Shown here: positions 1-64,000 of the stretch, in pieces
Position numbering within the stretch: the stretch's first letter is position 1
Layout: each line of letters begins with the position of its first letter
DNA from: Brucella grignonensis
GTDB lineage: Bacteria; Pseudomonadota; Alphaproteobacteria; Rhizobiales; Rhizobiaceae
Assembly: GCF_002252505.1 (NCBI RefSeq)
Contig: NZ_NNRL01000148.1
Coordinates: 62,001 to 126,000 of the forward strand
DNA length: 64,000 bases
Direction: 5' to 3'
Program-made: the position numbers and the translations under genes
Notes under the pieces: generated by a model
The model's database searches: none
What the model was told of the DNA's origin: nothing
What the model saw: the letters and a program-made list of their open reading frames with translations, nothing else

Positions 1-1
1 C

Positions 2-169
2 AGGTTGTTGCCAGCGGCAGCACTTATCGGTGCAATCTTCATGATCCTGGCCGATATTGTGTCTCGCATTATTATTCCCGGTCAGGTTTTGCCTATCGGA
101 GTCATCACGGCATTGGTCGGTGCCCCAGCATTTGCGCTGCTGCTTGGACAGAGAAGGGGGCAACCATGA
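2..169 (+). CDS. FecCD-type iron-complex ABC permease, C-terminal fragment
   Basis: Only the last 55 codons of this gene are in the window; it runs in from the left edge and ends at the TGA at 167-169. The fragment is hydrophobic, with a membrane segment (LIGAIFMILADIVSR), the short motif PGQVLPIGVITALVGAPAF and a basic tail. That is the usual C-terminus of BtuC/FhuB/FecCD permeases, which carry Fe-siderophore, haem or cobalamin across the inner membrane. Its stop codon overlaps the ATG of the downstream ATPase (ATGA at 166-169), so the two are translationally coupled. The substrate cannot be told from this piece. Confidence 0.85.
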   Translation, partial: RLLPAAALIGAIFMILADIVSRIIIPGQVLPIGVITALVGAPAFALLLGQRRGQP

Positions 170-960
170 TGCTTTCTACACGCAATGTTTGCTGGTCGGC
201 AGGAGGCGTTGAAATCCTGCGTAATGTTTCGCTTGATGTGAAAGAGGGAGAATTCCTCGGCATCATCGGGCCAAATGGCTCAGGCAAAACAAGTTTTCTG
301 TCTCTGCTTTCGGGTGTACGACGCAGCCGTTCGGGAGAAGTAAAACTTTGCGGCAAGTCGATCCAGAAGTTCAACCGGCGTGAGATTGCGCGCAAGCTGG
401 CACTTGTTGAACAACAGGCAGGTACAACAGATCGGATCACGGCCCGGCAGGCAGTGGAGTTGGGGCGCACGCCATATCTTGGCGCTTTCTCTCCTTGGTC
501 AGAACAAGACGATGCCGTTGTTGATCGCGCCTTGCATAACGTCGATATGGCACATCTGGCAGATCGTTACTGGCAAACGCTTTCAGGTGGAGAGCGTCAG
601 CGCGTGCATATTGCCCGTGCTTTAGCGCAAGACCCGCAGATATTGCTTCTGGACGAGCCGACAAATCATCTCGATATCGGTCATCAAATCGGATTGCTCG
701 ATCTTGTCAGGCGTCAGAAATTGACCGTCGTTGCCGCGCTGCATGACTTGAACCATGCGGCCATGTTCTGCGACCGCATCGCCATAATGAACAAGGGACG
801 GATTGTAGAATTAGGGACACCGCGCGAGGTTTTACGCGCCGAATGTATTCGCCGTGTCTTCGGTGTTGAGGTGGATGTCGAATATCATGGTGTGCATGGA
901 TGTCATATTCGCTACCGCGTGCCGGGTTATGCGGCGCTAGAACTTAAGCAATCGGCATAG
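166..960 (+). CDS. FecE/FhuC-type ABC transporter ATPase
   Basis: 264-residue cytoplasmic ATPase of an iron-siderophore, haem or B12 importer. Walker A is GPNGSGKT at about residues 35-42, the ABC signature LSGGERQRV at 139-147, and Walker B ILLLDEP at 159-165, followed by the NHLD D-loop typical of the FhuC/BtuD branch. The length matches the family (about 255-265). The start overlaps the stop of the upstream FecCD permease, and no further gene follows on this strand, so this is the last gene of an iron-uptake operon whose earlier genes lie outside the window. Haem (HmuV) is a possible alternative to siderophore; the sequence alone does not separate them. Confidence 0.9.
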   Translation: MMLSTRNVCWSAGGVEILRNVSLDVKEGEFLGIIGPNGSGKTSFLSLLSGVRRSRSGEVKLCGKSIQKFNRREIARKLALVEQQAGTTDRITARQAVELGRTPYLGAFSPWSEQDDAVVDRALHNVDMAHLADRYWQTLSGGERQRVHIARALAQDPQILLLDEPTNHLDIGHQIGLLDLVRRQKLTVVAALHDLNHAAMFCDRIAIMNKGRIVELGTPREVLRAECIRRVFGVEVDVEYHGVHGCHIRYRVPGYAALELKQSA

Positions 961-1441
961 AGACACGGAGGTAATTTATTCGATTTTGGTAATATTTATC
1001 AATTCAGATAGAAATAAATAGGCATTCTATAAAGTAATTTCTAATATATATAATGATTGTTTTCTACTAATTTCGTGAAAAGCTTCATCTTTTTCTTAGG
1101 TTTATCACGTCGTTGTGAGTGTTTTTGTTGACAAACTGTTTCCATTTCATTGACGGTTTGTTTATATGGGCACATGTCGCATTTGGAAAAGTGCTCTCTC
1201 GATTGTAAAAGGTCGAGGTCGTGTCACCGAAGTGATCGGTGTAACCATATTGCGGGTGCATCGCAATTTCGGGTTCCAGATGTGTGAACCTAAATCGATT
1301 TCCATGGTCGATTTTGTGGAGCGATGATGGTTCAGATTTGAACAAGGTATAGATATTGGCATGCCTGTCTTGCGGGGGCAGAACCAAAAGCGGGTATGTG
1401 GCGAATGTAATTTTTCAAATAATTAGTGTAAGCTTTAATTA
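961..1441. other. Gene-free AT-rich interval
   Basis: This stretch of about 480 bp between the iron ABC operon and the lactonase gene is clearly more AT-rich than its surroundings, especially 980-1080. An open frame of about 100 codons on the minus strand (1085-1387) has no ribosome-binding site, no recognisable domain and an unusual His/Asn/Thr-rich composition, so it is not called. A TTGACA at 1129-1134 could be a -35 element, but no convincing -10 follows. No terminator with a U-tract is obvious for the ATPase gene. Nothing else is supported here. Confidence 0.5.
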
Positions 1442-1472
1442 ACGGCGACCATCCTTTTCGGATGGTCGCCGT
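1442..1472 (-). terminator. Rho-independent-like terminator of the sugar ABC operon
   Basis: A perfect inverted repeat (CGGCGACCATCC, 5-nt loop, GGATGGTCGCCG) lies 8 bp beyond the stop codon of the minus-strand lactonase gene. On the minus strand it is followed by TTAATTAAAG rather than a pure T-run, so termination is likely but may be imperfect. It closes the five-gene operon that starts near 6961. Confidence 0.7.
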
Positions 1473-1479
1473 ACTTTAT

Positions 1480-2400
1480 TCAGGGATGCTGTGCACCGGT
1501 AACCGCGAGATAAACCGCATAGAGTGATTTGGTTGCAGTGATGAACAGACGATTACGGCGAGGGCCCCCAAAGGTCACATTTGCCACCGTTTGCGGCGTC
1601 TTGATCTTGCCGAGCAGTTGGCCTTCCGGTGAGAAACAATGCACGCCATCGCCAGCGCTCGTCCACAGATTGCCATTCGTGTCAAAACGGAAACCATCGG
1701 GCAGACCACTATCGATGGTGCAGAAAATCTCGCCACCGGTTACGCGCTTGCCGCTGTCAACAACGTCGAAAACGCGGATATGACGCGGTGCTTTTTCGTC
1801 GTGGCTATAGGCGCTGTCGGCAACAAAAAGCTTGGTTTCATCTGGTGAAAAGGCGAGGCCGTTTGGCTGTACAAAGTCTGTGATGACGGCAGTAAGCTCA
1901 CCGCTTTTCGGATCTAATCGATAGACATTGCGCGTTGGCTGTTCGGGATCGGCTTTATAGCCTTCATAATCTGCCAAAATGCCGTAGGTCGGATCGGTAA
2001 ACCAAATGGTGCCGTCAGAACGCACAACGACGTCATTGGGTGCGTTGAGCTTCTTGCCCTGATAGTTGTCCGCAAGCACTGTGATGCTGCCGTCGAGTTC
2101 GGTGCGCGTGACCCGGCGTCCGCCATGTTCACAGGAGATAAGCCGTCCTTCGCGGTCACGCGTATTGCCATTGGCAAAATTGGAGGGCTGGCGGAAAACA
2201 GAAACGCCGCCTTCCGGCACCCAGCGTAAAATACGCTGGTTTGGAATGTCGCTCCAAAGCAGGCAGTTTAGATCGCCAAACCAGACCGGGCCTTCGGCCC
2301 AGCGGCAATCGCTGTAAAGTTCATCGAGATCGGCGCTCGATACGATCATCTGCTTGAAGCGTTCGTCGTGAATTTCGTAAATCGAATGATTTTGAGACAA
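1480..2400 (-). CDS. SMP-30/gluconolactonase family sugar lactonase
   Basis: Predicted 306-residue six-bladed beta-propeller lactonase that opens sugar-acid lactones to the free acid with a divalent metal ion. The N-terminal family signature AEGPVW followed by LLWSDIPNQRILRW, and the later NGLAFSPDETKLFVADS and PDGFRFDTNGNLW stretches, carry the conserved metal-binding Glu, Asn and Asp positions of the SMP-30 fold. I place the start at the TTG at 2400-2398, 23 bp after the permease stop, because CCGGAG lies just upstream; a longer in-frame extension to 2565 would run inside the permease gene and adds non-family sequence. As the last gene of a ribose-type ABC operon, it suggests the imported sugar is oxidised to a lactone. 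The exact lactone is unknown. Confidence 0.85.
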   Translation of the reverse strand: MSQNHSIYEIHDERFKQMIVSSADLDELYSDCRWAEGPVWFGDLNCLLWSDIPNQRILRWVPEGGVSVFRQPSNFANGNTRDREGRLISCEHGGRRVTRTELDGSITVLADNYQGKKLNAPNDVVVRSDGTIWFTDPTYGILADYEGYKADPEQPTRNVYRLDPKSGELTAVITDFVQPNGLAFSPDETKLFVADSAYSHDEKAPRHIRVFDVVDSGKRVTGGEIFCTIDSGLPDGFRFDTNGNLWTSAGDGVHCFSPEGQLLGKIKTPQTVANVTFGGPRRNRLFITATKSLYAVYLAVTGAQHP

Positions 2401-2423
2401 GAAAATTACTCCGGGGATGCTGT

Positions 2424-3371
2424 TTAACGCTCGGGTCTGCGACTGCTGGCCAAGAAGATCACCGCAATGATGGTGAGGCCCGTCAGGACCAGACGCACAC
2501 CGGCACCGAAACCATAGGTGTTGAGCATTGAGACTATGAGGAACATGAAGAGTGCGGCACCCCAAATACCGGGGATGTTGGAATCGCCGCCCGCGACCGC
2601 TGTACCACCGATGATGACGACTGCTATCGACATCAGAAGATACTCGGCGCCCATATTGAGTGCCGCGCCACCTGAGAAACAGGCAAGCAGGAAGCCACAG
2701 AGCGAAGCCAGAACCGCACAGAGCAGATAAGTGACGAAGCGTGTTCCATCGACCGGGACACCTGCCATACGTGCGGCAAACGGGTTTTGCCCGATGGCTG
2801 AGATCCAGCGACCATAAATGCTTTTCTTAAGAAGCACCCAGCCTAAGACTGACAAGAGCAACGCCACGATGGCAACATTCGGAATGCCAAAAACAGACGA
2901 GGTGGTGAACTGTGCCAGAACTTCAGGCGGCTTCACCCGCAGGCCGCGATTACTCCAGATGGCTGTCGACTGGATCAGAAAGCTCATCGACAGGGTCGCA
3001 ATGATGGGCGGGATACGCAGCAGCTTGATCAGCGCATAGTTGCAGATACCAATGCAAAGGCCGATCAGGAGTGCGACAGCGAGTCCTGCCAGCACCATAC
3101 TGTCCTGCGAATCCATCAGCTTGAGGGCCAATGTTGCAGCCAACGTCATGGTTGCAGGAACCGACAGATCAATATTGCCGGGGCCGAGCGTGATGACAAA
3201 CATCTGCCCGAGGCCGACAATCACCGAGAAGGATGCGAAGGTGAAGGCCGCGTGAGAAAGTCCTGCAGCGCCTGCGCCGCCCGTAAACAATACGGTGATG
3301 ATCCAGACGGCAATGGTTGCGATGAACGACCAAATCCATGGACGGCTTGTGAGAACGGAGACAGCGCTCAT
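2424..3371 (-). CDS. RbsC-type sugar ABC transporter permease (second)
   Basis: 315-residue inner-membrane permease of the ribose/xylose/galactose (CUT2) family, with about 8-10 hydrophobic segments. It contains the conserved GLGQMFVITLGPGNIDLSVP block (residues about 53-72) and the later GGTAVAGGDSNIPGIWGAALFMFL block that contacts the ATPase. The start ATG overlaps the stop of the preceding permease by 4 nt, so the two permeases are translationally coupled and probably form a heterodimer. CUT2 systems more often use one permease gene as a homodimer; paired permeases occur in rhizobial relatives. The sugar specificity cannot be read from the permease. Confidence 0.92.
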   Translation of the reverse strand: MSAVSVLTSRPWIWSFIATIAVWIITVLFTGGAGAAGLSHAAFTFASFSVIVGLGQMFVITLGPGNIDLSVPATMTLAATLALKLMDSQDSMVLAGLAVALLIGLCIGICNYALIKLLRIPPIIATLSMSFLIQSTAIWSNRGLRVKPPEVLAQFTTSSVFGIPNVAIVALLLSVLGWVLLKKSIYGRWISAIGQNPFAARMAGVPVDGTRFVTYLLCAVLASLCGFLLACFSGGAALNMGAEYLLMSIAVVIIGGTAVAGGDSNIPGIWGAALFMFLIVSMLNTYGFGAGVRLVLTGLTIIAVIFLASSRRPER

Positions 3372-4309
3372 TGCTTTTTCCCCTTGCGGTCGAGGCGATT
3401 AAGGAAGAGGCGAAGCGCCAGCACGACGATGAGAATTCCACCCTGAGCACCAATCTGCCAGTCGGGTGAAATACGCATGAAAGAAAGGAAAGAGCCCGCA
3501 AGGGTGAGTGTCAGCGCGCCGATGACTGCGCCAACGGGAGAGATACGACCGCCTACGAATTCGCCACCACCCAGAATGACACCTGCAATGGAGAGCAACG
3601 TATAGCGCAGCGCAATATTGGCATCTGCCGAGGTGGTCAGCCCCACAAGTGCGATACCGGCAAGTACCGCAAAAAAAGCCGCAAGTGCATAGGTGCCGGC
3701 GCGGATTGCGGTGATCGACCAGCCGGTACGCTCAATGGAGCGGGCATTGCCGCCTGCGCCACGCATCAGCACACCGAAGGTTGTGCGCATGACGATGAAA
3801 TGCGTGACAATGGCAATCAGAATGCTTGCGACAATCGCCATCGGCACAAATGGCGGCTTGGTGGTCATGATCCAGCGTGCCCAGTCAGGCGCTTGACCGC
3901 CGGGAGATGGCAAGAGCAGAACGGCCAGTCCACCCCAGACAAAACTCATACCAAGTGTTACGACAATGGACGGCAGATTGCGCAGATGGATGATGGCACC
4001 GAGTGCCGCATAGGCTGCAATGGCTGCGGCAAGGATCAGAACACCGATGACGGGAGCCGTGTTGAGATAGGTTGCAGCTACACAGACCACGAAACTTACA
4101 AAGGTTCCCATCGAGAGATCAAGATCATTGACCGCCATGATGAGCATCTGCGCGATTGTTGCGAGTGCTATCGGCACTGCCAGATTGAACAACAGGTTGA
4201 GGCCGGTATAGCTCATGGCACGCGGCTGCATGTAGAAAACAGCGGCCAGCAGCAAAGCGAGCGAGAAAACCGGCGTCAGCAGGCGGAGAGATGAAGTGGA
4301 GAGACGCAT
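3368..4309 (-). CDS. RbsC-type sugar ABC transporter permease (first)
   Basis: 313-residue CUT2 permease, paralogous to its downstream neighbour. It shows the family's AQMLIMAVNDLDLSMGTFVS block near residues 57-76 and the GGGEFVGGRISPVGAVIGAL block near the C-terminus, which is the cytoplasmic coupling region. Its start overlaps the ATPase stop by one base and its end overlaps the next permease start by 4 nt, so translation is coupled through the ATPase-permease-permease block. The paired permeases would form the channel for the periplasmic binding protein encoded at 5945-6961. Confidence 0.92.
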   Translation of the reverse strand: MRLSTSSLRLLTPVFSLALLLAAVFYMQPRAMSYTGLNLLFNLAVPIALATIAQMLIMAVNDLDLSMGTFVSFVVCVAATYLNTAPVIGVLILAAAIAAYAALGAIIHLRNLPSIVVTLGMSFVWGGLAVLLLPSPGGQAPDWARWIMTTKPPFVPMAIVASILIAIVTHFIVMRTTFGVLMRGAGGNARSIERTGWSITAIRAGTYALAAFFAVLAGIALVGLTTSADANIALRYTLLSIAGVILGGGEFVGGRISPVGAVIGALTLTLAGSFLSFMRISPDWQIGAQGGILIVVLALRLFLNRLDRKGKKQ

Positions 4310-5769
4310 TATTCGTGTCCTCCCTCAAAGGATGCAGCAAGCACGTTTTTTTCCGTGATTTCGTCGCCGACGAGTTCTGTCACGATTGCACCGTCGCGGA
4401 AGACATAGACGCGATCGCACAATTCGATCTCGTCCATTTCGGTGGAATACCAGACAAAGGTACGGCCATTTTCTGCTTCATGGCGCAGTATTTCATAGAC
4501 TTCTTGCTTGGTGCCGACATCCACGCCGCGCATGGGGTCATCCATCAGAATGGCATCGGCAGTGGTGGCAAGTGCGCGGGCAAAAAGCACTTTCTGCTGA
4601 TTGCCGCCGGAAAGCGAAAGAATGCGATTGCCCATATCCGGTGTGCGGATCTGGATTTTGTCTTTCCATTGCGCGCCGAGCTGATCTTCGCGCGTCTGAT
4701 CGACAAGCTTCAATGATGAGAGGCGATCCAGCGAACCAATGGTGAGATTGTGCAGGATGCTCCAAAGCGGAAATGTACCGTTAAGGCTGCGATCACCCGC
4801 CACGAAGGCGATTTCGCAATTGCGTGCGGGCAACCAGTTTGGGCGACGGGCAGAATAAAGATCGAGCAGCATCTTTGTCTGGCCATGCCCGGCAAGACCA
4901 GCAAACCCGATAACCTCGCCTTTGAAAGCCTGAAACGGCTTGATGTCATTGGCACGCTTTTTCGCAGAGAGAACGGCTTTGCCAGTCGTGTCGGCTTGTG
5001 CCGCGCGGCGTGTCGCTTTTTCACGTTCGACACTGCCCATGGCTTCGACAAGGCTGCGGTTTGTGAAATCGCCTGCTGTGCGATTGGCGACAACCTTGCC
5101 GTCCTTCATCACGACAATGCGGTCGGATGTTGAGAGGATTTCGCCAAGCATATGCGAAATAAGGATCACCGAACCACCTGTGCCGACAAAGCGACGGACA
5201 TAGGCCATTAGCTGTGCAGCAATGCCCGCATCAAGCGAAGAGGTCGGTTCATCGAGAATAACCAGCTTTGGCGGCGTGCCTGGTGCGGTGAAGTTGATGG
5301 CGATCTCGACCATCTGCCGTTCGGCAATGGACAGCTCGTCGACGGTGGCCGAGCAATCGATCTTGTGGTCGGGGAAAATCTCACTGAGCTTTTTTGCAAT
5401 GAGATCAACAGCCTTGCCGCGCCAGTTCGCGCCCGTAAGGTCGCGCTGCATGATGCGGACATTTTCGGCAATTGTCAGATTGGGGAAGAGCGACAGCTCC
5501 TGAAAGACACAGCGAATGCCGTGCTTACGGGCGGTCGCCACGCCATGGCCTGCCTCACCGTGATAGGAGAGGCTGCCTTCATGCGGGGTAAGGCCGCCAT
5601 TGATGACATTGACGATGGTGGATTTTCCCGCGCCATTATGGCCGACAAGTCCCACGCATTCGCCTTCATGAATCACGAGTTCAGCACCATCCAGTGCCTT
5701 TACCGCACCGAACTGCACGCGGATATTGCGTGCGGCGACGACCTCGCCTTTGTCGATTGTCTCAGACAT
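4309..5769 (-). CDS. RbsA/MglA-type sugar ABC transporter ATPase (duplicated)
   Basis: 486-residue tandem ATPase that drives sugar import through the two RbsC-like permeases. The N-terminal cassette has an intact Walker A (GHNGAGKST, residues 43-51), signature LSIAERQMVEIA and Walker B LVILDEPTSSLD. The C-terminal half has the degenerate Walker A of this family (GLAGHGQTKM) but a good signature LSGGNQQKV and AILMDDPMRGVDVG. That asymmetry is normal for RbsA/MglA. It is somewhat shorter than the usual 495-510 residues. A 106 bp repeat and a hairpin separate it from the binding-protein gene upstream, an arrangement that would let the binding protein be made in excess over the membrane parts. 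Confidence 0.93.
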   Translation of the reverse strand: MSETIDKGEVVAARNIRVQFGAVKALDGAELVIHEGECVGLVGHNGAGKSTIVNVINGGLTPHEGSLSYHGEAGHGVATARKHGIRCVFQELSLFPNLTIAENVRIMQRDLTGANWRGKAVDLIAKKLSEIFPDHKIDCSATVDELSIAERQMVEIAINFTAPGTPPKLVILDEPTSSLDAGIAAQLMAYVRRFVGTGGSVILISHMLGEILSTSDRIVVMKDGKVVANRTAGDFTNRSLVEAMGSVEREKATRRAAQADTTGKAVLSAKKRANDIKPFQAFKGEVIGFAGLAGHGQTKMLLDLYSARRPNWLPARNCEIAFVAGDRSLNGTFPLWSILHNLTIGSLDRLSSLKLVDQTREDQLGAQWKDKIQIRTPDMGNRILSLSGGNQQKVLFARALATTADAILMDDPMRGVDVGTKQEVYEILRHEAENGRTFVWYSTEMDEIELCDRVYVFRDGAIVTELVGDEITEKNVLAASFEGGHE

Positions 5770-5784
5770 GCACCCGGACTGTAT

Positions 5785-5890
5785 TAGAGCATTTCCAGCA
5801 AAAGTGCGAAGCGGCTTTGCGTCGGATAATGCGAAAAAACAAAGAGATAGAGCATTTCTAATGTTTCAAGAAAAATAGGAAATACTCTAG
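5785..5890 (+). repeat. 106 bp dispersed palindromic repeat, full copy
   Basis: Full copy of a repeat that begins TAGAGCATTTCCAGC and ends in the inverse form with CTCTAG. It contains the highly conserved core AAAGTGCGAAGCGG, then GTCGGATAATGCG and ACAAAGAGATAGAGC. Four further copies or parts occur in the window (11228-11331, 16905-17010, 29110-29211, 35581-35628). This one lies inside a transport operon, between the binding-protein and ATPase genes. Length and palindromic design resemble the roughly 100 bp Bru-RS elements of Brucella; that link is from memory and was not aligned. Confidence 0.85.
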
Positions 5891-5903
5891 AGGTGAGGGA
5901 AGA

Positions 5904-5930
5904 GGAGTGGGCATCGGAAATGCCCACTCC
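5904..5930 (-). other. Strong intercistronic hairpin after sugar-binding-protein gene
   Basis: An 11 bp perfect stem (GGAGTGGGCAT / ATGCCCACTCC) with a 5-nt loop, 14 bp past the stop of the periplasmic binding-protein gene. There is no T-run on the minus strand, so it is better read as a 3' mRNA-protecting hairpin or weak attenuator than a true terminator. It would favour high binding-protein and lower ATPase/permease expression. Confidence 0.65.
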
Positions 5931-5944
5931 CTGGGAGAAACGCG

Positions 5945-6961
5945 TTATTTCGCTTCTGCGATGACCTTCTGTGCGTCTTCGAGCGAATATTCGACATTCG
6001 CAACGCCACCCTTCTGGGTATTGCCGAGGTCCTTATCGAGAGATTCCTGGCTGACGCTCAGAAACGGAACGACGAGATCTTTCTTGACTTCCTTGCCGTC
6101 GAGGATCTGCTGCGCGACCCAGAAAGCGAGCGTTGAAACGCCAGGCGCAATCGAAACCGACATGGTTTGATAACCGTTGGCGTCCTTTTGGCTCTTCCAC
6201 CACTGCAGCTCGTCTTCGCGGTTGCCCATGATGATGATCGGCGTTTCGCGCTTGGCAACGGCGAAGGCCTGCGCTGCGCCGTAGCCGTCGCCGCCCTGCG
6301 TTACAACGGCATCGATCTTAGGCAGGCTTGGCAGCACGCCTGCGACTGCGCGCTGTGCAACATCAGCTGCCCAATCGCCATGGACCGAGCCAACGATCTT
6401 GAAGTTCGGATGCTTCTTCACGCCGTCTTGAATGCCAGCATGGATCTGGTCATCGACCGAAACACCCGCAAGGCCACGGATTTCAAGCAGATTGCCGCCG
6501 TCTGGCAGGCGCTTTGCGAGATAATCAACCTGACCTTCGCCCATAGCCTTGAAGTCAACCGCAATGCGCCATGCGCAAGGCTCGGTGACGATACCGTCGA
6601 ACGAAACGACGGTGATGCCCGCATCACAGGCTTCCTTGACGGCCCCGTTAAGAGCGGTTGGCGATGCGGCATTGATGACGATGGCATCATAGCCTTGCAA
6701 AATCATGTTCTGGATTTGCGCTGCCTGCTCGGTGGCCTGATTTTCAGCGGTGGTGAACGCATCGGCTGCAGAAACTGCACCTGTGCTGACGGCTTCCTTC
6801 GTCACCTTGTCCCAGCTCTGTAACATGGCCTGACGCCACGAGTTGCCAGCATAATTGTTCGAGAAGGCGATCTTTTTCGATGATGTATCGGCAAATGCGC
6901 TACCGCTCGCCATCAATGCGGCGAGTGCGGCGGATGCCAAAAGAATTTTGCCAAGCTTCAT
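5945..6961 (-). CDS. Periplasmic sugar-binding protein (RbsB/peripla_BP_4 family)
   Basis: 338-residue binding protein that should deliver a sugar to the downstream ABC transporter. A signal peptide is clear (MKLGKILL, hydrophobic core, cleavage near SAFA-D). The mature part shows the peripla_BP fold features: IAFSNNYAGNSWRQ at the start, the repeating QAAQIQNMILQGYDAIVINAA strand-helix, VVSFDG, and IDAVVTQGGDGYGAAQAF. I start it at the ATG at 6961 because GGGAGGAATGA precedes it; an in-frame extension to 7063 lacks such a site. It is the first gene of the minus-strand operon and lies back to back with the two-component system at 7276-9283, which may regulate it. The ligand is unknown. Confidence 0.92.
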   Translation of the reverse strand: MKLGKILLASAALAALMASGSAFADTSSKKIAFSNNYAGNSWRQAMLQSWDKVTKEAVSTGAVSAADAFTTAENQATEQAAQIQNMILQGYDAIVINAASPTALNGAVKEACDAGITVVSFDGIVTEPCAWRIAVDFKAMGEGQVDYLAKRLPDGGNLLEIRGLAGVSVDDQIHAGIQDGVKKHPNFKIVGSVHGDWAADVAQRAVAGVLPSLPKIDAVVTQGGDGYGAAQAFAVAKRETPIIIMGNREDELQWWKSQKDANGYQTMSVSIAPGVSTLAFWVAQQILDGKEVKKDLVVPFLSVSQESLDKDLGNTQKGGVANVEYSLEDAQKVIAEAK

Positions 6962-7275
6962 TTCATTCCTCCCAGTTACAAATTTGCAGCACCGCAGCGT
7001 TCTCAACGTTTCGGTCCGTTTGAATCCTTTTTGTGCGAAGCCTCCCGCACGACCGCTCCTCAACGGTCCCAGTTTTTTCGCATCACATTACCTATTGTCT
7101 TGCGGGCAGTTTTCTGGTGAAGCGAGAATGAAATAAATGCGTTGCGCTGTGAAGGCCGATCGAAGCAACCGTGCTGCGGATTTACGCAGCAAAATTGCGG
7201 GAACCCGCAAGACGCGCCGATGGGGGTGCGGCGTATTATAAGAGCAAAGCAATCTGTCTTTGGGAGGAGAGTCGC
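6962..7275. promoter_or_regulatory. Divergent promoter region: sugar ABC operon / two-component system
   Basis: 314 bp between two divergent transcription units. It holds two inverted repeats on the kinase side: TGCTGCG/CGCAGCA at 7172-7191 and the 16 bp palindrome TTGCGGGAACCCGCAA at 7195-7210. A TATTAT at 7231-7236 is a possible -10 for the kinase, and the Shine-Dalgarno GGGAGGAGA at 7262-7270 precedes a TTG start. The palindrome is a reasonable candidate regulator site for this interval. A GTG at 7171 would open the same frame earlier, but it would swallow these elements. Confidence 0.45.
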
Positions 7276-8508
7276 TTGCTGGAACTACCGCCTGCGCGCC
7301 TGCTGGACCGCTATCTGAATATCTCCAGATTGCTGGCAGGGCAGCTCGATTTCGATTCCATCATTCAGGCTGTTGCCGCAGAGATTAATCACATCCTGCC
7401 TTATGATCATCTCGATGTCTGTATCAAGATGGTCGATGGTAAGTTTCACATCGCTTATGAAAGTGGGATAGAGACGGCTTGGAGCCGTAACCCGCCTGCG
7501 CTTTTATCAGGAAGCCCAATTCGCACGCTCCTGTCCGGAGAGGTTGAACATCTGCTAACAGATGATGCACGTACCGACCCCCGCTTTCATTTCGAGGGAT
7601 CATTCTCAACGCCGATTATCGAACATGATCTCAAGGCTCGCCTCCATGTGCCGCTGAAAGCGCAGGGCGATATTATCGGAGCGTTGAGCTGCTCCAGTTT
7701 GCAATCGGGCTGCTATTCGGCGCGCGACGTGGAAAATGCCCAATCGATTGCCGATCTTCTGGCTCCCTATTTCTTCGCAATCCGTGCTGCTGAACAGGCC
7801 AAGCGCTCGGCAATTGTCGAGACAGAAGCGCGGGCGCGCGAAGAGGGCTTGCGCTTTGGTGCCCTCAAACTCACTGAGGCTCTGGAGATTGAACGGCATC
7901 GTATCGGCATGGATTTGCACGATCAAACCTTGGCTGATCTCACACGTCTCGCCCGCCATGTGGAGCAGCTGACACGCGCGCCCGACCTTTCCGGTGAACA
8001 GCTTGAGCCGCTGTTCCGTGGCTTGCAGCACTGCATGCAGGATTTGCGTCAAATCATTGAAGAAGCAAAGCCTTCCGTACTTCAACTTTTCGGTTTTGCG
8101 CAGGCGACAGAGAACCATCTGGATCGCTCCATCCGCGAAAGCGGCGCTGCGATTGAATGGTTTCTGGAAGACCAGAGCGACGGCATGACCGACAGGCTTG
8201 AAGAGACGGTCGCGACCTCGCTTTTCCGCATTGTGCAGGAAGCAATCAACAATGCCATTCGTCACGCTCTCGCCGGAAAAATTCACGTTCGTCTCCGCGA
8301 TAAGGGTGGTCGGCTTCTCGTTGAAGTTATGGATGACGGCATTGGCATGGATCGTCAGGCGCAGCGTATTGGTCATGGCATCGATAATATGCGCACGCGG
8401 GCGCGGCTGATTTCGGCAAGCTTCGCCATCAGGAAAAATACGGAGGGCAGCGGCACATGCGTGACGATCCATCTGCCGCCGGAAATGTGTGAGCCAAATG
8501 GAGGGTAA
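7276..8508 (+). CDS. GAF-domain sensor histidine kinase (NarX/DegS type)
   Basis: 410-residue kinase without obvious membrane segments. The N-terminal part (about residues 15-190) is a GAF domain (LLAGQLDFDSIIQAVAAEI through PLKAQGDIIGALSCSS), a cytoplasmic ligand sensor. It is followed by a HisKA_3 dimerisation region with the motif ERHRIGMDLHDQ, phospho-acceptor His215, and a HATPase_c domain (FRIVQEAINNAIRHA, VMDDGIGMD, GHGIDNMRTRA). I choose the TTG start at 7276 because a strong Shine-Dalgarno sits just upstream; the same frame is open from a GTG at 7171. Its stop is one base before the ATG of the response regulator, its certain partner. Divergent placement from the sugar ABC operon suggests it controls that transporter; the signal is unknown. 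Confidence 0.88.
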   Translation: MLELPPARLLDRYLNISRLLAGQLDFDSIIQAVAAEINHILPYDHLDVCIKMVDGKFHIAYESGIETAWSRNPPALLSGSPIRTLLSGEVEHLLTDDARTDPRFHFEGSFSTPIIEHDLKARLHVPLKAQGDIIGALSCSSLQSGCYSARDVENAQSIADLLAPYFFAIRAAEQAKRSAIVETEARAREEGLRFGALKLTEALEIERHRIGMDLHDQTLADLTRLARHVEQLTRAPDLSGEQLEPLFRGLQHCMQDLRQIIEEAKPSVLQLFGFAQATENHLDRSIRESGAAIEWFLEDQSDGMTDRLEETVATSLFRIVQEAINNAIRHALAGKIHVRLRDKGGRLLVEVMDDGIGMDRQAQRIGHGIDNMRTRARLISASFAIRKNTEGSGTCVTIHLPPEMCEPNGG

Positions 8509-8509
8509 G

Positions 8510-9283
8510 ATGCAGGTTCTGATCGTGGAGGATGATCCGTTGCATCGCACCTATTTAGGCGAGGCAATTCGGGCCGCATTGCCCGAATGCGGTGATGTGC
8601 TGGAAGCGGATAATGGTTCGGCGGGTGAGAAACTGGCACGGATGCATCGCTCTGCCCATATTGTGATGGATTTACAAATGAGCGGACGAAATGGCATCGA
8701 GGCAGCCCGCACAATCTGGAAGGAAAACCCTGAAACGCGCATTTTGTTCTGGTCGAATTATGCCGACGAAGCCTATGTGCGGGGCGTCTCGCGCATCGTG
8801 CCGGAAGGGGCGGCCTATGGCTATGTGCTGAAATCGGCTTCCGACGACAAGCTGCGCTTGGCACTCCGCAGCATTTTTGTCGAAGCGCAATGTGTGATCG
8901 ACCGCGAAGTGCGCGGCTTGCAGCAAAAAAGCCTCGGTCACGCGAGCGGGTTCAGTGAAAGCGAATATGAAATTCTGATCGATATAGCACTTGGCCTGAC
9001 GGATCGTGTCATCGCGCGTCGCCGTAACCTGTCGCTGAGAAGCGTTCAGAACAGATTGCAGCAACTCTATGAAAAGCTTGGTGTCTATCAGGAAAAAGGC
9101 GAGCCGGAGGAGGGGCGGTTCAACCTCCGTGCTCGTGCTGTGACGATTGCGCTTTTGCGTAAGCTTTTAAATTACAGTGCGTTGGAACGCGCCGAAATTG
9201 AGCTAAATGACTGGATCAGCCGACAGCCGCCTTCAGGCGACGCTGCTCCAGATCGAGGCCGAGTTCCTTCGCGCGAGCAATGA
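8510..9283 (+). CDS. NarL/LuxR-type response regulator
   Basis: 257-residue transcription factor paired with the kinase just upstream. The receiver domain has the acidic pocket EDD at residues 7-9, phospho-acceptor Asp54 in VMDLQMSG, and Lys near YVLKSASDD. The C-terminal half contains a LuxR-type helix-turn-helix (FSESEYEILIDIALGL, then NLSLRSVQNRLQQLYEKLGV). The ATG at 8510 is preferred because GGAGGG precedes it; upstream in-frame GTG/ATG codons at 8489 and 8498 are possible. The last 68 bp overlap the 3' end of the convergent reductase gene on the other strand, with no terminator between, so the two transcripts are antisense at their ends. The Asp/Pro/Arg-rich tail in the overlap looks like a poorly conserved extension. 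Confidence 0.9.
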   Translation: MQVLIVEDDPLHRTYLGEAIRAALPECGDVLEADNGSAGEKLARMHRSAHIVMDLQMSGRNGIEAARTIWKENPETRILFWSNYADEAYVRGVSRIVPEGAAYGYVLKSASDDKLRLALRSIFVEAQCVIDREVRGLQQKSLGHASGFSESEYEILIDIALGLTDRVIARRRNLSLRSVQNRLQQLYEKLGVYQEKGEPEEGRFNLRARAVTIALLRKLLNYSALERAEIELNDWISRQPPSGDAAPDRGRVPSREQ

Positions 9284-10337
9284 TGGGCGCAAAGCGGCGC
9301 TGCTTCTTTTCTGCGTGATTTGAAGCAATGTCTGCGATGCGGTGCTTCAGGAACGGGTTGAGAAAGCGCTCGCGAACGGAAACAACATAAGCTTCTGCCT
9401 GTTCGCTGAGACCATCAGCGGCAAAGACCGGCAGAACTTCTTCGCGCCAAAGCGCTTCAAGTTCATTGCGGATCGTTTCATCCTGCATGGCTTCCAGCAC
9501 GATTTCATTCTTCGGACGATTGCCGTTCAGCCATTGTTCGGCAATGAAACTATGGCCGAGATTAAGCAGATAGAGCTTGAGCCGCTCATAAAGTGCAAGA
9601 TTGTCCGTCACGACGATGTCGGGATGCGTGCAGGGAAGTGTGAGCCTGTCAGCCTGTTCGATGGCCCAGATCGCATAGGGTTCAGCAATTGCACCGACCG
9701 GATTGATCGGTTCTGATACGATGCGGTCAACGAGGCTGTTGGCAAAAACACAATTGCTTTCAATCCATTGCGTGAACGCTTTCGGCAGGCTCCAGCTTTC
9801 TGCAAGATCAAGCACAATCGAGCGCAGCTTGTCGCCATTGCGCGAGATCAGCTCGCAAGGGAAAATCGACAGTGATGCATCGGGATTGACCTGCCAGCGA
9901 TGGTGCAACAACACAAGCAGCTTCGCAGGGAAGCTTTTCGGCAGGCGGTCGGTCTCGGTGAGCAGAGAAACATCATCGCCGGCGTCGAGCTCAAAACCTT
10001 TGTCGCCGGTATTGGACAGGATCACCTGAACCTGTGCAGCAAGGTCGCGGATCGTCTGCCAATCGGCATGAGCGGAATAGGCGGCACTTACGCTTTTGGC
10101 CTGATGATTTTCATCAACCGGCTTGCCGTCGCGTAAGCCGCGAATAATGACTGGATAGCCTTCGCCACTATTAAGCGCTGTGATGCGTCGCGCGCTTTCT
10201 GGATTGGAAGTGGTCTGGACGATTGCGACCGTGCCGATGGCATCGCCTTTCGCCAGCGCTTCCGAGATGAAGAAATCCGCATGTCCGAGCAGAAAGCGGC
10301 TCGTTCCGAACTGTAGAATCGTTGGCTGATCGGTCAT
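9216..10337 (-). CDS. Tagaturonate/fructuronate reductase-like, mannitol dehydrogenase family
   Basis: 373-residue NAD-dependent oxidoreductase of the long-chain mannitol dehydrogenase family. The N-terminus ILQFGTSRFLLGHADFFISEAL matches the UxaB-type nucleotide-binding start. NTGDKGFEL, FPCELISRNGD, VDRIVSEP and KLYLLNLGHSFIAEQWL are the catalytic-domain landmarks, including the family's Lys/Asn/His region. UxaB and UxuB are usually about 480 residues, so this is a short-form homologue. Next to an altronate dehydratase it most likely reduces D-tagaturonate to D-altronate. It is divergent from the GntR gene, and its 3' end overlaps the response-regulator gene by 68 bp. D-mannonate oxidoreductase activity is the main alternative. 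Confidence 0.8.
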   Translation of the reverse strand: MTDQPTILQFGTSRFLLGHADFFISEALAKGDAIGTVAIVQTTSNPESARRITALNSGEGYPVIIRGLRDGKPVDENHQAKSVSAAYSAHADWQTIRDLAAQVQVILSNTGDKGFELDAGDDVSLLTETDRLPKSFPAKLLVLLHHRWQVNPDASLSIFPCELISRNGDKLRSIVLDLAESWSLPKAFTQWIESNCVFANSLVDRIVSEPINPVGAIAEPYAIWAIEQADRLTLPCTHPDIVVTDNLALYERLKLYLLNLGHSFIAEQWLNGNRPKNEIVLEAMQDETIRNELEALWREEVLPVFAADGLSEQAEAYVVSVRERFLNPFLKHRIADIASNHAEKKQRRFAPIIARAKELGLDLEQRRLKAAVG

Positions 10338-10385
10338 GAAACCCTCCCTTGAATACGCTGGAATAGCTATTGCAGTGGGTAAAAT

Positions 10386-10396
10386 TGGTCAAGCCA
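10386..10396. promoter_or_regulatory. Candidate GntR operator, distal copy
   Basis: TGGTCAAGCCA, a TGG-N5-CCA site of the form used by FadR-subfamily GntR regulators. It lies 49 bp upstream of the reductase start and 133 bp before the gntR start. A second site with the same TGGT and GCCA ends is at 10504-10514. Inference from motif shape and position only. Confidence 0.35.
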
Positions 10397-10503
10397 CTCT
10401 TTAAAAATGACCTAAAGCGAACTGCGACAAAACTGACGAAATTATCAATATATAGCAATAACAATGACATAGATAATATTGCACTTTCGGTCTCTTCAAA
10501 ATA

Positions 10504-10514
10504 TGGTAAGGCCA
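10504..10514. promoter_or_regulatory. Candidate GntR operator, proximal copy
   Basis: TGGTAAGGCCA, matching the distal site in its TGGT and GCCA ends, and placed just upstream of the ribosome-binding site of the GntR gene (start 10529). Bound regulator here would block its own transcription, the common autoregulation pattern. A separate 18 bp inverted repeat (CTCCGTGG-AA-CCACGGAG) at 10546-10563, inside the first codons of the gene, could be an additional operator or an RNA hairpin. Confidence 0.35.
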
Positions 10515-10528
10515 ATTTGGGAGAGAGC

Positions 10529-11230
10529 ATGAGTGAGCATATTGGCTCCGTGGAACCACGGAGGCTTTACCAACAGATTGCCGACCGGGTCCGTCATCTG
10601 ATCCGCGAAGGCCATTTTCCGGCTGGAAGCAGGCTTCCCGCTGAACGCGAACTCGCGCATCAGCTGGGCGTGTCGCGCCCGTCATTGCGTGAAGCACTCA
10701 TCGCACTTGAAATTGCAGGTAATGTCGAAATTCGCATGGGTTCCGGCATCTATGTTGCTGCCGAAGAAACGCGGCTTCCGGCACAAGGCGGCTCAATTGG
10801 CGAAAGCCCGCTCGAAATCATGCAGGCGCGCTCGCTTGTTGAGGGCAGTGCGGTGATTATGGCTTGCAGCCAGATTACTCAGGAAGTGCTGGAGCGTCTG
10901 CGCAGTAATCTCGATGCCATGCGGTTGCAGATCGACGCTGAGCGCAAGCCGATTGAGCTGGATCGTCAGTTCCATCTTATTATTGCCGAACAGTCAGGTA
11001 ATTCAGTCGTGACGCGTATTGTACGCGACTTGTTTGACGAGCGGCATAGTCCGCTCACGGCACAGATGCGTACGCGTTACGAGAATGCCGAAACATGGAC
11101 ATATGCTTTGGCTGAACATGAAAAGATTTTTGCAGCACTGGAGGCGAGGGATCCGCTTCTGGCGCAGGCAGCGATGCGCACGCATTTGGATACATCAAAG
11201 CAGCGATGGATGGAAAACGAGCCTAGATAA
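10529..11230 (+). CDS. GntR-family regulator, FadR subfamily (UxuR/ExuR/LgoR-like)
   Basis: 233-residue repressor expected to control the flanking sugar-acid genes. The winged helix is at about residues 10-75 (RLYQQIADRVRHLIREGHF, PAERELAHQLGVSRPSLREALIALEI, then the GSGIYVA wing). The FCD effector domain follows (about 95-225) with conserved His/Arg/Asp positions (LDRQFHLIIAEQSGN, HEKIFAALEARD, MRTHLDTSKQRW). The ATG at 10529 has GGGAGAGAG in front; an upstream in-frame extension to 10370 runs through the AT-rich promoter region and is not used. UxuR, ExuR and LgoR belong to this subfamily and answer to hexuronates or their products, fitting the context. The stop codon lies within the first bases of a 106 bp repeat copy. 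Confidence 0.9.
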   Translation: MSEHIGSVEPRRLYQQIADRVRHLIREGHFPAGSRLPAERELAHQLGVSRPSLREALIALEIAGNVEIRMGSGIYVAAEETRLPAQGGSIGESPLEIMQARSLVEGSAVIMACSQITQEVLERLRSNLDAMRLQIDAERKPIELDRQFHLIIAEQSGNSVVTRIVRDLFDERHSPLTAQMRTRYENAETWTYALAEHEKIFAALEARDPLLAQAAMRTHLDTSKQRWMENEPR

Positions 11231-11331
11231 AGTATTTCCAGCAAAAAGTGCGAAGCGGTTTTGCGTTGGATAATGCGTAAAAACAAATAGTTACAGCGGT
11301 TCCAACGGTTCAGTCTTAACTGGAGCTGCTG
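11228..11331 (+). repeat. 106 bp dispersed repeat, diverged copy
   Basis: Begins TAAAGTATTTCCAGC, so the TAA stop of the GntR gene is formed by the repeat's first bases. It retains the core AAAGTGCGAAGCGG and GATAATGCG. The second half (ACAGCGGTTCCAACGG to GGAGCTGCTG) has drifted but is still self-complementary. It separates the regulator from the altronate dehydratase gene. Confidence 0.75.
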
Positions 11332-11383
11332 AAATGAGGCTCATATTGATCGCCGTGGCGGTTTTGGGAGTGAGGTCAGAACA

Positions 11384-12928
11384 ATGAACGACAAGGCTGT
11401 CTCGGCTGTGACGCCGGTAATCCTTTTGCATCCCTCCGACGATGTGGCGGTTGCGCGTATTTCGGTTCGCGCAGGCGATCCGATCGGACTTGGTGACGTC
11501 ATCGCGCGCGATCTGATCGGGCGTGGTCACAAGGTGGCTCTGCATGATATTCCGCAAGGCAAAGAAGTGCTCAAATACGGGCAGGTGATTGGCGTTGCCA
11601 CGCAGGACATCGCGGTTGGCGAGCATGTGCATCTGCATAACCTCGCAATGCTGCCTTCCGAACATGAGCATCAGTTTTCGGTCGATATTGAAGAACGCGG
11701 TATGCTGCCGGAAGCGGAGCGCCGCCAGTTCATGGGCTATGATCGCGGTTTCGGTGGCGTCGGTACGCGCAACTATATCGGTGTCATTTCATCGGTAAAC
11801 TGCTCTGCAACCGTGTCTCGCTACATTGCGGATTATTTCAACCGCATGGGCGGTCTCGACGGCTTTGAGAACGTCGATGGCGTGGTAGCGCTAACCCATG
11901 GCAGCGGCTGCGCGCTCAACACCAAGTCGGAAGGCTATCGCCTTTTGACCCGCACCATTCAGGGCTATGCGAAGCATCCGAATTTCGGTGGCATTTTGCT
12001 GATCGGTCTTGGCTGCGAAACCAACCAGATTGCGCCGATCATGGAACATTATCGCATGGAAGAAGGCGCACGCCTGCGCACCATGACGATCCAGCAGCAT
12101 GGCGGTACGCGCAAGACAATCGATCATGCGATTGCCGAGATCAAGGAAATGCTGCCGCTGGTGAATTCTGCCAAGCGCACGCCACAGCCTTTGTCGAAGC
12201 TCAAGGTTGCACTCGAATGCGGTGGTTCTGACGGCTATTCCGGCATTTCGGCCAATCCGGCATTGGGCTATGCCTCGGACCTTATCGTGCGCAATGGTGG
12301 TACGACCGTTCTTTCGGAAACGCCGGAAATCTATGGCGCGGAACATCTTTTGACACGCCGCGCAGTCACGCCTGCTGTCGCGGAAAAGCTGTTACAGCGC
12401 ATCGACTGGTGGCGCGATTATACGGCCCGCAATGGCGACGAGCTGAACAATAATCCATCGCATGGAAACAAGCTCGGTGGCCTGACTACCATTCTTGAAA
12501 AGTCGCTGGGTGCTGTTGCCAAGGGCGGCTCAATGCCTCTCAAGGCTGTCTATGAATTTGCTGAAACCGTAACCGAACAGGGTTTCACTTTCATGGATAC
12601 GCCGGGCTACGACCCGGTTGCCGTGACCGGACAGGTGGCCGGTGGTTGTAACGTCATCTGCTTTACCACAGGACGCGGATCAGTGTCGGGTTTCAAGCCT
12701 GCGCCTTGCATCAAGATCGCAACCAATTCCGAAATGTACGAACACATGAAGGAAGACATGGACTTCAATTGCGGTGGCATCGTCACAGGTGATGAAACCA
12801 TCGAAGAGTCCGGCACGCGCATTTTCGAGCACATTATCGCAGTGGCTTCCGGTGAGCAGACGCTGAGTGAAATCTACGACTATGGCGATAACGAATTCGT
12901 ACCGTGGCAGGTCGGCGCCGTAACCTGA
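11384..12928 (+). CDS. uxaA: Altronate dehydratase (UxaA) family, N- and C-domain fused
   Basis: 514-residue dehydratase of the altronate/galactarate dehydratase family; the expected reaction is D-altronate to 2-keto-3-deoxy-D-gluconate with a divalent metal. The first roughly 95 residues form the SAF-like domain (VILLHPSDDVAVARISVRAGD to GEHVHLHNLAM). The catalytic part has the family motifs GYDRGFGGVGTRNYIGV, THGSGCALN, LIGLGCETNQ and the C-terminal INPSPGN-like stretch NNPSHGNKLGG. E. coli UxaA is about 495 residues, so the length fits. Together with the reductase at 9216-10337 it forms a tagaturonate-altronate-KDG route. Galactarate dehydratase (GarD) is the closest alternative; the adjacent UxaB-like enzyme and FadR-type regulator favour UxaA. 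Confidence 0.87.
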   Translation: MNDKAVSAVTPVILLHPSDDVAVARISVRAGDPIGLGDVIARDLIGRGHKVALHDIPQGKEVLKYGQVIGVATQDIAVGEHVHLHNLAMLPSEHEHQFSVDIEERGMLPEAERRQFMGYDRGFGGVGTRNYIGVISSVNCSATVSRYIADYFNRMGGLDGFENVDGVVALTHGSGCALNTKSEGYRLLTRTIQGYAKHPNFGGILLIGLGCETNQIAPIMEHYRMEEGARLRTMTIQQHGGTRKTIDHAIAEIKEMLPLVNSAKRTPQPLSKLKVALECGGSDGYSGISANPALGYASDLIVRNGGTTVLSETPEIYGAEHLLTRRAVTPAVAEKLLQRIDWWRDYTARNGDELNNNPSHGNKLGGLTTILEKSLGAVAKGGSMPLKAVYEFAETVTEQGFTFMDTPGYDPVAVTGQVAGGCNVICFTTGRGSVSGFKPAPCIKIATNSEMYEHMKEDMDFNCGGIVTGDETIEESGTRIFEHIIAVASGEQTLSEIYDYGDNEFVPWQVGAVT

Positions 12929-12964
12929 TCCGCTCCATGCAATAAAAATGACAGGAATATTCTG

Positions 12965-13981
12965 ATGGTCAAAGCTCTGCGTATCGAGAGCGAGAACGTA
13001 ACTCGTTTTGCTGAAATTCCGGAAGCGCCACTTTTGCCTGGCCATGTCCGGGTGAGCGTGAAGCATGTGGGGCTTTGCGGCAGCGATCTGAATACGTTCA
13101 AGGGGCTTAATCCGCTGGTGGAACTGCCACGCATTCCCGGCCATGAAATCGGCGGCGAAATCATCGAGGCGGGTGAGGGTGTGAGCGCGGCCTATGCCAA
13201 GGGTAAACGCGTTATCGTGTTGCCTTACACCAATTGCGGTAAGTGCTCGTCGTGTCGGAAAGGCCGATTGAATGCCTGTCGTTACAACAAGACTCTCGGT
13301 GTTCAGCAAAATGGCGGACTGGCAGAGCAGATTGTGCTGCCAGCCGAAAAGCTGATCCTGAATGATACGCTTGCGCCGCGTCATCTCGCACTGGTCGAGC
13401 CGCTTTCGGTCGGTTTTCATGCGGTTGAACGCGGACGCGTTCAGGCTGGTGATACGGTAGCGGTTCTCGGCTGCGGCATGATCGGCATGGGCGTGCTGAT
13501 TGGTGCCGTTGCGCGTGGTGCCAAGGTGATCGCCATCGATCCAAGTGCGGAAAAGCGTGAACTGGCTCTGAAGTTAGGCGCAATACATGCACTGCCGGGC
13601 GGCGAAGATGTCGTCGCAAAGGTGCAAGAGCTAACCAACGATGATGGTGTTGATGTGGCCTTTGAAGCGGTCGGTCTACCGATCACTTTCACGCAGGCAG
13701 TTGATCTCGCAGGCTTTGCCGGTCGTGTGGTCTATGTCGGCTATTCCAAATCGCCGGTGACCTATCAGACCCAGTTCTTCAATCTCAAAGAACTGGACAT
13801 CATGGGATCGCGCAATGCGACACTCACTGATTTCGAGGCCGTCATTGCACATCTGGAAAAGCTGGGGGCGAATGCCGACAAGCTGATCTCGAAGGTATTT
13901 CCGTTCGATGAAGCTGAAACGGCACTTCCCTACTGGGACGGCGACCGCAACGTTTTGAAGATCATCATCGAACGCGACTGA
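12965..13981 (+). CDS. Zinc-dependent medium-chain alcohol dehydrogenase (hexonate dehydrogenase-like)
   Basis: 338-residue MDR enzyme of the threonine/sorbitol/L-idonate dehydrogenase class. Catalytic zinc ligands Cys38 (GLCGSD) and His60-Glu61 (IPGHEIGGE) are present, as is the structural-zinc loop with four cysteines (NCGKCSSCRKGRLNAC). The Rossmann motif is GCGMIGMG. Such enzymes include L-galactonate and L-gulonate 5-dehydrogenases (LgoD/RspB type), which produce tagaturonate or fructuronate. In this operon, that would supply the substrate of the reductase at 9216-10337. It sits 36 bp after uxaA and before the TRAP genes. The exact polyol or hexonate is inferred from context only. Confidence 0.85.
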   Translation: MVKALRIESENVTRFAEIPEAPLLPGHVRVSVKHVGLCGSDLNTFKGLNPLVELPRIPGHEIGGEIIEAGEGVSAAYAKGKRVIVLPYTNCGKCSSCRKGRLNACRYNKTLGVQQNGGLAEQIVLPAEKLILNDTLAPRHLALVEPLSVGFHAVERGRVQAGDTVAVLGCGMIGMGVLIGAVARGAKVIAIDPSAEKRELALKLGAIHALPGGEDVVAKVQELTNDDGVDVAFEAVGLPITFTQAVDLAGFAGRVVYVGYSKSPVTYQTQFFNLKELDIMGSRNATLTDFEAVIAHLEKLGANADKLISKVFPFDEAETALPYWDGDRNVLKIIIERD

Positions 13982-13991
13982 AATCGAAGCG

Positions 13992-14026
13992 CATCTCCGT
14001 GCCAGGGAAGGAATGGCATGGAGATG
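13992..14026 (+). other. Intercistronic hairpin before dctP-type gene
   Basis: A 13 bp stem with one G-U pair (CATCTCCGTGCCA / TGGCATGGAGATG) and a 9-nt loop lies in the 102 bp between the dehydrogenase and the TRAP binding-protein gene. There is no T-run. A smaller GGCC-TTAT-GGCC hairpin follows at 14041-14052. These may be an RNA-processing site or protect the 5' side of the binding-protein message. Confidence 0.5.
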
Positions 14027-14083
14027 ATGCGGAGGAAACCGGCCTTATGGCCATAAAACAAGGACCCTAACGGGAGGATACAA

Positions 14084-15061
14084 ATGAAGAAGTTTGTTAC
14101 CGGTGCGCTCGCGGCTGGCATGTTGCTGGCTGGAAGCATCGCGGCCTATGCTGCCAATGTTTCGATCAAGGTTGCCTATGAAAACAATCCCGGCGAGCCT
14201 TTTGATCAGGTTATGCACTACTGGAAAGATGATCTTGCCAAGCGCAGCAATGGCGAAATCACGCTTGAGCTTTACCCTAGCTCACAGCTCGGCTCCAAGA
14301 AAGATGTGACCGAGCAGGCCATGATGGGCCTCAATGTCGTGACCATTTCCGACGTTGGCTTTCTGGCGGAATATGATCCGGACCTCGGCGTGCTTTATGG
14401 CCCGTTCCTGACCGATGATCCGGCACAGCTTTTCAAAGTTTATGATGGTCCCTGGTTCAAAGAAAAGAGCGAAGAGCTGAAGAAGAAGGGCATTCATATC
14501 GTAATGCCGAATTATCTCTACGGCATTCGTCAGATCATTTCCAAGAAGCCGATCCGCACACCGGAAGACCTGAAGGGGATGAAAATCCGCGTGCCGAACA
14601 ACGTCATGCAGATCAAGACCTTTGAGGCCATGGGCGCAACGCCGACCCCGATGCCGCTGGGCGAAACCTTCCCGGCACTGGCGCAGGGTGTGATCGATGG
14701 CGTTGAGAACCCGATTTCGGTTCTTTACGGCCAGAAGTTCCAGGAAGAAGCCAAATATCTGAGCAAGGTCGGCTATCTGACCAACGTGGCGCTCATCGTC
14801 GGCGGTGAGGCTTTCTTCTCAACGCTGCCAGAAGAACAGCTCAAGATGATCCATGAGTCCGCCTATGATGCAGGCCTCTACAGCCAGAAGCTGACGATCG
14901 AAAAAGACAATGAAATGATCGGGAAGATGAAGGAAGCCGGCGTCGAGATCATCGATGTCGACCGCGCTCCTTTCAAGGCGCTTGCTGAAAAGGTCTACAC
15001 GCAGTTCCCGGAATGGTCGCCAGGTCTTTACGAAAAGATCAAAGAAGAACTGAAGAACTGA
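14084..15061 (+). CDS. TRAP transporter solute-binding protein (DctP family)
   Basis: 325-residue periplasmic binding protein with a clear signal peptide (MKKFVTGALAAGMLLAG, cleavage near AYA-A). The DctP fold is shown by IKVAYENNPGEPFDQVMHYW, LYPSSQLGSKKDVTEQAMMG, and the key block LKGMKIRVP..., where Arg169 is the residue that normally salt-bridges an acid group of the ligand. This is followed by GATPTPMPLGETFPALAQGVIDGVENP. The ligand is therefore expected to be an organic or sugar acid. The ribosome-binding site is CGGGAGG. It delivers to the DctQ/DctM pair just downstream and fits uptake of a hexonate or hexuronate for the enzymes upstream. Confidence 0.93.
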   Translation: MKKFVTGALAAGMLLAGSIAAYAANVSIKVAYENNPGEPFDQVMHYWKDDLAKRSNGEITLELYPSSQLGSKKDVTEQAMMGLNVVTISDVGFLAEYDPDLGVLYGPFLTDDPAQLFKVYDGPWFKEKSEELKKKGIHIVMPNYLYGIRQIISKKPIRTPEDLKGMKIRVPNNVMQIKTFEAMGATPTPMPLGETFPALAQGVIDGVENPISVLYGQKFQEEAKYLSKVGYLTNVALIVGGEAFFSTLPEEQLKMIHESAYDAGLYSQKLTIEKDNEMIGKMKEAGVEIIDVDRAPFKALAEKVYTQFPEWSPGLYEKIKEELKN

Positions 15062-15080
15062 TCCATCTCAATTCGGATAT

Positions 15081-15111
15081 TGCCATGTCGCAGTTCTACT
15101 GCGGCATGGCA
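15081..15111 (+). other. Intercistronic hairpin after dctP-type gene
   Basis: A 13 bp stem (TGCCATGTCGCAG / CTGCGGCATGGCA, one T-G pair, 5-nt loop) lies 20 bp after the binding-protein stop and 5 bp before the DctQ start. Without a U-tract it is more like an mRNA-stabilising or attenuating element that raises DctP over DctQM. Confidence 0.6.
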
Positions 15112-15116
15112 TCTGT

Positions 15117-15602
15117 ATGGAATTTAATCCGATGAAACTTTTTGAAAAACTGATCGACTGGCTTGCAGCTGCTCCGCTGTTCATTCTGCTCGCGCTGTTC
15201 AATGTGGCGGTGGTGATGCGCTATTGGTTGCACCAGCCGCTGCAATGGACGGAAGAAATTTCTGGCTTGTTGATGATCTGGATCATCATGCTTGGCAGTG
15301 TTGCAGCGGAACGTGACAACCAGCATCTTGCTATTCCAATGCTTGTAGAGATTTTGCCCGAAAAGATCCGCGATGTGATTAATTCAATCATCTCGATCCT
15401 TTCCGGACTGTTTCTGCTCTATGTGTCCTATGCCGGATACAAGCTGTCGGTTGCGGCTCAGTTCAAGGTGACTGACGTCTTGCGGATTTCCTATTACTGG
15501 ATCGATATCGCAGTACCTGTCGGTTTCGTCATCATCGCTCTTTATATGTTTACTGGCGCTTTCAAATCCTTGCGCGCCGCTTTTGCGGGAGGCAAGGCAT
15601 GA
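15117..15602 (+). CDS. TRAP transporter small permease (DctQ family)
   Basis: 161-residue membrane protein with four predicted transmembrane helices, starting with AAAPLFILLALFNVAVVMRYW. It carries the DctQ hallmark WTEEISGLLMIWIIMLGS near residues 46-63. It pairs with the large permease DctM, whose start overlaps its stop by 4 nt. ATG codons at 15117 and 15132 are both possible starts; neither has a strong Shine-Dalgarno, consistent with coupling or hairpin control from upstream. Confidence 0.9.
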   Translation: MEFNPMKLFEKLIDWLAAAPLFILLALFNVAVVMRYWLHQPLQWTEEISGLLMIWIIMLGSVAAERDNQHLAIPMLVEILPEKIRDVINSIISILSGLFLLYVSYAGYKLSVAAQFKVTDVLRISYYWIDIAVPVGFVIIALYMFTGAFKSLRAAFAGGKA

Positions 15603-16873
15603 ACCTGACCACCATCGTTCTCATCATGCTGGCGCTGATCGCGCTCAACATGCGCCTTTATGTGGCCATTCTGATTGCGGTCTTTACCTATTTTATTTTC
15701 TTTAATCAGATGCCGATTGCAATCGCAGTTCAGCGGTTCATCAGCCCTGCACAGAATACATCGCTGCTAGCCATTCCGTTCTTCATCATGCTTGGTACGG
15801 TGATGTCACATACCGGCATTGCGGAACGTCTGATCAAAGTTGCAGATATTCTGGTTGGCCGTATGCGTGGCGGTATGGCGCTCACCAACGTCATGGTCTC
15901 CACTCTGATGGGCGGTGTCAGTGCGTCCAATCTGGCTGATAGCGCCATGTTGACCCGCATGATGGTGCCGGAAATGGTCAAGCGTGGCTATGATAAAGCA
16001 TTCTCATGCGCGGTCACAGCAGCCGGTTCACTGATTACGCCGATCATTCCTCCGGGTATCGCGCTGATCATTTATGGCCTGATTGCGGACGTTTCCATTG
16101 GCAAGATGTTCATGGCGGGTGTGATTCCGGGCATCATGGGGGCGGTTATCCTGATGATCGCGGCCTATATCACATCGGTAAAACGTGGCTATAAGCCAAG
16201 CCGCGAGACGCGAATGAGCGGTGCCGAAGTAGCATCCACACTTGCCTCTGCCTGGCCTGCTGTCGTGCTTTTGCTTGCAATCATTGGCGGTATTCGCCTC
16301 AATATCTTCACGCCGACAGAAGCCGGTGCCGTAGCGGTTACGCTGGTGCTGATTATCGGTTTTGTGATCTATCGCGAAATGCGTGTATCGCATGTGGTGG
16401 ACTCCCTGATCGAAACCGCCAAGTCCACAGCTTCTGTCATGCTGGTTATCATGGCGTCGTCAGCACTTGCCTGGGTGTTTTCGTTGGAGCAGGCCGGCCA
16501 GTCGCTGATGCAGCTGATCTCGTCTTTCACCAGCAATCCTTATGCATTTTTGCTTGCGGTCAACGTCATCCTGCTTGTGCTTGGTGCGCTGATTGAGGGT
16601 ACGGCGCTGATGATTGTCCTGGTGCCACTCCTGATGCCGACGGTAAAGGCTCTGGGTATCGATCCGGTGCATTTCGGTATCATCGTCATCGTAAATCTGT
16701 CGATCGGTACGCTGACACCACCGGTTGGTACGGTCATGTTAATGGTGTGTAATATTGCCAAGGTCAGAGTGGGCGACTTCACCCGTCAGGCGTTCAGCAT
16801 GTACCTCGCACTGTTCATCATGCTGGCTCTGATCACCTATGTGCCGATTATTTCGACCTATCTGGCCCACTAA
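15599..16873 (+). CDS. TRAP transporter large permease (DctM family)
   Basis: 424-residue, roughly 12-helix sodium-coupled permease, the catalytic membrane subunit of the TRAP importer. Landmarks are the LLAIPFFIMLGTVMSHTGIAERLI start region, GGVSASNLADSAMLTRMMVPEMVKRGYD, the AAGSLITPIIPPGIALIIYG block and the C-terminal repeat NLSIGTLTPPVGTVMLMVCNIA. Length matches DctM. Translation is coupled to DctQ by a 4 bp overlap, and a strong terminator follows 6 bp after the stop. The whole transport unit most likely imports an aldonate or uronate. Confidence 0.94.
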   Translation: MNLTTIVLIMLALIALNMRLYVAILIAVFTYFIFFNQMPIAIAVQRFISPAQNTSLLAIPFFIMLGTVMSHTGIAERLIKVADILVGRMRGGMALTNVMVSTLMGGVSASNLADSAMLTRMMVPEMVKRGYDKAFSCAVTAAGSLITPIIPPGIALIIYGLIADVSIGKMFMAGVIPGIMGAVILMIAAYITSVKRGYKPSRETRMSGAEVASTLASAWPAVVLLLAIIGGIRLNIFTPTEAGAVAVTLVLIIGFVIYREMRVSHVVDSLIETAKSTASVMLVIMASSALAWVFSLEQAGQSLMQLISSFTSNPYAFLLAVNVILLVLGALIEGTALMIVLVPLLMPTVKALGIDPVHFGIIVIVNLSIGTLTPPVGTVMLMVCNIAKVRVGDFTRQAFSMYLALFIMLALITYVPIISTYLAH

Positions 16874-16878
16874 AAAAT

Positions 16879-16904
16879 AAAGCGCGGGAAATTTCCCGCG
16901 CTTT
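16879..16904. terminator. Bidirectional-type terminator between TRAP and M81 operons
   Basis: Perfect 26 bp palindrome (AAAGCGCGGGAAA / TTTCCCGCGCTTT) immediately after the DctM stop, with A/T tracts on both sides of the stem. It can end the plus-strand TRAP operon, and the minus-strand operon that finishes at 17017 reads through the adjacent repeat towards it. Confidence 0.85.
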
Positions 16905-17010
16905 CTAGAGCATTTCCTGTTTTTCTTGAATCATTGGAAATGCTCTATCTCTTTGTTTTTTCGCATTATCCGACGCAAAACCGCTTCGCACTTTTGCTGG
17001 AACTGCTCTA
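16905..17010 (-). repeat. 106 bp dispersed repeat, full inverted copy
   Basis: Complete copy in the opposite orientation to the one at 5785-5890, with both ends TAGAGCA/TGCTCTA intact and the core CCGCTTCGCACTTTT. The internal half AGAGCATTTCC...GGAAATGCTCT is itself a hairpin. It lies between two convergent operons, 6 bp from the M81 gene stop. Confidence 0.88.
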
Positions 17011-17016
17011 ATTCTA

Positions 17017-18486
17017 TTACCAAGGGTTATCGACACGCGGCCATATTGGCCGCGTCATTTTTTGGTAATTCGTCGCGCGCGGATTGACCGGATAAGAGCT
17101 TGGTGCATCGACATAAATGATCTCAGCCGCAATTGGCGCAAAGCCTGCATGAAAATGATTGGTCGATTTGACGACCAGAATGTCTTTTAGCATCGGATCA
17201 ATGCCGTTATTGGAGAAAACATCCGGTTCGAATGTTTGTGTGCGGTTGGTGTTGAGAATGACATCTATTTCTGTCCCCTCAATTCGCACCACTGCCGAAG
17301 GTCCGAGCGTGACACGACTAAGGCCAAAGCTCTGCCAGCCTTCGGGCAAAACTTTCATCACGGTCACGCGCGCATCAATCGGCTCTCCGGCTAGTGGACC
17401 AGATTTTCCGCCGATACGCAGATCAATCACTGCGCCTTCGCCTGCCGCATGGCAAAAAGTGACGCCTAGCGTATCCCAAATAGTCGCAACAGCGGCTTTC
17501 TGGATGTTGCGCTCTATCAGCCTGCGCAGAATATGCGTGCCGTCGCCCGCAACACCACCACCTGGATTATCCCATACATCGGCAATCACGGCAGGCTTTG
17601 TCGGATTGGCGGCATGTGCAGCAATCGCGCGGTCGATGCCGTCATCGATGTTGTACATCGTCATCAATGTCTGCTCACGCATACCGATAAGCTCACGTCC
17701 CAGCTTCTCTGCGAGCGCATCGCCTTTTGCACGGTCGTTGTCAGTCACGACAAGAATGCGCGTCCCCATTTCCGGGACATCTGCCGCCATGAAGCCATGA
17801 ATGACAGAGATGGAAAGTATGCCGTCCTTGCCGTGCATGGCCTTTATGCGATCGATAAATGAACGCATTGGTTCTTTGCTTGTCGGGAAAACCCCGATCA
17901 TGCGGCAGTCGAAGGTGGAAATGACAGGCTTGATTTTGCCCTTCAATGTATCAAGCGCCATCGACACGACATGTTCGCCGCGTTCATAAAAATCCGTGTG
18001 AGGAAATTCGAGAAAGGCAGCATAAATATTCAGATTTTCGACCCGCTTTTGCGTAAGATGGCTATGCGGATCGAACTCGCTGGCAACCAGAATATCTGGC
18101 CCCACGATTGCACGCACACGCTCCAACAGATCCCCCTCACAATCGTCATAGCCTTGCGCAACCATGGCTCCATGCAGGCCAAGCACCACGGCATCGACCG
18201 GCATTGCAGTTTTTAACTGATCGAGGATTTCATCACGCAGTTCTTCAAAGGCCTGCTTCTGCAGCAAGCCACCGGGTTCGGCCCATGTGGCGGTGCCTTC
18301 GATAACTGTCAACCCTTCCGCAGCCGCTCGCTTGCGCAATGCGACGATTGGCGATGAACACAGCGTCGGCGTATCAGGGTGTTTGCCTGGTGCTGCATAG
18401 AAAGCCATTTCAAACGACGCGCGGTCAGTTGGTACGGGCGAAAAAGTATTGGTTTCAGTAGCAAGCGACGCAGTGAAAATACGCAT
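17017..18486 (-). CDS. M81 family metallopeptidase (MlrC/microcystinase type)
   Basis: 489-residue zinc hydrolase of the MlrC family. MlrC itself hydrolyses linear microcystin fragments; most members have unknown small peptide-like or amide substrates. The N-terminal DUF1485-type domain starts RIFTASLATETNTFSP; GLHGAMVAQGYDDCEGDLL and SEFDPHSHLT follow. Asp139, His141 and His163 (FPHTD) have the 2- and 22-residue spacing I associate with MlrC metal ligands. The C-terminal domain begins around 290-300 (DVWDNPGGGVAGDGTHIL). No signal peptide is seen, so it acts in the cytoplasm on something imported by the ABC transporter of the same operon. It is the last gene of the minus-strand arm, 14 bp after the RidA gene. 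Confidence 0.88.
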   Translation of the reverse strand: MRIFTASLATETNTFSPVPTDRASFEMAFYAAPGKHPDTPTLCSSPIVALRKRAAAEGLTVIEGTATWAEPGGLLQKQAFEELRDEILDQLKTAMPVDAVVLGLHGAMVAQGYDDCEGDLLERVRAIVGPDILVASEFDPHSHLTQKRVENLNIYAAFLEFPHTDFYERGEHVVSMALDTLKGKIKPVISTFDCRMIGVFPTSKEPMRSFIDRIKAMHGKDGILSISVIHGFMAADVPEMGTRILVVTDNDRAKGDALAEKLGRELIGMREQTLMTMYNIDDGIDRAIAAHAANPTKPAVIADVWDNPGGGVAGDGTHILRRLIERNIQKAAVATIWDTLGVTFCHAAGEGAVIDLRIGGKSGPLAGEPIDARVTVMKVLPEGWQSFGLSRVTLGPSAVVRIEGTEIDVILNTNRTQTFEPDVFSNNGIDPMLKDILVVKSTNHFHAGFAPIAAEIIYVDAPSSYPVNPRATNYQKMTRPIWPRVDNPW

Positions 18487-18500
18487 ATGGTTTGCCCGGG

Positions 18501-18872
18501 CTATTTTTGCGGTGCGTAGGCGATGGCTTCGATCTCTATCTTGATGTCAATCATCAGACGGGATTCGACCGTGGTGCGTGCCGGAGGGTCTTTCGGGAAA
18601 TAGGCCCCGTAAACCGCATTCATACGCCCGAAATCGCGTGCATCTTCGAGCCAGATCGTCGTTTTGACGACGTCTTCCATGCTTGCCCCGGCGAGGGCCA
18701 GTGCTGCCTTGATGTTCTCAAGAACCTGCTTGGTCTGGGCTTCGATGTTGCCTTCAACGATCTTGCCATCAGCGCCCATTGGCACCTGACCCGAAATATA
18801 GACGGTGTCGCCAGCACGCACGGCGGGGGAAAGCGGCACATGTGATGCGCCGAATGCCTGTTTCTTGGACAT
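18501..18872 (-). CDS. RidA/YjgF family enamine-imine deaminase
   Basis: 123-residue RidA-fold protein; family members hydrolyse reactive 2-aminoacrylate-type enamines/imines or related intermediates in amino acid breakdown. Seen here: HVPLSPAVRAGDTVYISGQVP, the AQTKQVLENIKAALALAG helix, TTIWLEDARDFGRMNAVYGAYF, and PPARTTVESRLMIDIKIEIEAIAY. The Arg of that last block is the usual substrate-carboxylate ligand. It lies 12 bp after the permease stop and 14 bp before the M81 gene. Near a PLP enzyme on the opposite arm (24815-25879), it plausibly quenches or processes the enamine that enzyme releases. Confidence 0.88.
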   Translation of the reverse strand: MSKKQAFGASHVPLSPAVRAGDTVYISGQVPMGADGKIVEGNIEAQTKQVLENIKAALALAGASMEDVVKTTIWLEDARDFGRMNAVYGAYFPKDPPARTTVESRLMIDIKIEIEAIAYAPQK

Positions 18873-18884
18873 GTTGAACTCCGC

Positions 18885-19712
18885 TTATTTTACAGCGCCG
18901 AGCGAAAGACCTTTGATGAGGTAACGCTGCAGCCATATGAATAGGATCGCGACGGGTAGAGTGGCGACGAGTGTTGCGGCCATGACGTAATGCCATTCAA
19001 CGGTGTAACGGCCCGCCACTAACGAGAAAACCTGGATTGGAAGCGTATAGCTGCTCTGACTGCGCAACATGGTAAGCGCCACCACGAATTCGTTCCATGC
19101 ATTGATGAAAGTGAAGATCGCGGTTACGGCGATGGCAGGTATGCAGAGCGGCAGGAACACTTTGACGAGCGTTTTGAAGCGGCCAGCTCCTTCCATCCAT
19201 GACGCTTCTTCAAGGTCTTTTGGAATGGTGTCAAAATAGCTCTGTAGCATCCAGACAGTGAAGGCGATGTTGAAGGCCATGTAAATCGCGCCAACCGCCG
19301 TAACACTCTCGATCAATCCGTAAGCTGCAAGCAGGCGGAACAGGCCAAGCACCAGCACGATCGGCGATATCATCTGGGAAACGAGCAGGAACTGACGGAA
19401 TGCACCATGGCCTACAAAGCGAAAGCGTGACATGGCGTAGGCCGCCGGAATGGACACGATGATCGCTCCAACGGAAGCGATGATCGAGACATAGAACGAG
19501 TTCAGCAATGCATTGCCAAAGCCGGTTCGCACCCACATTTCAGAGAAATTCTGCCAGCGGAATTCGCTTGGCCACCATGTTGGCGACAGGACTTCCTGCG
19601 GTGGCTTAACTGCGGTCAAGAACATGACCGCAAAAGGAAACAGCGTCAGCACGATCAGCGGAGCGAGAATGATCCAGGCAAGGATGGTGCGTTTGATTTT
19701 GGGTGCGATCAT
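18885..19712 (-). CDS. MalG-type sugar ABC transporter permease
   Basis: 275-residue CUT1 permease with six predicted membrane segments. The EAA coupling loop reads [27 protein letters not shown] (around residues 165-191), and the C-terminus ends in the family's [13 protein letters not shown]. Its start overlaps the previous permease stop by 4 nt. It partners the permease at 19709-20578, the binding protein at 20666-21901 and the ATPase encoded on the other strand at 22856-23911. CUT1 systems carry oligosaccharides, polyols, glycerol phosphate or glycosides. Confidence 0.93.
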
Positions 19713-20578
19713 GTGCGTTCGCTCCGCATGGACAGCCGGATATAGAAGGCTGTGAAAACCAGAAGGATGGCGAGCATGATCAGCGAGACTGCCGAGGCTT
19801 CACCGAGTTTTCCAAGCCTGAAAGCCAGCTTGTAAAGGTGGGTCACAAGAATATCGGTCGTGTTTGCCGGTCCGCCCTGTGTCATTACCCAAATGATCGG
19901 GAACGAATTGAACACATAGATCGTGTTGAGCACGATTGCGATGTTCACGAATGGCTTGAGTAGCGGCAAGGTGATTTCACGAAACTGCTGCCAGAGACTG
20001 GCACCTTCCAAGGAAGAAGCTTCGTAAAGATCGTCTGGAATGGAAGAGAGGCCACCGAGAAAGATCGTGGTTGTGAATGGCACTGTTACCAAGATGCCCA
20101 CGAGAACCTGCATTGGAAAGGCGGTCGTGGCGCTGGCCAGCCACTGAATATTGCTGTCGATAATGCCGAGATTGCGCAGTGCGGAGTTGAGCATTCCGCT
20201 TTCGCCGTTCAGCGCCCAGCGCCAGACGATTGCCGTCATGGTCAAAGAGACTGCCCATGGAAGCATAACGATGACGCGTGCGACGGATCGACCGTAAAAA
20301 TCCATATTCAGGATGATCGCAACCGGTATCGATACGACAAGTGCGCCGCCGACAACGGCGACCGTCCATACGGCTGTTCGCCACAATGCATTCAGAAAAT
20401 CGGGTGATGCGAAAAGGGCAGTGAAGTTTGCACCGTCGTTGAAATCGCGCAATTGCCCGAAACGGTTCACATCATGGGTGGCGATCTCAAAGAGATGCAC
20501 GACCGGCCAGAAGATCACTACCGCAGCCAGCAGCAGGCTTGGCAAGATCAGAAAATAGGGCAGGGTGCGATTTTGCAT
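19709..20578 (-). CDS. MalF/UgpA-type sugar ABC transporter permease
   Basis: 289-residue CUT1 permease with six membrane spans; the coupling loop is [27 protein letters not shown] place the start at the ATG at 20578 ([17 protein letters not shown]), the canonical beginning of these permeases. The frame stays open to a TTG at 20629, but that extension crosses an intercistronic hairpin. No strong Shine-Dalgarno precedes the ATG, which may keep its level below that of the binding protein upstream. It is coupled to the next permease by a 4 bp overlap. Confidence 0.92.
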
Positions 20579-20607
20579 CGGCCAAAAAATCCACGGAATA
20601 AAAGGGA

Positions 20608-20656
20608 CCCGGCAGCAGAACAGGTTCAACTGTCTTGAGTTTTGACTGCTGCCGGG
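20608..20656 (-). other. Intercistronic hairpin after MalE-type binding-protein gene
   Basis: An 11 bp perfect stem (CCCGGCAGCAG / CTGCTGCCGGG) with a 27-nt loop lies 9 bp beyond the binding-protein stop and 29 bp before the permease start. It lacks a U-tract. Position matches the malE-malF type of mRNA-protecting element. Confidence 0.6.
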
Positions 20657-20665
20657 GTGACGGGA

Positions 20666-21901
20666 TTACTTCTTCAGGATTGCATCCGCTTTGGCGGCGG
20701 CTTCCTTAAGAACAGCTTCCGGTTCGCCCTGACCAAGATAGATGCTCTGCATCGCATTGGACGTGATATCGGCGATTTCTTCCCAGCCCGGAATGATTGG
20801 CGCAAAGCGCGCATCAGGGAGCAGGGCAGTGAAAGCAGCGAGATCGGCATTATTGACGTAATAATCCATCTTCGCTTCTTCCTTGTTTACAGGTAGGAAG
20901 CCTTCTCCTTGCGTAAACTTGGCGCGCCATTCCGTCTGGAACAGGAAGTCGAGAACCTTCCAGGCCTCTTCCTTGTTCTTGGAATTCTGGAACATGATAA
21001 CGGAGTCCGTTACGCCATAAGTGCCGCGAGCGCCCGTTGGACCGGCAGGAATTGCAGTCACACCATATTTCAGATTTGGTGCTTCTTCCTTGATCTGGTT
21101 CGACAGGAACGGCGCGGTGATCATCATGCCGACTTTGCCCTGCTTGAAGAGGTTCTGCACATCTTCACGCGCGTAGGAGGTAACGCCCGGCTGTGTCAGG
21201 CCGCCATCAATCATCGACTTGTAAAGTTTTGCGGCTTCAAGCGCACCCGGCGTGCTCAGGCCTGAAGTGCCATCCTTGTTGAGGATTTCGGCACCATAAG
21301 ACCACATGCCATAATAGAAGTAGACGTCGGTTTCGATTTCCTTGCCCTGCAAGCCGAAACCATAGTTTTCACCACCAAGCGCCTTGATCTTCTCCGCGGC
21401 AGCTTTGACTTCATCCCAGTTTGCAGGAGGATTAGCAACGCCAGCTTTTTCCAAGAGATCCTTGTTATAGTACATGGCGCGAGCGGATGCCGCGATCGGC
21501 AGGCCGTAAGTTTTACCTTCCAGTACCGAAGGCGACAGGAAAGTTTCGATGAAGCGTCCCTTGAATGCATCGTCCATATAGCCGTCAAGCGGTTCTGCGA
21601 TGCCCTGCTGTACGAAGTCGATCAGCCAGCGCGTACCGATGATCGAAAGATCGGCATTGGTGCCAGCTGAAATGTCGGTGGTCAGTTTCTGCAGAAGTAC
21701 GTCCCATGGCACGACTTCAAAATTAAGCGTGATGCCGGGGTTTGCGGCTTCAAAGGCCTTCTTAACTTCCTCAAAATATGGGCCGGTCTTCGAGCTGTAC
21801 TCAGCGACCGTCATACGCACTTCGCCAGCCTGTGCAGCTGAACCAAATGCCAGAATGCTCAATCCAGCCAAAAGGCCGGCCTTCCATTTATTGATAGACA
21901 T
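20666..21901 (-). CDS. MalE/UgpB-type sugar-binding protein
   Basis: 411-residue extracytoplasmic binding protein (SBP_bac_1). The signal peptide is MSINKWKAGLLAGLSILAFG, with cleavage near AAQA-GEV. The mature part shows KKAFEAANPGITLNFEVVPWD, DLSIIGTRWLIDFVQQG, YYNKDLLEKAGVANPPANWDE and NKEEAWKVLDFLF, all typical of CUT1 binding proteins. The ATG at 21901 has AACGGG in front and is preferred over the ATG at 21925. It is the first gene of the minus-strand arm and faces the SDR gene across 177 bp. The ligand is unknown; associated enzymes suggest an amino-sugar, glycoside or amino-acid conjugate. Confidence 0.92.
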   Translation of the reverse strand: MSINKWKAGLLAGLSILAFGSAAQAGEVRMTVAEYSSKTGPYFEEVKKAFEAANPGITLNFEVVPWDVLLQKLTTDISAGTNADLSIIGTRWLIDFVQQGIAEPLDGYMDDAFKGRFIETFLSPSVLEGKTYGLPIAASARAMYYNKDLLEKAGVANPPANWDEVKAAAEKIKALGGENYGFGLQGKEIETDVYFYYGMWSYGAEILNKDGTSGLSTPGALEAAKLYKSMIDGGLTQPGVTSYAREDVQNLFKQGKVGMMITAPFLSNQIKEEAPNLKYGVTAIPAGPTGARGTYGVTDSVIMFQNSKNKEEAWKVLDFLFQTEWRAKFTQGEGFLPVNKEEAKMDYYVNNADLAAFTALLPDARFAPIIPGWEEIADITSNAMQSIYLGQGEPEAVLKEAAAKADAILKK

Positions 21902-22078
21902 TTTCCCGTTCCCTTGTTTGCCCATGCTTCATGTGAAGACGTCTTGATTTTTGTTATTTTCTTACATTATCGGCAAATTTTGCGCTTTCAAGTAAAAAGT
22001 TTTGTTGCAAACTTACATTTTCACTTTTAGGCTGGCCTGAATAAGTATGCGCGAAAAGTGCTTTTAAAGGGGAAGAGA
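21902..22078. promoter_or_regulatory. Divergent promoter region of the split ABC cluster
   Basis: 177 bp between the binding-protein gene and the SDR gene. The middle (21945-22035) is AT-rich with tracts of A and T. It must hold the promoters of both arms and, by context, the operator of the RpiR regulator at 23919-24800. Near-repeats of TTACATT(A/T)TC at 21963-21971 and 22013-22021 are the only symmetric signal I can point to. Confidence 0.4.
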
Positions 22079-22852
22079 GTGGAGCATTCAGGCGAATTTG
22101 CCGGAAAATCCGTATTGATTACCGGTGCCGGGGGCGGTGTCGGCACAGCGCTTGTGAAAATGTTTTCATCGCGCGGAGCGAAAATTATTGGCTGTGATTC
22201 CAGTCTGGAGGTTATGCAGGCCGATAATTTTTACAGTCGTCATGCATTTGACCTGCTTGACCGCAACGCGCTGCAGTCTGCCGTAAACACCATTACAGAT
22301 GCCGACGGCGTGCCTGATATTGTTATCAACAATGCCGGATGGACCCGGGCTGAATCATTTGAAGAGCTTGATCAGGCGCGAATCAATCAGGAGATTGATC
22401 TCAATCTCACCGGGGTTTGTTCGTTTTCTGCAGCGCTTGCACAGAAGATGGCGGCCAATGGCCGTGGTGCTTTTGTCTTTATATCTTCTGTTAACGCGCT
22501 TTCGCACTTCGGCAATCCAGCCTATGCGGCGGCCAAGGCAGGTATCAACGCTTTCGCCCGTGCTCTTGCAGTTGAATATGGGCAACGGGGATTGCGTGCC
22601 AATGTTGTGTGCCCGGGTTCAATCCATACACCGGCATGGGATCATCGCATCGAGAATGACCCTGCTATTTTCGATAAGCTCAAGCGCCTTTATCCGCTGG
22701 GCCGTATTGTCAACGTTAATGAGGTGGCCGAAGCGGTTGCCTTTCTCGCATCTGACCGGGCGTCCGGCATAACCGGCACAATTCTGCCCGTTGATGCCGG
22801 ACTGATGGCCGGTTGCAGGCCATTTATTGAAGATATCTTAGGTGGGAACTGA
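22079..22852 (+). CDS. Short-chain dehydrogenase/reductase
   Basis: 257-residue classical SDR. The cofactor motif is TGAGGGVG, with an acidic residue after the second strand (IIGCDSS) suggesting NAD(H). NNAG is present, and the catalytic set is Ser in FISSVNA with YAAAK. The C-terminal motif GITGTILPVDAG is typical. I choose the GTG at 22079 because AGGGGAAGAG lies just before it; the frame is open from a GTG at 22058. It is the first gene of the plus-strand arm, 3 bp before the ABC ATPase gene, so it probably oxidises the imported compound. The substrate is unknown. Confidence 0.87.
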   Translation: MEHSGEFAGKSVLITGAGGGVGTALVKMFSSRGAKIIGCDSSLEVMQADNFYSRHAFDLLDRNALQSAVNTITDADGVPDIVINNAGWTRAESFEELDQARINQEIDLNLTGVCSFSAALAQKMAANGRGAFVFISSVNALSHFGNPAYAAAKAGINAFARALAVEYGQRGLRANVVCPGSIHTPAWDHRIENDPAIFDKLKRLYPLGRIVNVNEVAEAVAFLASDRASGITGTILPVDAGLMAGCRPFIEDILGGN

Positions 22853-22855
22853 GTG

Positions 22856-23911
22856 ATGAAAAATGTTTCCCTGCGTGGAATTACCAAATCTTTCGGACAG
22901 ATGAATGTTCTGGATCGCGTTGATCTGGAGATTGAGGATGGCGAGTTTCTCGTCCTCGTTGGTCCGTCCGGCTGTGGTAAGTCCACACTTTTACGTATGG
23001 TCGCGGGACTGGAGCCGATTTCCGGTGGCGATCTGATCATTGGCGGCGAGCGCGCCAATGAATTGCCACCGCAAAAGCGCAATATCGCGATGGTGTTCCA
23101 GTCTTATGCGTTGTTTCCGCATATGACGGCACGAGAGAATATCGGTTTTGGCCCACGCATTCGGGGGGAGGATAGCGCGACCACAGCGACAAAGGTGGAC
23201 AAAGCCGCATCGATTCTCAATTTACATTCTTATCTCGACCGCTATCCGCGCCAGCTTTCCGGCGGTCAGCGTCAGCGTGTTGCGATGGGCCGGGCAATTG
23301 TACGCGAACCGTCAGTGTTCCTGTTCGATGAACCCCTGTCCAATCTGGATGCTCAGCTTCGAGTACAGATGCGCACTGAAATCAAGGCGCTGCATCATCG
23401 GCTGAAATCAACTGTAATCTATGTGACGCACGATCAGATCGAAGCCATGACCATGGCCGACCGCATCGTGGTTATGAATCAGGGCAAGATTCAGCAGATC
23501 GGTGCACCGCTTGAACTGTATGATCGACCTGCCAACAAGTTTGTGGCCGGGTTCATCGGGTCACCTTCAATGAGCTTCATTCCGGGTGCTGTGATCGAGG
23601 GTGGCAAGTTCCGCACAACTGACGGCGAAGAGATTTCTACGCCGGGACGCAAGATATCGGAGCGTGGCGCGGAACTCGGCATCAGGCCGGAAAATTTCAT
23701 TATCGCGAAAGACGGTGAGGGGCTTACGCTTGCTATTGAGGTTGTCGAACCAACAGGGCCGGAAACCCATGTTTATGGGAAAATTGCCGGTGAAGCTGTG
23801 CGGGCCGTATTCCGTGAACGCATTCACCTTGCACCGGGAGAGCGAGTTCCTGTAACGGCAAAGCCCGAACACATCCATCTCTTTGATAAGGAAAGCGGTT
23901 TGCCGCTGTAG
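22856..23911 (+). CDS. MalK/UgpC-type ABC transporter ATPase
   Basis: 351-residue ATPase of a CUT1 importer. Walker A is GPSGCGKST, signature LSGGQRQRVA, Walker B VFLFDEPLSNLD, then the switch-loop YVTHDQIEAMTMADR. The C-terminal roughly 115 residues form the MalK-type regulatory OB fold (AELGIRPENF, VEPTGPETHVYG). It is the only ATPase of the cluster, so it must serve the binding protein and permeases transcribed in the opposite direction from 21901. The start may be the GTG at 22853 or the ATG at 22856. The RpiR gene follows at once. Confidence 0.92.
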   Translation: MKNVSLRGITKSFGQMNVLDRVDLEIEDGEFLVLVGPSGCGKSTLLRMVAGLEPISGGDLIIGGERANELPPQKRNIAMVFQSYALFPHMTARENIGFGPRIRGEDSATTATKVDKAASILNLHSYLDRYPRQLSGGQRQRVAMGRAIVREPSVFLFDEPLSNLDAQLRVQMRTEIKALHHRLKSTVIYVTHDQIEAMTMADRIVVMNQGKIQQIGAPLELYDRPANKFVAGFIGSPSMSFIPGAVIEGGKFRTTDGEEISTPGRKISERGAELGIRPENFIIAKDGEGLTLAIEVVEPTGPETHVYGKIAGEAVRAVFRERIHLAPGERVPVTAKPEHIHLFDKESGLPL

Positions 23912-23918
23912 AACTCGC

Positions 23919-24800
23919 ATGAGCAAGGTTGCAGACATCATCACAAAGCTTCATGCCGCAGCACAGGAGGGGTCGAAATCCGACCGTCGACTGGCTGCAC
24001 TGGTGTTGTCTGATCCTGATTATGCATCCAAGGCGGCCATATCTGAAATCGCGGCTCGTGCTGAAGTAAGTGAACCAACAGTCACACGGTTCTGTCGTGG
24101 GCTGGGTTGCGACGGTGTGCGCGATTTCAAGTTTTTTCTGGCACAGGCGTTGGCAATCGGTGGTCAATATCTGACGGCGGAAGCGCCCGCCCGTGATATT
24201 CGCGAGGCGCGTATCGCTGCGGCAGTTACAGATGCGGCAGTTGCCGCTATTCATCGCGCCAGCGATAATCTCGACATGTCTGTCGTCATGAAAATTGCTG
24301 AACGGATAGCTGTTTCCGGCTCGGTCCTTTGCTTAGGCTCGGGCGGCATTTCTTCCATGATGGCGACAGAGTTGCAAAATCGACTGTTTCGACTGGGTAT
24401 TCCTGTTCTGGCGCAGGTGGATGGGCAGTTGCAGCGCATGTATGCGGCGGTCGCGACACGTGAGACGACAGTAGTTGCATTCTCGGTCTCGGGTTATGCC
24501 CGCTCTGTGGTCGAAGCGATTTTGGTCGCCCGACAATATGGTGCGGAAACTGTGGCAATCACCGCTCAAGGATCTGATCTCGCAAAGGCAGCCAATACGG
24601 TTATTCCGTTTCAAGCCGATGAAGACGGTAATTTGTATAAGCCGACATCGTCGCGGTTTGCTTTGATGGCAATACTCGACATGATCGCGACTGCAACGGC
24701 TGAAGTTCATGGGCCGAAAGTGCTTGAGAGCCTGCGTCGCATCAAGCACAGTTTGAACACACTCAAGATAGACGATCCGCGCTTGCCCCTGGGTGACTGA
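23919..24800 (+). CDS. RpiR/MurR-family transcriptional regulator
   Basis: 293-residue regulator. The N-terminal helix-turn-helix (RRLAALVLSDPDYASKAAISEIAARAEVSEPTVTRFCRGLGCDGVRDF) is followed by a SIS sugar-phosphate-binding domain (about residues 120-260, VLCLGSGGISSMMATELQNRLFRLGIPV and AFSVSGYARSVVEAILVARQYGAETVAIT). The SIS domain implies that the inducer is a phosphosugar or aminosugar derivative. The ATG at 23919 begins 8 bp after the ATPase stop. By position it controls both arms of the split ABC cluster. Confidence 0.91.
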   Translation: MSKVADIITKLHAAAQEGSKSDRRLAALVLSDPDYASKAAISEIAARAEVSEPTVTRFCRGLGCDGVRDFKFFLAQALAIGGQYLTAEAPARDIREARIAAAVTDAAVAAIHRASDNLDMSVVMKIAERIAVSGSVLCLGSGGISSMMATELQNRLFRLGIPVLAQVDGQLQRMYAAVATRETTVVAFSVSGYARSVVEAILVARQYGAETVAITAQGSDLAKAANTVIPFQADEDGNLYKPTSSRFALMAILDMIATATAEVHGPKVLESLRRIKHSLNTLKIDDPRLPLGD

Positions 24801-24814
24801 TGGGAGACTGACCA

Positions 24815-25879
24815 ATGACACGGCCTAAAACTGTCCACGAAATCGATACGCCTGCTATTCTGATTGATGTTAATCGTGTCCAGGCCAACATTAAAAAGGC
24901 GCAGGCTCATGCCGATGCGATTGGCGTAAAGCTTCGCCCACACATCAAAACGCATAAACTGCCGTTCTTTGCGCGCCGCCAGCTTGAAGCGGGTGCTGTG
25001 GGGATCACTTGCCAGAAACTTGGCGAGGCCGAGGTTATGGCAGATGCGGGAATTATCGATATTTTCCTGCCCTATAATATTCTGGGTAAGGAAAAGCTCG
25101 ACAGGCTCTATGCTCTTCATCAGCGCATCACAATCTCCGTCACGGTCGATAACTCCACGAGCCTCGAAGGACTCGTATCGCGGTTTAACAATGAAGGGCG
25201 CTCGCTCACTGTATTGGTCGAATGCGATACCGGCATGGGGCGCTGCGGTGTTCAAACACCAGAAGAGGCGCTGGAACTTGCGCGTCAGATCGAGCAGAGT
25301 AAGGGGCTCAGGTTTGGTGGGTTGATGACTTATCCGGCGACGGGCAAAGCTGAACAAGCTGAACAATGGCTTGTTCAGGCACGTGATCTCCTCGCTGCGA
25401 ACAACATCCAATGTGAGACCATTTCAAGCGGCGGCACGCCGGATATGTGGCGTTCTCCAAAGGAGAGTGTGATCACGGAATATCGACCCGGCACTTATAT
25501 TTATTTCGACCGCTATCAAGTCGCAAAAGGAGCGGCAACGCTCGATGACTGCGCATTGACCGTGCTGTCAACAATCGTCAGTCATCCGACACCCGATCGT
25601 GCGATTATCGATGCTGGTTCCAAGGCGCTCTCAAGCGACACTCTGGGCCTCGTTGATTTCGGAGAGGTGGCTGGGAGATTCGATGCTCGTGTCACAGGTC
25701 TGAGTGAAGAACATGGTACGCTTAAGGGCGATATTACCGGGTTGAAAGTGGGTGACAAGGTGCGGGTTATTCCTGACCATGTCTGTGTGGTGTCCAATCT
25801 CTTTGACGAAGTGCACCTCATATCTGGCGACGATGTTATCGACATCTTGCCAGTGGCTGCACGTGGAAAGCTGAAATAA
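24815..25879 (+). CDS. D-threonine aldolase/D-serine dehydratase-like PLP enzyme (fold type III)
   Basis: 354-residue PLP enzyme of the alanine-racemase-fold DSD1/D-threonine aldolase family. The N-terminal motif DTPAILIDVNRVQANI and the RPHIKTHKLP segment carry the cofactor lysine (Lys45 expected). The metal-binding His/Cys pair of the family appears in the C-terminal PDHVCVVSNLFDEVH. Known members cleave D-3-hydroxy amino acids to glycine plus aldehyde or dehydrate D-serine/3-hydroxyaspartate. It lies 14 bp after the RpiR gene. With the RidA gene in the other arm, a dehydratase that releases an enamine is an attractive reading, but it cannot be told apart from an aldolase here. Confidence 0.88.
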   Translation: MTRPKTVHEIDTPAILIDVNRVQANIKKAQAHADAIGVKLRPHIKTHKLPFFARRQLEAGAVGITCQKLGEAEVMADAGIIDIFLPYNILGKEKLDRLYALHQRITISVTVDNSTSLEGLVSRFNNEGRSLTVLVECDTGMGRCGVQTPEEALELARQIEQSKGLRFGGLMTYPATGKAEQAEQWLVQARDLLAANNIQCETISSGGTPDMWRSPKESVITEYRPGTYIYFDRYQVAKGAATLDDCALTVLSTIVSHPTPDRAIIDAGSKALSSDTLGLVDFGEVAGRFDARVTGLSEEHGTLKGDITGLKVGDKVRVIPDHVCVVSNLFDEVHLISGDDVIDILPVAARGKLK

Positions 25880-25892
25880 AAAGGGGGCCAAT

Positions 25893-26366
25893 ATGAAGGA
25901 AGCTATCAATCCATTTGCGGGCGACAAGGATCGTGAGCAGATTTGGGAAATGCTCGTGCGCCGCGATATCGAGGCATTTGTAGGCCAAAACTGGGCGCTT
26001 GTTGCCGATGATTTTGATGAGGCGCGGTTCTTGGGTATTCATGCGCATGGAGAGGCTAATCCTGATAAGTGGGATGCGGCTTTTCCAACCTTGACCGCCT
26101 ATCGCGATGAATGGTTACGCCAGGCTGCCGAGAGTGCGGCCACTGAATATGCCGAATCTCTGGCTGACGGCGTGTTCCGCGCAACGAATCTTGGCGTCAT
26201 TGACATCAATGGCGACGTTGCTGTCGCGCGCAAAAAATTCGATGGCACGATCAAAAAAGCAGATGGAACCCATGATCGGCTAAATTGGCAGACGCTTTAT
26301 TTTTGCCGCCGACACGGTGAACGCTGGCGTATTACGGGCTTCATTGGATATATGGTTAATAGCTAA
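25893..26366 (+). CDS. SnoaL/NTF2-like small protein
   Basis: 157-residue protein with no signal peptide or membrane segment. The pattern WEMLVRRDIEAFVGQNWALVADDFDEARFLGIHA, then an internal beta-rich part (VIDINGDVAVARKKFDG) and WQTLYFCRRHGERWRITGFIGYM, resembles the SnoaL-like/NTF2 fold, which includes ketosteroid isomerase-like enzymes and orphan ligand-binding proteins. It is 13 bp after the PLP enzyme gene and ends the plus-strand arm. The Shine-Dalgarno AAGGGGG is good. It may isomerise or bind a pathway intermediate; no function is assigned. Confidence 0.75.
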   Translation: MKEAINPFAGDKDREQIWEMLVRRDIEAFVGQNWALVADDFDEARFLGIHAHGEANPDKWDAAFPTLTAYRDEWLRQAAESAATEYAESLADGVFRATNLGVIDINGDVAVARKKFDGTIKKADGTHDRLNWQTLYFCRRHGERWRITGFIGYMVNS

Positions 26367-26394
26367 TTCAGCCCGGTTTGAACGGGAGGATTTT

Positions 26395-26511
26395 ATGGGC
26401 GCGGATCGCTTGATCTGTGCCCATTTTTCTGGCAAATGGCGCCAGATGAGGCAAAAGTATAATCATACAAATTTACTGCAATTAAGCGAAATTATATTCT
26501 ACGAATACTAA
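26395..26511 (+). CDS. Possible 38-residue ORF, maybe a truncated gene
   Basis: A short frame starting ATG at 26395 with an excellent, well-spaced Shine-Dalgarno (GGGAGGA) 28 bp after the SnoaL-like gene. The peptide begins MGADRLICAHFSGKW, with no recognisable domain or membrane segment. Codon use degrades in the second half, which is AT-rich and unlike coding DNA. It could be a genuine small protein or, as I think more likely, the start of a gene whose remainder was lost. Not secure. Confidence 0.3.
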   Translation: MGADRLICAHFSGKWRQMRQKYNHTNLLQLSEIIFYEY

Positions 26512-26906
26512 ATTGCCTCATGTCGCAGCTAATTGCATATTTGTCGCAGCCCGCTCGTGTGCAGCGCTTTCACAGGATTACTATTATTGGCAGGATGGCC
26601 GATTATTTCTGATAACCGGATACGTCGGTTAGTCCGTATATTTCGTCGCGCAACCCTTCAAAAACAATCAAGGGGACGGGCTGCGCAGAGATGAATCCAT
26701 GACTGTGGGTGGACATGTCGGGAAATGGCCTATATGAATACATCACATCAATCGCCAATCATTCTATGTGGGCTGTCCGTTGCTCGCAGATTGCGCATGT
26801 CCAATTCGCGCAAGAATGAAGAAATAATGACGTTAAAAAGGAGATTAAACCCGCCTGCACAGCGGGGTTAGACATAATGCATGGTATTTTATACAAGGAA
26901 GATAGT
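26512..26906. other. Gene-free interval upstream of the betaine transporter
   Basis: About 395 bp without a supported gene. The direct repeat TGTCGCAGC occurs at 26522-26530 and 26541-26549. A small inverted repeat AACCCGC/GCGGGGTT at 26848-26870 precedes the transporter gene. The segment should hold its promoter, but no clean -35/-10 pair could be fixed. A Shine-Dalgarno AAGGAAGA is at 26895-26902. Confidence 0.45.
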
Positions 26907-28091
26907 ATGAAGTCGCCTGCTAAGACAAAGATAAGCTTGAACGGCGTGTTTAAAGTCTTCGGCGACGATCCGGAGCGCGCAATGCAGGAATTGCGTGCAG
27001 GCAAATCAAAGGCCCAGATTCATAGCGATCATGGTGCTACAATCGGCGTAGATGACGCGACCTTCGATATTAAAGAGGGTGAAGTATTCGTCATCATGGG
27101 CCTCTCAGGCTCAGGTAAATCCACACTTCTGCGCCTGCTCAATCGTCTTATCGAACCGACTGAAGGTTCCATCGAAGTTGATGGTCGTGACATTGTCAAA
27201 ATGTCGAAGCGCGAGCTGATCGATCTTCGCCGCCGCGACATGAGCATGGTGTTTCAGTCTTTTGCGCTGCTTCCCAATCGTACGGTGCTGAACAACGCTT
27301 CTTTCGGCCTCGAAGTGGCCGGAATGGGTGAAGCCGAGCGCCACGAGAAAGCACTAAAAGCGCTGGCGGCTGTGGGGCTCGAACCCTATGCCAATAGTAT
27401 GCCTGATCAGCTTTCGGGCGGTATGAAGCAACGTGTCGGCCTTGCGAGAGCGCTGGCGAGTGAACCAACAATCCTTCTCATGGATGAAGCTTTCTCTGCG
27501 CTCGATCCTTTGATCCGCACGGAAATGCAGGATGAACTGAAAATGCTTCAAGCCGAGCATAGCCGCACGATTATCTTCGTGAGTCATGATCTCGATGAAG
27601 CCATGCGCATTGGTGATCGTATCTGCATAATGCAGCACGGCAAAGTCGTGCAGGTTGGAACGCCAAACGAAATCGTTTCCTCGCCTGCCAATGATTACGT
27701 CCGCTCATTCTTCCGTAATGTTGATGTTTCGCGTGTTTTCAAAGCATCCGATGTCGCGCGGGATGACGAACTGATCATGTTCGATCCAGCACAGATGGCC
27801 TCCGCCCTCGAGCGTCTTGACGCGAGCGGGCAGACTTATGGCGTTTTGCTTGACGCTGACAGGATTTATCGCGGTGTCGTTACGCGTGATGCTCTTGCCA
27901 GTGGCAGTTTCAAACTGGGTGATGATCAACTCGACAGCGCCGCTGCTATACAGGCCGACGCGCCACTTTCCGGACTTTTGACGCGTGTTGCTGAAAGCCC
28001 ATGGCCCGTGCCGGTGACAGATCGGAACAACCGATATCTAGGGGCCATCAGCAAATCGGCACTCCTTGAAACACTCGGCCGGGCTGGCTGA
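26907..28091 (+). CDS. proV: Glycine betaine/proline ABC transporter ATPase (ProV family)
   Basis: 394-residue ATPase of an osmoprotectant importer. The ProV-specific N-terminal extension ([26 protein letters not shown]) precedes Walker [10 protein letters not shown]. Signature [15 protein letters not shown], Walker [17 protein letters not shown] and the switch [15 protein letters not shown] follow. The C-terminal part (about residues 270-390) has the paired CBS-like segments that sense ionic strength in ProV/OpuA ([43 protein letters not shown]). The ATG at 26907 is chosen over one at 26877. A terminator-like hairpin separates it from the permease gene. Choline or carnitine are alternative ligands of the same family. 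Confidence 0.92.
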
Positions 28092-28109
28092 CTTTTATAC
28101 GCATATGCC

Positions 28110-28133
28110 TGCCGGGCAAAAGCCCGGCATTTT
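28110..28133 (+). terminator. Terminator-like attenuator between proV and proW
   Basis: Eight-bp perfect G+C-rich stem (TGCCGGGC / GCCCGGCA), AAAA loop and four T residues on the plus strand, 18 bp after the ATPase stop and 51 bp before the permease start. It looks like an intrinsic terminator placed inside the operon, so partial read-through or a separate promoter is needed for the permease. Confidence 0.6.
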
Positions 28134-28184
28134 ACAGGATTGGTCCAATCCAGAGGCAACAAAATCTGAAATGGACGGTAAAAT

Positions 28185-29102
28185 ATGGATTTGAATTTTA
28201 GTATTGGCGGATGGGCAGACGTGGTGGTCAACTACATTCTCGACCACTTTACGCCAGCGCTCGATATGATCGCCGCCACAATCGGTTTCGTCACAGACGG
28301 AATTCAGAATGCACTTCTTTCCATCCCACCTGTGGCGGGTATCGGAATTCTCACTTTGCTTGCGCTTTGGCGCGTGAGCTGGAAGTTTGCAATTTTCACT
28401 GCACTTGCACTGGCACTCATTATTCATATGGGGCTGTGGAGTGGTACGATGGAAAGCTTGTCGCTGGTACTGGCGTCCACAATCATTGCGGTGGTGATTG
28501 GCATTCCGCTTGGTATCGCCATGGCCCGCAGCGATGCGGTGGCTTCCATCGTTCGCCCTGTGCTTGATCTCATGCAGACCATGCCTGCTTTCGTATATCT
28601 CATTCCGGCCGCAATGTTTTTCGGTCTCGGTGCTGTACCAGGTACGATTGCGACCGTCATCTTTGCGATGCCACCTGTCGTGCGTCTCACCAATCTTGGC
28701 ATTCGTCAGGTTCATGCCGAGTTCATTGAAGCAGGGCTGGCATTTGGCTGCACCTCGCGGCAGCTGCTGTTCAAGGTTCAGCTTCCCAATGCCATGCCAT
28801 CCATCATGGCAGGCATGAACCAGACGATCATGCTGTCGCTTTCGATGGTGGTTATCGCCTCGATGATTGGCGCCGGTGGTCTTGGGAACACTGTTCTTAC
28901 GGGTATTCAGCGTCTCGATGTAGGTAAAGGCTTTGAGGGTGGTCTCGCCGTGGTCATTCTGGCTGTCATTCTTGACCGCATTACACAAAGCTTTGGCAAA
29001 GGAAATTCTGGGGGCTTGTTGGGCTTCTTCAAAAGGCTGTCCTTTAAGGAAAAGACGGCGGGTGAGCAGTCCTCATCTTCGCTCCGCAAGCAGGAAGTGT
29101 GA
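28185..29102 (+). CDS. proW: Glycine betaine/proline ABC transporter permease (ProW family)
   Basis: 305-residue inner-membrane permease with about six or seven spans. The ProW/OpuAB features are the long N-terminal part before the first conserved span, the segment SLVLASTIIAVVIGIPLGIAMARSD, DLMQTMPAFVYLIPAAMFFGLG, and the coupling loop VHAEFIEAGLAFGCTSRQLLFKVQLPNAMPSIMAGMNQ. It follows proV after 93 bp that include a terminator-like hairpin. A copy of the 106 bp repeat separates it from the binding-protein gene. Confidence 0.93.
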   Translation: MDLNFSIGGWADVVVNYILDHFTPALDMIAATIGFVTDGIQNALLSIPPVAGIGILTLLALWRVSWKFAIFTALALALIIHMGLWSGTMESLSLVLASTIIAVVIGIPLGIAMARSDAVASIVRPVLDLMQTMPAFVYLIPAAMFFGLGAVPGTIATVIFAMPPVVRLTNLGIRQVHAEFIEAGLAFGCTSRQLLFKVQLPNAMPSIMAGMNQTIMLSLSMVVIASMIGAGGLGNTVLTGIQRLDVGKGFEGGLAVVILAVILDRITQSFGKGNSGGLLGFFKRLSFKEKTAGEQSSSSLRKQEV

Positions 29103-29109
29103 ATAACAT

Positions 29110-29211
29110 TAGAGCATTTCCAGCAAAAGTGCGAAGCGGTTTTGCGTCGGATAATGCGAAAAGACAAATATTTGGAGCGCCGATCTGATCCAATCAGATC
29201 GAAACGCGCTC
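29110..29211 (+). repeat. 106 bp dispersed repeat, variant copy with alternative second half
   Basis: The first half matches the other copies closely (TAGAGCATTTCCAGC through GTCGGATAATGCG). The second half is a different palindrome (GAGCGCCGATCTGAT / ATCAGATCGAAACGCGCTC). The element therefore appears modular. It lies between the permease and binding-protein genes of the betaine operon. Confidence 0.8.
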
Positions 29212-29248
29212 GAAACGGGAACGACAGTTAATCGGAAAAGGAGAAGCC

Positions 29249-30115
29249 ATGTTAGGAAAGCTGACAAAATTCGGTCTCGCAGCAGTCGTTGCAGGCAGCA
29301 TGACTGCCGGAGCGGCTTTTGCGCAAGACGGCAAAACAGTCAAAATCGGCTGGGCTCCGTGGTCTGACGCGGAATTTGTGACCAAGCTTGCTGCAAAGCT
29401 TATCGAAGATAAACTGGGTCAGAAAGTTGAACTGGTACAGACCGATGTTGCGCCGCTTTACCAGGGCGTTAGTCGCGGCGATATCGACGCGATGATGATG
29501 GCTTGGTTGCCAGAAACCCATGCGGATTATTACAAGCGCGTCAAGGACAAGGTCGAAGATCTCGGTCCGCTATACGAAGGCGCAAAGCTCGGTTGGATCG
29601 TACCCGATTATATTCCCGAAAGCGAAATCAGCTCGATTGAAGACCTGAAAAAACCTGAAGTTCGCGAGAAACTGAAGGGTGAAATTCAGGGCATCGATCC
29701 AGGCGCAGGGTTGACCCGTCTGTCGGATGAAGCAATCAAGAAATACGGGCTGGACTACAAGCTCAATATTTCCAGTGAAGCCGCGATGTTGACGACCGTC
29801 GATCGCGCGACCCGTTCCGATGGCTGGTTTGTTGCCACGTCGTGGAGCCCGCATTGGATGTTCGGCAAATATAAGCTGCGTTATATTGCTGATCCGGAAG
29901 GTGCACTGGGTGGCGCAGAACATGTCGACGCAATTGCACGTAAGGGCTTCAAGGAAGATAACCCGAAGGTTGCTGCTTTCCTTACCAAGATGAGCATTCC
30001 GATCAACGAGCTTGAAACTGCAATGTTTGAGGCGCAGGAAACCTCTTATGAAAAGGCTGTCGACAAGTATATTGCCGAACATCCTGATCGGATCAAGGAA
30101 TGGCTGGCTGAATAA
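29249..30115 (+). CDS. proX: Glycine betaine/choline-type binding protein (OpuAC/ProX family)
   Basis: 288-residue periplasmic binding protein. The signal peptide is MLGKLTKFGLAAVVAGSMTA, with cleavage near AFA-Q. The OpuAC fold is seen in VKIGWAPWSDAEFVTKLAAKL, the Trp/Tyr-rich ligand cage positions (GWAPW, MMMAWLPETHADYY, GWFVATSWSPHWMF), and IPINELETAMFEAQ. Several aromatic residues of this kind normally box a quaternary ammonium group, so betaine, choline or a similar compound is expected. It is the last gene of the operon, with a strong terminator 26 bp later. A good AAAAGGAGAAG ribosome-binding site precedes it. Confidence 0.92.
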   Translation: MLGKLTKFGLAAVVAGSMTAGAAFAQDGKTVKIGWAPWSDAEFVTKLAAKLIEDKLGQKVELVQTDVAPLYQGVSRGDIDAMMMAWLPETHADYYKRVKDKVEDLGPLYEGAKLGWIVPDYIPESEISSIEDLKKPEVREKLKGEIQGIDPGAGLTRLSDEAIKKYGLDYKLNISSEAAMLTTVDRATRSDGWFVATSWSPHWMFGKYKLRYIADPEGALGGAEHVDAIARKGFKEDNPKVAAFLTKMSIPINELETAMFEAQETSYEKAVDKYIAEHPDRIKEWLAE

Positions 30116-30141
30116 ACAAATCGGTCGGCAATGAATAGAAT

Positions 30142-30169
30142 AAAGCCCCGGTATTCGCCGGGGCTTTTT
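30142..30169 (+). terminator. Rho-independent terminator of the betaine transporter operon
   Basis: Ten-bp perfect stem (AAAGCCCCGG / CCGGGGCTTT), 6-nt loop and TTTTT, 26 bp after the binding-protein stop. Classic intrinsic terminator on the plus strand. Confidence 0.92.
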
Positions 30170-30195
30170 GCATTTGTGATGTTCAGTAAAATGAA

Positions 30196-30229
30196 AAGGA
30201 GCAGGCTCCTCCCCAAGAACCTGCTCCTT
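30196..30229 (-). terminator. Hairpin, probable minus-strand terminator of the RutR-like operon
   Basis: Ten-bp perfect stem (AAGGAGCAGG / CCTGCTCCTT) with a 14-nt loop. Read on the minus strand it is followed by TTTCATTTTAC, so it can end the seven-gene operon that finishes at 30431. On the plus strand the loop is CTCCTCCCC, close to an anti-Shine-Dalgarno sequence. A second smaller stem, GCATCG/CGATGC, lies at 30233-30263. The remaining 30264-30430 shows no gene. Confidence 0.6.
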
Positions 30230-30430
30230 AATGCATCGCCCCCCGCCAGGGGTTGGTCGATGCTTGACGTAATACTATCAAGATTAGGACTAACTCATTG
30301 AGGTCGCTAAATCTTGTGTGGGCAACACTAACGCACGTTTTGTTATGGATGCAACCAGATTCTGGCTCATCTTACATCAAATTTGACATTTTTAGGCTTT
30401 ACCGGAGAAGCTGATATTTTTACGGGGGTT

Positions 30431-31075
30431 TTACTCAAGTCCGCAAGCGCGCAAAAAAAGCGTCGAAACTTCTTTTTCAATGCGATCAAGATCGAGTGGC
30501 TCGTCGTTGCTCAGTTCCATCATACTGCGGACCTGCGTTTCAAAATCTGCATAGTGCTGGGTGACAGCCCATATATGCATTTGAAACAGCAGCGGATCGA
30601 CCGGCTTGATACGGCCATCATCTACCCATGACTGGATGAGCTTTACCGCGTTGTGCGTTGCATTGACATGCTTTGCCCAGTGACGGCGGAGATAGGGTGC
30701 GCCGTTGGCAATTTCGGTGGTGAAGAGGCGCGAGGCCTTGGGGTTATTCTGACTGTATACGAGCTTTGCGCGAATATATTGCCGGATCACCTTTGCTGGG
30801 TCTTCCTCGGAGCTGGCACCGAGGAAGATATCTTCCCACTCATCGAGGATGAAGATGATGATATCTTCGTAGAGCTCTTCCTTACTGGAAATATAGTAAT
30901 GAAGCTGCGGCTTGGTCAGGCCTGCGCGATGTGCGATGCCTTGCGTTGATGCGCCTACCAGTCCTTTTTCCGCAAATTCATCGATAGCGGCTGTGCGAAT
31001 AGCACCCTGAATGCGACGCCTGCGCTTGTCTCGTCCGGTGAGTTCGTTATCGTCATTCTCGTTGTCGGTTGTCAT
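30431..31075 (-). CDS. TetR-family regulator, RutR-like
   Basis: 214-residue TetR regulator. The N-terminal helix-turn-helix is IQGAIRTAAIDEFAEKGLVGASTQGIAHRAGLTKPQLHYYISSKEELYEDII (about residues 22-73). The C-terminal part (NPKASRLFTTEIANGAPYLRRHW) corresponds to the YcdC/RutR-type ligand domain; RutR responds to uracil/thymine. It is the last gene of a minus-strand operon. A palindrome near the RutR consensus (TGACC-N4-GGTCA, 37308-37321) sits at the operon's far promoter, so it most likely controls that operon and the divergent genes. The natural ligand may be a pyrimidine or other cyclic amide. Confidence 0.88.
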   Translation of the reverse strand: MTTDNENDDNELTGRDKRRRRIQGAIRTAAIDEFAEKGLVGASTQGIAHRAGLTKPQLHYYISSKEELYEDIIIFILDEWEDIFLGASSEEDPAKVIRQYIRAKLVYSQNNPKASRLFTTEIANGAPYLRRHWAKHVNATHNAVKLIQSWVDDGRIKPVDPLLFQMHIWAVTQHYADFETQVRSMMELSNDEPLDLDRIEKEVSTLFLRACGLE

Positions 31076-31089
31076 ATCCGCCAGCCAGG

Positions 31090-31123
31090 ATCGGAAGGGA
31101 AGCCGCCTTGGCGACTCCCCGAT
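31090..31123 (-). other. Interrupted intercistronic hairpin after NMT1-type binding-protein gene
   Basis: An imperfect stem built from ATCGG/CCGAT, GGGA/TCCC and GCC/GGC in the 62 bp between the binding-protein stop and the TetR start. There is no U-tract. It could lower TetR expression relative to the transporter. Confidence 0.4.
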
Positions 31124-31137
31124 TTAGTTGGAGGCGC

Positions 31138-32148
31138 TTATTGGCCCAGTTGCTTCTTGATGTCGAGACCTGCACCCTTATTAACAAAGGCGTCGGTGGC
31201 AACCTTGGTCATATCCAGCTCATCGCCGCTGACAATGCCGGACTTGCGAGCCAGCTCATAGAACTCCTTCACCCGGTTCATGTCGATGGCACCAATGCCC
31301 TTTTCCAGCGTGTCACCGCTGTCGATAAGCTTTAGGTCCTTGAGACGTGCAAGTTCCGCATCCAGCGTTTCCTTGCTCATATCCGCATTGTCTTTGAGGA
31401 TCAGCTCATAAGCTTTGCTGTTGTCGCCATAGAGGAAGTTGGTCCAGCCTTCGATGGAAGCGGTCACAAAACGCTGCACGAGATCTGGGTTCTTTTCGAC
31501 CAGATCCTGACGCGTTTCGATGGTGTTGGCATAGGTGCTGTAGCCCTGATCAGCGAGCAGGAAGGTTGTGACCTTTGCGCCTTCTTTCTCAGCATAGATC
31601 GGTTCTGCAGTCGCATAGGCTTGCTGGACGGTTTTCTTGTCGCTGAGGAACTGGGCGAGGCTATAGCCATATGGACGAAGCTGCTCATCCTTGAAGCCGA
31701 AATCCTTAACCAGCCATGGCCAGAACGAGAACTGACCGTCCTTGGAGATCAGAATTGTCTGCGCAGTCGCGAGGTCTTTGAAGTCCTTATATTCGCCCTC
31801 ATGCGCCATCAGCGCCTGCGGATCTTTCTGATAGAATGCCGCAACAACGGTGGTCGGTACGCCGTTGGCAACGTTGTTGAACGACAAAAGCAGATTGCCG
31901 GTTAGCAAAAAGTCGAGACGACCGGCGGCAAGCATCGGACGGTTGTTGACCTGTGGTCCGCCCATTTCGATCTTCACGTCGAGACCGTATTTTTCATAAG
32001 TGCCATCGGCGAGAGCCTGATAGAAGCCGCCATGACCGGCCTGTGCCAACCAGTTGGTGCCGAGCGTCACCTTGTCGAGCGCATAGGCCATTTGCGCGGA
32101 AAGGCCCATGGAGAGCGCAGCAAGAGCTGCAACGAGTGTCTTTTTCAT
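31138..32148 (-). CDS. NMT1/THI5-like ABC transporter substrate-binding protein
   Basis: 336-residue periplasmic protein. The signal peptide is MKKTLVAALAALSMGLSAQMAYA, followed by LDKVTLGTNWLAQAGHGGFYQALADGTYEKYGLDVKIEMGG, the diagnostic opening of the NMT1/THI5 fold. MLAAGRLDFLLTGNLLLSF and the STYANTIETRQDLVEKNPDLVQRFVTASIEG stretch are also typical. Such proteins bind pyrimidine-like rings (thiamine precursors, hydroxymethylpyrimidine), sulfonates or related nitrogen heterocycles. It works with the permease at 34716-35558 and ATPase at 35626-36435 in the same operon, although two enzyme genes lie between them. Confidence 0.9.
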   Translation of the reverse strand: MKKTLVAALAALSMGLSAQMAYALDKVTLGTNWLAQAGHGGFYQALADGTYEKYGLDVKIEMGGPQVNNRPMLAAGRLDFLLTGNLLLSFNNVANGVPTTVVAAFYQKDPQALMAHEGEYKDFKDLATAQTILISKDGQFSFWPWLVKDFGFKDEQLRPYGYSLAQFLSDKKTVQQAYATAEPIYAEKEGAKVTTFLLADQGYSTYANTIETRQDLVEKNPDLVQRFVTASIEGWTNFLYGDNSKAYELILKDNADMSKETLDAELARLKDLKLIDSGDTLEKGIGAIDMNRVKEFYELARKSGIVSGDELDMTKVATDAFVNKGAGLDIKKQLGQ

Positions 32149-32164
32149 TTTGGTTCCCCTTGTT

Positions 32165-33544
32165 TTAGTTCTTCAATGCCATGTCGGCTGTCCAGCCGCG
32201 GGTTTTGCCTGGATTAAGCAGGCCATAAGGATCGGCCTGCTTCTTGAATTCGATCTGTACGCTGTCGATTTCCTTCATGCCACCGTCTTCAATTGTGTAG
32301 GCGTGTGGATCGTAGATGTCGCAGCCGTCGACCTGTTCCAGCTCTTCGATCAGGCGATACATCTCATCACGGCCTTCAAAGCGCACAAGCGGAAGCGCAA
32401 AAATCTGTACTTCACCTTCAAGGCGCGCCATTTCGTGATGCATATATTGCGTCTCGCCATAACGTTCGATCTGGCGATTGACCAGTGCCACATCAAACGG
32501 ACGAGGGTAGGCAACCTGCAGATAGGTCCAGCCCGGTTCAGCCTTGAGAGCTTGAAGAGTGGTGTGGTTCCACCCGCATTCATAAGCAGGCTGTAGACCA
32601 GCCTTGTGCAATTCATCCAGCGTCATCGAGAAGGAAATCTTGCCGCCGAATTCAGCGGCGAGCGTCTCAAAACGTGCCTGTTCTTCCGGTGCAATCATCG
32701 CAAAAACCGCATCCTTGTCGGATGGGAAAAGATCACCAAACTTGGTGTAGAAGCGCGCGAAGCGGCGATCTACCGTCGTCAGAAGATAACAGTCGAGGTT
32801 TTCTTCAAGCGCTTTGAGGCAGAAATTGAGTGTTGCCTCATAAGTATCGAATAATGCTGCGGTATGCACCCATTCCGTTGCCTTCGTCAGGCCAATTTCA
32901 AGCTCAAGAATGATGCCATTGGTGCCATAGGCGTGCTGCACCTTATGGATGTCACGGCCTGTCAGCTCGATGATTTTGGGTTCGGGCTCTACGGTCAGAA
33001 CCTTGACCGAATAGACGTTGCCATCGTCACGCAACATGCCGTGGCGCAGCGAACCGATGCCGCCCGAACCGCCTGAGAAAAAGCCGCCAATGGTGGCGAT
33101 GCGACGTGTCGACGGATACATCAGCAGTTCCTGACCCGTTTCTCGCACAGCATCGTCGAGGCGCGAAATACGTGCGCCGCCTTCAACGCGAACCTTGCCC
33201 GGTTCGATTGCAATGATGCGGTCGATCTTGGTCATATCGAGAATGATGCCGCCTTCAAGCGGAACGCATTGGCCGTAATTGCCGGTGCCGCCACCGCGAA
33301 CGGTGATCGGAATGCGAAGCTTGGCGGCAGCGGCTGCCACACGGCGCACTTCATCCTGATCTTTCGGGATAACGACGAGATCGCCGAGATAATGACCGAT
33401 ATCTTCGGTCAGGATCGGGCTGTACCAGAAATAATCGCGGGACCGCAGTTCGACCTGCTTAGGGTCATCATAGATGCGAATGCCTTCGATTTCGGCGCGA
33501 AATGCTGCCCAGTCATAGATGCGCTGTGGTGCGACAGAATTCAT
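32165..33544 (-). CDS. FAD-linked oxidase (PCMH/VAO-type)
   Basis: 459-residue flavoprotein. The FAD-binding PCMH domain spans about residues 50-230: VVIPKDQDEVRRVAAAAAKLRIPITVRGGGTGNYGQCVPLEGGIILDMTKIDRI, then SGGSGGIGSLRHG, with the GGGTGNYGQ pyrophosphate loop. The C-terminal substrate domain ends DPYGLLNPGKTRGW, the family's usual terminus. There is no signal peptide. Relatives include glycolate oxidase GlcD-like, lactate dehydrogenases and aldonolactone oxidases. In this operon it should oxidise the product of the amidohydrolase or creatininase-family enzyme. The gene is 16 bp before the binding-protein gene. The substrate is unknown. Confidence 0.87.
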   Translation of the reverse strand: MNSVAPQRIYDWAAFRAEIEGIRIYDDPKQVELRSRDYFWYSPILTEDIGHYLGDLVVIPKDQDEVRRVAAAAAKLRIPITVRGGGTGNYGQCVPLEGGIILDMTKIDRIIAIEPGKVRVEGGARISRLDDAVRETGQELLMYPSTRRIATIGGFFSGGSGGIGSLRHGMLRDDGNVYSVKVLTVEPEPKIIELTGRDIHKVQHAYGTNGIILELEIGLTKATEWVHTAALFDTYEATLNFCLKALEENLDCYLLTTVDRRFARFYTKFGDLFPSDKDAVFAMIAPEEQARFETLAAEFGGKISFSMTLDELHKAGLQPAYECGWNHTTLQALKAEPGWTYLQVAYPRPFDVALVNRQIERYGETQYMHHEMARLEGEVQIFALPLVRFEGRDEMYRLIEELEQVDGCDIYDPHAYTIEDGGMKEIDSVQIEFKKQADPYGLLNPGKTRGWTADMALKN

Positions 33545-33556
33545 GGGGTTCTCCGA

Positions 33557-34714
33557 TTAAATTTTTGTACCATCGCGCCAGACGACGCGACGCGCCTGCG
33601 GACGGCTGATGAGGTCGTTAATGTCTGTGGCGTCACGCCAGATAAAATTCGCAGTCCCACCTGCCGACAACTCCTGTACGCGGTCGCTTCCAATGAAACG
33701 CGCGGGCAGGGTGGTGATGCTGTCGAGCCATTCATCCGGCTCAAGATGGCAGACCGGGGCTGCGAGGCGCAGAACCGAAAGCGGATCGTAATCGCCATAA
33801 GGATAGAAAGCGTCGCGCACATTGTCGGAGCCGAGCATGGCGTCCATGCCCGCCCGACGCGCTTCTTTAAGTGGTGCGACGCCGCGAAGACGTGGCGATT
33901 TTCCGCCAAGCCTGTCTTGCAGATAGAGATTGGATGTCGGCAGCGATACAAGCGCGGTCCCGGCATCCGCAGCAGCATCGAGAATGCGGCTCAGTTCTTC
34001 GGGTGAACGCAGCGAAAGCGAACAGGCATGACCGCAAAGGACGCGGCCGGCCATGTTGTGGCGCTTGGTTGCAGCAACGATCAGTGAGAAGCCGTCAGCC
34101 TCCGGTTCAAGCCCTTCATCGACGTGAAAGTCGAGCTTGAGATCATGCTGCACGGCGAGACGAAACATCTCTTCGATTTTGGCTTCAAGATCAGCATTGC
34201 GATAGAAGAAAGCGCCAAGGACGCCGCCATCTTTTGCCACGCGCTGGGCAACTGCAGCACCGCTATCAAGCACGATGTCGCCATGGATAAGTGCTGCAAG
34301 CTCCAGATCAATGCGGTCTTTCCAGTCCTCGCGCAGTCCATTGAGAACGGGCCAGGCGGTCGGTACATCAGGTGTGGTCCAATCGACATGGGTTCGCATG
34401 GCGCCGACGCCCTGCGCATAAGCTGCTTCAAGACCGCGCGTGGCGCGCGCGCGAATATCGTCAGCGTTCCAATTCTGGCGATCGATGTTCATCAGCTCAA
34501 TGGCATCGAACAGGCACTCGACTTTGGCGCTGCCGCGCTCGGCTATACGGCCAATGGTGAAGGTCTTGTCGAGATGCACATGCACATCTGCGAAAAGCGG
34601 CGTGATAAAGCCGCCGCCTTTTGCTTGCGAAGGCGTCAACGATGCAATGCGTCCGCCATCGATGCCGATGTCGTAGTGACCGCTGAGCCCTGCAACAGTG
34701 ATGCCTTTCAGCAT
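33557..34714 (-). CDS. Cytosine-deaminase-like amidohydrolase
   Basis: 385-residue metal-dependent hydrolase of the CodA/isopropylammelide branch. The HxHxDK metal motif is FADVHVHLDKTF, followed by DFHVDEGLE, VLCGHACSLS and the signature LGSDNVRDAFYPYGDYDPL, which is close to the cytosine deaminase GxDNxxD-xxxPxGxxD. CodA family members deaminate cytosine, creatinine or s-triazine-like rings. The start is at 34714, one base after the permease stop (34716 on the minus strand); an upstream extension to 34762 would overlap the permease. An enzyme acting on an amino-substituted cyclic amide is the best guess in context. Confidence 0.87.
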   Translation of the reverse strand: MLKGITVAGLSGHYDIGIDGGRIASLTPSQAKGGGFITPLFADVHVHLDKTFTIGRIAERGSAKVECLFDAIELMNIDRQNWNADDIRARATRGLEAAYAQGVGAMRTHVDWTTPDVPTAWPVLNGLREDWKDRIDLELAALIHGDIVLDSGAAVAQRVAKDGGVLGAFFYRNADLEAKIEEMFRLAVQHDLKLDFHVDEGLEPEADGFSLIVAATKRHNMAGRVLCGHACSLSLRSPEELSRILDAAADAGTALVSLPTSNLYLQDRLGGKSPRLRGVAPLKEARRAGMDAMLGSDNVRDAFYPYGDYDPLSVLRLAAPVCHLEPDEWLDSITTLPARFIGSDRVQELSAGGTANFIWRDATDINDLISRPQARRVVWRDGTKI

Positions 34715-34715
34715 G

Positions 34716-35558
34716 TCAGCGCTCACGGCGGATCTCGCTTTCATGCCAGCGTCCAAGAACAAGGCGCGACAGCCAGCTTGTGATGAGGAAGATCACGATA
34801 CCGAGCAGCGAAACGAGAAAAAGTGCAGCAAACATGCGCGGGATTTCGTTGCGGAAGCTCGATTCCAGAATACGTGACGCGAGGCCTGTGCTTTGACCTG
34901 CGCTGCCTGCAACAAATTCAGCCACCACAGCGCCGATCAGCGAAAGGCCACCGGCGATTTTGAGCGCTGCCATGAAATAAGGCAGGGCACTTGGCGCGAG
35001 CAGATAACGCAAGCGTTGCCATGGCGAAGCGCGATAGAGTTTGAACAGATCGCGCAGATTGTGATCCGCACTGCGCAGGCCGATGACTGTGTTTGACAGG
35101 ATCGGGAAGAAGGCCACGATCCACGCGCAGATCAGTAGCGCCGAAAAAGTATCGCGCACATAGATCAGGATCAGCGGCGCAATAGCGATAACCGGCGTTA
35201 CCTGAAGAATAACGGCGAACGGGAAGAATGCCATTTCGATCGGGCGGGACAGGGCGAAGATCATGCCGAGCAGTACGCCGCCGACAATTGCGCAGAGCAA
35301 CGAAATCAACGTCAGCTTGATCGTGAACCACATGGACGTCATCAGCGACGGCCCATCTTTTATCAGTGTTTCACCGATGAGCGATGGAGCCGGGATCAGG
35401 TAATGCGGTACTTCATAAAAGCGTACCAGACCTTCCCAGATACCGAGAGCGATGATGATCGCAAGCGTCGGCATGATGATCCGCAAGTTGCGATCTCTGC
35501 GGGCGAGGCGATGTTGTTCGGAATTTAGAACAGGCAGTTCGGTTTGCATCTGGTTCAT
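34716..35558 (-). CDS. SsuC/ThiX-type ABC transporter permease
   Basis: 280-residue permease of the nitrate/sulfonate/pyrimidine-precursor type with six spans. It opens IIMPTLAIIIALGIWEGLVRFYEVPHYLIPAPSLIGETL, a typical start for this family. The EAA-like loop is FKLYRASPWQRLRYLLAPSALPYFMAALKIAGG. It belongs with the ATPase just upstream and the NMT1-like binding protein. A partial 106 bp repeat separates it from the ATPase gene. Confidence 0.92.
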   Translation of the reverse strand: MNQMQTELPVLNSEQHRLARRDRNLRIIMPTLAIIIALGIWEGLVRFYEVPHYLIPAPSLIGETLIKDGPSLMTSMWFTIKLTLISLLCAIVGGVLLGMIFALSRPIEMAFFPFAVILQVTPVIAIAPLILIYVRDTFSALLICAWIVAFFPILSNTVIGLRSADHNLRDLFKLYRASPWQRLRYLLAPSALPYFMAALKIAGGLSLIGAVVAEFVAGSAGQSTGLASRILESSFRNEIPRMFAALFLVSLLGIVIFLITSWLSRLVLGRWHESEIRRER

Positions 35559-35580
35559 TTTCCCGTCCCGTTTTTTCTGT

Positions 35581-35628
35581 GCATTGTCCTACGCAAAACC
35601 GCTTCGCACTTTTGCTGGAAATGCATTA
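35581..35628 (-). repeat. 106 bp dispersed repeat, half copy
   Basis: About 48 bp equal to the first half of the repeat in reverse orientation (ACGCAAAACCGCTTCGCAC, TTTTGCTGGAAATGC). Its last bases supply the stop codon (TAA) of the ATPase gene at 35626-35628. The second half is absent. Confidence 0.8.
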
Positions 35629-36435
35629 GTGATCGATATCTTGAGACGAAAGCGTAGCCGTCAGTGCATCGGAAACGCGCGCGCAATCCTTTGCGTAGGC
35701 TTCCGTGGTACGGAAGTTTTCAGCGCGGGGATAGCTGCCCTCAATCGCGATATCGGCAACCACACGTCCGGGACGTGCGGCCATGACAATGACGCGGTTT
35801 GAAAGATAGACCGATTCATAAACGCTGTGCGTGACGAAGATCACGGTGAGACCGTGTTCCTGCCAAAGCCGCAACACATCGTTATTGAGCTTGAAGCGTG
35901 TCATTTCATCGAGCGCCGCAAAAGGCTCATCCATCAACAAAAGACGAGGACGTGTGACCAGTGCGCGGGCAATAGACACGCGCATTTTCATGCCGCCGGA
36001 AAGTTCGCGTGGATAGGCATTGGCAAAACGGGATAGGCCAACCTGTGTCAGCACTTCTTCCACGCGTGGCGTGGCTTCTTTGCGTGACATGCCGGAAAGA
36101 CGGAGCGGTAAATAGACATTGTCGAAAACGCTGGCCCACGGCATCAGGGTTGGTTCCTGAAACACAAAGCCGATGTCCTGCGCACCAATGGGGCCTTTGC
36201 CCGGTGCGTGGCCGTTGACGTGAATGTCGCCTGCCGAAATGGATTCAAGGCCAGCGATCATGCGCAGAGCCGTACTCTTGCCGCAGCCCGATGGGCCAAG
36301 AAAGCTTACGAACTGACCTTGTTCGATCTTGAGCGACATATCGCTGACCGCAATGATGCCTGTGCCATATTGCTTATAGACACCGTTGATATCGATCAGG
36401 GAAGATGGGGTTTGCGAGTTGGGGGCCACGCTCAT
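35626..36435 (-). CDS. SsuB/TauB-type ABC transporter ATPase
   Basis: 269-residue ATPase. Walker A is GPSGCGKST at about residues 52-60, Q-loop FVFQEPTLMPWASVFDNV, signature LSGGMKMRVSIARAL and Walker B LLLMDEPFAALDEMTR. The later FVTHSVYESVYLSNRVIVMAARPGRVV and a C-terminal region with FRTTEAYAKDCARVS are typical for nitrate/sulfonate/pyrimidine importers. The gene is 5 bp after the creatininase-family gene. Its stop lies in a repeat element. Confidence 0.93.
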   Translation of the reverse strand: MSVAPNSQTPSSLIDINGVYKQYGTGIIAVSDMSLKIEQGQFVSFLGPSGCGKSTALRMIAGLESISAGDIHVNGHAPGKGPIGAQDIGFVFQEPTLMPWASVFDNVYLPLRLSGMSRKEATPRVEEVLTQVGLSRFANAYPRELSGGMKMRVSIARALVTRPRLLLMDEPFAALDEMTRFKLNNDVLRLWQEHGLTVIFVTHSVYESVYLSNRVIVMAARPGRVVADIAIEGSYPRAENFRTTEAYAKDCARVSDALTATLSSQDIDH

Positions 36436-36440
36436 CGTCC

Positions 36441-37241
36441 TTACCAGGCGGGTTGGTTATCGAGCCACGAGAGCGGCGCTCGTTCGATCTCAGCCAGCAC
36501 TTCGACCAGCCTGTCGGCGGCAAAGTCGATAGTTTTGCGGCCTTTCTCAGCGGTGGCGAGCGTCGCGTCGCCCGCCGCACCATAAGGATTGATGTCCTGT
36601 ATCTGCCAGGCGGGCTTTGCGCCACCACTCAGCGAAAGATGCTTGTATTCGCTTGCAAATGTTTCCGTAAGGGTTCGGAAATCCTGCGCTTTCGACATGT
36701 CGACCAGATCCGGGTGCAGTTCCAGCATCACCGATGTTTCCATGTCGCCGGCATGAATGCCGTGCTTGAGATCGTGTTCGCTATAGATGCCTTCAGGCAT
36801 GCCGAGCGCAAACCAGTTAACACTCACCACCATCATGTTGTGTTTGATACGCAGCTCGCGTGCGACGATATCCATCACGCTGATCTGGCCGCCATGGCTG
36901 TTGAGCAGCACCATCTTGCGCACGCCGCTTGCGGCTACACAATCGCCAATTTCGCACCACATGCGGATGATTGTTTCAGCAGAGAAAGTCAGTGTGCCGG
37001 GATAGCGGCTATGCTCATTGCTCTTGCCAATGGCCTGCGTGGGGAGAAACAGCGCATGGCTTTCATCAGGCAGGCGCGCGATCGTTTCCTTCACCATGCC
37101 GTCCACGATCGCCGTGTCGACAGCGACCGGCAGATGTGGTCCGTGCTGTTCGATTGCGCCAACAGGCAGAACTGCCACGATTTTATCGCGGTTCAGACGG
37201 GAGAATGCCTCGCTCGTATATTCTGACCAATATCGTTTCAA
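36441..37241 (-). CDS. Creatininase-family amidohydrolase
   Basis: 266-residue enzyme of the creatinine amidohydrolase/MftE/FAPy-deformylase family. Metal-binding motifs are VLPVGAIEQHGPHLPVAVDT (Glu, His and Asp ligands), KMVLLNSHGGQ and GIHAGDMETSVML. I choose the TTG at 37241 because AGGAG sits 7 bp ahead of it, giving the family's normal length; a longer frame reaches 37322 but crosses the RutR-like palindrome. It is the first gene of the operon. Members open cyclic amides (creatinine) or hydrolyse formamides. Creatinine, N-methylhydantoin or a ring-opened pyrimidine are candidate substrates; none is proven. Confidence 0.85.
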   Translation of the reverse strand: MKRYWSEYTSEAFSRLNRDKIVAVLPVGAIEQHGPHLPVAVDTAIVDGMVKETIARLPDESHALFLPTQAIGKSNEHSRYPGTLTFSAETIIRMWCEIGDCVAASGVRKMVLLNSHGGQISVMDIVARELRIKHNMMVVSVNWFALGMPEGIYSEHDLKHGIHAGDMETSVMLELHPDLVDMSKAQDFRTLTETFASEYKHLSLSGGAKPAWQIQDINPYGAAGDATLATAEKGRKTIDFAADRLVEVLAEIERAPLSWLDNQPAW

Positions 37242-37307
37242 GTGGAGGCTCCTGGCTGGCTGCTGGGGGTAGGCTGCGTGCTGAAGCAAAGAACTTACTA
37301 AACAATC

Positions 37308-37321
37308 TGACCGATCGGTCA
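37308..37321. promoter_or_regulatory. RutR-type operator palindrome
   Basis: Perfect 14 bp palindrome TGACCGATCGGTCA, flanked by C and A, in the divergent region between the creatininase operon and the flavoprotein gene. The RutR consensus I recall is TTGACCANNTGGTCAA. The site keeps the TTGACC/GGTCAA half-sites (11 of 12 positions) and spacing, differing only in the central A/T pair and the first T. A RutR-like TetR is encoded at the end of the same operon. Confidence 0.7.
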
Positions 37322-37435
37322 AACTAAATGTTTAAAAAAATAGGGAGGCGTGCAATTAAGGTGTGAATCCGTGACGAATTCGCCACGCGACAGCCGCCAC
37401 ATGATTATGATGCGCGGGAATTTTCCGGAGGTCCT

Positions 37436-38668
37436 ATGGACAACAGATGCATTATTATTGGTGCGGGCCATGCTGGTTCGCAGGCTGCAGTCAGCCTGAG
37501 GCAGGAAGGCTATGCAGGCGAAATCGTGCTTATCAACGATGAACTGGATATTCCCTATCACAAGCCGCCTTTATCCAAATCCTATCTAAAAGCTCCTGAA
37601 AGCGGTGTTCTGGTGCTTCGCCCGGAAAACACCTATCGCGATAATAACATCGAGATGCTTTTCGGCCGTCGCGTGGATAGTGTTTCGATGGCTGCCAAGA
37701 CCGTCACTCTTGACGATGGAAACATTCTTACCTGGTCGGAACTGGTATTCGCCACAGGTGCACGCGCGCGGATTCCCGATGTTCCGGGCGTCGATCTTGA
37801 CGGAGTCGTCACGCTCCGCCGTCTGGATGATGCGCGCCGCATTGCCGATATGATGCCGCGTGTTGAAAACGTGGTGATTATCGGCGGTGGCTTTATCGGC
37901 CTTGAAATGGCACATAGCGCTATAGCACTTGGTAAGAAGACTGTGTTGATTGAGGCGGCTCCACGTGTCCTTGGGCGTTCAGTTGCAACGCATATTTCTG
38001 CCCATGTCGAGGCACGCAGCCGCGCTGCCGATATTACGCTTTTAACCGGACTCGGCGTCACCTCCATTGAAGGTGAAAATGGGCGTGTGACGGGCGTGGC
38101 GGCGACAGATGGCACAGTCTTTGCTGCGGATATGGTTGTGCTGGGCACCGGTGCTGTTCCAAACGTTGAGCTGGCAACGCAAGCCGGACTTGCTATCGAT
38201 AATGGCATTGTAGTCGATGAATATATGCGCACCTCACGCGAGCATGTTTATGCGATAGGCGATTGTGTCAGCTATGATCATTTCCATGCTGGACGCCGCG
38301 TGCGTCTGGAATCGGTGCAGAACGCAACCGATCAGGCCAAGCATGTTGCGCGTTCAATTGTGGGGCGTGGCACGCCATTTCGCGATGTTGCGTGGTTCTG
38401 GTCTGATCAGGGCGATATGAAATTGCAGACGGCTGGACTGTCCTTTGATGCCGACCGTCATATTCTGTCAGGCAATCTTGAAGATAATGCTTTCTCGGTA
38501 TTCCATTTCGCTGGCGATAAACTGATTGCGGTCGACTCTGTCAATCGTCCGGCGGATCACATGATTGCGCGGCGGCTTCTGGCGGCGAGCATCAGTCCTA
38601 CCGAGGACGACATCACGGCGGGTGCTGCGCGTCTCAAAGAATTGCTGGCGTCTGCACCAAAAGCTTGA
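37436..38668 (+). CDS. NAD(P)H:ferredoxin/putidaredoxin reductase-like flavoprotein
   Basis: 410-residue FAD-dependent reductase of the putidaredoxin/rhodocoxin reductase group. The FAD-binding motif is IIGAGHAGSQAAVSLR at the N-terminus, the NAD-binding motif VVIIGGGFIGLEMAHSAI near residue 142, and the FAD-contacting YAIGDCVSYDH later. The C-terminal reductase domain follows. Such proteins pass electrons to a [2Fe-2S] ferredoxin for a monooxygenase or dioxygenase. No ferredoxin or oxygenase gene is adjacent in this window, so a partner must lie elsewhere. It has a strong GGAGGT ribosome-binding site and shares the RutR-like divergent promoter region. Confidence 0.9.
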   Translation: MDNRCIIIGAGHAGSQAAVSLRQEGYAGEIVLINDELDIPYHKPPLSKSYLKAPESGVLVLRPENTYRDNNIEMLFGRRVDSVSMAAKTVTLDDGNILTWSELVFATGARARIPDVPGVDLDGVVTLRRLDDARRIADMMPRVENVVIIGGGFIGLEMAHSAIALGKKTVLIEAAPRVLGRSVATHISAHVEARSRAADITLLTGLGVTSIEGENGRVTGVAATDGTVFAADMVVLGTGAVPNVELATQAGLAIDNGIVVDEYMRTSREHVYAIGDCVSYDHFHAGRRVRLESVQNATDQAKHVARSIVGRGTPFRDVAWFWSDQGDMKLQTAGLSFDADRHILSGNLEDNAFSVFHFAGDKLIAVDSVNRPADHMIARRLLAASISPTEDDITAGAARLKELLASAPKA

Positions 38669-38677
38669 GGACAAAAA

Positions 38678-39067
38678 ATGACTGTTTTGAAACATCTGTT
38701 GCCTGCCGACATGGCGGCACCCTTTGCCGCCTATAGCCATGGTGTGAAGGTAAGCACTGGTGCAGAACTGGTTTTCTGCTCCGGCCAACTTGGTATTGCG
38801 TCGGATGGAGCTGTTCCGGAAGATGCCGGTGCACAGGCCGAGCTTTGTTTTGAGAATATCCGACGCATCTTGCGCGATGGCGGCATGGAACTGTCCGACG
38901 TCGTGCGCATCAATGCCTATGTGACGGATCGCGCCTATATGCGTGCCTATATGGATGTGCGTGACCGGCTGTTTCCACAGCCTGCACCGGCCTCGACGCT
39001 GATGATTGTTTCCGGTTTTACACGGGAAGAATTCAAGGTCGAAATCGAGGCTGTTGCAGCGCGCTGA
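38678..39067 (+). CDS. RidA family protein (second copy, RutC-like context)
   Basis: 129-residue RidA-fold protein: HLLPADMAAPFAAYSHGVKVSTGAELVFCSGQLGIA, AQAELCFENIRRILRDGGM, VVRINAYVTDRAYMRAYMDVRD and PAPASTLMIVSGFTREEFKVEIEAVAA. Many RidA proteins have a conserved Arg where this one reads PASTLM, so the carboxylate-binding Arg appears to be replaced. RutC of the pyrimidine pathway is a member of this superfamily. The gene is 9 bp after the reductase, co-transcribed with it. The lost Arg suggests a substrate other than 2-aminoacrylate. Confidence 0.85.
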   Translation: MTVLKHLLPADMAAPFAAYSHGVKVSTGAELVFCSGQLGIASDGAVPEDAGAQAELCFENIRRILRDGGMELSDVVRINAYVTDRAYMRAYMDVRDRLFPQPAPASTLMIVSGFTREEFKVEIEAVAAR

Positions 39068-39101
39068 CACGATACCGCATCACAACAATGCGTATCGCCT
39101 T

Positions 39102-39152
39102 TGCCTGAAAGGAATGGTAGGGTTGTCCGACATCCTCCACTCCCTTCAGGCT
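39102..39152 (+). other. Leader hairpin just upstream of the MFS gene
   Basis: GCCTGAA at the left and TTCAGGC at the right form the base of a long stem, with AGG/CCC and TGG/CCA pairs inside and about 20 nt of loop. It ends 6 bp before the proposed ATG at 39158, where a Shine-Dalgarno would be expected but is not seen. It may be the terminator remnant of the RidA transcript or a translation-control hairpin. Confidence 0.4.
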
Positions 39153-39157
39153 CATTC

Positions 39158-40378
39158 ATGTCTCAGTTAAAGTCCTCCGCTGCGCTGCGGGAAACATCGC
39201 CGCGTGCATCCGCAAGGCTGGCAGAACTTGCACTCGCCATCGGCGGCTTCGGTATTGGTACCGGAGAGTTCGCGATCATGGCGCTTTTGCCCGATATCGC
39301 ACGCGATTTAAATGTGACTATTCCGAGTGCCGGACATCTTATCAGCTCTTATGCTTTGGGCGTATTGATTGGCGCGCCTGTGTTGGCCGTTCTTGGTGCA
39401 AAACTTGATCGCCGTAAGTTGCTGTTTTTGCTGATGGGGCTTTTTGCTTTCGGCAATCTCGCCAGTGCATTTATGCATGACTATACTGGTCTTTATATAA
39501 TGCGTTTTGTTGCGGGCTTTCCACACGGTGCTTATTTCGGCGTAGCCTCGCTGGTTGCGGCATCATTGGCGGAGCCTGGCAAGCGCGCGCAAGCGGTCGG
39601 TCGTGTTATGATGGGCCTTACCATTGCAACATTGTGCGGTACGCCATTGGCGACATGGCTGGGACAAGTTGCCGGTTGGCGCGCGATGTTTGCAGCCGTC
39701 GGGCTGATTGCCATTCTTACAATGGTGCTGGTCATGATTTATGTGCCGAAGCAACCTGCTGATGAAGGTGCATCTCCATTGCGGGAACTGGGCGCATTTC
39801 GCCGCAAACAGGTTTGGCTGACGCTCGGTATCGGCGCTATTGGTACGGGTGGTCTGTTCTCCGTCTTTACCTATATTGCGGCTACTGTGACGGAAGTCTC
39901 CCATATCGATGTAAAGTGGATGCCGGTTGTGTTTGCCACATTCGGTCTTGGCATGGTGCTCGGAAACATCGTCGGCTCAAAACTGACCGACCGTTCTGTT
40001 ATGGGAACGGTGGGAATGGTGCTGCTCTACGATATGGCTGTCATGCTGGTCTTTCCGTTTCTGATGCAACATCCAGCCACGGCATTTTTAAATATCCTGC
40101 TTGTTGGCGGTGGGTTTGCGCTTGTTCCAGCTCTTCAGACACGCTTGATGGATGTGGCCGCTGACGCACAGACACTGGCGGCAGCACTCAATCATTCCGC
40201 ACTCAATCTCGCCAATGCAATTGGCGCATGGCTTGGCGGGTTAGCGGTTGCGTGGGGCTTTGGCTGGACATCGACGGGAACCGTCGGTGCATTCCTGGCT
40301 GTTGCAGGCCTTGCCGTGTTTGCATTGTCGATTGTATTGGATCGCGCAGGGCGGGAAAAGGCTGCACTAGCAGCGTAA
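39158..40378 (+). CDS. MFS transporter, DHA1/AraJ-type sugar or drug exporter
   Basis: 406-residue, 12-span major facilitator. The N-terminal ALAIGGFGIGTGEFAIMALLPDIARDLNVTIPSAGHLISSYALGVLIGAPVLAVLGAKLDRRKLL is the diagnostic start of the AraJ/YdhP/SotB group (motif A-like loop after span 2). FVAGFPHGAYFGVASLVAASLAEPGKRAQAVG and GTPLATWLGQVAGWR are conserved too. The start is the ATG at 39158; a TTG at 39101 opens the same frame but lies in the leader hairpin. The substrate is unknown. It converges on the DUF1127/RNA locus, sharing the terminator at 40391-40431. Confidence 0.9.
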   Translation: MSQLKSSAALRETSPRASARLAELALAIGGFGIGTGEFAIMALLPDIARDLNVTIPSAGHLISSYALGVLIGAPVLAVLGAKLDRRKLLFLLMGLFAFGNLASAFMHDYTGLYIMRFVAGFPHGAYFGVASLVAASLAEPGKRAQAVGRVMMGLTIATLCGTPLATWLGQVAGWRAMFAAVGLIAILTMVLVMIYVPKQPADEGASPLRELGAFRRKQVWLTLGIGAIGTGGLFSVFTYIAATVTEVSHIDVKWMPVVFATFGLGMVLGNIVGSKLTDRSVMGTVGMVLLYDMAVMLVFPFLMQHPATAFLNILLVGGGFALVPALQTRLMDVAADAQTLAAALNHSALNLANAIGAWLGGLAVAWGFGWTSTGTVGAFLAVAGLAVFALSIVLDRAGREKAALAA

Positions 40379-40390
40379 TTAAGCGCGTAA

Positions 40391-40431
40391 AAAACGACAC
40401 CCGTCGCAGGGGAGGCGACGGGTGTCGTTTT
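40391..40431. terminator. Strong bidirectional terminator
   Basis: Seventeen-bp perfect stem (AAAACGACACCCGTCGC / GCGACGGGTGTCGTTTT) with a 7-nt AGGGGAG loop. It ends the MFS gene on plus (T-run after the stem) and, with the A-run at its left side, the DUF1127/RNA transcript on minus. Confidence 0.93.
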
Positions 40432-40560
40432 AGGGTAAGACCGGCTTGGGAGGAGGAGTTCCGGTCTTTATAATCACCGAGGGTAAATGGGAGGAGGAGA
40501 AAACACCCCGGCGATATCTGGAAAACTGTGAGGACCGCACGGTTTGCGGGCGCGGTCCCA
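40432..40560 (-). ncRNA. Cuckoo/CcsR-like anti-Shine-Dalgarno RNA hairpins downstream of DUF1127
   Basis: Two minus-strand hairpins present CCTCCTCCC in their loops. The first is at 40477-40511, stem CCGGGGT/ACCC-T-CGG, loop with CTCCTCCTCCC. The second is at 40437-40468, stem AAGACCGG/CCGGTCTT, loop with the same 11-mer. A third stem (GGACCGC/GCGGTCC, 40532-40558) lies on the gene side, and the terminator at 40391-40431 closes the unit. The arrangement of a DUF1127 gene followed by CCUCCUCCC stem-loops is that of Rhodobacter CcsR/cuckoo RNAs, processed from the DUF1127 transcript under stress. Identity is inferred from motif and synteny. Confidence 0.8.
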
Positions 40561-40562
40561 AA

Positions 40563-40583
40563 AAGGCTTTTATATGAAGCCTT
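40563..40583 (-). terminator. Possible attenuator between DUF1127 and the RNA hairpins
   Basis: Seven-bp stem AAGGCTT/AAGCCTT with a 7-nt loop. On the minus strand it is followed by TTT. It lies between the DUF1127 stop and the anti-SD hairpins, so it could make the RNA part a read-through product, or mark a processing site. Confidence 0.45.
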
Positions 40584-40655
40584 GTATCTGGCACTTGCCT
40601 TCCGAACTAAACGTAGCTTGTTCTAAAACCGCTTTACGCTTTTCGGAGTTCGCTA

Positions 40656-40802
40656 TTAGCGGGCAGCAGCCTTGCGTGCGACGAACGGAATTTCCGAAGG
40701 CATGATGCCGAGGTCGTTCAGTTCACGTGGGCTCAGGCGGCTCAGTTCGTTTACAGTGTTACGGTAACGGCGCCAGTTGTTGTACGAGCGGATCAGGTTC
40801 AT
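40656..40802 (-). CDS. DUF1127 small protein (CcaF1-like)
   Basis: 48-residue protein starting MNLIRSYNNWRRYRNTV and continuing with the hallmark ELSRLSPRELNDLGIMPSEIP. This is the DUF1127 domain, an Arg-rich helical peptide common in alphaproteobacteria. A homologue co-transcribed with CcsR RNAs in Rhodobacter (CcaF1) acts as an RNA-binding, RNA-degradation-modulating factor; related proteins in Agrobacterium affect sRNA and phosphate homeostasis. The ribosome-binding site GGTGAGAG is good. The anti-SD hairpins directly downstream support the same co-transcribed system. Confidence 0.92.
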   Translation of the reverse strand: MNLIRSYNNWRRYRNTVNELSRLSPRELNDLGIMPSEIPFVARKAAAR

Positions 40803-41231
40803 TTCTCTCACCTAGTGAAAAAATCAAATCTCTTTGTTGCCAACAGCATATAGGTGGGTTGCTCTGAAAGTTGCAGAGACAGATTTGCATAGCTGCTGTG
40901 CAATTTAGCCTGTCGATTGCACGTCTTTTGCGCAGCTTGGTCATTATGTGATCACAATTGTCGATCCACATGGGCAAATCACCATATTTGCGGAATTTCA
41001 CGGCGCCAATCTTTAATAATTCATTAATAAATGGTTGGGCCTGCTATAATCAGCATTTCGAACAGAGAGTTCCGTTTCTCAGCGAGAAGAAGCAAAGATT
41101 TTGTCGCAAAAGTTCGGGAATTTGTCGGCTGAAGACAATAATCCACATGACACCCAAATCGTATTGCTTTAAAGGGTGACATGTCGTGTGCAGGCGTGTG
41201 ACTCTTAGACAATCACATTCTTGTACTGTCT
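40803..41231. promoter_or_regulatory. Promoter region of DUF1127 and long leader of gcvT
   Basis: About 430 bp without a gene. On the minus strand, CCTATAT at 40847-40853 precedes DUF1127 by about 45 bp and could be a -10 of an alternative sigma. On the plus strand, TGCTATAAT at 41042-41050 is an extended -10, with no good -35. An inverted repeat (ACATGACACCC / GGGTGACATGT, one mismatch) at 41147-41182 lies between that -10 and the glycine riboswitch. If the -10 is used, the gcv mRNA has about 175 nt of leader before the aptamers. Confidence 0.45.
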
Positions 41232-41410
41232 GTCTGCGGGAGAGCGCTTTTAAAGCCGCCGAAGGGGAAATCGCCCGAAATCTCTCAGGTACAAGGAACC
41301 GCAGACGGGTAAGGCAACTCTGGAAAGTCGGAGGAAACTCCGCGCCGAAGGTGTAAGTATGGCTTTCTATATAGCCATGCGAGTCTCTCAGGCTTGAGAC
41401 AGAGGGGCAC
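41232..41410 (+). promoter_or_regulatory. Tandem glycine riboswitch
   Basis: Two consecutive glycine aptamers. Aptamer 1 (41232-41306) has the P1 stem GTCTGCGG/CCGCAGAC, then GGGAGAGC, CGCCGAAGGGG and CTCTCAGGTACAAGGA. Aptamer 2 (about 41315-41410) has GGAGGAAACTCC, GCGCCGAAGG, CTCTCAGGCTTGAGACAGAGGGG. The conserved GCCGAAGG and CTCTCAGG elements occur once in each. About 48 nt later comes the gcvT start, with a small CCGC/GCGG hairpin between. Glycine binding should turn the glycine cleavage operon on, as in other bacteria. Confidence 0.95.
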
Positions 41411-41457
41411 GAAGCAACCGCATTTCGCGGAGGCACACGTGCGACTCTGGAGTTGTT

Positions 41458-42561
41458 ATGGGCGATACCGCACATTTGAATACCCTGCCTTTGCAGGATC
41501 TGCATGAAGAAGCTGGCGCGCGCTTTGGCGGTTTTGCTGGCTGGAACATGCCGATCACTTATCCGCTCGGCGTGATGAAGGAGCATCTTCATACGCGTGA
41601 GCACGTCGGCCTTTTCGATATTTCGCATATGAAGCTGATAGAAGTTTCGGGCGCAGATGCAATTGCTCTTCTGAGCGAGACCTGTCCGCTTGATCCGTCG
41701 GTTCTGAAAACCGGCCAGTCGAAATACACTTTCTTTCTCAATGACCAAGGCGGTGTTCTTGATGATTTGATCGTCACGCGCCTTGGTGAAGATCGTTTCA
41801 TGGTCGTTGCCAATGCGGGCAACGCCGATGCCGATATTGAGCATCTCAATGAAGCGGCATCCGGTAAAGACGTAAGCGTCAATCCTCTGGATCGCGTTTT
41901 TCTAGCTGTCCAAGGCCCAGAAGCCGAAAGCGTCATTAATGATGCAGGTCTTAAAGGTGCAGAACTTGCTTTCATGAGCGGGTTTGAACCCAAGGCTGGC
42001 TGGTTCATGACCCGTTCGGGCTATACCGGCGAAGATGGTTTTGAAATTGGCTTGCCTACGGATGAGGCGCGCGCGCTTGCAACCAAGCTTCTGGCCGACG
42101 AACGCGTCGAATGGATCGGTCTTGCTGCTCGCGATAGCCTGCGCCTTGAAGCCGGTCTTTGCCTGCATGGTCAGGACATTACGCCGGAAACCGATCCGGT
42201 CTCTGCTGGTCTCACATGGGCAATCACCAAGTCAGTGCGTGAAAAGGCTGCCTTCAATGGTGCCAAAGCCGTTCTGGACGCGATTGCCAAGGGTGCAACC
42301 GCCAAGCGCGTTGGCCTCAAGCCGGAAGGCCGCCAGCCGGTCCGTGGCGGCGCAGAACTTTTCGACGAATCCGGTTTTCAGATCGGCACCGTCACATCGG
42401 GCGGCTTCGGCCCATCCGCAGGTTTCCCGGTTGCCATGGGTTATGTAGAGGCAAGCCTCGCAGTCCCAGGCACTCGCATTTTCGCAGACGTCCGCGGTAA
42501 CAAGGTTCCCGTTGATGTTCATGCACTTCCCTTCACACCGCATCGCTATCGCAAAGGATGA
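41458..42561 (+). CDS. gcvT: Glycine cleavage system T protein (aminomethyltransferase)
   Basis: 367-residue T protein: takes the aminomethyl group from lipoylated H protein, releases ammonia and passes the methylene to tetrahydrofolate. The N-terminal [44 protein letters not shown] and the [32 protein letters not shown] motifs are diagnostic. Asp near DISHM and the C-terminal [22 protein letters not shown] are as expected. It is preceded by the glycine riboswitch. Its stop overlaps an ATG of the gcvH frame (ATGA), although the likely gcvH start lies 9 bp on. Confidence 0.97.
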
Positions 42562-42566
42562 TTTCC

Positions 42567-42935
42567 ATGGCCAATATCCTGTTCACCGAAGATCATGAGT
42601 GGATCAGCGTCGAAGGTGGCGTTGCCACTGTCGGCATCACGATCCACGCACAGGAACAGCTGGGCGACCTCGTATTCGTAGATCTGCCGGAAGTCGGTCG
42701 CACCGTTTCCAAGGGCGAAGGCATTGTCGTTGTTGAATCGGTCAAGGCCGCGTCCGACGTTTATGCTCCGGTCGATGGCGAAGTGGTTGAAGTTAATGAC
42801 GCCGTTTCGAGCGATCCGGCTCTCATCAATCAGGCTGCAGAAGGCGAAGGCTGGCTGTTCAAGCTCAAGCTTTCCGATGAAGGCCAGCTCACCGGCCTGC
42901 TCGACAAGGCTGGTTACGACAAACTCGTAGGATAA
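42567..42935 (+). CDS. gcvH: Glycine cleavage system H protein (lipoyl carrier)
   Basis: 122-residue lipoyl domain protein that shuttles the aminomethyl intermediate between P, T and L proteins. The lipoylation site is Lys60 in [15 protein letters not shown], and [20 protein letters not shown] opens the fold. I use the ATG at 42567 ([12 protein letters not shown]), the canonical beginning, with AAAGGATG ahead; an ATG at 42558 overlaps the gcvT stop. gcvP starts 4 bp after its stop, completing the coupled gcvTHP order. The L protein (lpd) is not in the window. Confidence 0.97.
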
Positions 42936-42939
42936 AGAA

Positions 42940-45753
42940 ATGACGCAACAGGTTCTTCCCTTTGTTGCCCGTCATATCGGGCCAAGACTGGAAGACGAGC
43001 GCGCAATGCTTGCAGCGCTCGGCCTTCCTTCCATGGAAACTCTTATCACCCAGGCGGTTCCAGCATCCATTCGTTTGAATCGCGCGCTCGATTTGCCAGC
43101 CGCTTTGAGCGAACATGCAGCGCTTGCGGAGCTCAATGAAATCATGGCCCGCAATGTGGTGAAGAAGAGCTTCATCGGCGCGGGCTATCATGGTGTGGAA
43201 ACGCCACCCGTCATTCAGCGCAACCTGTTTGAAAATCCAGCCTGGTACACGGCTTACACGCCTTACCAGTCGGAAATCAGCCAGGGCCGTCTGGAGCTTC
43301 TGTTCCACTTCCAAACGCTCGTTGCCGAGCTTTCCGGTCTGCCGGTTGCCTGTGCATCGCTGCTGGATGAAGCAACTGCCGTTGCTGAAGCTGTGGGCGT
43401 TGCTGTTCGTCATCACCGCGATAAGCGCTCGCGCATTCTGCTTGCAGGCGATCTGCATCCGCAGAGCGTGGATGTGATCAACACTCGCGCAGAGCCGCTT
43501 GGCTGGCAGGTTGAAGCGGGAAGTGCTGTTGACGACAACACCGCTGCCGTCATCGTGCCATGGCCGGATACGCGCGGCGTTTATGGTGACTTCACCGCTG
43601 TCATCGCCGATGCAAAGGCCAAGGGCGCTCTGGTGATCGCTGTTGCTGATCCGCTGGCGCTGACCATTCTGGAAGCACCTGCCAAGTGGGGCGCTGATAT
43701 GGCTGTCGGCTCCATGCAACGCTATGGCGTTCCAATGGGCTTTGGTGGTCCACATGCTGCATATCTCGCAGTATCCGAGCCTCTGACGCGCATCATTCCG
43801 GGCCGTATCGTTGGCCAGTCGGTCGATGCACATGGCCGTGCCGCCTACCGTCTGGCTCTTCAGACGCGTGAGCAGCATATCCGCCGCGACAAGGCGACAT
43901 CCAATATCTGCACCGCGCAGGCACTGCTTGCCAATATGGCTGCATCCTTTGCCATCTGGCATGGCCCGGCAGGCCTTCAAGCTATTGCAACGCGTGTTGC
44001 CGGTCTTGCATCTCGCTTCGCAACGGGCCTCAAGGCTGCTGGCGTCGAAATCGCGGGCGATAGCCTGTTCGACACAGTGAGCATCAAGGTTTCCGGCAAG
44101 GCGCAGGCCATTGCAGATGAAGCCGATAAGGGCGGTCGTCTGCTCCGCATCATTGATGCGGATACAGTTGGCGTTACCTTTGACGAAACCTCGACGGAAG
44201 ACGATCTTGCAGCACTTGCCGTTCTGTTTGGTGCAAAGCCAGTCGGAAACGACGATCTGCTGGTTCCGGGCAAAGGACGTGGTGAAGGCTTCCTGACACA
44301 GGACGTGTTCCATTCTCACCGTTCGGAAACCGAGATGATGCGCTTCCTGCGTCGTCTGGCGGACAAGGACTTGGCGCTTGATCGTGCGATGATCCCGCTT
44401 GGCTCCTGCACGATGAAGCTCAATGCGGCAGCAGAAATGATGCCGGTGAGCTGGAACACGGTTGCCAATCTGCATCCGTTTGCGCCTGCCGCACAGACGA
44501 CTGGCTATGCCAAGATGACCTCGGACGTCGAAGCATGGCTTTGCGAAGTCACCGGCTTTGCAGGTGTATCGTTGCAGCCAAATGCTGGTAGTCAGGGCGA
44601 ATATGCGGGTCTTCTCGCAATCCGTCACTATCACCAGTCACGCGGCGAAGGTCATCGCAACATCTGCCTTATTCCATCCTCTGCACATGGCACCAATCCT
44701 GCCAGCGCATCGATGGCAGGCATGAGCGTTGTCGTGGTCAATTGCCGTCCCGATGGCGATATCGACATCGATGATCTGAAAGCCAAGGCTGAGAAGCATC
44801 GCGATAATCTTGCGGCGTTCATGATCACCTATCCGTCGACCTATGGCGTTTTTGAGGAAGGCATCAAGGCTTTCTGCGAGATCGTCCATGATAATGGCGG
44901 TCAGGTCTATTTCGATGGCGCGAACCTCAATGCGCTCGTTGGTCTTGCTCGTCCTTGCGATATTGGTGCTGACGTTTGCCACATGAACCTGCACAAGACC
45001 TTCTGCATTCCACATGGCGGCGGCGGTCCGGGTGTTGGTCCGATTGGTGTGGCCAAGCATCTGGTGCCATATCTGCCGGGTCATGTTGATCTCGGTTCCA
45101 AGCACGCTGTTTCGGCAGCACCGTTCGGCAGTGCATCCATTCTGGTCATTACGTGGATGTATATCCGCATGATGGGCGGCGCGGGTCTCAAGAAGGCAAC
45201 CGAGGCTGCAATCCTCAACGCCAACTATATCGCGCATCGTCTGAAGGACGCTTATTCGATCCTTTACACCGGCGCACATGATCGTGTGGCGCATGAGTGC
45301 ATCGTGGATACGCGTGTTCTCAAGGATAGCGCAGGCATCACCGTAGAAGATGTGGCCAAGCGCCTCATCGACTATGGCTTCCATGCGCCGACCATGTCAT
45401 GGCCGGTTGCCGGAACGCTGATGATTGAGCCAACCGAGTCTGAGCCTAAGTCGGAAATCGACCGTCTTTGCGATGCGATGATTGCCATTGCAGGCGAAGC
45501 ATCGAGGGTTGCCGATGGCGTCTGGCCTGCGGATGACAATCCACTTGCCAATGCGCCGCACACGGCAGGCGATACGCTGGCAACAGAATGGACACATCCT
45601 TACACGCGTGAGGAAGCAGTGTTTCCTGGAATCGCGTTGAGCGGTGATTTTGACATGACGGCGAAATATTGGCCGCCGGTCAGCCGCGTCGACAATGTAG
45701 GTGGTGACAGAAACCTTATCTGTTCTTGCCCGCCGGTTGCATCTTACGGCTGA
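42940..45753 (+). CDS. gcvP: Glycine dehydrogenase (decarboxylating), P protein
   Basis: 937-residue homodimeric-type P protein, a PLP enzyme that decarboxylates glycine and transfers the aminomethyl moiety to GcvH. The N-terminal half begins [17 protein letters not shown], with [32 protein letters not shown]. The C-terminal half has the PLP lysine Lys686 in [18 protein letters not shown] and [16 protein letters not shown]. Length is near the usual 950-960. It ends the gcvTHP operon. Long open frames on the opposite strand across this gene reflect codon bias and are not genes. Confidence 0.98.
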
Positions 45754-45795
45754 TACAGCTCATCGGTCGTATTTTAACGCTTTGTAAAGCGACAG

Positions 45796-45822
45796 GTCGG
45801 AGCGGTACTCTATCGCTCCGAC
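45796..45822 (+). terminator. Stem-loop downstream of gcvP
   Basis: Nine-bp perfect stem (GTCGGAGCG / CGCTCCGAC) with a 9-nt loop, 43 bp after the gcvP stop, followed by an A/T-rich AGAAATAAAATT instead of a T-run. It is probably the 3' end-forming or protective hairpin of the gcv message. A smaller CGCTTT/AAAGCG hairpin precedes it at 45779-45792. Confidence 0.55.
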
Positions 45823-45893
45823 AGAAATAAAATTACCACGTCCAAATGCCGATTTGTTTGTCGGCGAAAGAATTGGGAATGCCTTTTTACGGC

Positions 45894-45986
45894 TGGAATG
45901 ATGTTGAGAACCGTGTTCTCTGACAGTCATTTCCAACGAGAAATATGCATTGTTTTTGAAGGCGCTGCGGTAACGCGGCGCTTTTT
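45894..45986 (+). ncRNA. Candidate small structured RNA, plus strand
   Basis: A nested hairpin, outer TGGAATGA/TCATTTCCA (one bulge) and inner GAGAAC-CGT-GTTCTC, is followed 26 bp later by a bona fide intrinsic terminator: GCGCTGCG-GTAA-CGCGGCGC (one U-G pair) and TTTTT at 45962-45986. The interval has no ORF. The terminator is too far from gcvP to be obviously its own, so an independent short transcript of about 95-150 nt is plausible. No promoter was pinned down. Confidence 0.45.
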
Positions 45987-46016
45987 GCTTTCGTTCTAAC
46001 TTATTGAAATTCAGGC

Positions 46017-46128
46017 AAAAAAAGAGCCGGACTAAAAAGTCCGGCTAAGTTATGAAGGTGCCATAAAGGCAAACCTCCAGAGGGGAACACTTACCGCGCG
46101 CAATGGGAGGAGGCGCAAGCGGTAAGCA
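46017..46128 (-). ncRNA. Candidate orphan anti-Shine-Dalgarno sRNA
   Basis: Minus-strand unit of about 110 nt. Near its 5' end is a stem CTTACCGC/GCGGTAAG extended by GCGC/GCGC (46090-46126), presenting CTCCTCCCATT in the loop; the full anti-SD 9-mer CCTCCTCCC is at 46105-46113. At the 3' end is a textbook terminator AGCCGGACT-TTTT-AGTCCGGCT followed by C and T7 (46017-46046). An RpoH-like promoter lies immediately upstream. The loop matches the anti-SD loops downstream of DUF1127 at 40432-40560, so both probably belong to the cuckoo/CcsR-type RNA class. Confidence 0.7.
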
Positions 46129-46134
46129 CTTGTC

Positions 46135-46162
46135 ATATGGACCGGTTGCAACCATTCTTCAA
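46135..46162 (-). promoter_or_regulatory. RpoH (heat-shock sigma)-like promoter of the anti-SD sRNA
   Basis: On the minus strand, TTGAAG (46162-46157) is followed by 16 nt and then CCATAT (46140-46135). This resembles the sigma-32-type CTTGAA...CCATNT pattern, and the expected start site falls at about 46128, just before the anti-SD hairpin. CcsR RNAs of Rhodobacter are RpoH-dependent, which agrees. Visual match only. Confidence 0.5.
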
Positions 46163-46421
46163 CCCCTGAAATACGAAATTTTTGACCATTTCGGAAAATT
46201 CTGAAACTTTTCGGAATTTTGACTGTTTCAGGAAGCTTATTGGTCAATGTTTGTGTCCGTCCGAGCTTTCAGAGTGCTCCAAATCGAAACAATCTCTTGT
46301 TGCAATGCCGAGACGGTTGCGACTCGAAAATCGGATCCCAAATTTTTGGGATGTATTCGCGCTGGCTGATGGCTAGGATGCTGGCGGGAAAATACTGGCA
46401 TCGCTGCGAATGGGAGAGTTC

Positions 46422-46856
46422 ATGGATTTGCGGCTGCTTCTGCTTATGGTTATCGCCGGGATAGGTTTCGGCGTTCTGGCAATTCATTTTCTGGGTGGGG
46501 GAATAAAGCGCAGCATTCTTTCTGACGACGAAACGGTCAAAGAGCGCTTTTTTGTCGACTACCCGGAAATCGAGATTGGTGAGATTTGTTATACGAATGA
46601 TCGTCGTACGGCATTTTTCCCGTTGAGTGAGGCCGAAACGGGGATAGTTCATAGCATTGGGGATCGGTTTCTCACGCGTTGCGTGGCTTCGTCAGATATT
46701 CTTGCTCTTGAGGAGAAGGGCGATACCGAACTCATGTTGCGCATGCAGGATTTTACCTGGCCCAAGGCGAGACTTGTTTTCAGCAATGCTGCAGATCGGA
46801 AGAGAGTGATAAACTGGCTTTCAGGCTCAAATGGGGAGAGGAGCCAACATGGATAG
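46422..46856 (+). CDS. Uncharacterised single-span membrane protein
   Basis: 144-residue protein I cannot assign to a family. It begins with one transmembrane segment (LRLLLLMVIAGIGFGVLAIHFLGGG, residues about 3-27), then a cytoplasmic or periplasmic alpha/beta part (RFFVDYPEIEIGEICYTNDRRTAFFPLSEAETGIVHSIGDRFLTR). The ATG at 46422 has GGGAGAG ahead; an in-frame ATG at 46410 is a weaker choice. The last 8 bp overlap the start of the sterol-desaturase-family gene, so the two are coupled and probably functionally linked in the membrane. Confidence 0.8.
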   Translation: MDLRLLLLMVIAGIGFGVLAIHFLGGGIKRSILSDDETVKERFFVDYPEIEIGEICYTNDRRTAFFPLSEAETGIVHSIGDRFLTRCVASSDILALEEKGDTELMLRMQDFTWPKARLVFSNAADRKRVINWLSGSNGERSQHG

Positions 46857-47793
46857 CAATCCGGTATTCTTCGATGTGACGCGCGTTGCAATTCCGCTTT
46901 ATGTGCTGGGAATTTTGATTGAACTGGTTGCAATCCGCTACTGGCAACGCAAAGGCGAATTTGAAACACGTGACGCTCTGACGAGCCTGCTGATGGGCGC
47001 GGGGAATGTCGCGGCCGGTCTGCTGCTCGGTTTCGTTTCTGTCGTCGCGCTATTGTGGGTATGGCAGTTCAGGTTTTTCGATCTGGGGCTGCATTGGTGG
47101 GTTTTTGTGACTGCCTTCATCTTCGATGACCTGCGTTACTACTGGTATCACCGGATTGCGCATCGCGTTCGCTGGGTTTGGGCGGAGCATGTCAATCATC
47201 ACTCCAGCCAGCACTATAATCTCACCACAGCTTTGCGTCAGTCGTGGACCGGACAGATGACGGGCATGTTCGTGTTGCAAATCCCATTGGTTTTGCTTGG
47301 GTTTCATCCGGCGGTGATTGCCTTCGTTTATGGCTTCAATCTGATTTATCAGTTCTGGATTCATACCGAAGCTATCAATAAACTACCGCGACCGATTGAA
47401 TATATTTTCAATACGCCATCGCATCATCGTGTACATCATGCCACGAATCCGCGCTACCTTGATGCCAATTATGCGGGCACCCTCATCATATGGGATCGGA
47501 TGTTCGGCACGTTTGTCGAAGAATTACCGGAAGACATGCCGCGCTATGGTATTGTGAAGAACGTTGGCACATTTAATCCCGTGCGCGTGGCCTTCCATGA
47601 ATGGTTCGGCATGTTGAAAGATGTTTTCTCGCCGGGTCTGTCCTTGCGTCAGCGCCTTCTATATATGATCGCGCCGCCCGGCTGGAGTCATGATGGAAGC
47701 CGTAAAACATCCGAAGATTTGAAGGCAGATTATGTAAGGCTCAATCCTTCTGAAGCTGGTAAACCCGGACTTCCGGAAAAGTATACCGGATGA
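46849..47793 (+). CDS. Sterol desaturase/fatty acid hydroxylase family membrane enzyme
   Basis: 314-residue integral membrane di-iron enzyme. The histidine boxes are HRIAH (HX3H, about residue 99), HVNHHS (HX2HH) and HRVHHATNP (HX2HH), each conserved in the fatty acid hydroxylase superfamily. Three or four hydrophobic segments precede or surround them. Relatives hydroxylate or desaturate sterols, carotenoids, ornithine lipids or fatty acyl chains. The ATG at 46849 has GGGAGAGGAG ahead and overlaps the previous gene. The substrate is unknown; in alphaproteobacteria lipid A, ornithine lipid or hopanoid modification is possible. Confidence 0.9.
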   Translation: MDSNPVFFDVTRVAIPLYVLGILIELVAIRYWQRKGEFETRDALTSLLMGAGNVAAGLLLGFVSVVALLWVWQFRFFDLGLHWWVFVTAFIFDDLRYYWYHRIAHRVRWVWAEHVNHHSSQHYNLTTALRQSWTGQMTGMFVLQIPLVLLGFHPAVIAFVYGFNLIYQFWIHTEAINKLPRPIEYIFNTPSHHRVHHATNPRYLDANYAGTLIIWDRMFGTFVEELPEDMPRYGIVKNVGTFNPVRVAFHEWFGMLKDVFSPGLSLRQRLLYMIAPPGWSHDGSRKTSEDLKADYVRLNPSEAGKPGLPEKYTG

Positions 47794-48128
47794 GAATATA
47801 CGGCCTGCGATAGCATATTGGTGATGTCCTTTTATCGTTGTGGTTTATGAGAACGGTCGCCAACCGCTTGTTTTTGTGAACTTCTTGAAGATGTATTTCA
47901 TTGATTTTAAACGTGGCAGTAATTGATTATCGTCACATAAAGAGTTTTCTAAGCGCATGAAATAATTAGAATAATTCTAAAACATTCCTATCGTTGTCAA
48001 CTTCATTTTGCTTGCAGCGGCAGCCGTGTGGCTATAGAAAGATGACTAAATTAGGAAGGCTTGCGCCGATTATGAAGAGAGTCAATCAAGGGGCGGATTG
48101 ATGATCTCCGTCTTTTGGATGAAATTGA
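47794..48128. promoter_or_regulatory. Upstream region of the iron-uptake operon with Irr box
   Basis: 335 bp of AT-rich, gene-free DNA before efeU. Its key signal is the iron control element described separately at 47965-47981. No terminator with a T-run is obvious for the desaturase gene. A clear -35/-10 pair was not fixed. Confidence 0.5.
47965..47981. promoter_or_regulatory. Iron control element (ICE/Irr box)
   Basis: The sequence ATTAGAATAATTCTAAA contains the perfect inverted repeat TTAGAA-TAA-TTCTAA. The rhizobial ICE bound by Irr is TTTAGAA-N3-TTCTAAA, so only the outermost left base differs. It lies 147 bp upstream of the efeU start, where Irr could repress or activate iron uptake according to haem/iron supply. 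Confidence 0.75.
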
Positions 48129-48968
48129 ATGCTCGTACCATTTCTTATAATGTTTCGCGAAGGCGTGGAAGCTGCGCTGATTGTTGGTATCATTGCGAGC
48201 TATCTTCATCAGACTGGACGCAGTGCCTGGATGCCCGTTATTTGGATCGGCATTCTGCTGGCGTTGGCCATGTCGCTCGCAGTCGGCGCTATCCTGCAAT
48301 TGTTGAGCGCCGAATTTCCTCAAAAAGCGCAGGAACTGTTTGAGGCGATCATCGGTCTCATTGCTGTCTTCGTGTTGACTTCCATGGTTTTCTGGATGCG
48401 TAAGGCCGCGCGTTCCATCAAGGCCGAGCTTCATCATTCAATCGATTCGGCTTTTGAAACGCCCACGCACAAAGGCTTGGGACTTATCCTGATGGTGTTC
48501 TTTGCCGTGTCGCGTGAAGGGCTTGAGTCGGTCTTCTTCCTGCTCGCCGCTTTTCAGCAGAGCGAGGGTGCTGCAGCTCCGCTCGGTGCTTTGCTTGGTG
48601 TGGTTCTGGCGGCGGCCGTCGGCTACGGTATCTATCGTGGCGGTTTGAAACTCAATTTGCGTCGTTTCTTCCGTTGGACAGGTGTTTTCATTCTGATCAT
48701 CGCTGCGGGCATTCTCGCGAATTCTGTCATGGCATTGCATGAAGCCGGTATCTGGAACCATTTCCAGACGGTCGTCTTCGATACCAGTGAAATTCTGCCG
48801 CTCGATAGCACGCTTGGCTCGGTTCTAGCTGGTATCTTCGGCTATATCGCCACGCCAACGATTAGCGAAGTTGTCGCCTATCTGGGTTTTCTGGTGCCTG
48901 CACTCATTCTTTTCCTGATGCCGCCATCTGCGCCTGCTCAGAGCGCTCAGGTAAAGCACACCGTTTAA
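48129..48968 (+). CDS. efeU: FTR1/EfeU iron permease
   Basis: 279-residue, seven-span inner-membrane ferrous/ferric permease. The two REXXE iron-passage motifs are visible: REGVE in MFREGVEAALIVGI (residues about 9-14) and REGLE in FAVSREGLESVFFLLA (residues about 122-126). Length matches EfeU. It is the first gene of an efeUOB operon with efeM added; efeO follows after 15 bp. Regulation by Irr through the ICE at 47965-47981 is likely. Confidence 0.95.
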   Translation: MLVPFLIMFREGVEAALIVGIIASYLHQTGRSAWMPVIWIGILLALAMSLAVGAILQLLSAEFPQKAQELFEAIIGLIAVFVLTSMVFWMRKAARSIKAELHHSIDSAFETPTHKGLGLILMVFFAVSREGLESVFFLLAAFQQSEGAAAPLGALLGVVLAAAVGYGIYRGGLKLNLRRFFRWTGVFILIIAAGILANSVMALHEAGIWNHFQTVVFDTSEILPLDSTLGSVLAGIFGYIATPTISEVVAYLGFLVPALILFLMPPSAPAQSAQVKHTV

Positions 48969-48983
48969 TCAAAGAGATTTTTC

Positions 48984-50171
48984 ATGGCCAAGCCGCAAAG
49001 CCCAAAACCAACCGCACCATTTTCCCGCAATCTTGTCCGCGCAGTTTTGGTTCTGACCATCCTGCTGGTTCTGGCGGCGGGTGCCGCGTTCTATTACGCC
49101 TCGCGCGTTTCAGATAAATCACGTCATGCAGATGGCGATGGCAAGATGCAGATCGTGATCAATGCCAAGAGCTGTGATCCGAATGAATTAACAGTTCCGG
49201 CTGGACGTACCGTCTTTGAAATAGTCAACAAGTCTGACCGTTCCGTTGAATGGGAAATTCTCGACGGCGTGATGGTTCTTGAAGAGCGGGAGAATATTGC
49301 GCCGGGCTTCAAGCAGACAATTACCGCAAAGCTTTTGCCGGGTGAATATCAGATCACTTGTGGCCTTCTTTCCAATCCGCGCGGCAAGCTGATCGTAACT
49401 CCATCGGCGAGCAGTGAAGCCGCAAAAGGCAAACTGCCTCTGACCGCCTTCCTCGGTGCACTGGCTGAGTATCAAATCTATCTCGCAACTGAAGTGGCTG
49501 AGTTCCAGAAGGCTGTTGCAACGCTTTCGGATGCCGTTTCAAGCGGCAATATCGAAGCCGCACAGGCCGCTTACGCGCCAGCGCGTGAAGCTTATGCACG
49601 TATCGCACCGGTTTCGGAAGCCTTCTCCGATCTCGATACGGCAATCAATGCGCGCGCCGATGTTTTTGAAAAGCGTGAACAAGACCCTGCATTTGGCGGC
49701 CTTCACCGCATTGAATATGGGCTGTTCGAACAGAAGTCACTGGATGGTCTGCAGCCCGTTGCAGGCAAACTGGTACAGGACGCGGCTGGCCTGAAAGATC
49801 GTATCCGTGCCTTGCGTATTTCGCCTGACCGGATGCTGGCAGGTACATCGTCGGCGCTCAATCGATTTGCGTCAACCGCTGCTGATACAGGCGATGATCG
49901 CTACGCACATACAGATTTGCAGGTATTTGCAGGCCTTGTTGAAGGTTCGGCAAAGACGGCGGATGTGTTGCGTCCGATCGTTATCAAGGTTGATCCCAAG
50001 GCTTTTGAAGGGGTTGATGCTCAGGTGTCAGCCGTGAAGGCGCTGCTTGGCGCCCAGAATGGCAAGGCATACGATACACTTTCTGCTGATGAGAAGGCAC
50101 AAATCAAGGACGGCGCGGCTGCTCTTGCCGACCAGTTTTCAAAACTCCGCGATCAACTTGGAATGGATTAA
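48984..50171 (+). CDS. efeO: EfeO: cupredoxin plus M75 (imelysin-like) iron-uptake protein
   Basis: 395-residue periplasmic/membrane-anchored protein. An N-terminal anchor (LVRAVLVLTILLVLAAGAAFYYA, residues about 13-35) leads to a cupredoxin domain (about 50-140: MQIVINAKSCDPNELTVPAGRTVFEIVNKSDRSVEW, with a Cys in ITCGLLSNPRG). Then comes the M75 peptidase-like domain (from about 150) with its HxxE iron motif in GLHRIEYGLF. EfeO delivers iron to EfeU. Its TAA stop overlaps the efeB ATG by one base. Confidence 0.93.
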   Translation: MAKPQSPKPTAPFSRNLVRAVLVLTILLVLAAGAAFYYASRVSDKSRHADGDGKMQIVINAKSCDPNELTVPAGRTVFEIVNKSDRSVEWEILDGVMVLEERENIAPGFKQTITAKLLPGEYQITCGLLSNPRGKLIVTPSASSEAAKGKLPLTAFLGALAEYQIYLATEVAEFQKAVATLSDAVSSGNIEAAQAAYAPAREAYARIAPVSEAFSDLDTAINARADVFEKREQDPAFGGLHRIEYGLFEQKSLDGLQPVAGKLVQDAAGLKDRIRALRISPDRMLAGTSSALNRFASTAADTGDDRYAHTDLQVFAGLVEGSAKTADVLRPIVIKVDPKAFEGVDAQVSAVKALLGAQNGKAYDTLSADEKAQIKDGAAALADQFSKLRDQLGMD

Positions 50172-51517
50172 TGACCATAAAATTTTTCAGAAATGATCGT
50201 ACTGATAAAGATCAGCCAGCGTCTTCGGCACGCCGCGCTCTTTTGCTGGGTGCGGGCGCAACAGGGGTCGCAAGCGTGTTTGCACCTCAGGCGGCGAATG
50301 CGCTTTCAAATGCGGGTGCACTCTCTTCTGAAAGTGTGACCAACGCACCGGAAAGCGACAAGCTGCAAGAGAGCCAGCCATTTTATGGTGTGCATCAGCC
50401 GGGTATTGTAACACCGCGTCCAGCTGCAGGCTTGGTAGCTTCGTTCGACGTACTGGCGCGCGACCGTGCGGGTCTGGAACGCATGTTCAGACTTCTGACG
50501 GAACGTGCAGCCTTTCTCATGAAGGGTGGTGAGCCACCAGAACTTGATCCGAAGTTTCCACCGTCGGACTCAGGGATTTTAGGGCCGACTGTTGCGCCTG
50601 ACAATCTGACGATTACAGTAGGATTGGGTAACTCGCTATTTGATGATCGCTTTGGACTGAAGCCGTTCAAGCCAAAGCAGTTGCAACGTATGACGGGTTT
50701 CCCCAACGATGCACTGCAAAAGGATCTGTGTCACGGAGATCTGGTAATCCAGTTCTGCTCGAATACAGCAGATACCAATATCCATGCGCTGCGCGATATC
50801 ATGAAGAACATGCCGGATCTTCTGATGGTGCGCTGGAAGCAGGAAGGTTCAGTGCCGGTACAGCCGCCGCATTCGCCAAAAGCCAAGGAAAGTGCGCGCA
50901 ATTTCCTCGGGTTCCGCGATGGTTCAGCTAATCCTGATGCTGCTGACAAAGCCTTGATGGACCGCGTCATCTGGATTCAGCCCGGCAAAGATGAGCCAGA
51001 ATGGGCTTCTCACGGCAATTATATGGCCGTTCGTCTCATCCGCAATTTTGTTGAGCGCTGGGATCGCACGCCGTTGCAGGAGCAGCAGACCATTTTCGGG
51101 CGTCACAAAGATAGCGGTGCGCCATTTGATGGCAAAACTGAAGCTGATGTGCCTGACTATTCAAAAGATCCAGAAGGCAAGGTTACGCGAATGGATTCTC
51201 ATATTCGGCTGGCCAATCCACGCGATGCCAATGCCGAACAGCATTTGATTTTGCGCCGTCCGTTCAACTATTCCAATGGGGTCACGAAGTCCGGTCAGCT
51301 CGATATGGGGCTGCTGTTCATCGCTTATCAGGCCGATCTGGAAAAGGGCTTTATTACTGTTCAGAAGCGCCTCGATGGCGAACCTCTGGAAGAGTATATC
51401 AAGCCAATCGGCGGCGGTTATTTCTTCACGCTACCCGGCGTGAAAAATCAGGATGACTTTTACGCAAGTGCACTCCTGCAGGCGAGTGGAGCGAGTTTGA
51501 CGTTTGATAAAAGCTGA
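50171..51517 (+). CDS. efeB: EfeB: Tat-exported DyP-type peroxidase/deferrochelatase
   Basis: 448-residue haem peroxidase of the dye-decolourising type. The N-terminus holds a twin-arginine-like signal (SARRALLLGAGATGVASVFAPQAANA). The DyP domain has the distal GFRDGSANP (GXXDG) motif with catalytic Asp and a proximal-His candidate in FGRHKDSGAPFDG. EfeB oxidises Fe(II) and can release iron from haem for the EfeUO permease. The last codons form the left arm of a long inverted repeat (51483-51560). Coupled to efeO by one-base overlap. Confidence 0.94.
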   Translation: MTIKFFRNDRTDKDQPASSARRALLLGAGATGVASVFAPQAANALSNAGALSSESVTNAPESDKLQESQPFYGVHQPGIVTPRPAAGLVASFDVLARDRAGLERMFRLLTERAAFLMKGGEPPELDPKFPPSDSGILGPTVAPDNLTITVGLGNSLFDDRFGLKPFKPKQLQRMTGFPNDALQKDLCHGDLVIQFCSNTADTNIHALRDIMKNMPDLLMVRWKQEGSVPVQPPHSPKAKESARNFLGFRDGSANPDAADKALMDRVIWIQPGKDEPEWASHGNYMAVRLIRNFVERWDRTPLQEQQTIFGRHKDSGAPFDGKTEADVPDYSKDPEGKVTRMDSHIRLANPRDANAEQHLILRRPFNYSNGVTKSGQLDMGLLFIAYQADLEKGFITVQKRLDGEPLEEYIKPIGGGYFFTLPGVKNQDDFYASALLQASGASLTFDKS

Positions 51518-51560
51518 CTGCAAATGCTGGTTCAAACGTCAAATTCAAAAGCTCCACTCG
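51483..51560. repeat. Long inverted repeat straddling the efeB stop codon
   Basis: Left arm CGAGTGGAGC plus TTTGACGTTTGA (51483-51507, within the last efeB codons) pairs with right arm TCAAACGTCAAA plus GCTCCACTCG (51532-51560), separated by small internal loops and a 24-nt apical part. TTTT follows at 51561-51564. The mRNA would fold at the end of efeB and could terminate transcription or protect the upstream message. Confidence 0.65.
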
Positions 51561-51575
51561 TTTTAAAAGTTGGCC

Positions 51576-51645
51576 GTGGCCCATTCGATCCTGACATTTG
51601 CACTGCGGTTATCCCAGCGATAGGCAAATGTCAGGATCGGGCCAC
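51576..51645. repeat. Second long inverted repeat between efeB and efeM
   Basis: Left arm GTGGCCC then GATCCTGACATTTGC (51576-51601, 4-nt bulge ATTC) matches right arm GCAAATGTCAGGATC then GGGCCAC (51624-51645), with a 22-nt loop. At 22 bp of pairing it is unusually long. No T-run follows, so it is more a cruciform/REP-like element or processing hairpin than a terminator. Confidence 0.7.
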
Positions 51646-51700
51646 TGGCGGGCCGCAGAATGCGCGTGGGTGAAGGTCTTATCATTACGGAGAGGTAAAC

Positions 51701-52528
51701 ATGAAATATCGTCTGCCATTGCTCGCGTCGGCTTGCGCCGTTGCCCTTTCACTCAGCTTCGGTGCTGCAGAGGCTGAAGTCTCCCCACTTGATCTGGTTC
51801 AGCCTATTGCCGACTACAAGATCTATATTCAGGACAATCTTGATATCCTTGTAAAGGATACGAAGGCTTTTACCGATGCTATCAAGGCTGGCGAACTTGA
51901 GAAAGCGAAAGAGCTTTATCCATCTTCGCGCGTTTCCTATGAAAAGATCGAACCGATTGCAGAGCTTTTTGCGGACCTCGATGCTTCTATCGATAGCCGT
52001 GCTGACGATCATGAAGATGCAGAAAAGTCGGAAGACTTTACCGGCTTCCATCGCCTCGAATACGGCCTGTTCGCACAGAATTCGACCGAAGGTCTCGATA
52101 AATATGCTGACAAGCTCTACGCAGATGTTGTTGAGCTGCAGAAGCGCATCAAGGACATGACCTTCCCACCTGAAAAGGTTGTTGGTGGTGCAGCAGCCCT
52201 TATGGAAGAAGTGGCCGCAACCAAGATTTCTGGTGAAGAAGATCGTTATAGCCACACCGACATCTGGGACTTCCAGGCCAATGTAGATGGCTCGCAGAAG
52301 ATCGTCGAACTCTTCCGTCCGCTGATCGAAAAAGAAAATCCTGAGCTTCTTAAGAAGTCGGATGCCAACTTCAAAACCGTCAACGACATTCTTGCGAAGT
52401 ACAAGAAGGGCGACGGCTATGAATTATACGATAAGCTGACCGACGAAGATCGCAAGGTCATGGCTGGCGCGATCACGACGCTGGCAGAAGATCTTTCGAC
52501 GTTGCGCGGCACATTAGGCCTGAACTAA
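51701..52528 (+). CDS. EfeM/EfeO-like M75 family iron protein
   Basis: 275-residue periplasmic protein with signal peptide ([25 protein letters not shown]). It is made only of the M75 imelysin-like domain with the HxxE motif in [12 protein letters not shown], paralogous to the second half of EfeO ([49 protein letters not shown]). EfeM-type proteins lack the cupredoxin part. The gene follows efeB after 183 bp of hairpin-rich DNA and may be expressed at a different level. It ends in a strong terminator. Confidence 0.9.
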
Positions 52529-52545
52529 GGCTGTTAAATTGCATG

Positions 52546-52574
52546 GAAAATGGCGGGCTTTGCCCGCCATTTTC
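52546..52574 (+). terminator. Rho-independent-like terminator of the efe operon
   Basis: Thirteen-bp perfect stem (GAAAATGGCGGGC / GCCCGCCATTTTC) with TTT loop, 17 bp after the efeM-type stop; the right arm's own ATTTTC and following ATTTG provide the U-rich end. Confidence 0.85.
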
Positions 52575-52669
52575 ATTTGTAATGAACGATACTTGTAAAG
52601 GGATATTGCCCCCTGGGATATCAAGTCATAGGCTGGATTGTCAGGATTCAACGAGGAGGATTTTAGGTC

Positions 52670-54154
52670 ATGACCAAGCTGTCGCGCGCAACGCTCAAGA
52701 GCTTCAACAAAGTTCATAAGCCTGGTTATGATCTGGAGGCGCTGACACCGGGGATTGTGCATTTTGGTGTGGGTAATTTTCATCGCGCGCATCAAGCGGT
52801 TTATCTTGATGATTTGTTCGGGCTTGGGCTCGATCATGATTGGGCTTTGGTTGGCGCAGGCGTGCGGGCCAGCGACGATGCCATGCGCGATACGCTGAAA
52901 GCTCAGGATTGGCTGACCACAGTTGTTGAGCAGGAAGCGGAACATTCGGAAGCGCGCATCATCGCCTCGATGGTCGATTACGTGACGATTTCTACCGACG
53001 AGGGGTGCAAGGCGCTGATGGCCTATCTTACGTCACCGGATATCCGCATTGTTTCGATGACGATCACCGAAGGCGGCTATTACATCAATCCGGCAAGCCA
53101 GCATTTTGATCCGGCGCATCCCGATATTGTCTATGACAGTGTTCATACGGACAAGCCAAATACGGTCTTTGGTCTCATCGTGCAGGCGCTGAAACTGCGC
53201 AAGGCCGCCGAAGTCGAGCCGTTCACGGTCATGTCCTGCGATAATATTCCCGGTAATGGCCACGTTACCGAAGATGCTGTCGTTGGCCTCGCCAAGCTCA
53301 GCGATCCGGAATTTGCTGACTGGATTGCGGCCAATGTGGCTTTCCCGAATTCAATGGTTGATCGCATCACACCGGCGACGGGTGGGCGCGAACGCGATAT
53401 CGCGCTGAAGGAATTTGAAGTTGAAGATGGCTGGCCGGTCTTCTGCGAAGGTTTCAAGCAGTGGGTGGTCGAAGACAAATTCCCGACTGGACGTCCACGG
53501 TTGCATAAAGTAGGCGTGATCTTCTCCGATCAGGTCGACGCTTATGAGCTGATGAAAATCCGTATCCTCAATGGCGGACATGCGGCGATTGCCTATCCGG
53601 GGGGACTTCTCGACATCCATTTCGTCCATGAGGCGATGGAAAACACGCTGATCAGAAAATATCTGGAAAAGCTCACCAAGGAAGAAATCATTCCCGAGGT
53701 TCCACCGGTTCCAAATACGGTTCTCGAAGATTATCGTCTGCTGATTGACAAGCGTTTTTCCAATCCAAAGATTGGCGATACAATCCGCCGCCTGTGCCTT
53801 GATGGCTCCAACCGTCAACCGAAGTTTATTCTGCCGACAGTTTCAGACCGTCTGGCCAAAGGTCATTCGGTCACCGGCCTTGCACTGGTATCCGCTCTCT
53901 GGTGTCGCTACTGCTATGGAACAACCGACAGCGGTGCGGTGATCGAACCCAATGATCCGTCATGGGATCGTCTGGTGAAACAGGCGGTACTTGCCAAGGA
54001 CGAACCAACACGCTGGCTTGAGATGACTGATATTTTCGGCGCGCTAGCCACCAATCCCGCCTATATCGAAGCCTTTTCCGCAGCGCTCAAGCGTATCTGG
54101 CAGGATGGCACAGCTAAAACGCTCGAACGGTATCTGGCGAATAAACCCTTGTGA
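52670..54154 (+). CDS. Mannitol 2-dehydrogenase / polyol dehydrogenase family
   Basis: 494-residue long-chain NAD-dependent dehydrogenase. The N-terminus IVHFGVGNFHRAHQAVYLDDL carries the family cofactor region, followed by TEGGYYINP, SCDNIPGNG, NSMVDRITPATGG and the catalytic Lys/Asn/His block KIRILNGGHAAIAYPGGL. Length matches MtlK/UxuB. It likely interconverts D-mannitol and D-fructose or a related polyol; fructuronate reductase (UxuB) is the main alternative. It stands alone with a good GGAGGA ribosome-binding site, and its stop is 3 bp from the stop of the convergent lrp-type gene. A CGCCCGG/CCGGGCG stem at 54166-54190, inside that gene, might end its transcript. Confidence 0.88.
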   Translation: MTKLSRATLKSFNKVHKPGYDLEALTPGIVHFGVGNFHRAHQAVYLDDLFGLGLDHDWALVGAGVRASDDAMRDTLKAQDWLTTVVEQEAEHSEARIIASMVDYVTISTDEGCKALMAYLTSPDIRIVSMTITEGGYYINPASQHFDPAHPDIVYDSVHTDKPNTVFGLIVQALKLRKAAEVEPFTVMSCDNIPGNGHVTEDAVVGLAKLSDPEFADWIAANVAFPNSMVDRITPATGGRERDIALKEFEVEDGWPVFCEGFKQWVVEDKFPTGRPRLHKVGVIFSDQVDAYELMKIRILNGGHAAIAYPGGLLDIHFVHEAMENTLIRKYLEKLTKEEIIPEVPPVPNTVLEDYRLLIDKRFSNPKIGDTIRRLCLDGSNRQPKFILPTVSDRLAKGHSVTGLALVSALWCRYCYGTTDSGAVIEPNDPSWDRLVKQAVLAKDEPTRWLEMTDIFGALATNPAYIEAFSAALKRIWQDGTAKTLERYLANKPL

Positions 54155-54157
54155 TAT

Positions 54158-54652
54158 CTATAATGCGCCCGGATAGACTCTGACCGGGCGGTTGTCTTTG
54201 ACAGACTCCATCACCACGAAAGTCGAAGTGCTTGCCACATTCGGCAGGCTCGAGATTTTCTCGCCCAGCACCTCGCGGTAACGCCGGATGTTGGACGTTC
54301 GCACTTTCAGCAGATAGTCGAAAGAGCTTGCAATCATGTGGCACTCTTCAACTTCGCGTATCTTGCGCACCGCAACGTTAAAGGCGGTGAGGGCCGCTTC
54401 GCGCGTGTCCGATAATTTCACGGTCGTAAAGGCGATATGATCGAGGCCCAGCTTTTCCGGGTCAATCGCCGCGCGAAAGCCGATAATATAACCTTCATCG
54501 ACCAATCGTTTGACGCGTGCCTGACACGGCGTCTTGGAAAGACCGACTTTTTTTGACAACTCGGTCATGGCAATGCGACCATCATCGCTCAGCACTTCAA
54601 GAATGCGGCGATCGAACTGATCCAGATCGTCTACAGAGTCTATCTTTCGCAT
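54158..54652 (-). CDS. putR: Lrp/AsnC-family regulator, probable PutR
   Basis: 164-residue regulator with the AsnC helix-turn-helix (VDDLDQFDRRILEVLSDDGRIAMTELSKKVGLSKTPCQARVKRLVDEGYIIGF) and C-terminal RAM domain (IREVEECHMIASSFDYLLKVRTSNIRRYREVL). It is divergent from putA across 151 bp. In Agrobacterium, Rhodobacter and Brucella relatives, the Lrp-type PutR divergent from putA activates proline catabolism in the presence of proline. PutA here lacks its own DNA-binding domain, so a separate regulator is expected. Confidence 0.9.
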   Translation of the reverse strand: MRKIDSVDDLDQFDRRILEVLSDDGRIAMTELSKKVGLSKTPCQARVKRLVDEGYIIGFRAAIDPEKLGLDHIAFTTVKLSDTREAALTAFNVAVRKIREVEECHMIASSFDYLLKVRTSNIRRYREVLGEKISSLPNVASTSTFVVMESVKDNRPVRVYPGAL

Positions 54653-54803
54653 TCAAAATGCCTCTTGAAGTTGTTTTAATAAGATCGAATTGTCTTTATA
54701 TGGATCAAATGAAGGCAGAATGCAATTTGCGTCGATGGTAGTGTGCGACCACATATAAGCATAGTTGAACTGGGCTTAAGCCTGTTTTTGCGAGCATTGC
54801 ACC

Positions 54804-57800
54804 ATGACTGATAAAGTATCCGCCCACGCTACCCCGGTTTTCCAGAATTTCGCGCCGCCAATCCGCGAACAAGGCCCATTGCGCAAGGCAATCACCGATG
54901 CCTATCGTCGGCCAGAAGCTGAATGCGTGACCGCGCTGGTTCAGCAGGCGACCTTGCCTGAAGAAACGACCAAGCAGATCAGAGCGACCGCTCGGAAGCT
55001 GATTGAAGCCCTGCGTGCCAAGCACAAGGGCACGGGCGTTGAAGGTCTGGTGCATGAATATTCGCTGTCGAGCCAGGAAGGCGTGGCGCTGATGTGCCTT
55101 GCCGAAGCTCTACTGCGCATTCCGGATATGGCAACGCGTGATGCGCTGATCCGTGACAAGATTTCCAATGGCGATTGGAAGTCGCATGTCGGCGGCGGTC
55201 GTTCGCTGTTCGTCAATGCTGCAACCTGGGGTCTTGTTGTCACCGGCAAGCTCACCAACACCGTCAATGATAGCGGCCTTTCGGCAGCGCTTACTCGCCT
55301 GATCGCCCGTTGTGGTGAGCCGGTCATCCGTCGCGGCGTGGATATGGCCATGCGTATGATGGGTGAGCAATTCGTCACCGGCGAAACCATCGATGAAGCG
55401 CTGAAGCGTGCGAAGTCGCTGGAAGAGCGCGGATTCCGCTATTCTTACGACATGCTCGGTGAAGCTGCCACGACGGCTGCCGATGCAGAACGTTATTACA
55501 AGGATTACGAGACTGCGATTCACGCAATCGGCCGCGCTTCGGCTGGTCGCGGCATCTATGATGGTCCCGGCATTTCGATCAAGCTTTCGGCCCTGCATCC
55601 ACGCTATGTCCGTGCGCAGAGCGAACGCGTCATGGGAGAACTTCTGCCAAAGGTGAAGGCGCTCGCAGCCCTTTCCAAGAAGTACAATATCGGCCTCAAC
55701 ATCGATGCTGAAGAAGCAGACCGTCTTGAGCTTTCGCTCGATCTTCTGCAGAGCCTGATCGAAGATCCTGATCTGGCTGATTGGGAAGGCATCGGCTTCG
55801 TGGTGCAGGCCTATGGCAAGCGCTGCCCGTTTGTGCTTGATTTCATTATCGATCTTGCCCGCCGGAACAATCGCCGCGTCATGGTTCGTCTCGTCAAGGG
55901 CGCTTACTGGGATGCAGAAATCAAGCGCGCTCAGGTTGATGGTCTGGAAGATTTCCCGGTTTACACCCGCAAGGTTCACACCGACGTCTCCTACATTGCC
56001 TGCGCAGCCAAGCTGCTTGGCGCCCGCGATGTGATCTTCCCGCAGTTTGCAACGCATAATGCGCAGACGCTTGCCACGATCTATCATCTGGCAGGTCCAG
56101 ACTTCAAAACCGGCTCTTATGAATTCCAGTGCCTGCATGGCATGGGCGAACCGCTTTATGACGAAGTTGTCGGTCCATCGAAGCTGGGTCGTCCAGCCCG
56201 CATTTATGCGCCGGTTGGTACGCATGAAACGCTGCTTGCATATCTGGTGCGTCGCCTGCTCGAAAATGGTGCGAACTCTTCCTTCGTCAATCGCATTGGC
56301 GACAAGAGCGTGTCGGTCGATGAACTGATTGCTGATCCTGCGGAAGTCGTTTGCTCGATGGCTATTGTTGGTGCCCGCCACGACCAGATCAACCTGCCGG
56401 AAGGCCTTTATGGTATTCGCAAAAACTCGGCTGGTTTCGACCTTTCCAATGAAGAACAGCTGGCAGAACTGAGCGAAACGCTCAAAGCCAATGCTTCGCG
56501 CGCCTGGACTGCGGAACCGCAGGTTGCGGGTGCCAAGGTTAAGGGTGAAAGCCGCCCAGTTCTGAACCCCGGCGATCATTCCGATGTCGTGGGTACAGTT
56601 ACGGAAATCGCTGCCGACGATGTTGCGCAAGCGATGAAGGCGGCTGAGAAGGCTGTTGCAAGCTGGTCTCAGGTTTCTCCTGCTGATCGTGCAGCCTGCC
56701 TTGATCGCGCTGCTGATATCATGCAGCGTGAAATGGCCGAACTTCTCGGTCTCATCATGCGTGAAGCTGGCAAGTCCATGCCAAACGCGATTGCAGAAGT
56801 GCGCGAAGCCATCGACTTCCTGCGCTATTATGCAGAACAGACCCGCCGCACACTGGGCGTTGCGCACAAGCCGCTTGGTCCAATTGTCTGTATCAGCCCG
56901 TGGAACTTCCCGCTGGCGATCTTCACCGGCCAGATTGCAGCAGCCCTTGTTGCAGGCAATCCAGTTCTGGCAAAGCCTGCTGAAGAAACCCCGCTCATCG
57001 CAGCGCAGGGTGTTCGCATTCTGCACGAAGCTGGCATTCCTGCCGATGCATTGCAGCTTCTGCCGGGCGATGGCCGCATTGGTGCAGCGCTTGTTGCAGC
57101 GCAGGAAACCTGTGGTGTGATGTTTACCGGCTCGACCGAAGTTGCACGTCTTATTCAGGCGCAGCTTGCCTCGCGTCTGCTGCCAAATGGTAAGCCCATC
57201 CCGTTGATTGCTGAAACCGGTGGTCAGAATGCCATGATCGTGGATTCGTCTGCTCTTGCCGAACAGGTCGTGTTCGACGTGATCGGTTCGGCTTTCGACA
57301 GCGCCGGTCAGCGTTGTTCGGCTCTGCGCGTTCTTTGCTTGCAGGAAGATGTCGCGGATCGCATTCTGACCATGCTCAAGGGCGCGCTCAAGGAACTGTC
57401 CATTGGCCGCACCGACAAGCTGAAAGTTGATATTGGCGCCGTAATTACTGCCGAAGCCAAGGACATCATCGAGAAGCACGTTCAGACGATGCGTGATATG
57501 GGCCGTAAAGTGGAACAACTTCCGCTTGGACCGGAAGCCGGGAAGGGCACTTTCGTTGCGCCGACCATCGTTGAGATCGACAGTCTGCGCGATCTGAAGC
57601 GTGAAGTGTTCGGTCCGGTTCTGCATGTTGTGCGCTATAAGCGTGATGACATGGATCGTCTGATCGATGACATCAATGCAACCGGTTATGGCCTGACCTT
57701 TGGTCTGCATACACGTCTTGATGAAACCATCGCTCATGTTGCCGACCGCATCCGGGTTGGTAACATCTATATCAATCGCAACGTTATTGGTGCGATTGTG

Positions 57801-58487
57801 GGCGTCCAGCCTTTCGGTGGCCGTGGTCTGTCCGGCACGGGCCCGAAGGCTGGCGGTCCGCTTTATCTCGGTCGCCTCGTTGAAACAGCGCCTATCCCGC
57901 CGCGTATGGCTTCGGTTCACACCGATGCCGCGCTCAACGATTTCGCAAAGTGGCTTGGCAATCGCGGCATGAACGAACTGGCGCAGGCGGCTCGTGAAAC
58001 CGGCAGTGCTTCTGCCCTTGGTATGAATATCGAGCTGCCGGGTCCGGTTGGTGAGCGCAACCTCTACGCGCTTCATGCGCGTGGTCGTATTCTTCTGGTT
58101 CCCGAGAGCGAAATCGGCTTCTATCGTCAGCTGACGGCTGCACTTGCCACTGGCAACGAGGCTGTGATCGACGAGGCTTCGGGCCTGCGCAATCTTCTGA
58201 AGGACTTGCCTTCAAGCGTCGCTGCGCGTGTTGTCTGGACAAAGGACTGGCAGGCAGATGCGCCCTTTGCCGGTGCGCTTGTTGAAGGAGAGGGCGAACG
58301 CCTGACTGACATCAACAAGAAGCTGGCAGCTCTTCCGGGTCCGCTCGTGCTAACACAGGCCGCGACTTCGGCGCAGCTTGCTGAGAGCGCTGATTGTTAT
58401 TGCCTGAGCTGGCTGCTTGAGGAGGTTTCGACCTCCATCAACACAACGGCTGCAGGCGGCAATGCGAGCCTGATGGCAATCGGCTGA
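54804..58487 (+). CDS. putA: Bifunctional proline dehydrogenase / P5C dehydrogenase (PutA)
   Basis: 1227-residue enzyme: FAD-dependent proline dehydrogenase followed by NAD-dependent glutamate-semialdehyde dehydrogenase, with an intramolecular tunnel. It lacks the N-terminal ribbon-helix-helix repressor domain of E. coli PutA (1320 residues). The PRODH barrel runs about 130-480 (LSALHPRY, NIDAEEADRLELSLDLLQSL, VRLVKGAYWDAEIKRAQ, YEFQCLHGMGEPLYDEV). The ALDH domain spans about 520-1010 with SPWNFPLAIFTGQIAAAL, Glu in ETGGQNAMIV and catalytic Cys in DSAGQRCSALRVL. The C-terminal roughly 200 residues form the ALDH-like tail domain of long PutAs. A terminator follows. Confidence 0.97.
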   Translation: MTDKVSAHATPVFQNFAPPIREQGPLRKAITDAYRRPEAECVTALVQQATLPEETTKQIRATARKLIEALRAKHKGTGVEGLVHEYSLSSQEGVALMCLAEALLRIPDMATRDALIRDKISNGDWKSHVGGGRSLFVNAATWGLVVTGKLTNTVNDSGLSAALTRLIARCGEPVIRRGVDMAMRMMGEQFVTGETIDEALKRAKSLEERGFRYSYDMLGEAATTAADAERYYKDYETAIHAIGRASAGRGIYDGPGISIKLSALHPRYVRAQSERVMGELLPKVKALAALSKKYNIGLNIDAEEADRLELSLDLLQSLIEDPDLADWEGIGFVVQAYGKRCPFVLDFIIDLARRNNRRVMVRLVKGAYWDAEIKRAQVDGLEDFPVYTRKVHTDVSYIACAAKLLGARDVIFPQFATHNAQTLATIYHLAGPDFKTGSYEFQCLHGMGEPLYDEVVGPSKLGRPARIYAPVGTHETLLAYLVRRLLENGANSSFVNRIGDKSVSVDELIADPAEVVCSMAIVGARHDQINLPEGLYGIRKNSAGFDLSNEEQLAELSETLKANASRAWTAEPQVAGAKVKGESRPVLNPGDHSDVVGTVTEIAADDVAQAMKAAEKAVASWSQVSPADRAACLDRAADIMQREMAELLGLIMREAGKSMPNAIAEVREAIDFLRYYAEQTRRTLGVAHKPLGPIVCISPWNFPLAIFTGQIAAALVAGNPVLAKPAEETPLIAAQGVRILHEAGIPADALQLLPGDGRIGAALVAAQETCGVMFTGSTEVARLIQAQLASRLLPNGKPIPLIAETGGQNAMIVDSSALAEQVVFDVIGSAFDSAGQRCSALRVLCLQEDVADRILTMLKGALKELSIGRTDKLKVDIGAVITAEAKDIIEKHVQTMRDMGRKVEQLPLGPEAGKGTFVAPTIVEIDSLRDLKREVFGPVLHVVRYKRDDMDRLIDDINATGYGLTFGLHTRLDETIAHVADRIRVGNIYINRNVIGAIVGVQPFGGRGLSGTGPKAGGPLYLGRLVETAPIPPRMASVHTDAALNDFAKWLGNRGMNELAQAARETGSASALGMNIELPGPVGERNLYALHARGRILLVPESEIGFYRQLTAALATGNEAVIDEASGLRNLLKDLPSSVAARVVWTKDWQADAPFAGALVEGEGERLTDINKKLAALPGPLVLTQAATSAQLAESADCYCLSWLLEEVSTSINTTAAGGNASLMAIG

Positions 58488-58510
58488 TAAGTCTTTACAC
58501 TATTTGAAAG

Positions 58511-58535
58511 AGGCGACCTTCGGGTCGCCTTTTTT
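58511..58535 (+). terminator. Rho-independent terminator of putA
   Basis: Eight-bp stem AGGCGACC/GGTCGCCT with the stable TTCG tetraloop and a T-run (58530-58535), 24 bp after the putA stop. Confidence 0.93.
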
Positions 58536-58705
58536 ATGTTCTGCAAAACTTGCAAGGCTGTGCAGAAACAGAATTATTAGATCGTTTTTGGAATTTTCAG
58601 AATGAAATTTACAAAAGCAGATTGACACATAAGTTTAAAAAGCAAAGACTGTGCACAGGCTTGCAAAAAGCCACAGCGTGGAGGCGCTGTTCATAGGGAG
58701 GAATA

Positions 58706-59734
58706 ATGATGCGTTGGGCACTTATGGCTGCGGCGTTTGCCGCTGGCGTTTCATCATTTGCGGTTTCTGCACAGGCTTCTGGCAATCTCAATCTCATCTG
58801 CTCGGCAGACGTTGTGATCTGCGAGCAGATGAAGAACAATTTTGAGAAGGAAACAGATATCAAGGTCAATATGGTGCGTCTGTCTTCTGGCGAAACCTAT
58901 GCGAAGGTTCGCGCCGAAGCACGCAATCCGAAGACCGATATCTGGTGGGCAGGCACTGGCGATCCGCATTTGCAGGCTGCATCCGAAGGGCTGACGCTTG
59001 AATATAAATCGCCTCTGCTCGACCAGTTACAGGATTGGGCAAAGAAGCAGGCGGAAAGTTCGGGATTTCGTACTGTGGGTGTTTACGCCGGCGCTTTGGG
59101 CTGGGGCTATAACACCGACATTTTCAAGAAGAAGAACCTGAAGGAACCAACCTGCTGGGCCGATCTGCTCGATCCGTCCTATAAGGGCGAAATCCAGATG
59201 GCAAACCCGAATTCTTCCGGCACAGCCTATACGGCTCTCGCGACACTGATACAGTTGATGGGCGAGGAAAAGGCGTTTGAATATCTGACAAAACTCAATG
59301 CCAATATCTCGCAATACACCAAGTCAGGATCTGCACCGGTAAAGTCGGCTGCGCGTGGTGAAAATGGTATCGGTATTGTCTTCATGCACGACGCGGTTGC
59401 GATGACTGCCGAAGGGTTCCCGATCAAGTCCATCGCGCCTTGTGAAGGAACGGGATACGAAATCGGATCCATGTCGATCATCAAGGGCGCCCGCAACCTC
59501 GAAAACGCCAAGAAATGGTATGACTGGGCGCTGACAGCAGAAGTGCAGTCGAAGATGAAGGATGCAAAATCCTTCCAGCTTCCATCCAATAAGAACGCCG
59601 AAGTGCCGAAAGAATCGCCACGCTTCGAGGATATCAAGCTGATCGACTACGACTTCAAGACCTATGGCGAACCGACCAAGCGCAAGGAAATCCTTGAGCG
59701 CTGGGACAAGGAAATCGGCGCAAAGGCGAATTAA
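58706..59734 (+). CDS. AfuA/FbpA-type periplasmic binding protein
   Basis: 342-residue binding protein. The signal peptide is MMRWALMAAAFAAGVSSFAVS, with cleavage near AQA-S. The mature part begins LNLICSADVVICEQMKNNFEKETDIKVNMVRLSSGETYAKVRAEARNPKTDIWWAG, a PBP type 2 fold of the iron/AfuA/thiamine/phosphonate group. FbpA-type iron binders carry a Tyr pair near the C-terminus; I see only one Tyr in that area (IDYDFKTYGEP), so iron is not certain. AfuA of Actinobacillus binds hexose phosphates, and the phosphatase-family gene at the end of this operon would suit that. A GGGAGG site precedes the start; ATG at 58709 is an alternative. Confidence 0.88.
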   Translation: MMRWALMAAAFAAGVSSFAVSAQASGNLNLICSADVVICEQMKNNFEKETDIKVNMVRLSSGETYAKVRAEARNPKTDIWWAGTGDPHLQAASEGLTLEYKSPLLDQLQDWAKKQAESSGFRTVGVYAGALGWGYNTDIFKKKNLKEPTCWADLLDPSYKGEIQMANPNSSGTAYTALATLIQLMGEEKAFEYLTKLNANISQYTKSGSAPVKSAARGENGIGIVFMHDAVAMTAEGFPIKSIAPCEGTGYEIGSMSIIKGARNLENAKKWYDWALTAEVQSKMKDAKSFQLPSNKNAEVPKESPRFEDIKLIDYDFKTYGEPTKRKEILERWDKEIGAKAN

Positions 59735-59779
59735 AGCTTCGCCTTATCGGGCGATTAACAATCCTTTTTCGTTATCGAC

Positions 59780-59803
59780 CTCCCGCCGCCAGTCCGGCGG
59801 GAG
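59780..59803 (+). other. Intercistronic hairpin after AfuA-type binding-protein gene
   Basis: Nine-bp perfect G+C-rich stem (CTCCCGCCG / CGGCGGGAG) with a 6-nt loop, 45 bp after the binding-protein stop and 61 bp before the permease start. No T-run. Probably stabilises the abundant binding-protein mRNA. Confidence 0.6.
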
Positions 59804-59864
59804 ACGAATAATTGCGTCCACTTTGCCAGCCATGAGCAAAAAATGAGCAGAAAAGCGGATAGAT

Positions 59865-62090
59865 ATGAAACAACATAATCGACGGCTTGATGTGGTTTTG
59901 GCGCTGGCTTTGGCCGCGTTCTTTATCTTGCCCTGGTATCGCATTGAGCAAGGCTTCTTCCGTTTCAGCTGGCTTGAAGGGTTTTTCAGTCAGGCCGAAA
60001 ACGGTCCCGGTATTCTGCAAATATTCGCTTATGGCCGCCCATGGCTCGCTGTTGTTGCCGTACTGATGCTCATTTGCGGCTTTGCACGCTTTGTGATGTC
60101 TCCGGAAAAGCGGACATCCGTTCTGATCGGGGCAAGCCTTCTGGGTGCGGGCTTTCTTGCGCTGCAAGGACTGGCGATCGGTTTCACCGGCTGGAACTGG
60201 ACAGTAAGCGAAACCCTCTTCGGTCAGCTTGCCGATGGACAGCCAGCCTTTGGCGCAGGGGCCGTCCTGACAGGCCTTTGTTTTCTGCTGATCTTTTCTT
60301 TCGGACTTGCCGAACGCGGAGTGATGAAAGGCGATGCCTTTGTCGTTTCCTCCATCACATTGCTGGTCGCACTGGTCAGCGTTTTTGTATTTTATCCGAT
60401 CTTCAGCATGTTTGCAGGCTCTGTTCAGGACTTTGACGGTTCCTTCAAGCCGGATGGCTTTATTGGCAATATTCAGGATTCTTCCATCTGGAGCCTTGCC
60501 TGTGTGATCGGCGAGGGGCGTTGCGGCGTTGCATGGCGCACGTTGTGGCTCGCGTTGATGACAGCAACAGGCTCGACTGTGCTCGGGCTTTCCTTCGCAC
60601 TCGTTGCAACCCGCACAGGCTTTCCGTTCAAGAAAGGCTTGCGCATTCTCACAGTGCTGCCGATCATCACGCCACCATTCGTGATTGGTTTGGCGCTAAC
60701 ATTGCTGTTTGGCCGCGCAGGTGTGGTGACGGAACAGATTTCCTACTTCTTTGGTGTTGAACCGGGCCGCTGGCTTTATGGTCTCACGGGTATCTGGATT
60801 GCGCAGGTGCTTTCCTTCACACCGATCACCTTTCTGGTTCTGATCGGTGTGGTCGAAGGCGTTTCGCCTTCCATGGAAGAAGCATCGCAAACTTTGCGTG
60901 CCGGTCGCTGGCGCACGTTCAACCGTGTTTCATTGCCGCTTATGGCACCGGGACTGGCCAATGCATTCCTGATTGCCTTCATCGAAAGCATGGCCGATTT
61001 CGGCAATCCAATGGTGCTGGGCGGCAGCCATGGCGTGCTTTCGACCGAGATATTCTTTGCCGTGGTGGGCGCGCAAAATGATCCGTCGCGCGCGGCTGTT
61101 CTGGCCATCGTATTGCTTTGCTTCACGCTGTCGGCCTTCCTCATTCAGCGTCTGTGGCTGTCAGGAAAAAACTTCGCCACCGTCACCGGCAAGGGCGATT
61201 CAGGCATTCATGCCGGCCTGCCAAATGGATTGAGGATTGGCGTCTATGCCCTTGTTATTCCTTGGATGATCTTCACTGTCGTCGTCTATGTCATGATTTT
61301 GATTGGCGGGTTCGTACGCACCTGGGGGCTCGATAATTCGCTGACATTCGATCATTACCGCCGCGCTTTCTCGGTGGCATGGACGGATAGCGGCTTTGCA
61401 TGGACGGGTGTTGCCTGGAACTCTTTCTGGACGACGATGGAAATATCGCTCATCTCTGCACCACTTACTGCCGCTGTCGGCTTGCTGACCGCATATCTAA
61501 TCGTGCGGCAGCGCTTCTTCGGGCGCAGTGTGTTCGAGTTTGCACTGATGCTGAGCTTCGCCATTCCAGGCACGGTTATCGGCGTTAGCTATATCATGGC
61601 TTTCAACCTGCCACCGCTTGAAATGACCGGCACAGCGCTGATCCTGATTGCCTGCTTCGTGTTCCGCAATATGCCGGTTGGCGTGCGCGGTGGTATCGCC
61701 GCCATGAGCCAGCTCGACAAAAGCCTTGATGAAGCATCGCTCACGCTGCGTGCAGGCAGTTTCCGCACCATCCGCAAGGTGATCTTGCCGCTTCTACGAC
61801 CGGCAATTACTGCGGCACTGGTCTATTCCTTCGTACGTGCGATCACATCGATCAGTGCTGTGATCTTCCTTGTGTCGGCGGAATACAACATGGCGACTTC
61901 TTACATCGTCGGCCTTGTCGAAAATGGTGAGTTCGGTGTGGCGATTGCCTATTCGTCAGCACTCATTCTCGTGATGGTGGTCGTGATTGTCACCTTCCAG
62001 CTCCTTGTCGGTGAACGCCGATTGCGGCGCGAAAACCGCGTTGCCACGCACACGCCGATTAAAACCGTTCAACAGGAGAAAGCCGTATGA
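59865..62090 (+). CDS. AfuB/FbpB-type fused ABC permease
   Basis: 741-residue permease consisting of two fused binding-protein-dependent transport domains, with about 14 spans in total. Each half has its own coupling loop: EEASQTLRAGRWRTFNRVSLPLMAPGL (about residues 340-366) and DEASLTLRAGSFRTIRKVILPLLRPAI (about 622-648). An N-terminal region of some 160 residues with extra spans precedes the first domain. Size and fusion match AfuB and the larger FbpB proteins. It ends in a 4 bp overlap with the ATPase start. Confidence 0.93.
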   Translation: MKQHNRRLDVVLALALAAFFILPWYRIEQGFFRFSWLEGFFSQAENGPGILQIFAYGRPWLAVVAVLMLICGFARFVMSPEKRTSVLIGASLLGAGFLALQGLAIGFTGWNWTVSETLFGQLADGQPAFGAGAVLTGLCFLLIFSFGLAERGVMKGDAFVVSSITLLVALVSVFVFYPIFSMFAGSVQDFDGSFKPDGFIGNIQDSSIWSLACVIGEGRCGVAWRTLWLALMTATGSTVLGLSFALVATRTGFPFKKGLRILTVLPIITPPFVIGLALTLLFGRAGVVTEQISYFFGVEPGRWLYGLTGIWIAQVLSFTPITFLVLIGVVEGVSPSMEEASQTLRAGRWRTFNRVSLPLMAPGLANAFLIAFIESMADFGNPMVLGGSHGVLSTEIFFAVVGAQNDPSRAAVLAIVLLCFTLSAFLIQRLWLSGKNFATVTGKGDSGIHAGLPNGLRIGVYALVIPWMIFTVVVYVMILIGGFVRTWGLDNSLTFDHYRRAFSVAWTDSGFAWTGVAWNSFWTTMEISLISAPLTAAVGLLTAYLIVRQRFFGRSVFEFALMLSFAIPGTVIGVSYIMAFNLPPLEMTGTALILIACFVFRNMPVGVRGGIAAMSQLDKSLDEASLTLRAGSFRTIRKVILPLLRPAITAALVYSFVRAITSISAVIFLVSAEYNMATSYIVGLVENGEFGVAIAYSSALILVMVVVIVTFQLLVGERRLRRENRVATHTPIKTVQQEKAV

Positions 62091-63148
62091 CTATGATCCG
62101 TCCCGGCTCCGTTACCTTTCAAAACGTTACCAAGAAGTTCGGCAATTTCACCGCTCTGCCTGATTTGTCGCTAACGGTGGAACCCGGCACACTTGTGACC
62201 TTGCTCGGTCCATCCGGTTGCGGCAAGACCACGACCCTGCGCCTTCTGGCGGGGCTGGAGCATCCGACATCGGGCAGCATTCTGATCGGTGGCAAGGATG
62301 TGACCATGCTCCCTGCCAATGAGCGCGATGTATCGATGGTGTTTCAGTCCTATGCGCTATTTCCACACATGAGTTCGCTCGATAACGTTGCCTATGGACT
62401 TGAATCTTCCGGATTGAAGAAGAAGGAAGCGCGTGAGCGGGCCGAGGAAGGGCTGAATCTGGTTGGCCTTGCCGGTATGGGGCATCGCCTTCCGGCCGAG
62501 CTTTCAGGTGGGCAGCAACAGCGTGTCGCAGTTGCCCGCGCATTGGTGCTGGAGCCACAGGTATTGCTACTTGATGAGCCGCTGTCCAATCTTGACGCGC
62601 GTCTGCGCCGCCGTGTGAGAACCGAGATCAGGGAACTCCAGCAAAGGCTTGGTTTCACTGCAGTTTATGTTACCCACGATCAGGACGAAGCTTTGGCGGT
62701 GTCCGATACAATTATTGTCATGAAAGACGGCGATATAGCGCAGCAAGGCAGTCCGCGCGATCTTTATGAGTCGCCCGCATCTGCCTTCATCGCAGACTTT
62801 ATGGGCGAGGCAAATGTCGTGCCCTGTGAAGTTGTCAGCGTAGAAAATGGAGAAGCCGTCATCCGTATCGGAAAACTTGAGCATCGCGTGGCATCACGAA
62901 ATGCAAGGCCCGGACCGGCCCAATTGGCGGTTCGTCCCAACGCCGTGAGTTTGCACGCACAAAGTGGCGGAGATTTTCCGGGGCGCGTGACGCATTCCGC
63001 CTATCTCGGCGATCATACTGAATATGAAATCGAGACTGAACATGGCAAGCTTTTCATTGTCGATCCGGCAGTGGAAGAGGCGCTGGCACCACAAACCGAC
63101 GTGGCGATTCATTTCAAGCCGCGCGGTCTTGCCATCATCAACAATTGA
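62087..63148 (+). CDS. AfuC/FbpC-type ABC transporter ATPase
   Basis: 353-residue ATPase. Walker A is GPSGCGKTTTLRLLAGLEHP, signature LSGGQQQRVAVARAL, Walker B VLLLDEPLSNLDARLRRRV, switch YVTHDQDEALAVSD. The C-terminal domain (about residues 240-350) is the TOBE-type regulatory region (QLAVRPNAVSLHAQ, GRVTHSAYLGDHTEYEI). The start overlaps the permease stop, so translation is coupled. The substrate follows from the binding protein; iron, putrescine-like and sugar-phosphate systems share this ATPase type. Confidence 0.93.
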   Translation: MTMIRPGSVTFQNVTKKFGNFTALPDLSLTVEPGTLVTLLGPSGCGKTTTLRLLAGLEHPTSGSILIGGKDVTMLPANERDVSMVFQSYALFPHMSSLDNVAYGLESSGLKKKEARERAEEGLNLVGLAGMGHRLPAELSGGQQQRVAVARALVLEPQVLLLDEPLSNLDARLRRRVRTEIRELQQRLGFTAVYVTHDQDEALAVSDTIIVMKDGDIAQQGSPRDLYESPASAFIADFMGEANVVPCEVVSVENGEAVIRIGKLEHRVASRNARPGPAQLAVRPNAVSLHAQSGGDFPGRVTHSAYLGDHTEYEIETEHGKLFIVDPAVEEALAPQTDVAIHFKPRGLAIINN

Positions 63149-63193
63149 GCGCATGAACCTTGCGCCTTTATTCCCTCTGACTGGAAACCACGC

Positions 63194-63994
63194 ATGACAT
63201 TGGACATTTCAAAAGAGCTTCAAACGCGGTTTAAACTTGCGCAGGAAATTGCGCGTGAGGCAGGCGCTATGGCGCTTGATTATTTCAATCGCCGCGAAAC
63301 ACTCGTAATCGAAACCAAGCGCGATCCGCAGGATGTGGTTTCCATCGCCGATCGCAATGTTGAGCAGCTTATAGCTGAGCGGGTATCGGCTGCTTTCAGC
63401 GACGATGGCTTCCTTGGCGAGGAATATGGACTCAACGCTGGTGCTTCGGGCTATACATGGGTGGTTGATCCCATTGATGGCACCAGCCCGTTCGTCAATG
63501 GAATGCCGAACTGGTGTGTTTCCATCGCGGTACTGAAGGATGGTGAGCCCGTCATCGGTGTTATTCAGGCACCTTGTTTTGATGAGCTTTATGCTTCCGC
63601 CAAGGGGCAGGGTGCAACACTTAACGGCAAAAAGCTCGCGCTTGATCTATCTCGCAATATCCGCAATTCGGTGACCGGCATCGGAGCGAACAATCATGTC
63701 ACGCCGCAGGTGGTTGCCAAAATTGTGGAAGATCTGTTGGAAGCAGGCGGCACATTCATCCGCAATGGTTCGGGCGCGCTGATGATTGCCTATGTCGCGG
63801 CTGGTCGTCTGGTGGGCTACTATGAACCATATATGCACGCATGGGACTGCATGGCCGGTTTCTGTCTCGTTAAGGAAGCAGGCGGTTATGTGCATCCGTT
63901 CCCGGTCGAAGGCGAACAACTGACCAAGGGCAATAAGGTTTTTGTTGCAGCGCCCGGTGCGGTCGATGATCTTAAAAAGATTGCCCGACTGTAA
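63194..63994 (+). CDS. Inositol-monophosphatase/histidinol-phosphatase family enzyme
   Basis: 266-residue Mg-dependent, lithium-sensitive-type phosphatase. Motifs are GEEYG in DDGFLGEEYGLNAG (metal), DPIDGTSPFVNGMPNWCVSIA (the DPxDGT core) and WDCMAGFCLVKEAGG (the C-terminal WDxxAG). Family members act on inositol phosphates, histidinol phosphate, fructose bisphosphate or other phosphosugars. It lies 45 bp after the ABC ATPase with no terminator between, so it is probably the fourth gene of the operon. That would let the cell dephosphorylate an imported phosphorylated compound. Full length; the stop is at 63992-63994, near the window edge. Confidence 0.92.
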   Translation: MTLDISKELQTRFKLAQEIAREAGAMALDYFNRRETLVIETKRDPQDVVSIADRNVEQLIAERVSAAFSDDGFLGEEYGLNAGASGYTWVVDPIDGTSPFVNGMPNWCVSIAVLKDGEPVIGVIQAPCFDELYASAKGQGATLNGKKLALDLSRNIRNSVTGIGANNHVTPQVVAKIVEDLLEAGGTFIRNGSGALMIAYVAAGRLVGYYEPYMHAWDCMAGFCLVKEAGGYVHPFPVEGEQLTKGNKVFVAAPGAVDDLKKIARL

Positions 63995-64000
63995 GAAACA

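What the first reader, a model, noticed from the sequence alone, without database searches (positions are those of the whole stretch)
46017..46163. Orphan anti-Shine-Dalgarno sRNA with RpoH-like promoter
The minus strand has all parts of a free-standing sRNA gene: TTGAAG-N16-CCATAT promoter, a 12-pair interrupted stem presenting CCTCCTCCC, and a T7 terminator 110 nt later. It shares the loop motif with the DUF1127 locus but has no adjacent DUF1127 gene. A heat-shock-sigma promoter in front of an anti-SD loop points to stress-induced translational control or decoying of SD-binding factors. I regard this and 40432-40560 as a two-member RNA family in one window.
Basis: partly seen in the sequence, partly recalled or inferred. 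Interest (0 to 1): 0.75.

Follow-up and report, generated by a model that had tools for sequence, protein, structure and literature searches.

The report
AbcR-family sRNA with heat-shock-type promoter
The finding is a real small-RNA gene, but it belongs to a known family (AbcR) that switches off nutrient-uptake genes; what is useful is that its promoter looks like one read by a heat-shock sigma factor, which suggests how this copy may be controlled.

Summary
On the minus strand at 46017-46163 there is a promoter, a three-hairpin RNA of about 112 nt and a terminator. It is not an orphan: it matches Rfam ar15 (RF02345, AbcR) at 65.3 bits, gathering score 40, and the genome has a second AbcR copy near a vtlR-like gene. 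The locus at 40392-40519 is another family (ar14/NfeR1), so the "two-member family" fails. The genome falls with Ochrobactrum/Brucella species. I infer, from replicon and promoter, that this copy corresponds to B. abortus AbcR1; sequences were not compared. The RpoH-like promoter survives: TTGAA and CATAT stand in all 34 copies of this type in the genus, at fixed spacing, while the 31 vtlR-type copies read lack the pattern. In S. meliloti the RpoH1-dependent AbcR2 is the precedent (PMC8844928). A 2022 review calls the regulator of Brucella abcR1 unknown (PMC9751625), so this is a testable prediction; RpoD cannot be excluded by sequence. Most likely function: stress-induced silencing of transporter mRNAs through two anti-Shine-Dalgarno motifs.

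The parts
46158..46163 (-). -35 element GTTGAA of the RpoH-type promoter (CTTGAA in 6 of 34 genus copies)
   Evidence: TTGAA in 34 of 34 copies
46135..46141 (-). -10 element TCCATAT, 16 bases after the -35
   Evidence: CATAT in 34 of 34 copies
46017..46128 (-). AbcR-family (ar15) sRNA, about 112 nt; start inferred
   Evidence: RF02345 match 46127-46019, 65.3 bits
46089..46127 (-). first stem-loop presenting the anti-SD loop
   Evidence: fold; covariation
46104..46113 (-). CCTCCTCCCA, holding motif M1 (CUCCCA, 46104-46109)
   Evidence: M1 as defined in PMC5461406 (passages)
46073..46088 (-). GTTCCCCTCTGGAGGT, holding motif M2 (GUUCCC, 46083-46088)
   Evidence: M2 as defined in PMC5461406 (passages)
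46017..46046 (-). intrinsic terminator: 9-pair stem and seven Ts

Best explanation
This is the gcvP-linked AbcR (ar15) sRNA of an Ochrobactrum/Brucella-group bacterium, probably the counterpart of B. abortus AbcR1. Shown by sequence: family membership, three-hairpin fold, both published mRNA-binding motifs, a terminator, and an RpoH-type promoter conserved in the genus that the other AbcR copy (vtlR-linked, with a VtlR/LsrB box) lacks. Inferred: a heat-shock sigma factor transcribes it under stress, and the RNA then pairs through M1 and M2 with ribosome-binding sites of transporter and metabolic mRNAs, probably with Hfq, blocking translation and speeding decay. The pair would thus have two inputs, VtlR and RpoH, for one kind of output. 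I put about 0.97 on AbcR identity and about 0.75 on RpoH control.
For: Identity: RF02345, 65.3 bits against 40; second copy over the cut-off at C60:244170, about 5.5 kb from a LysR-type gene that lies next to a reductase gene I read as trxB, the arrangement published for vtlR; M1 and M2 present; the two copies 77% identical (90 of 117 aligned columns), the published Brucella pair over 70%. gcvP lies beside 33 of 34 genus copies (32, one more). In two-contig genome G026 this copy is on the 1.54 Mb contig and the other on the 2.35 Mb one; B. abortus abcR1 is on chromosome II, abcR2 on I and VtlR-controlled. Promoter: TTGAA and CATAT in 34 of 34, spacer mostly variable; the pattern in 0 of 31 vtlR-type copies read; the GCAT-N3-TG-N3-T box in 29 of 31 of those against 1 of 34 here, at another place. 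At most 2 mismatches of 13 to the S. meliloti RpoH1 consensus in 25 of 34 copies, 3 in the other 9, against 0.12% of shuffles at 2 or fewer. In the same genome an HSP20 gene and, 290 bases upstream, secG have sites with 1 mismatch. Exact TTGAA-N16-18-CCATAT: 11 against 2 for the reversed control; 325 against 43 in 35 genomes (summed). One rpoH gene over the family cut-off and a second match below it, 285.7 against 323.1 bits. S. meliloti AbcR2 depends on RpoH1 in reporter and Northern tests (passages).
Against: No expression data. The same site also fits RpoD: RpoD mismatches of 12 against RpoH mismatches of 13 are 3/2 in 19 copies, 4/3 in 9 and 2/1 in 6. Letting C stand at the third -10 position of the RpoH consensus was my own choice. 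Hsp70 and groES genes here have best sites of 2-3 mismatches in 400 bases, not clearly above chance. Of the 11 exact pattern matches only 7 have a frame over 60 aa starting within 300 bases; I scanned 4 of these 7 with Pfam and one is a heat-shock protein. A review table lists S. meliloti AbcR2 under RpoD as well as RpoH1/2. Orthology to B. abortus AbcR1: the review tabulates the same gene orientation for AbcR1 and AbcR2, so that does not discriminate, and gives 116 and 110 nt where here this copy is the shorter by model match, 109 against 114; two papers call the VtlR-driven Brucella copy abcR1. No target was tested.
Confidence: 0.83

Rival explanations
1. AbcR sRNA transcribed by the housekeeping sigma factor; the RpoH resemblance comes from the overlap of the two consensus sequences.
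For: RpoD fits only one mismatch worse at the same site; of 14 LsrB-box copies from named relatives 2 have 2 and 5 have 3 mismatches to RpoH, and of 26 such family copies 1 has 2 and 4 have 3.
Against: The -35 reads TTGAA in 34 of 34 copies; the S. meliloti paralogue with this promoter type needs RpoH1.
Confidence: 0.22
2. One reading: an orphan sRNA forming a two-member family with 40432-40560 that may titrate SD-binding factors.
For: Shared CCTCCTCCC loop.
Against: Different Rfam families and a second AbcR copy in the genome.
Confidence: 0.02
3. A cis-acting element of gcvP rather than a trans-acting sRNA.
For: Beside gcvP in 33 of 34 genus copies.
Against: gcvP ends at 45753, 264 bases from the T run; the G028 copy and the two Pseudochrobactrum copies tested have no gcvP within their loci; family members act in trans.
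Confidence: 0.02

Closest known systems
AbcR1 of Brucella abortus (ar15)
   Same: Same bacterial group, M1 and M2 motifs, second replicon, free-standing, no VtlR box here and no VtlR control there
   Different: I found no statement of its promoter type in the passages read; sequence not compared; tabulated length 116 nt against about 112 here
AbcR2 of Sinorhizobium meliloti (ar15)
   Same: RpoH-type promoter, anti-SD motifs, three hairpins
   Different: In tandem with AbcR1 beside lsrB; in the tree tandem pairs of related genera (S. meliloti itself not included) group apart from this copy
NfeR1 / ar14 (RF02344)
   Same: CCUCCUCCC loop
   Different: Other family with three anti-SD hairpins; in this window at 40392-40519

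Membership tests
ar15 / AbcR (RF02345) | Rfam covariance-model score above gathering | tested here: met
   65.3 against 40 bits, model positions 1-112
ar15 / AbcR (RF02345) | three stem-loops ending in an intrinsic terminator | tested here: met
ar15 / AbcR (RF02345) | M1 CUCCCA and M2 GUUCCC in unpaired regions | tested here: met
   motifs from passages of PMC5461406
ar15 / AbcR (RF02345) | more than one copy per genome in this group | tested here: met
   2 in this genome; 2 or 3 in 34 of 35 genus genomes, none in G022, 72% complete
ar15 / AbcR (RF02345) | Hfq binding and repression of transporter mRNAs | not testable with these tools
   published for relatives
RpoH-dependent promoters | match to CTTGAA-N16-CCTATAT, C allowed at the third -10 position | tested here: met
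   2 of 13 mismatches here; 25 of 34 copies at most 2
RpoH-dependent promoters | transcription lost without RpoH | not testable with these tools
   needs expression data
ar14 / NfeR1 (RF02344) | Rfam match at this locus | tested here: not met
   RF02344 matches only 40392-40519 in the window
DUF1127-linked CCUCCUCCC RNAs (recalled as a kind) | adjacent DUF1127 gene | tested here: not met
   DUF1127 is at 40656-40802; neighbours here are gcvP and a 148-aa frame without Pfam match

The most novel reading that the evidence does not exclude
The AbcR system has repeatedly settled on one copy under LsrB/VtlR and one under RpoH. In the Brucella-Paenochrobactrum-Pseudochrobactrum group the RpoH copy arose from its own lineage's AbcR and sits away from vtlR, independently of the tandem type of Rhizobium relatives: convergent wiring, and the answer to what drives Brucella abcR1. 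A tree holding all 15 RpoH-type RNAs together is rejected (p-AU 0.0005), though concerted evolution of tandem copies could mimic this.
Probability: 0.4. Interest if true: 0.5.

Novelty: already known. Interest (0 to 1): 0.33.

Why it matters
AbcR RNAs set nutrient-uptake gene expression in plant symbionts and in an intracellular pathogen. A review states that the regulator of Brucella abcR1 is not known; a conserved RpoH-type promoter would tie that copy to the heat-shock response and could explain why two near-redundant copies persist: different inputs rather than different targets.

Tried and rejected
Rejected: orphan status, common family with the 40 kb locus, link to DUF1127.

Literature: AbcR1+AbcR2 (31 papers), AbcR+RpoH+promoter, Brucella+abcR1+RpoH2, Ochrobactrum+sRNA+AbcR, CCUCCUCCC+sRNA+DUF1127, NfeR1 or alpha-r14 (listing only), Brucella+AbcR1+sigma factor+promoter+small RNA. 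I saw passages, not whole texts, of ten: PMC8844928, PMC5461406, PMC12772402, PMC3747064, PMC9751625, PMC7486931, PMC3927594, PMC4211561, PMC7143759, PMC3712013. In those passages I saw no statement that Brucella abcR1 has an RpoH promoter; the term RpoH had no occurrence in the main texts of PMC9751625 and PMC12772402.

Rows dropped or limits: of 34 vtlR-type copies 31 were fetched (not G002, G015, G027). One search scored 33 of 34 gcvP-type copies; L067 (one base short in the seed) and the Pseudochrobactrum copies were scored, as were L168, L177 and L180 second copies, whose -10 lay at the edge of or outside the scoring range. The tree had truncated terminators; one search replaces it but some rows run a little past or short of the terminator, 16 of 34 inner branches are open, and the Mesorhizobium second copy (L211, 6 mismatches to RpoH) and the third copies were left out.

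Full report
What is there. The minus strand at 46017-46163 carries GTTGAA-N16-TCCATAT, a stem-loop with CCTCCTCCC in its loop, a second hairpin, and a terminator with seven Ts. The RNA folds at -48.1 kcal/mol, z-score -7.0, 0 of 200 shuffles as good.

What it is. The Rfam scan of the window gives three matches over gathering score: ar14 at 40392-40519 (-), ar15 at 46019-46127 (-) and a glycine riboswitch at 41227-41311 (+). The neighbour on one side is gcvP (Pfam GDC-P), on the other a 148-aa frame without Pfam match. The genome has one other ar15 match over the cut-off. It lies between an aminotransferase and a metallophosphoesterase gene; about 5.5 kb away is a LysR-type gene next to a pyridine-nucleotide reductase gene, which I read as vtlR-trxB after PMC7486931 (passages).

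Who has it. Of 35 genus genomes 34 have ar15 matches; the exception is 72% complete. A seed search of the 80 GcvP loci kept found the sRNA in 6 of 80: four of the genus outside Falsochrobactrum (L138 is labelled only Rhizobiales), Paenochrobactrum and Falsochrobactrum. Beside gcvP in the genus: 33 of 34; not so in G028. Of 199 family genomes, drawn evenly, 146 have a match at E 1e-4.

Promoter. The 34 gcvP-type copies (31 distinct upstream stretches) all have TTGAA, 17 bases, [CA]CATAT, ending 7 bases before the model start; most spacer columns vary. Of the 31 vtlR-type copies read none has the pattern and 29 have the VtlR/LsrB box at -61 to -63. Mismatches to the S. meliloti RpoH1 consensus: 1 in 6, 2 in 19, 3 in 9 of the 34; for the vtlR-type 3 in 2, 4 in 22, 5 in 7 of 31; shuffles reach 2 or fewer in 0.12% and 3 in a further 1.2%. 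The copies are related, so they are not independent trials. Elsewhere, non-vtlR copies have 1 mismatch in Paenochrobactrum (L216), one Phyllobacterium (L218) and three Pseudochrobactrum-type genomes (L220-L222), 2 in Neorhizobium galegae (L212), 3 in another Phyllobacterium (L217), but 6 in Mesorhizobium jarvisii (L211), which does not fit. In 30 family loci, 8 of 25 copies without the box and 1 of 26 with it have at most 2 (second copies of L168, L177 and L180 score 2, 3 and 3 when the range is widened). In the same genome a small heat-shock protein gene has CTTGAA-N16-GCCATAT. RpoD fits one mismatch worse and cannot be ruled out.

Structure. On 32 distinct sequences 99.8% of cells pair; four pairs of the first stem change on both sides and the covariation score exceeds all 500 shuffles, while the count of further pair types does not (14 against a mean of 14.5). 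The second and third stems hardly vary and say little.

History. In a tree of 37 RNAs the rows of Neorhizobium and four unnamed tandem-pair genomes, both types, separate from the rest at 100/100; holding all 15 RpoH-type rows together is rejected, p-AU 0.0005. The Brucella-group RpoH-type rows with Pseudochrobactrum are one side of a branch with weak support, 51/91. Short sequences and gene conversion between tandem copies limit this.

Function. In B. abortus the AbcR pair lowers transporter mRNAs through M1 and M2 (passages of PMC5461406, and PMC9751625); in S. meliloti two anti-SD motifs do so, AbcR1 under LsrB and AbcR2 under RpoH1 (passages of PMC8844928). Naming in print conflicts: PMC5461406 and PMC7486931 put Brucella abcR2 under VtlR, whereas PMC8844928 and PMC7143759 call the VtlR-driven Brucella copy AbcR1. 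The 2022 review says the regulator of abcR1 is not known. My reading is that the copy in this window is that gene's counterpart and is driven by RpoH. The counterpart claim rests on replicon and on the missing VtlR box; orientation does not discriminate and length does not support it.

Verdict.

Noticed in passing
40392-40519: ar14/NfeR1-family sRNA (RF02344, 66.4 bits) just downstream of a DUF1127 gene (40656-40802) on the same strand; its third hairpin lacks the full CCUCCUCCC motif.
   Followed up: partly
41227-41311: Glycine riboswitch (RF00504) upstream of three plus-strand frames (41458-42561, 42558-42935, 42940-45753); the last is gcvP, the first two I read as gcvT and gcvH.
   Followed up: partly
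46175-46198: TTTTCCGAAATGGTCAAAAATTTC upstream of the promoter; CCGAAA occurs in 31 of 34 and [GC]GTCAAAA in 28 of 34 genus copies. Possibly an upstream activating element.
   Followed up: partly
L004, L005, L006, L007, L010, L071: Third ar15 copies in six genus genomes; 2 of 6 have the LsrB box, and the two put in the tree grouped with Neorhizobium rows, which suggests acquisition from outside.
   Followed up: partly
L220, L221, L222: Second AbcR copy of Pseudochrobactrum-type genomes, with CTTGAA-N16-TCCATAT; L220 and L221 show no gcvP, and in L221 the next gene downstream is a solute-binding protein gene.
   Followed up: partly
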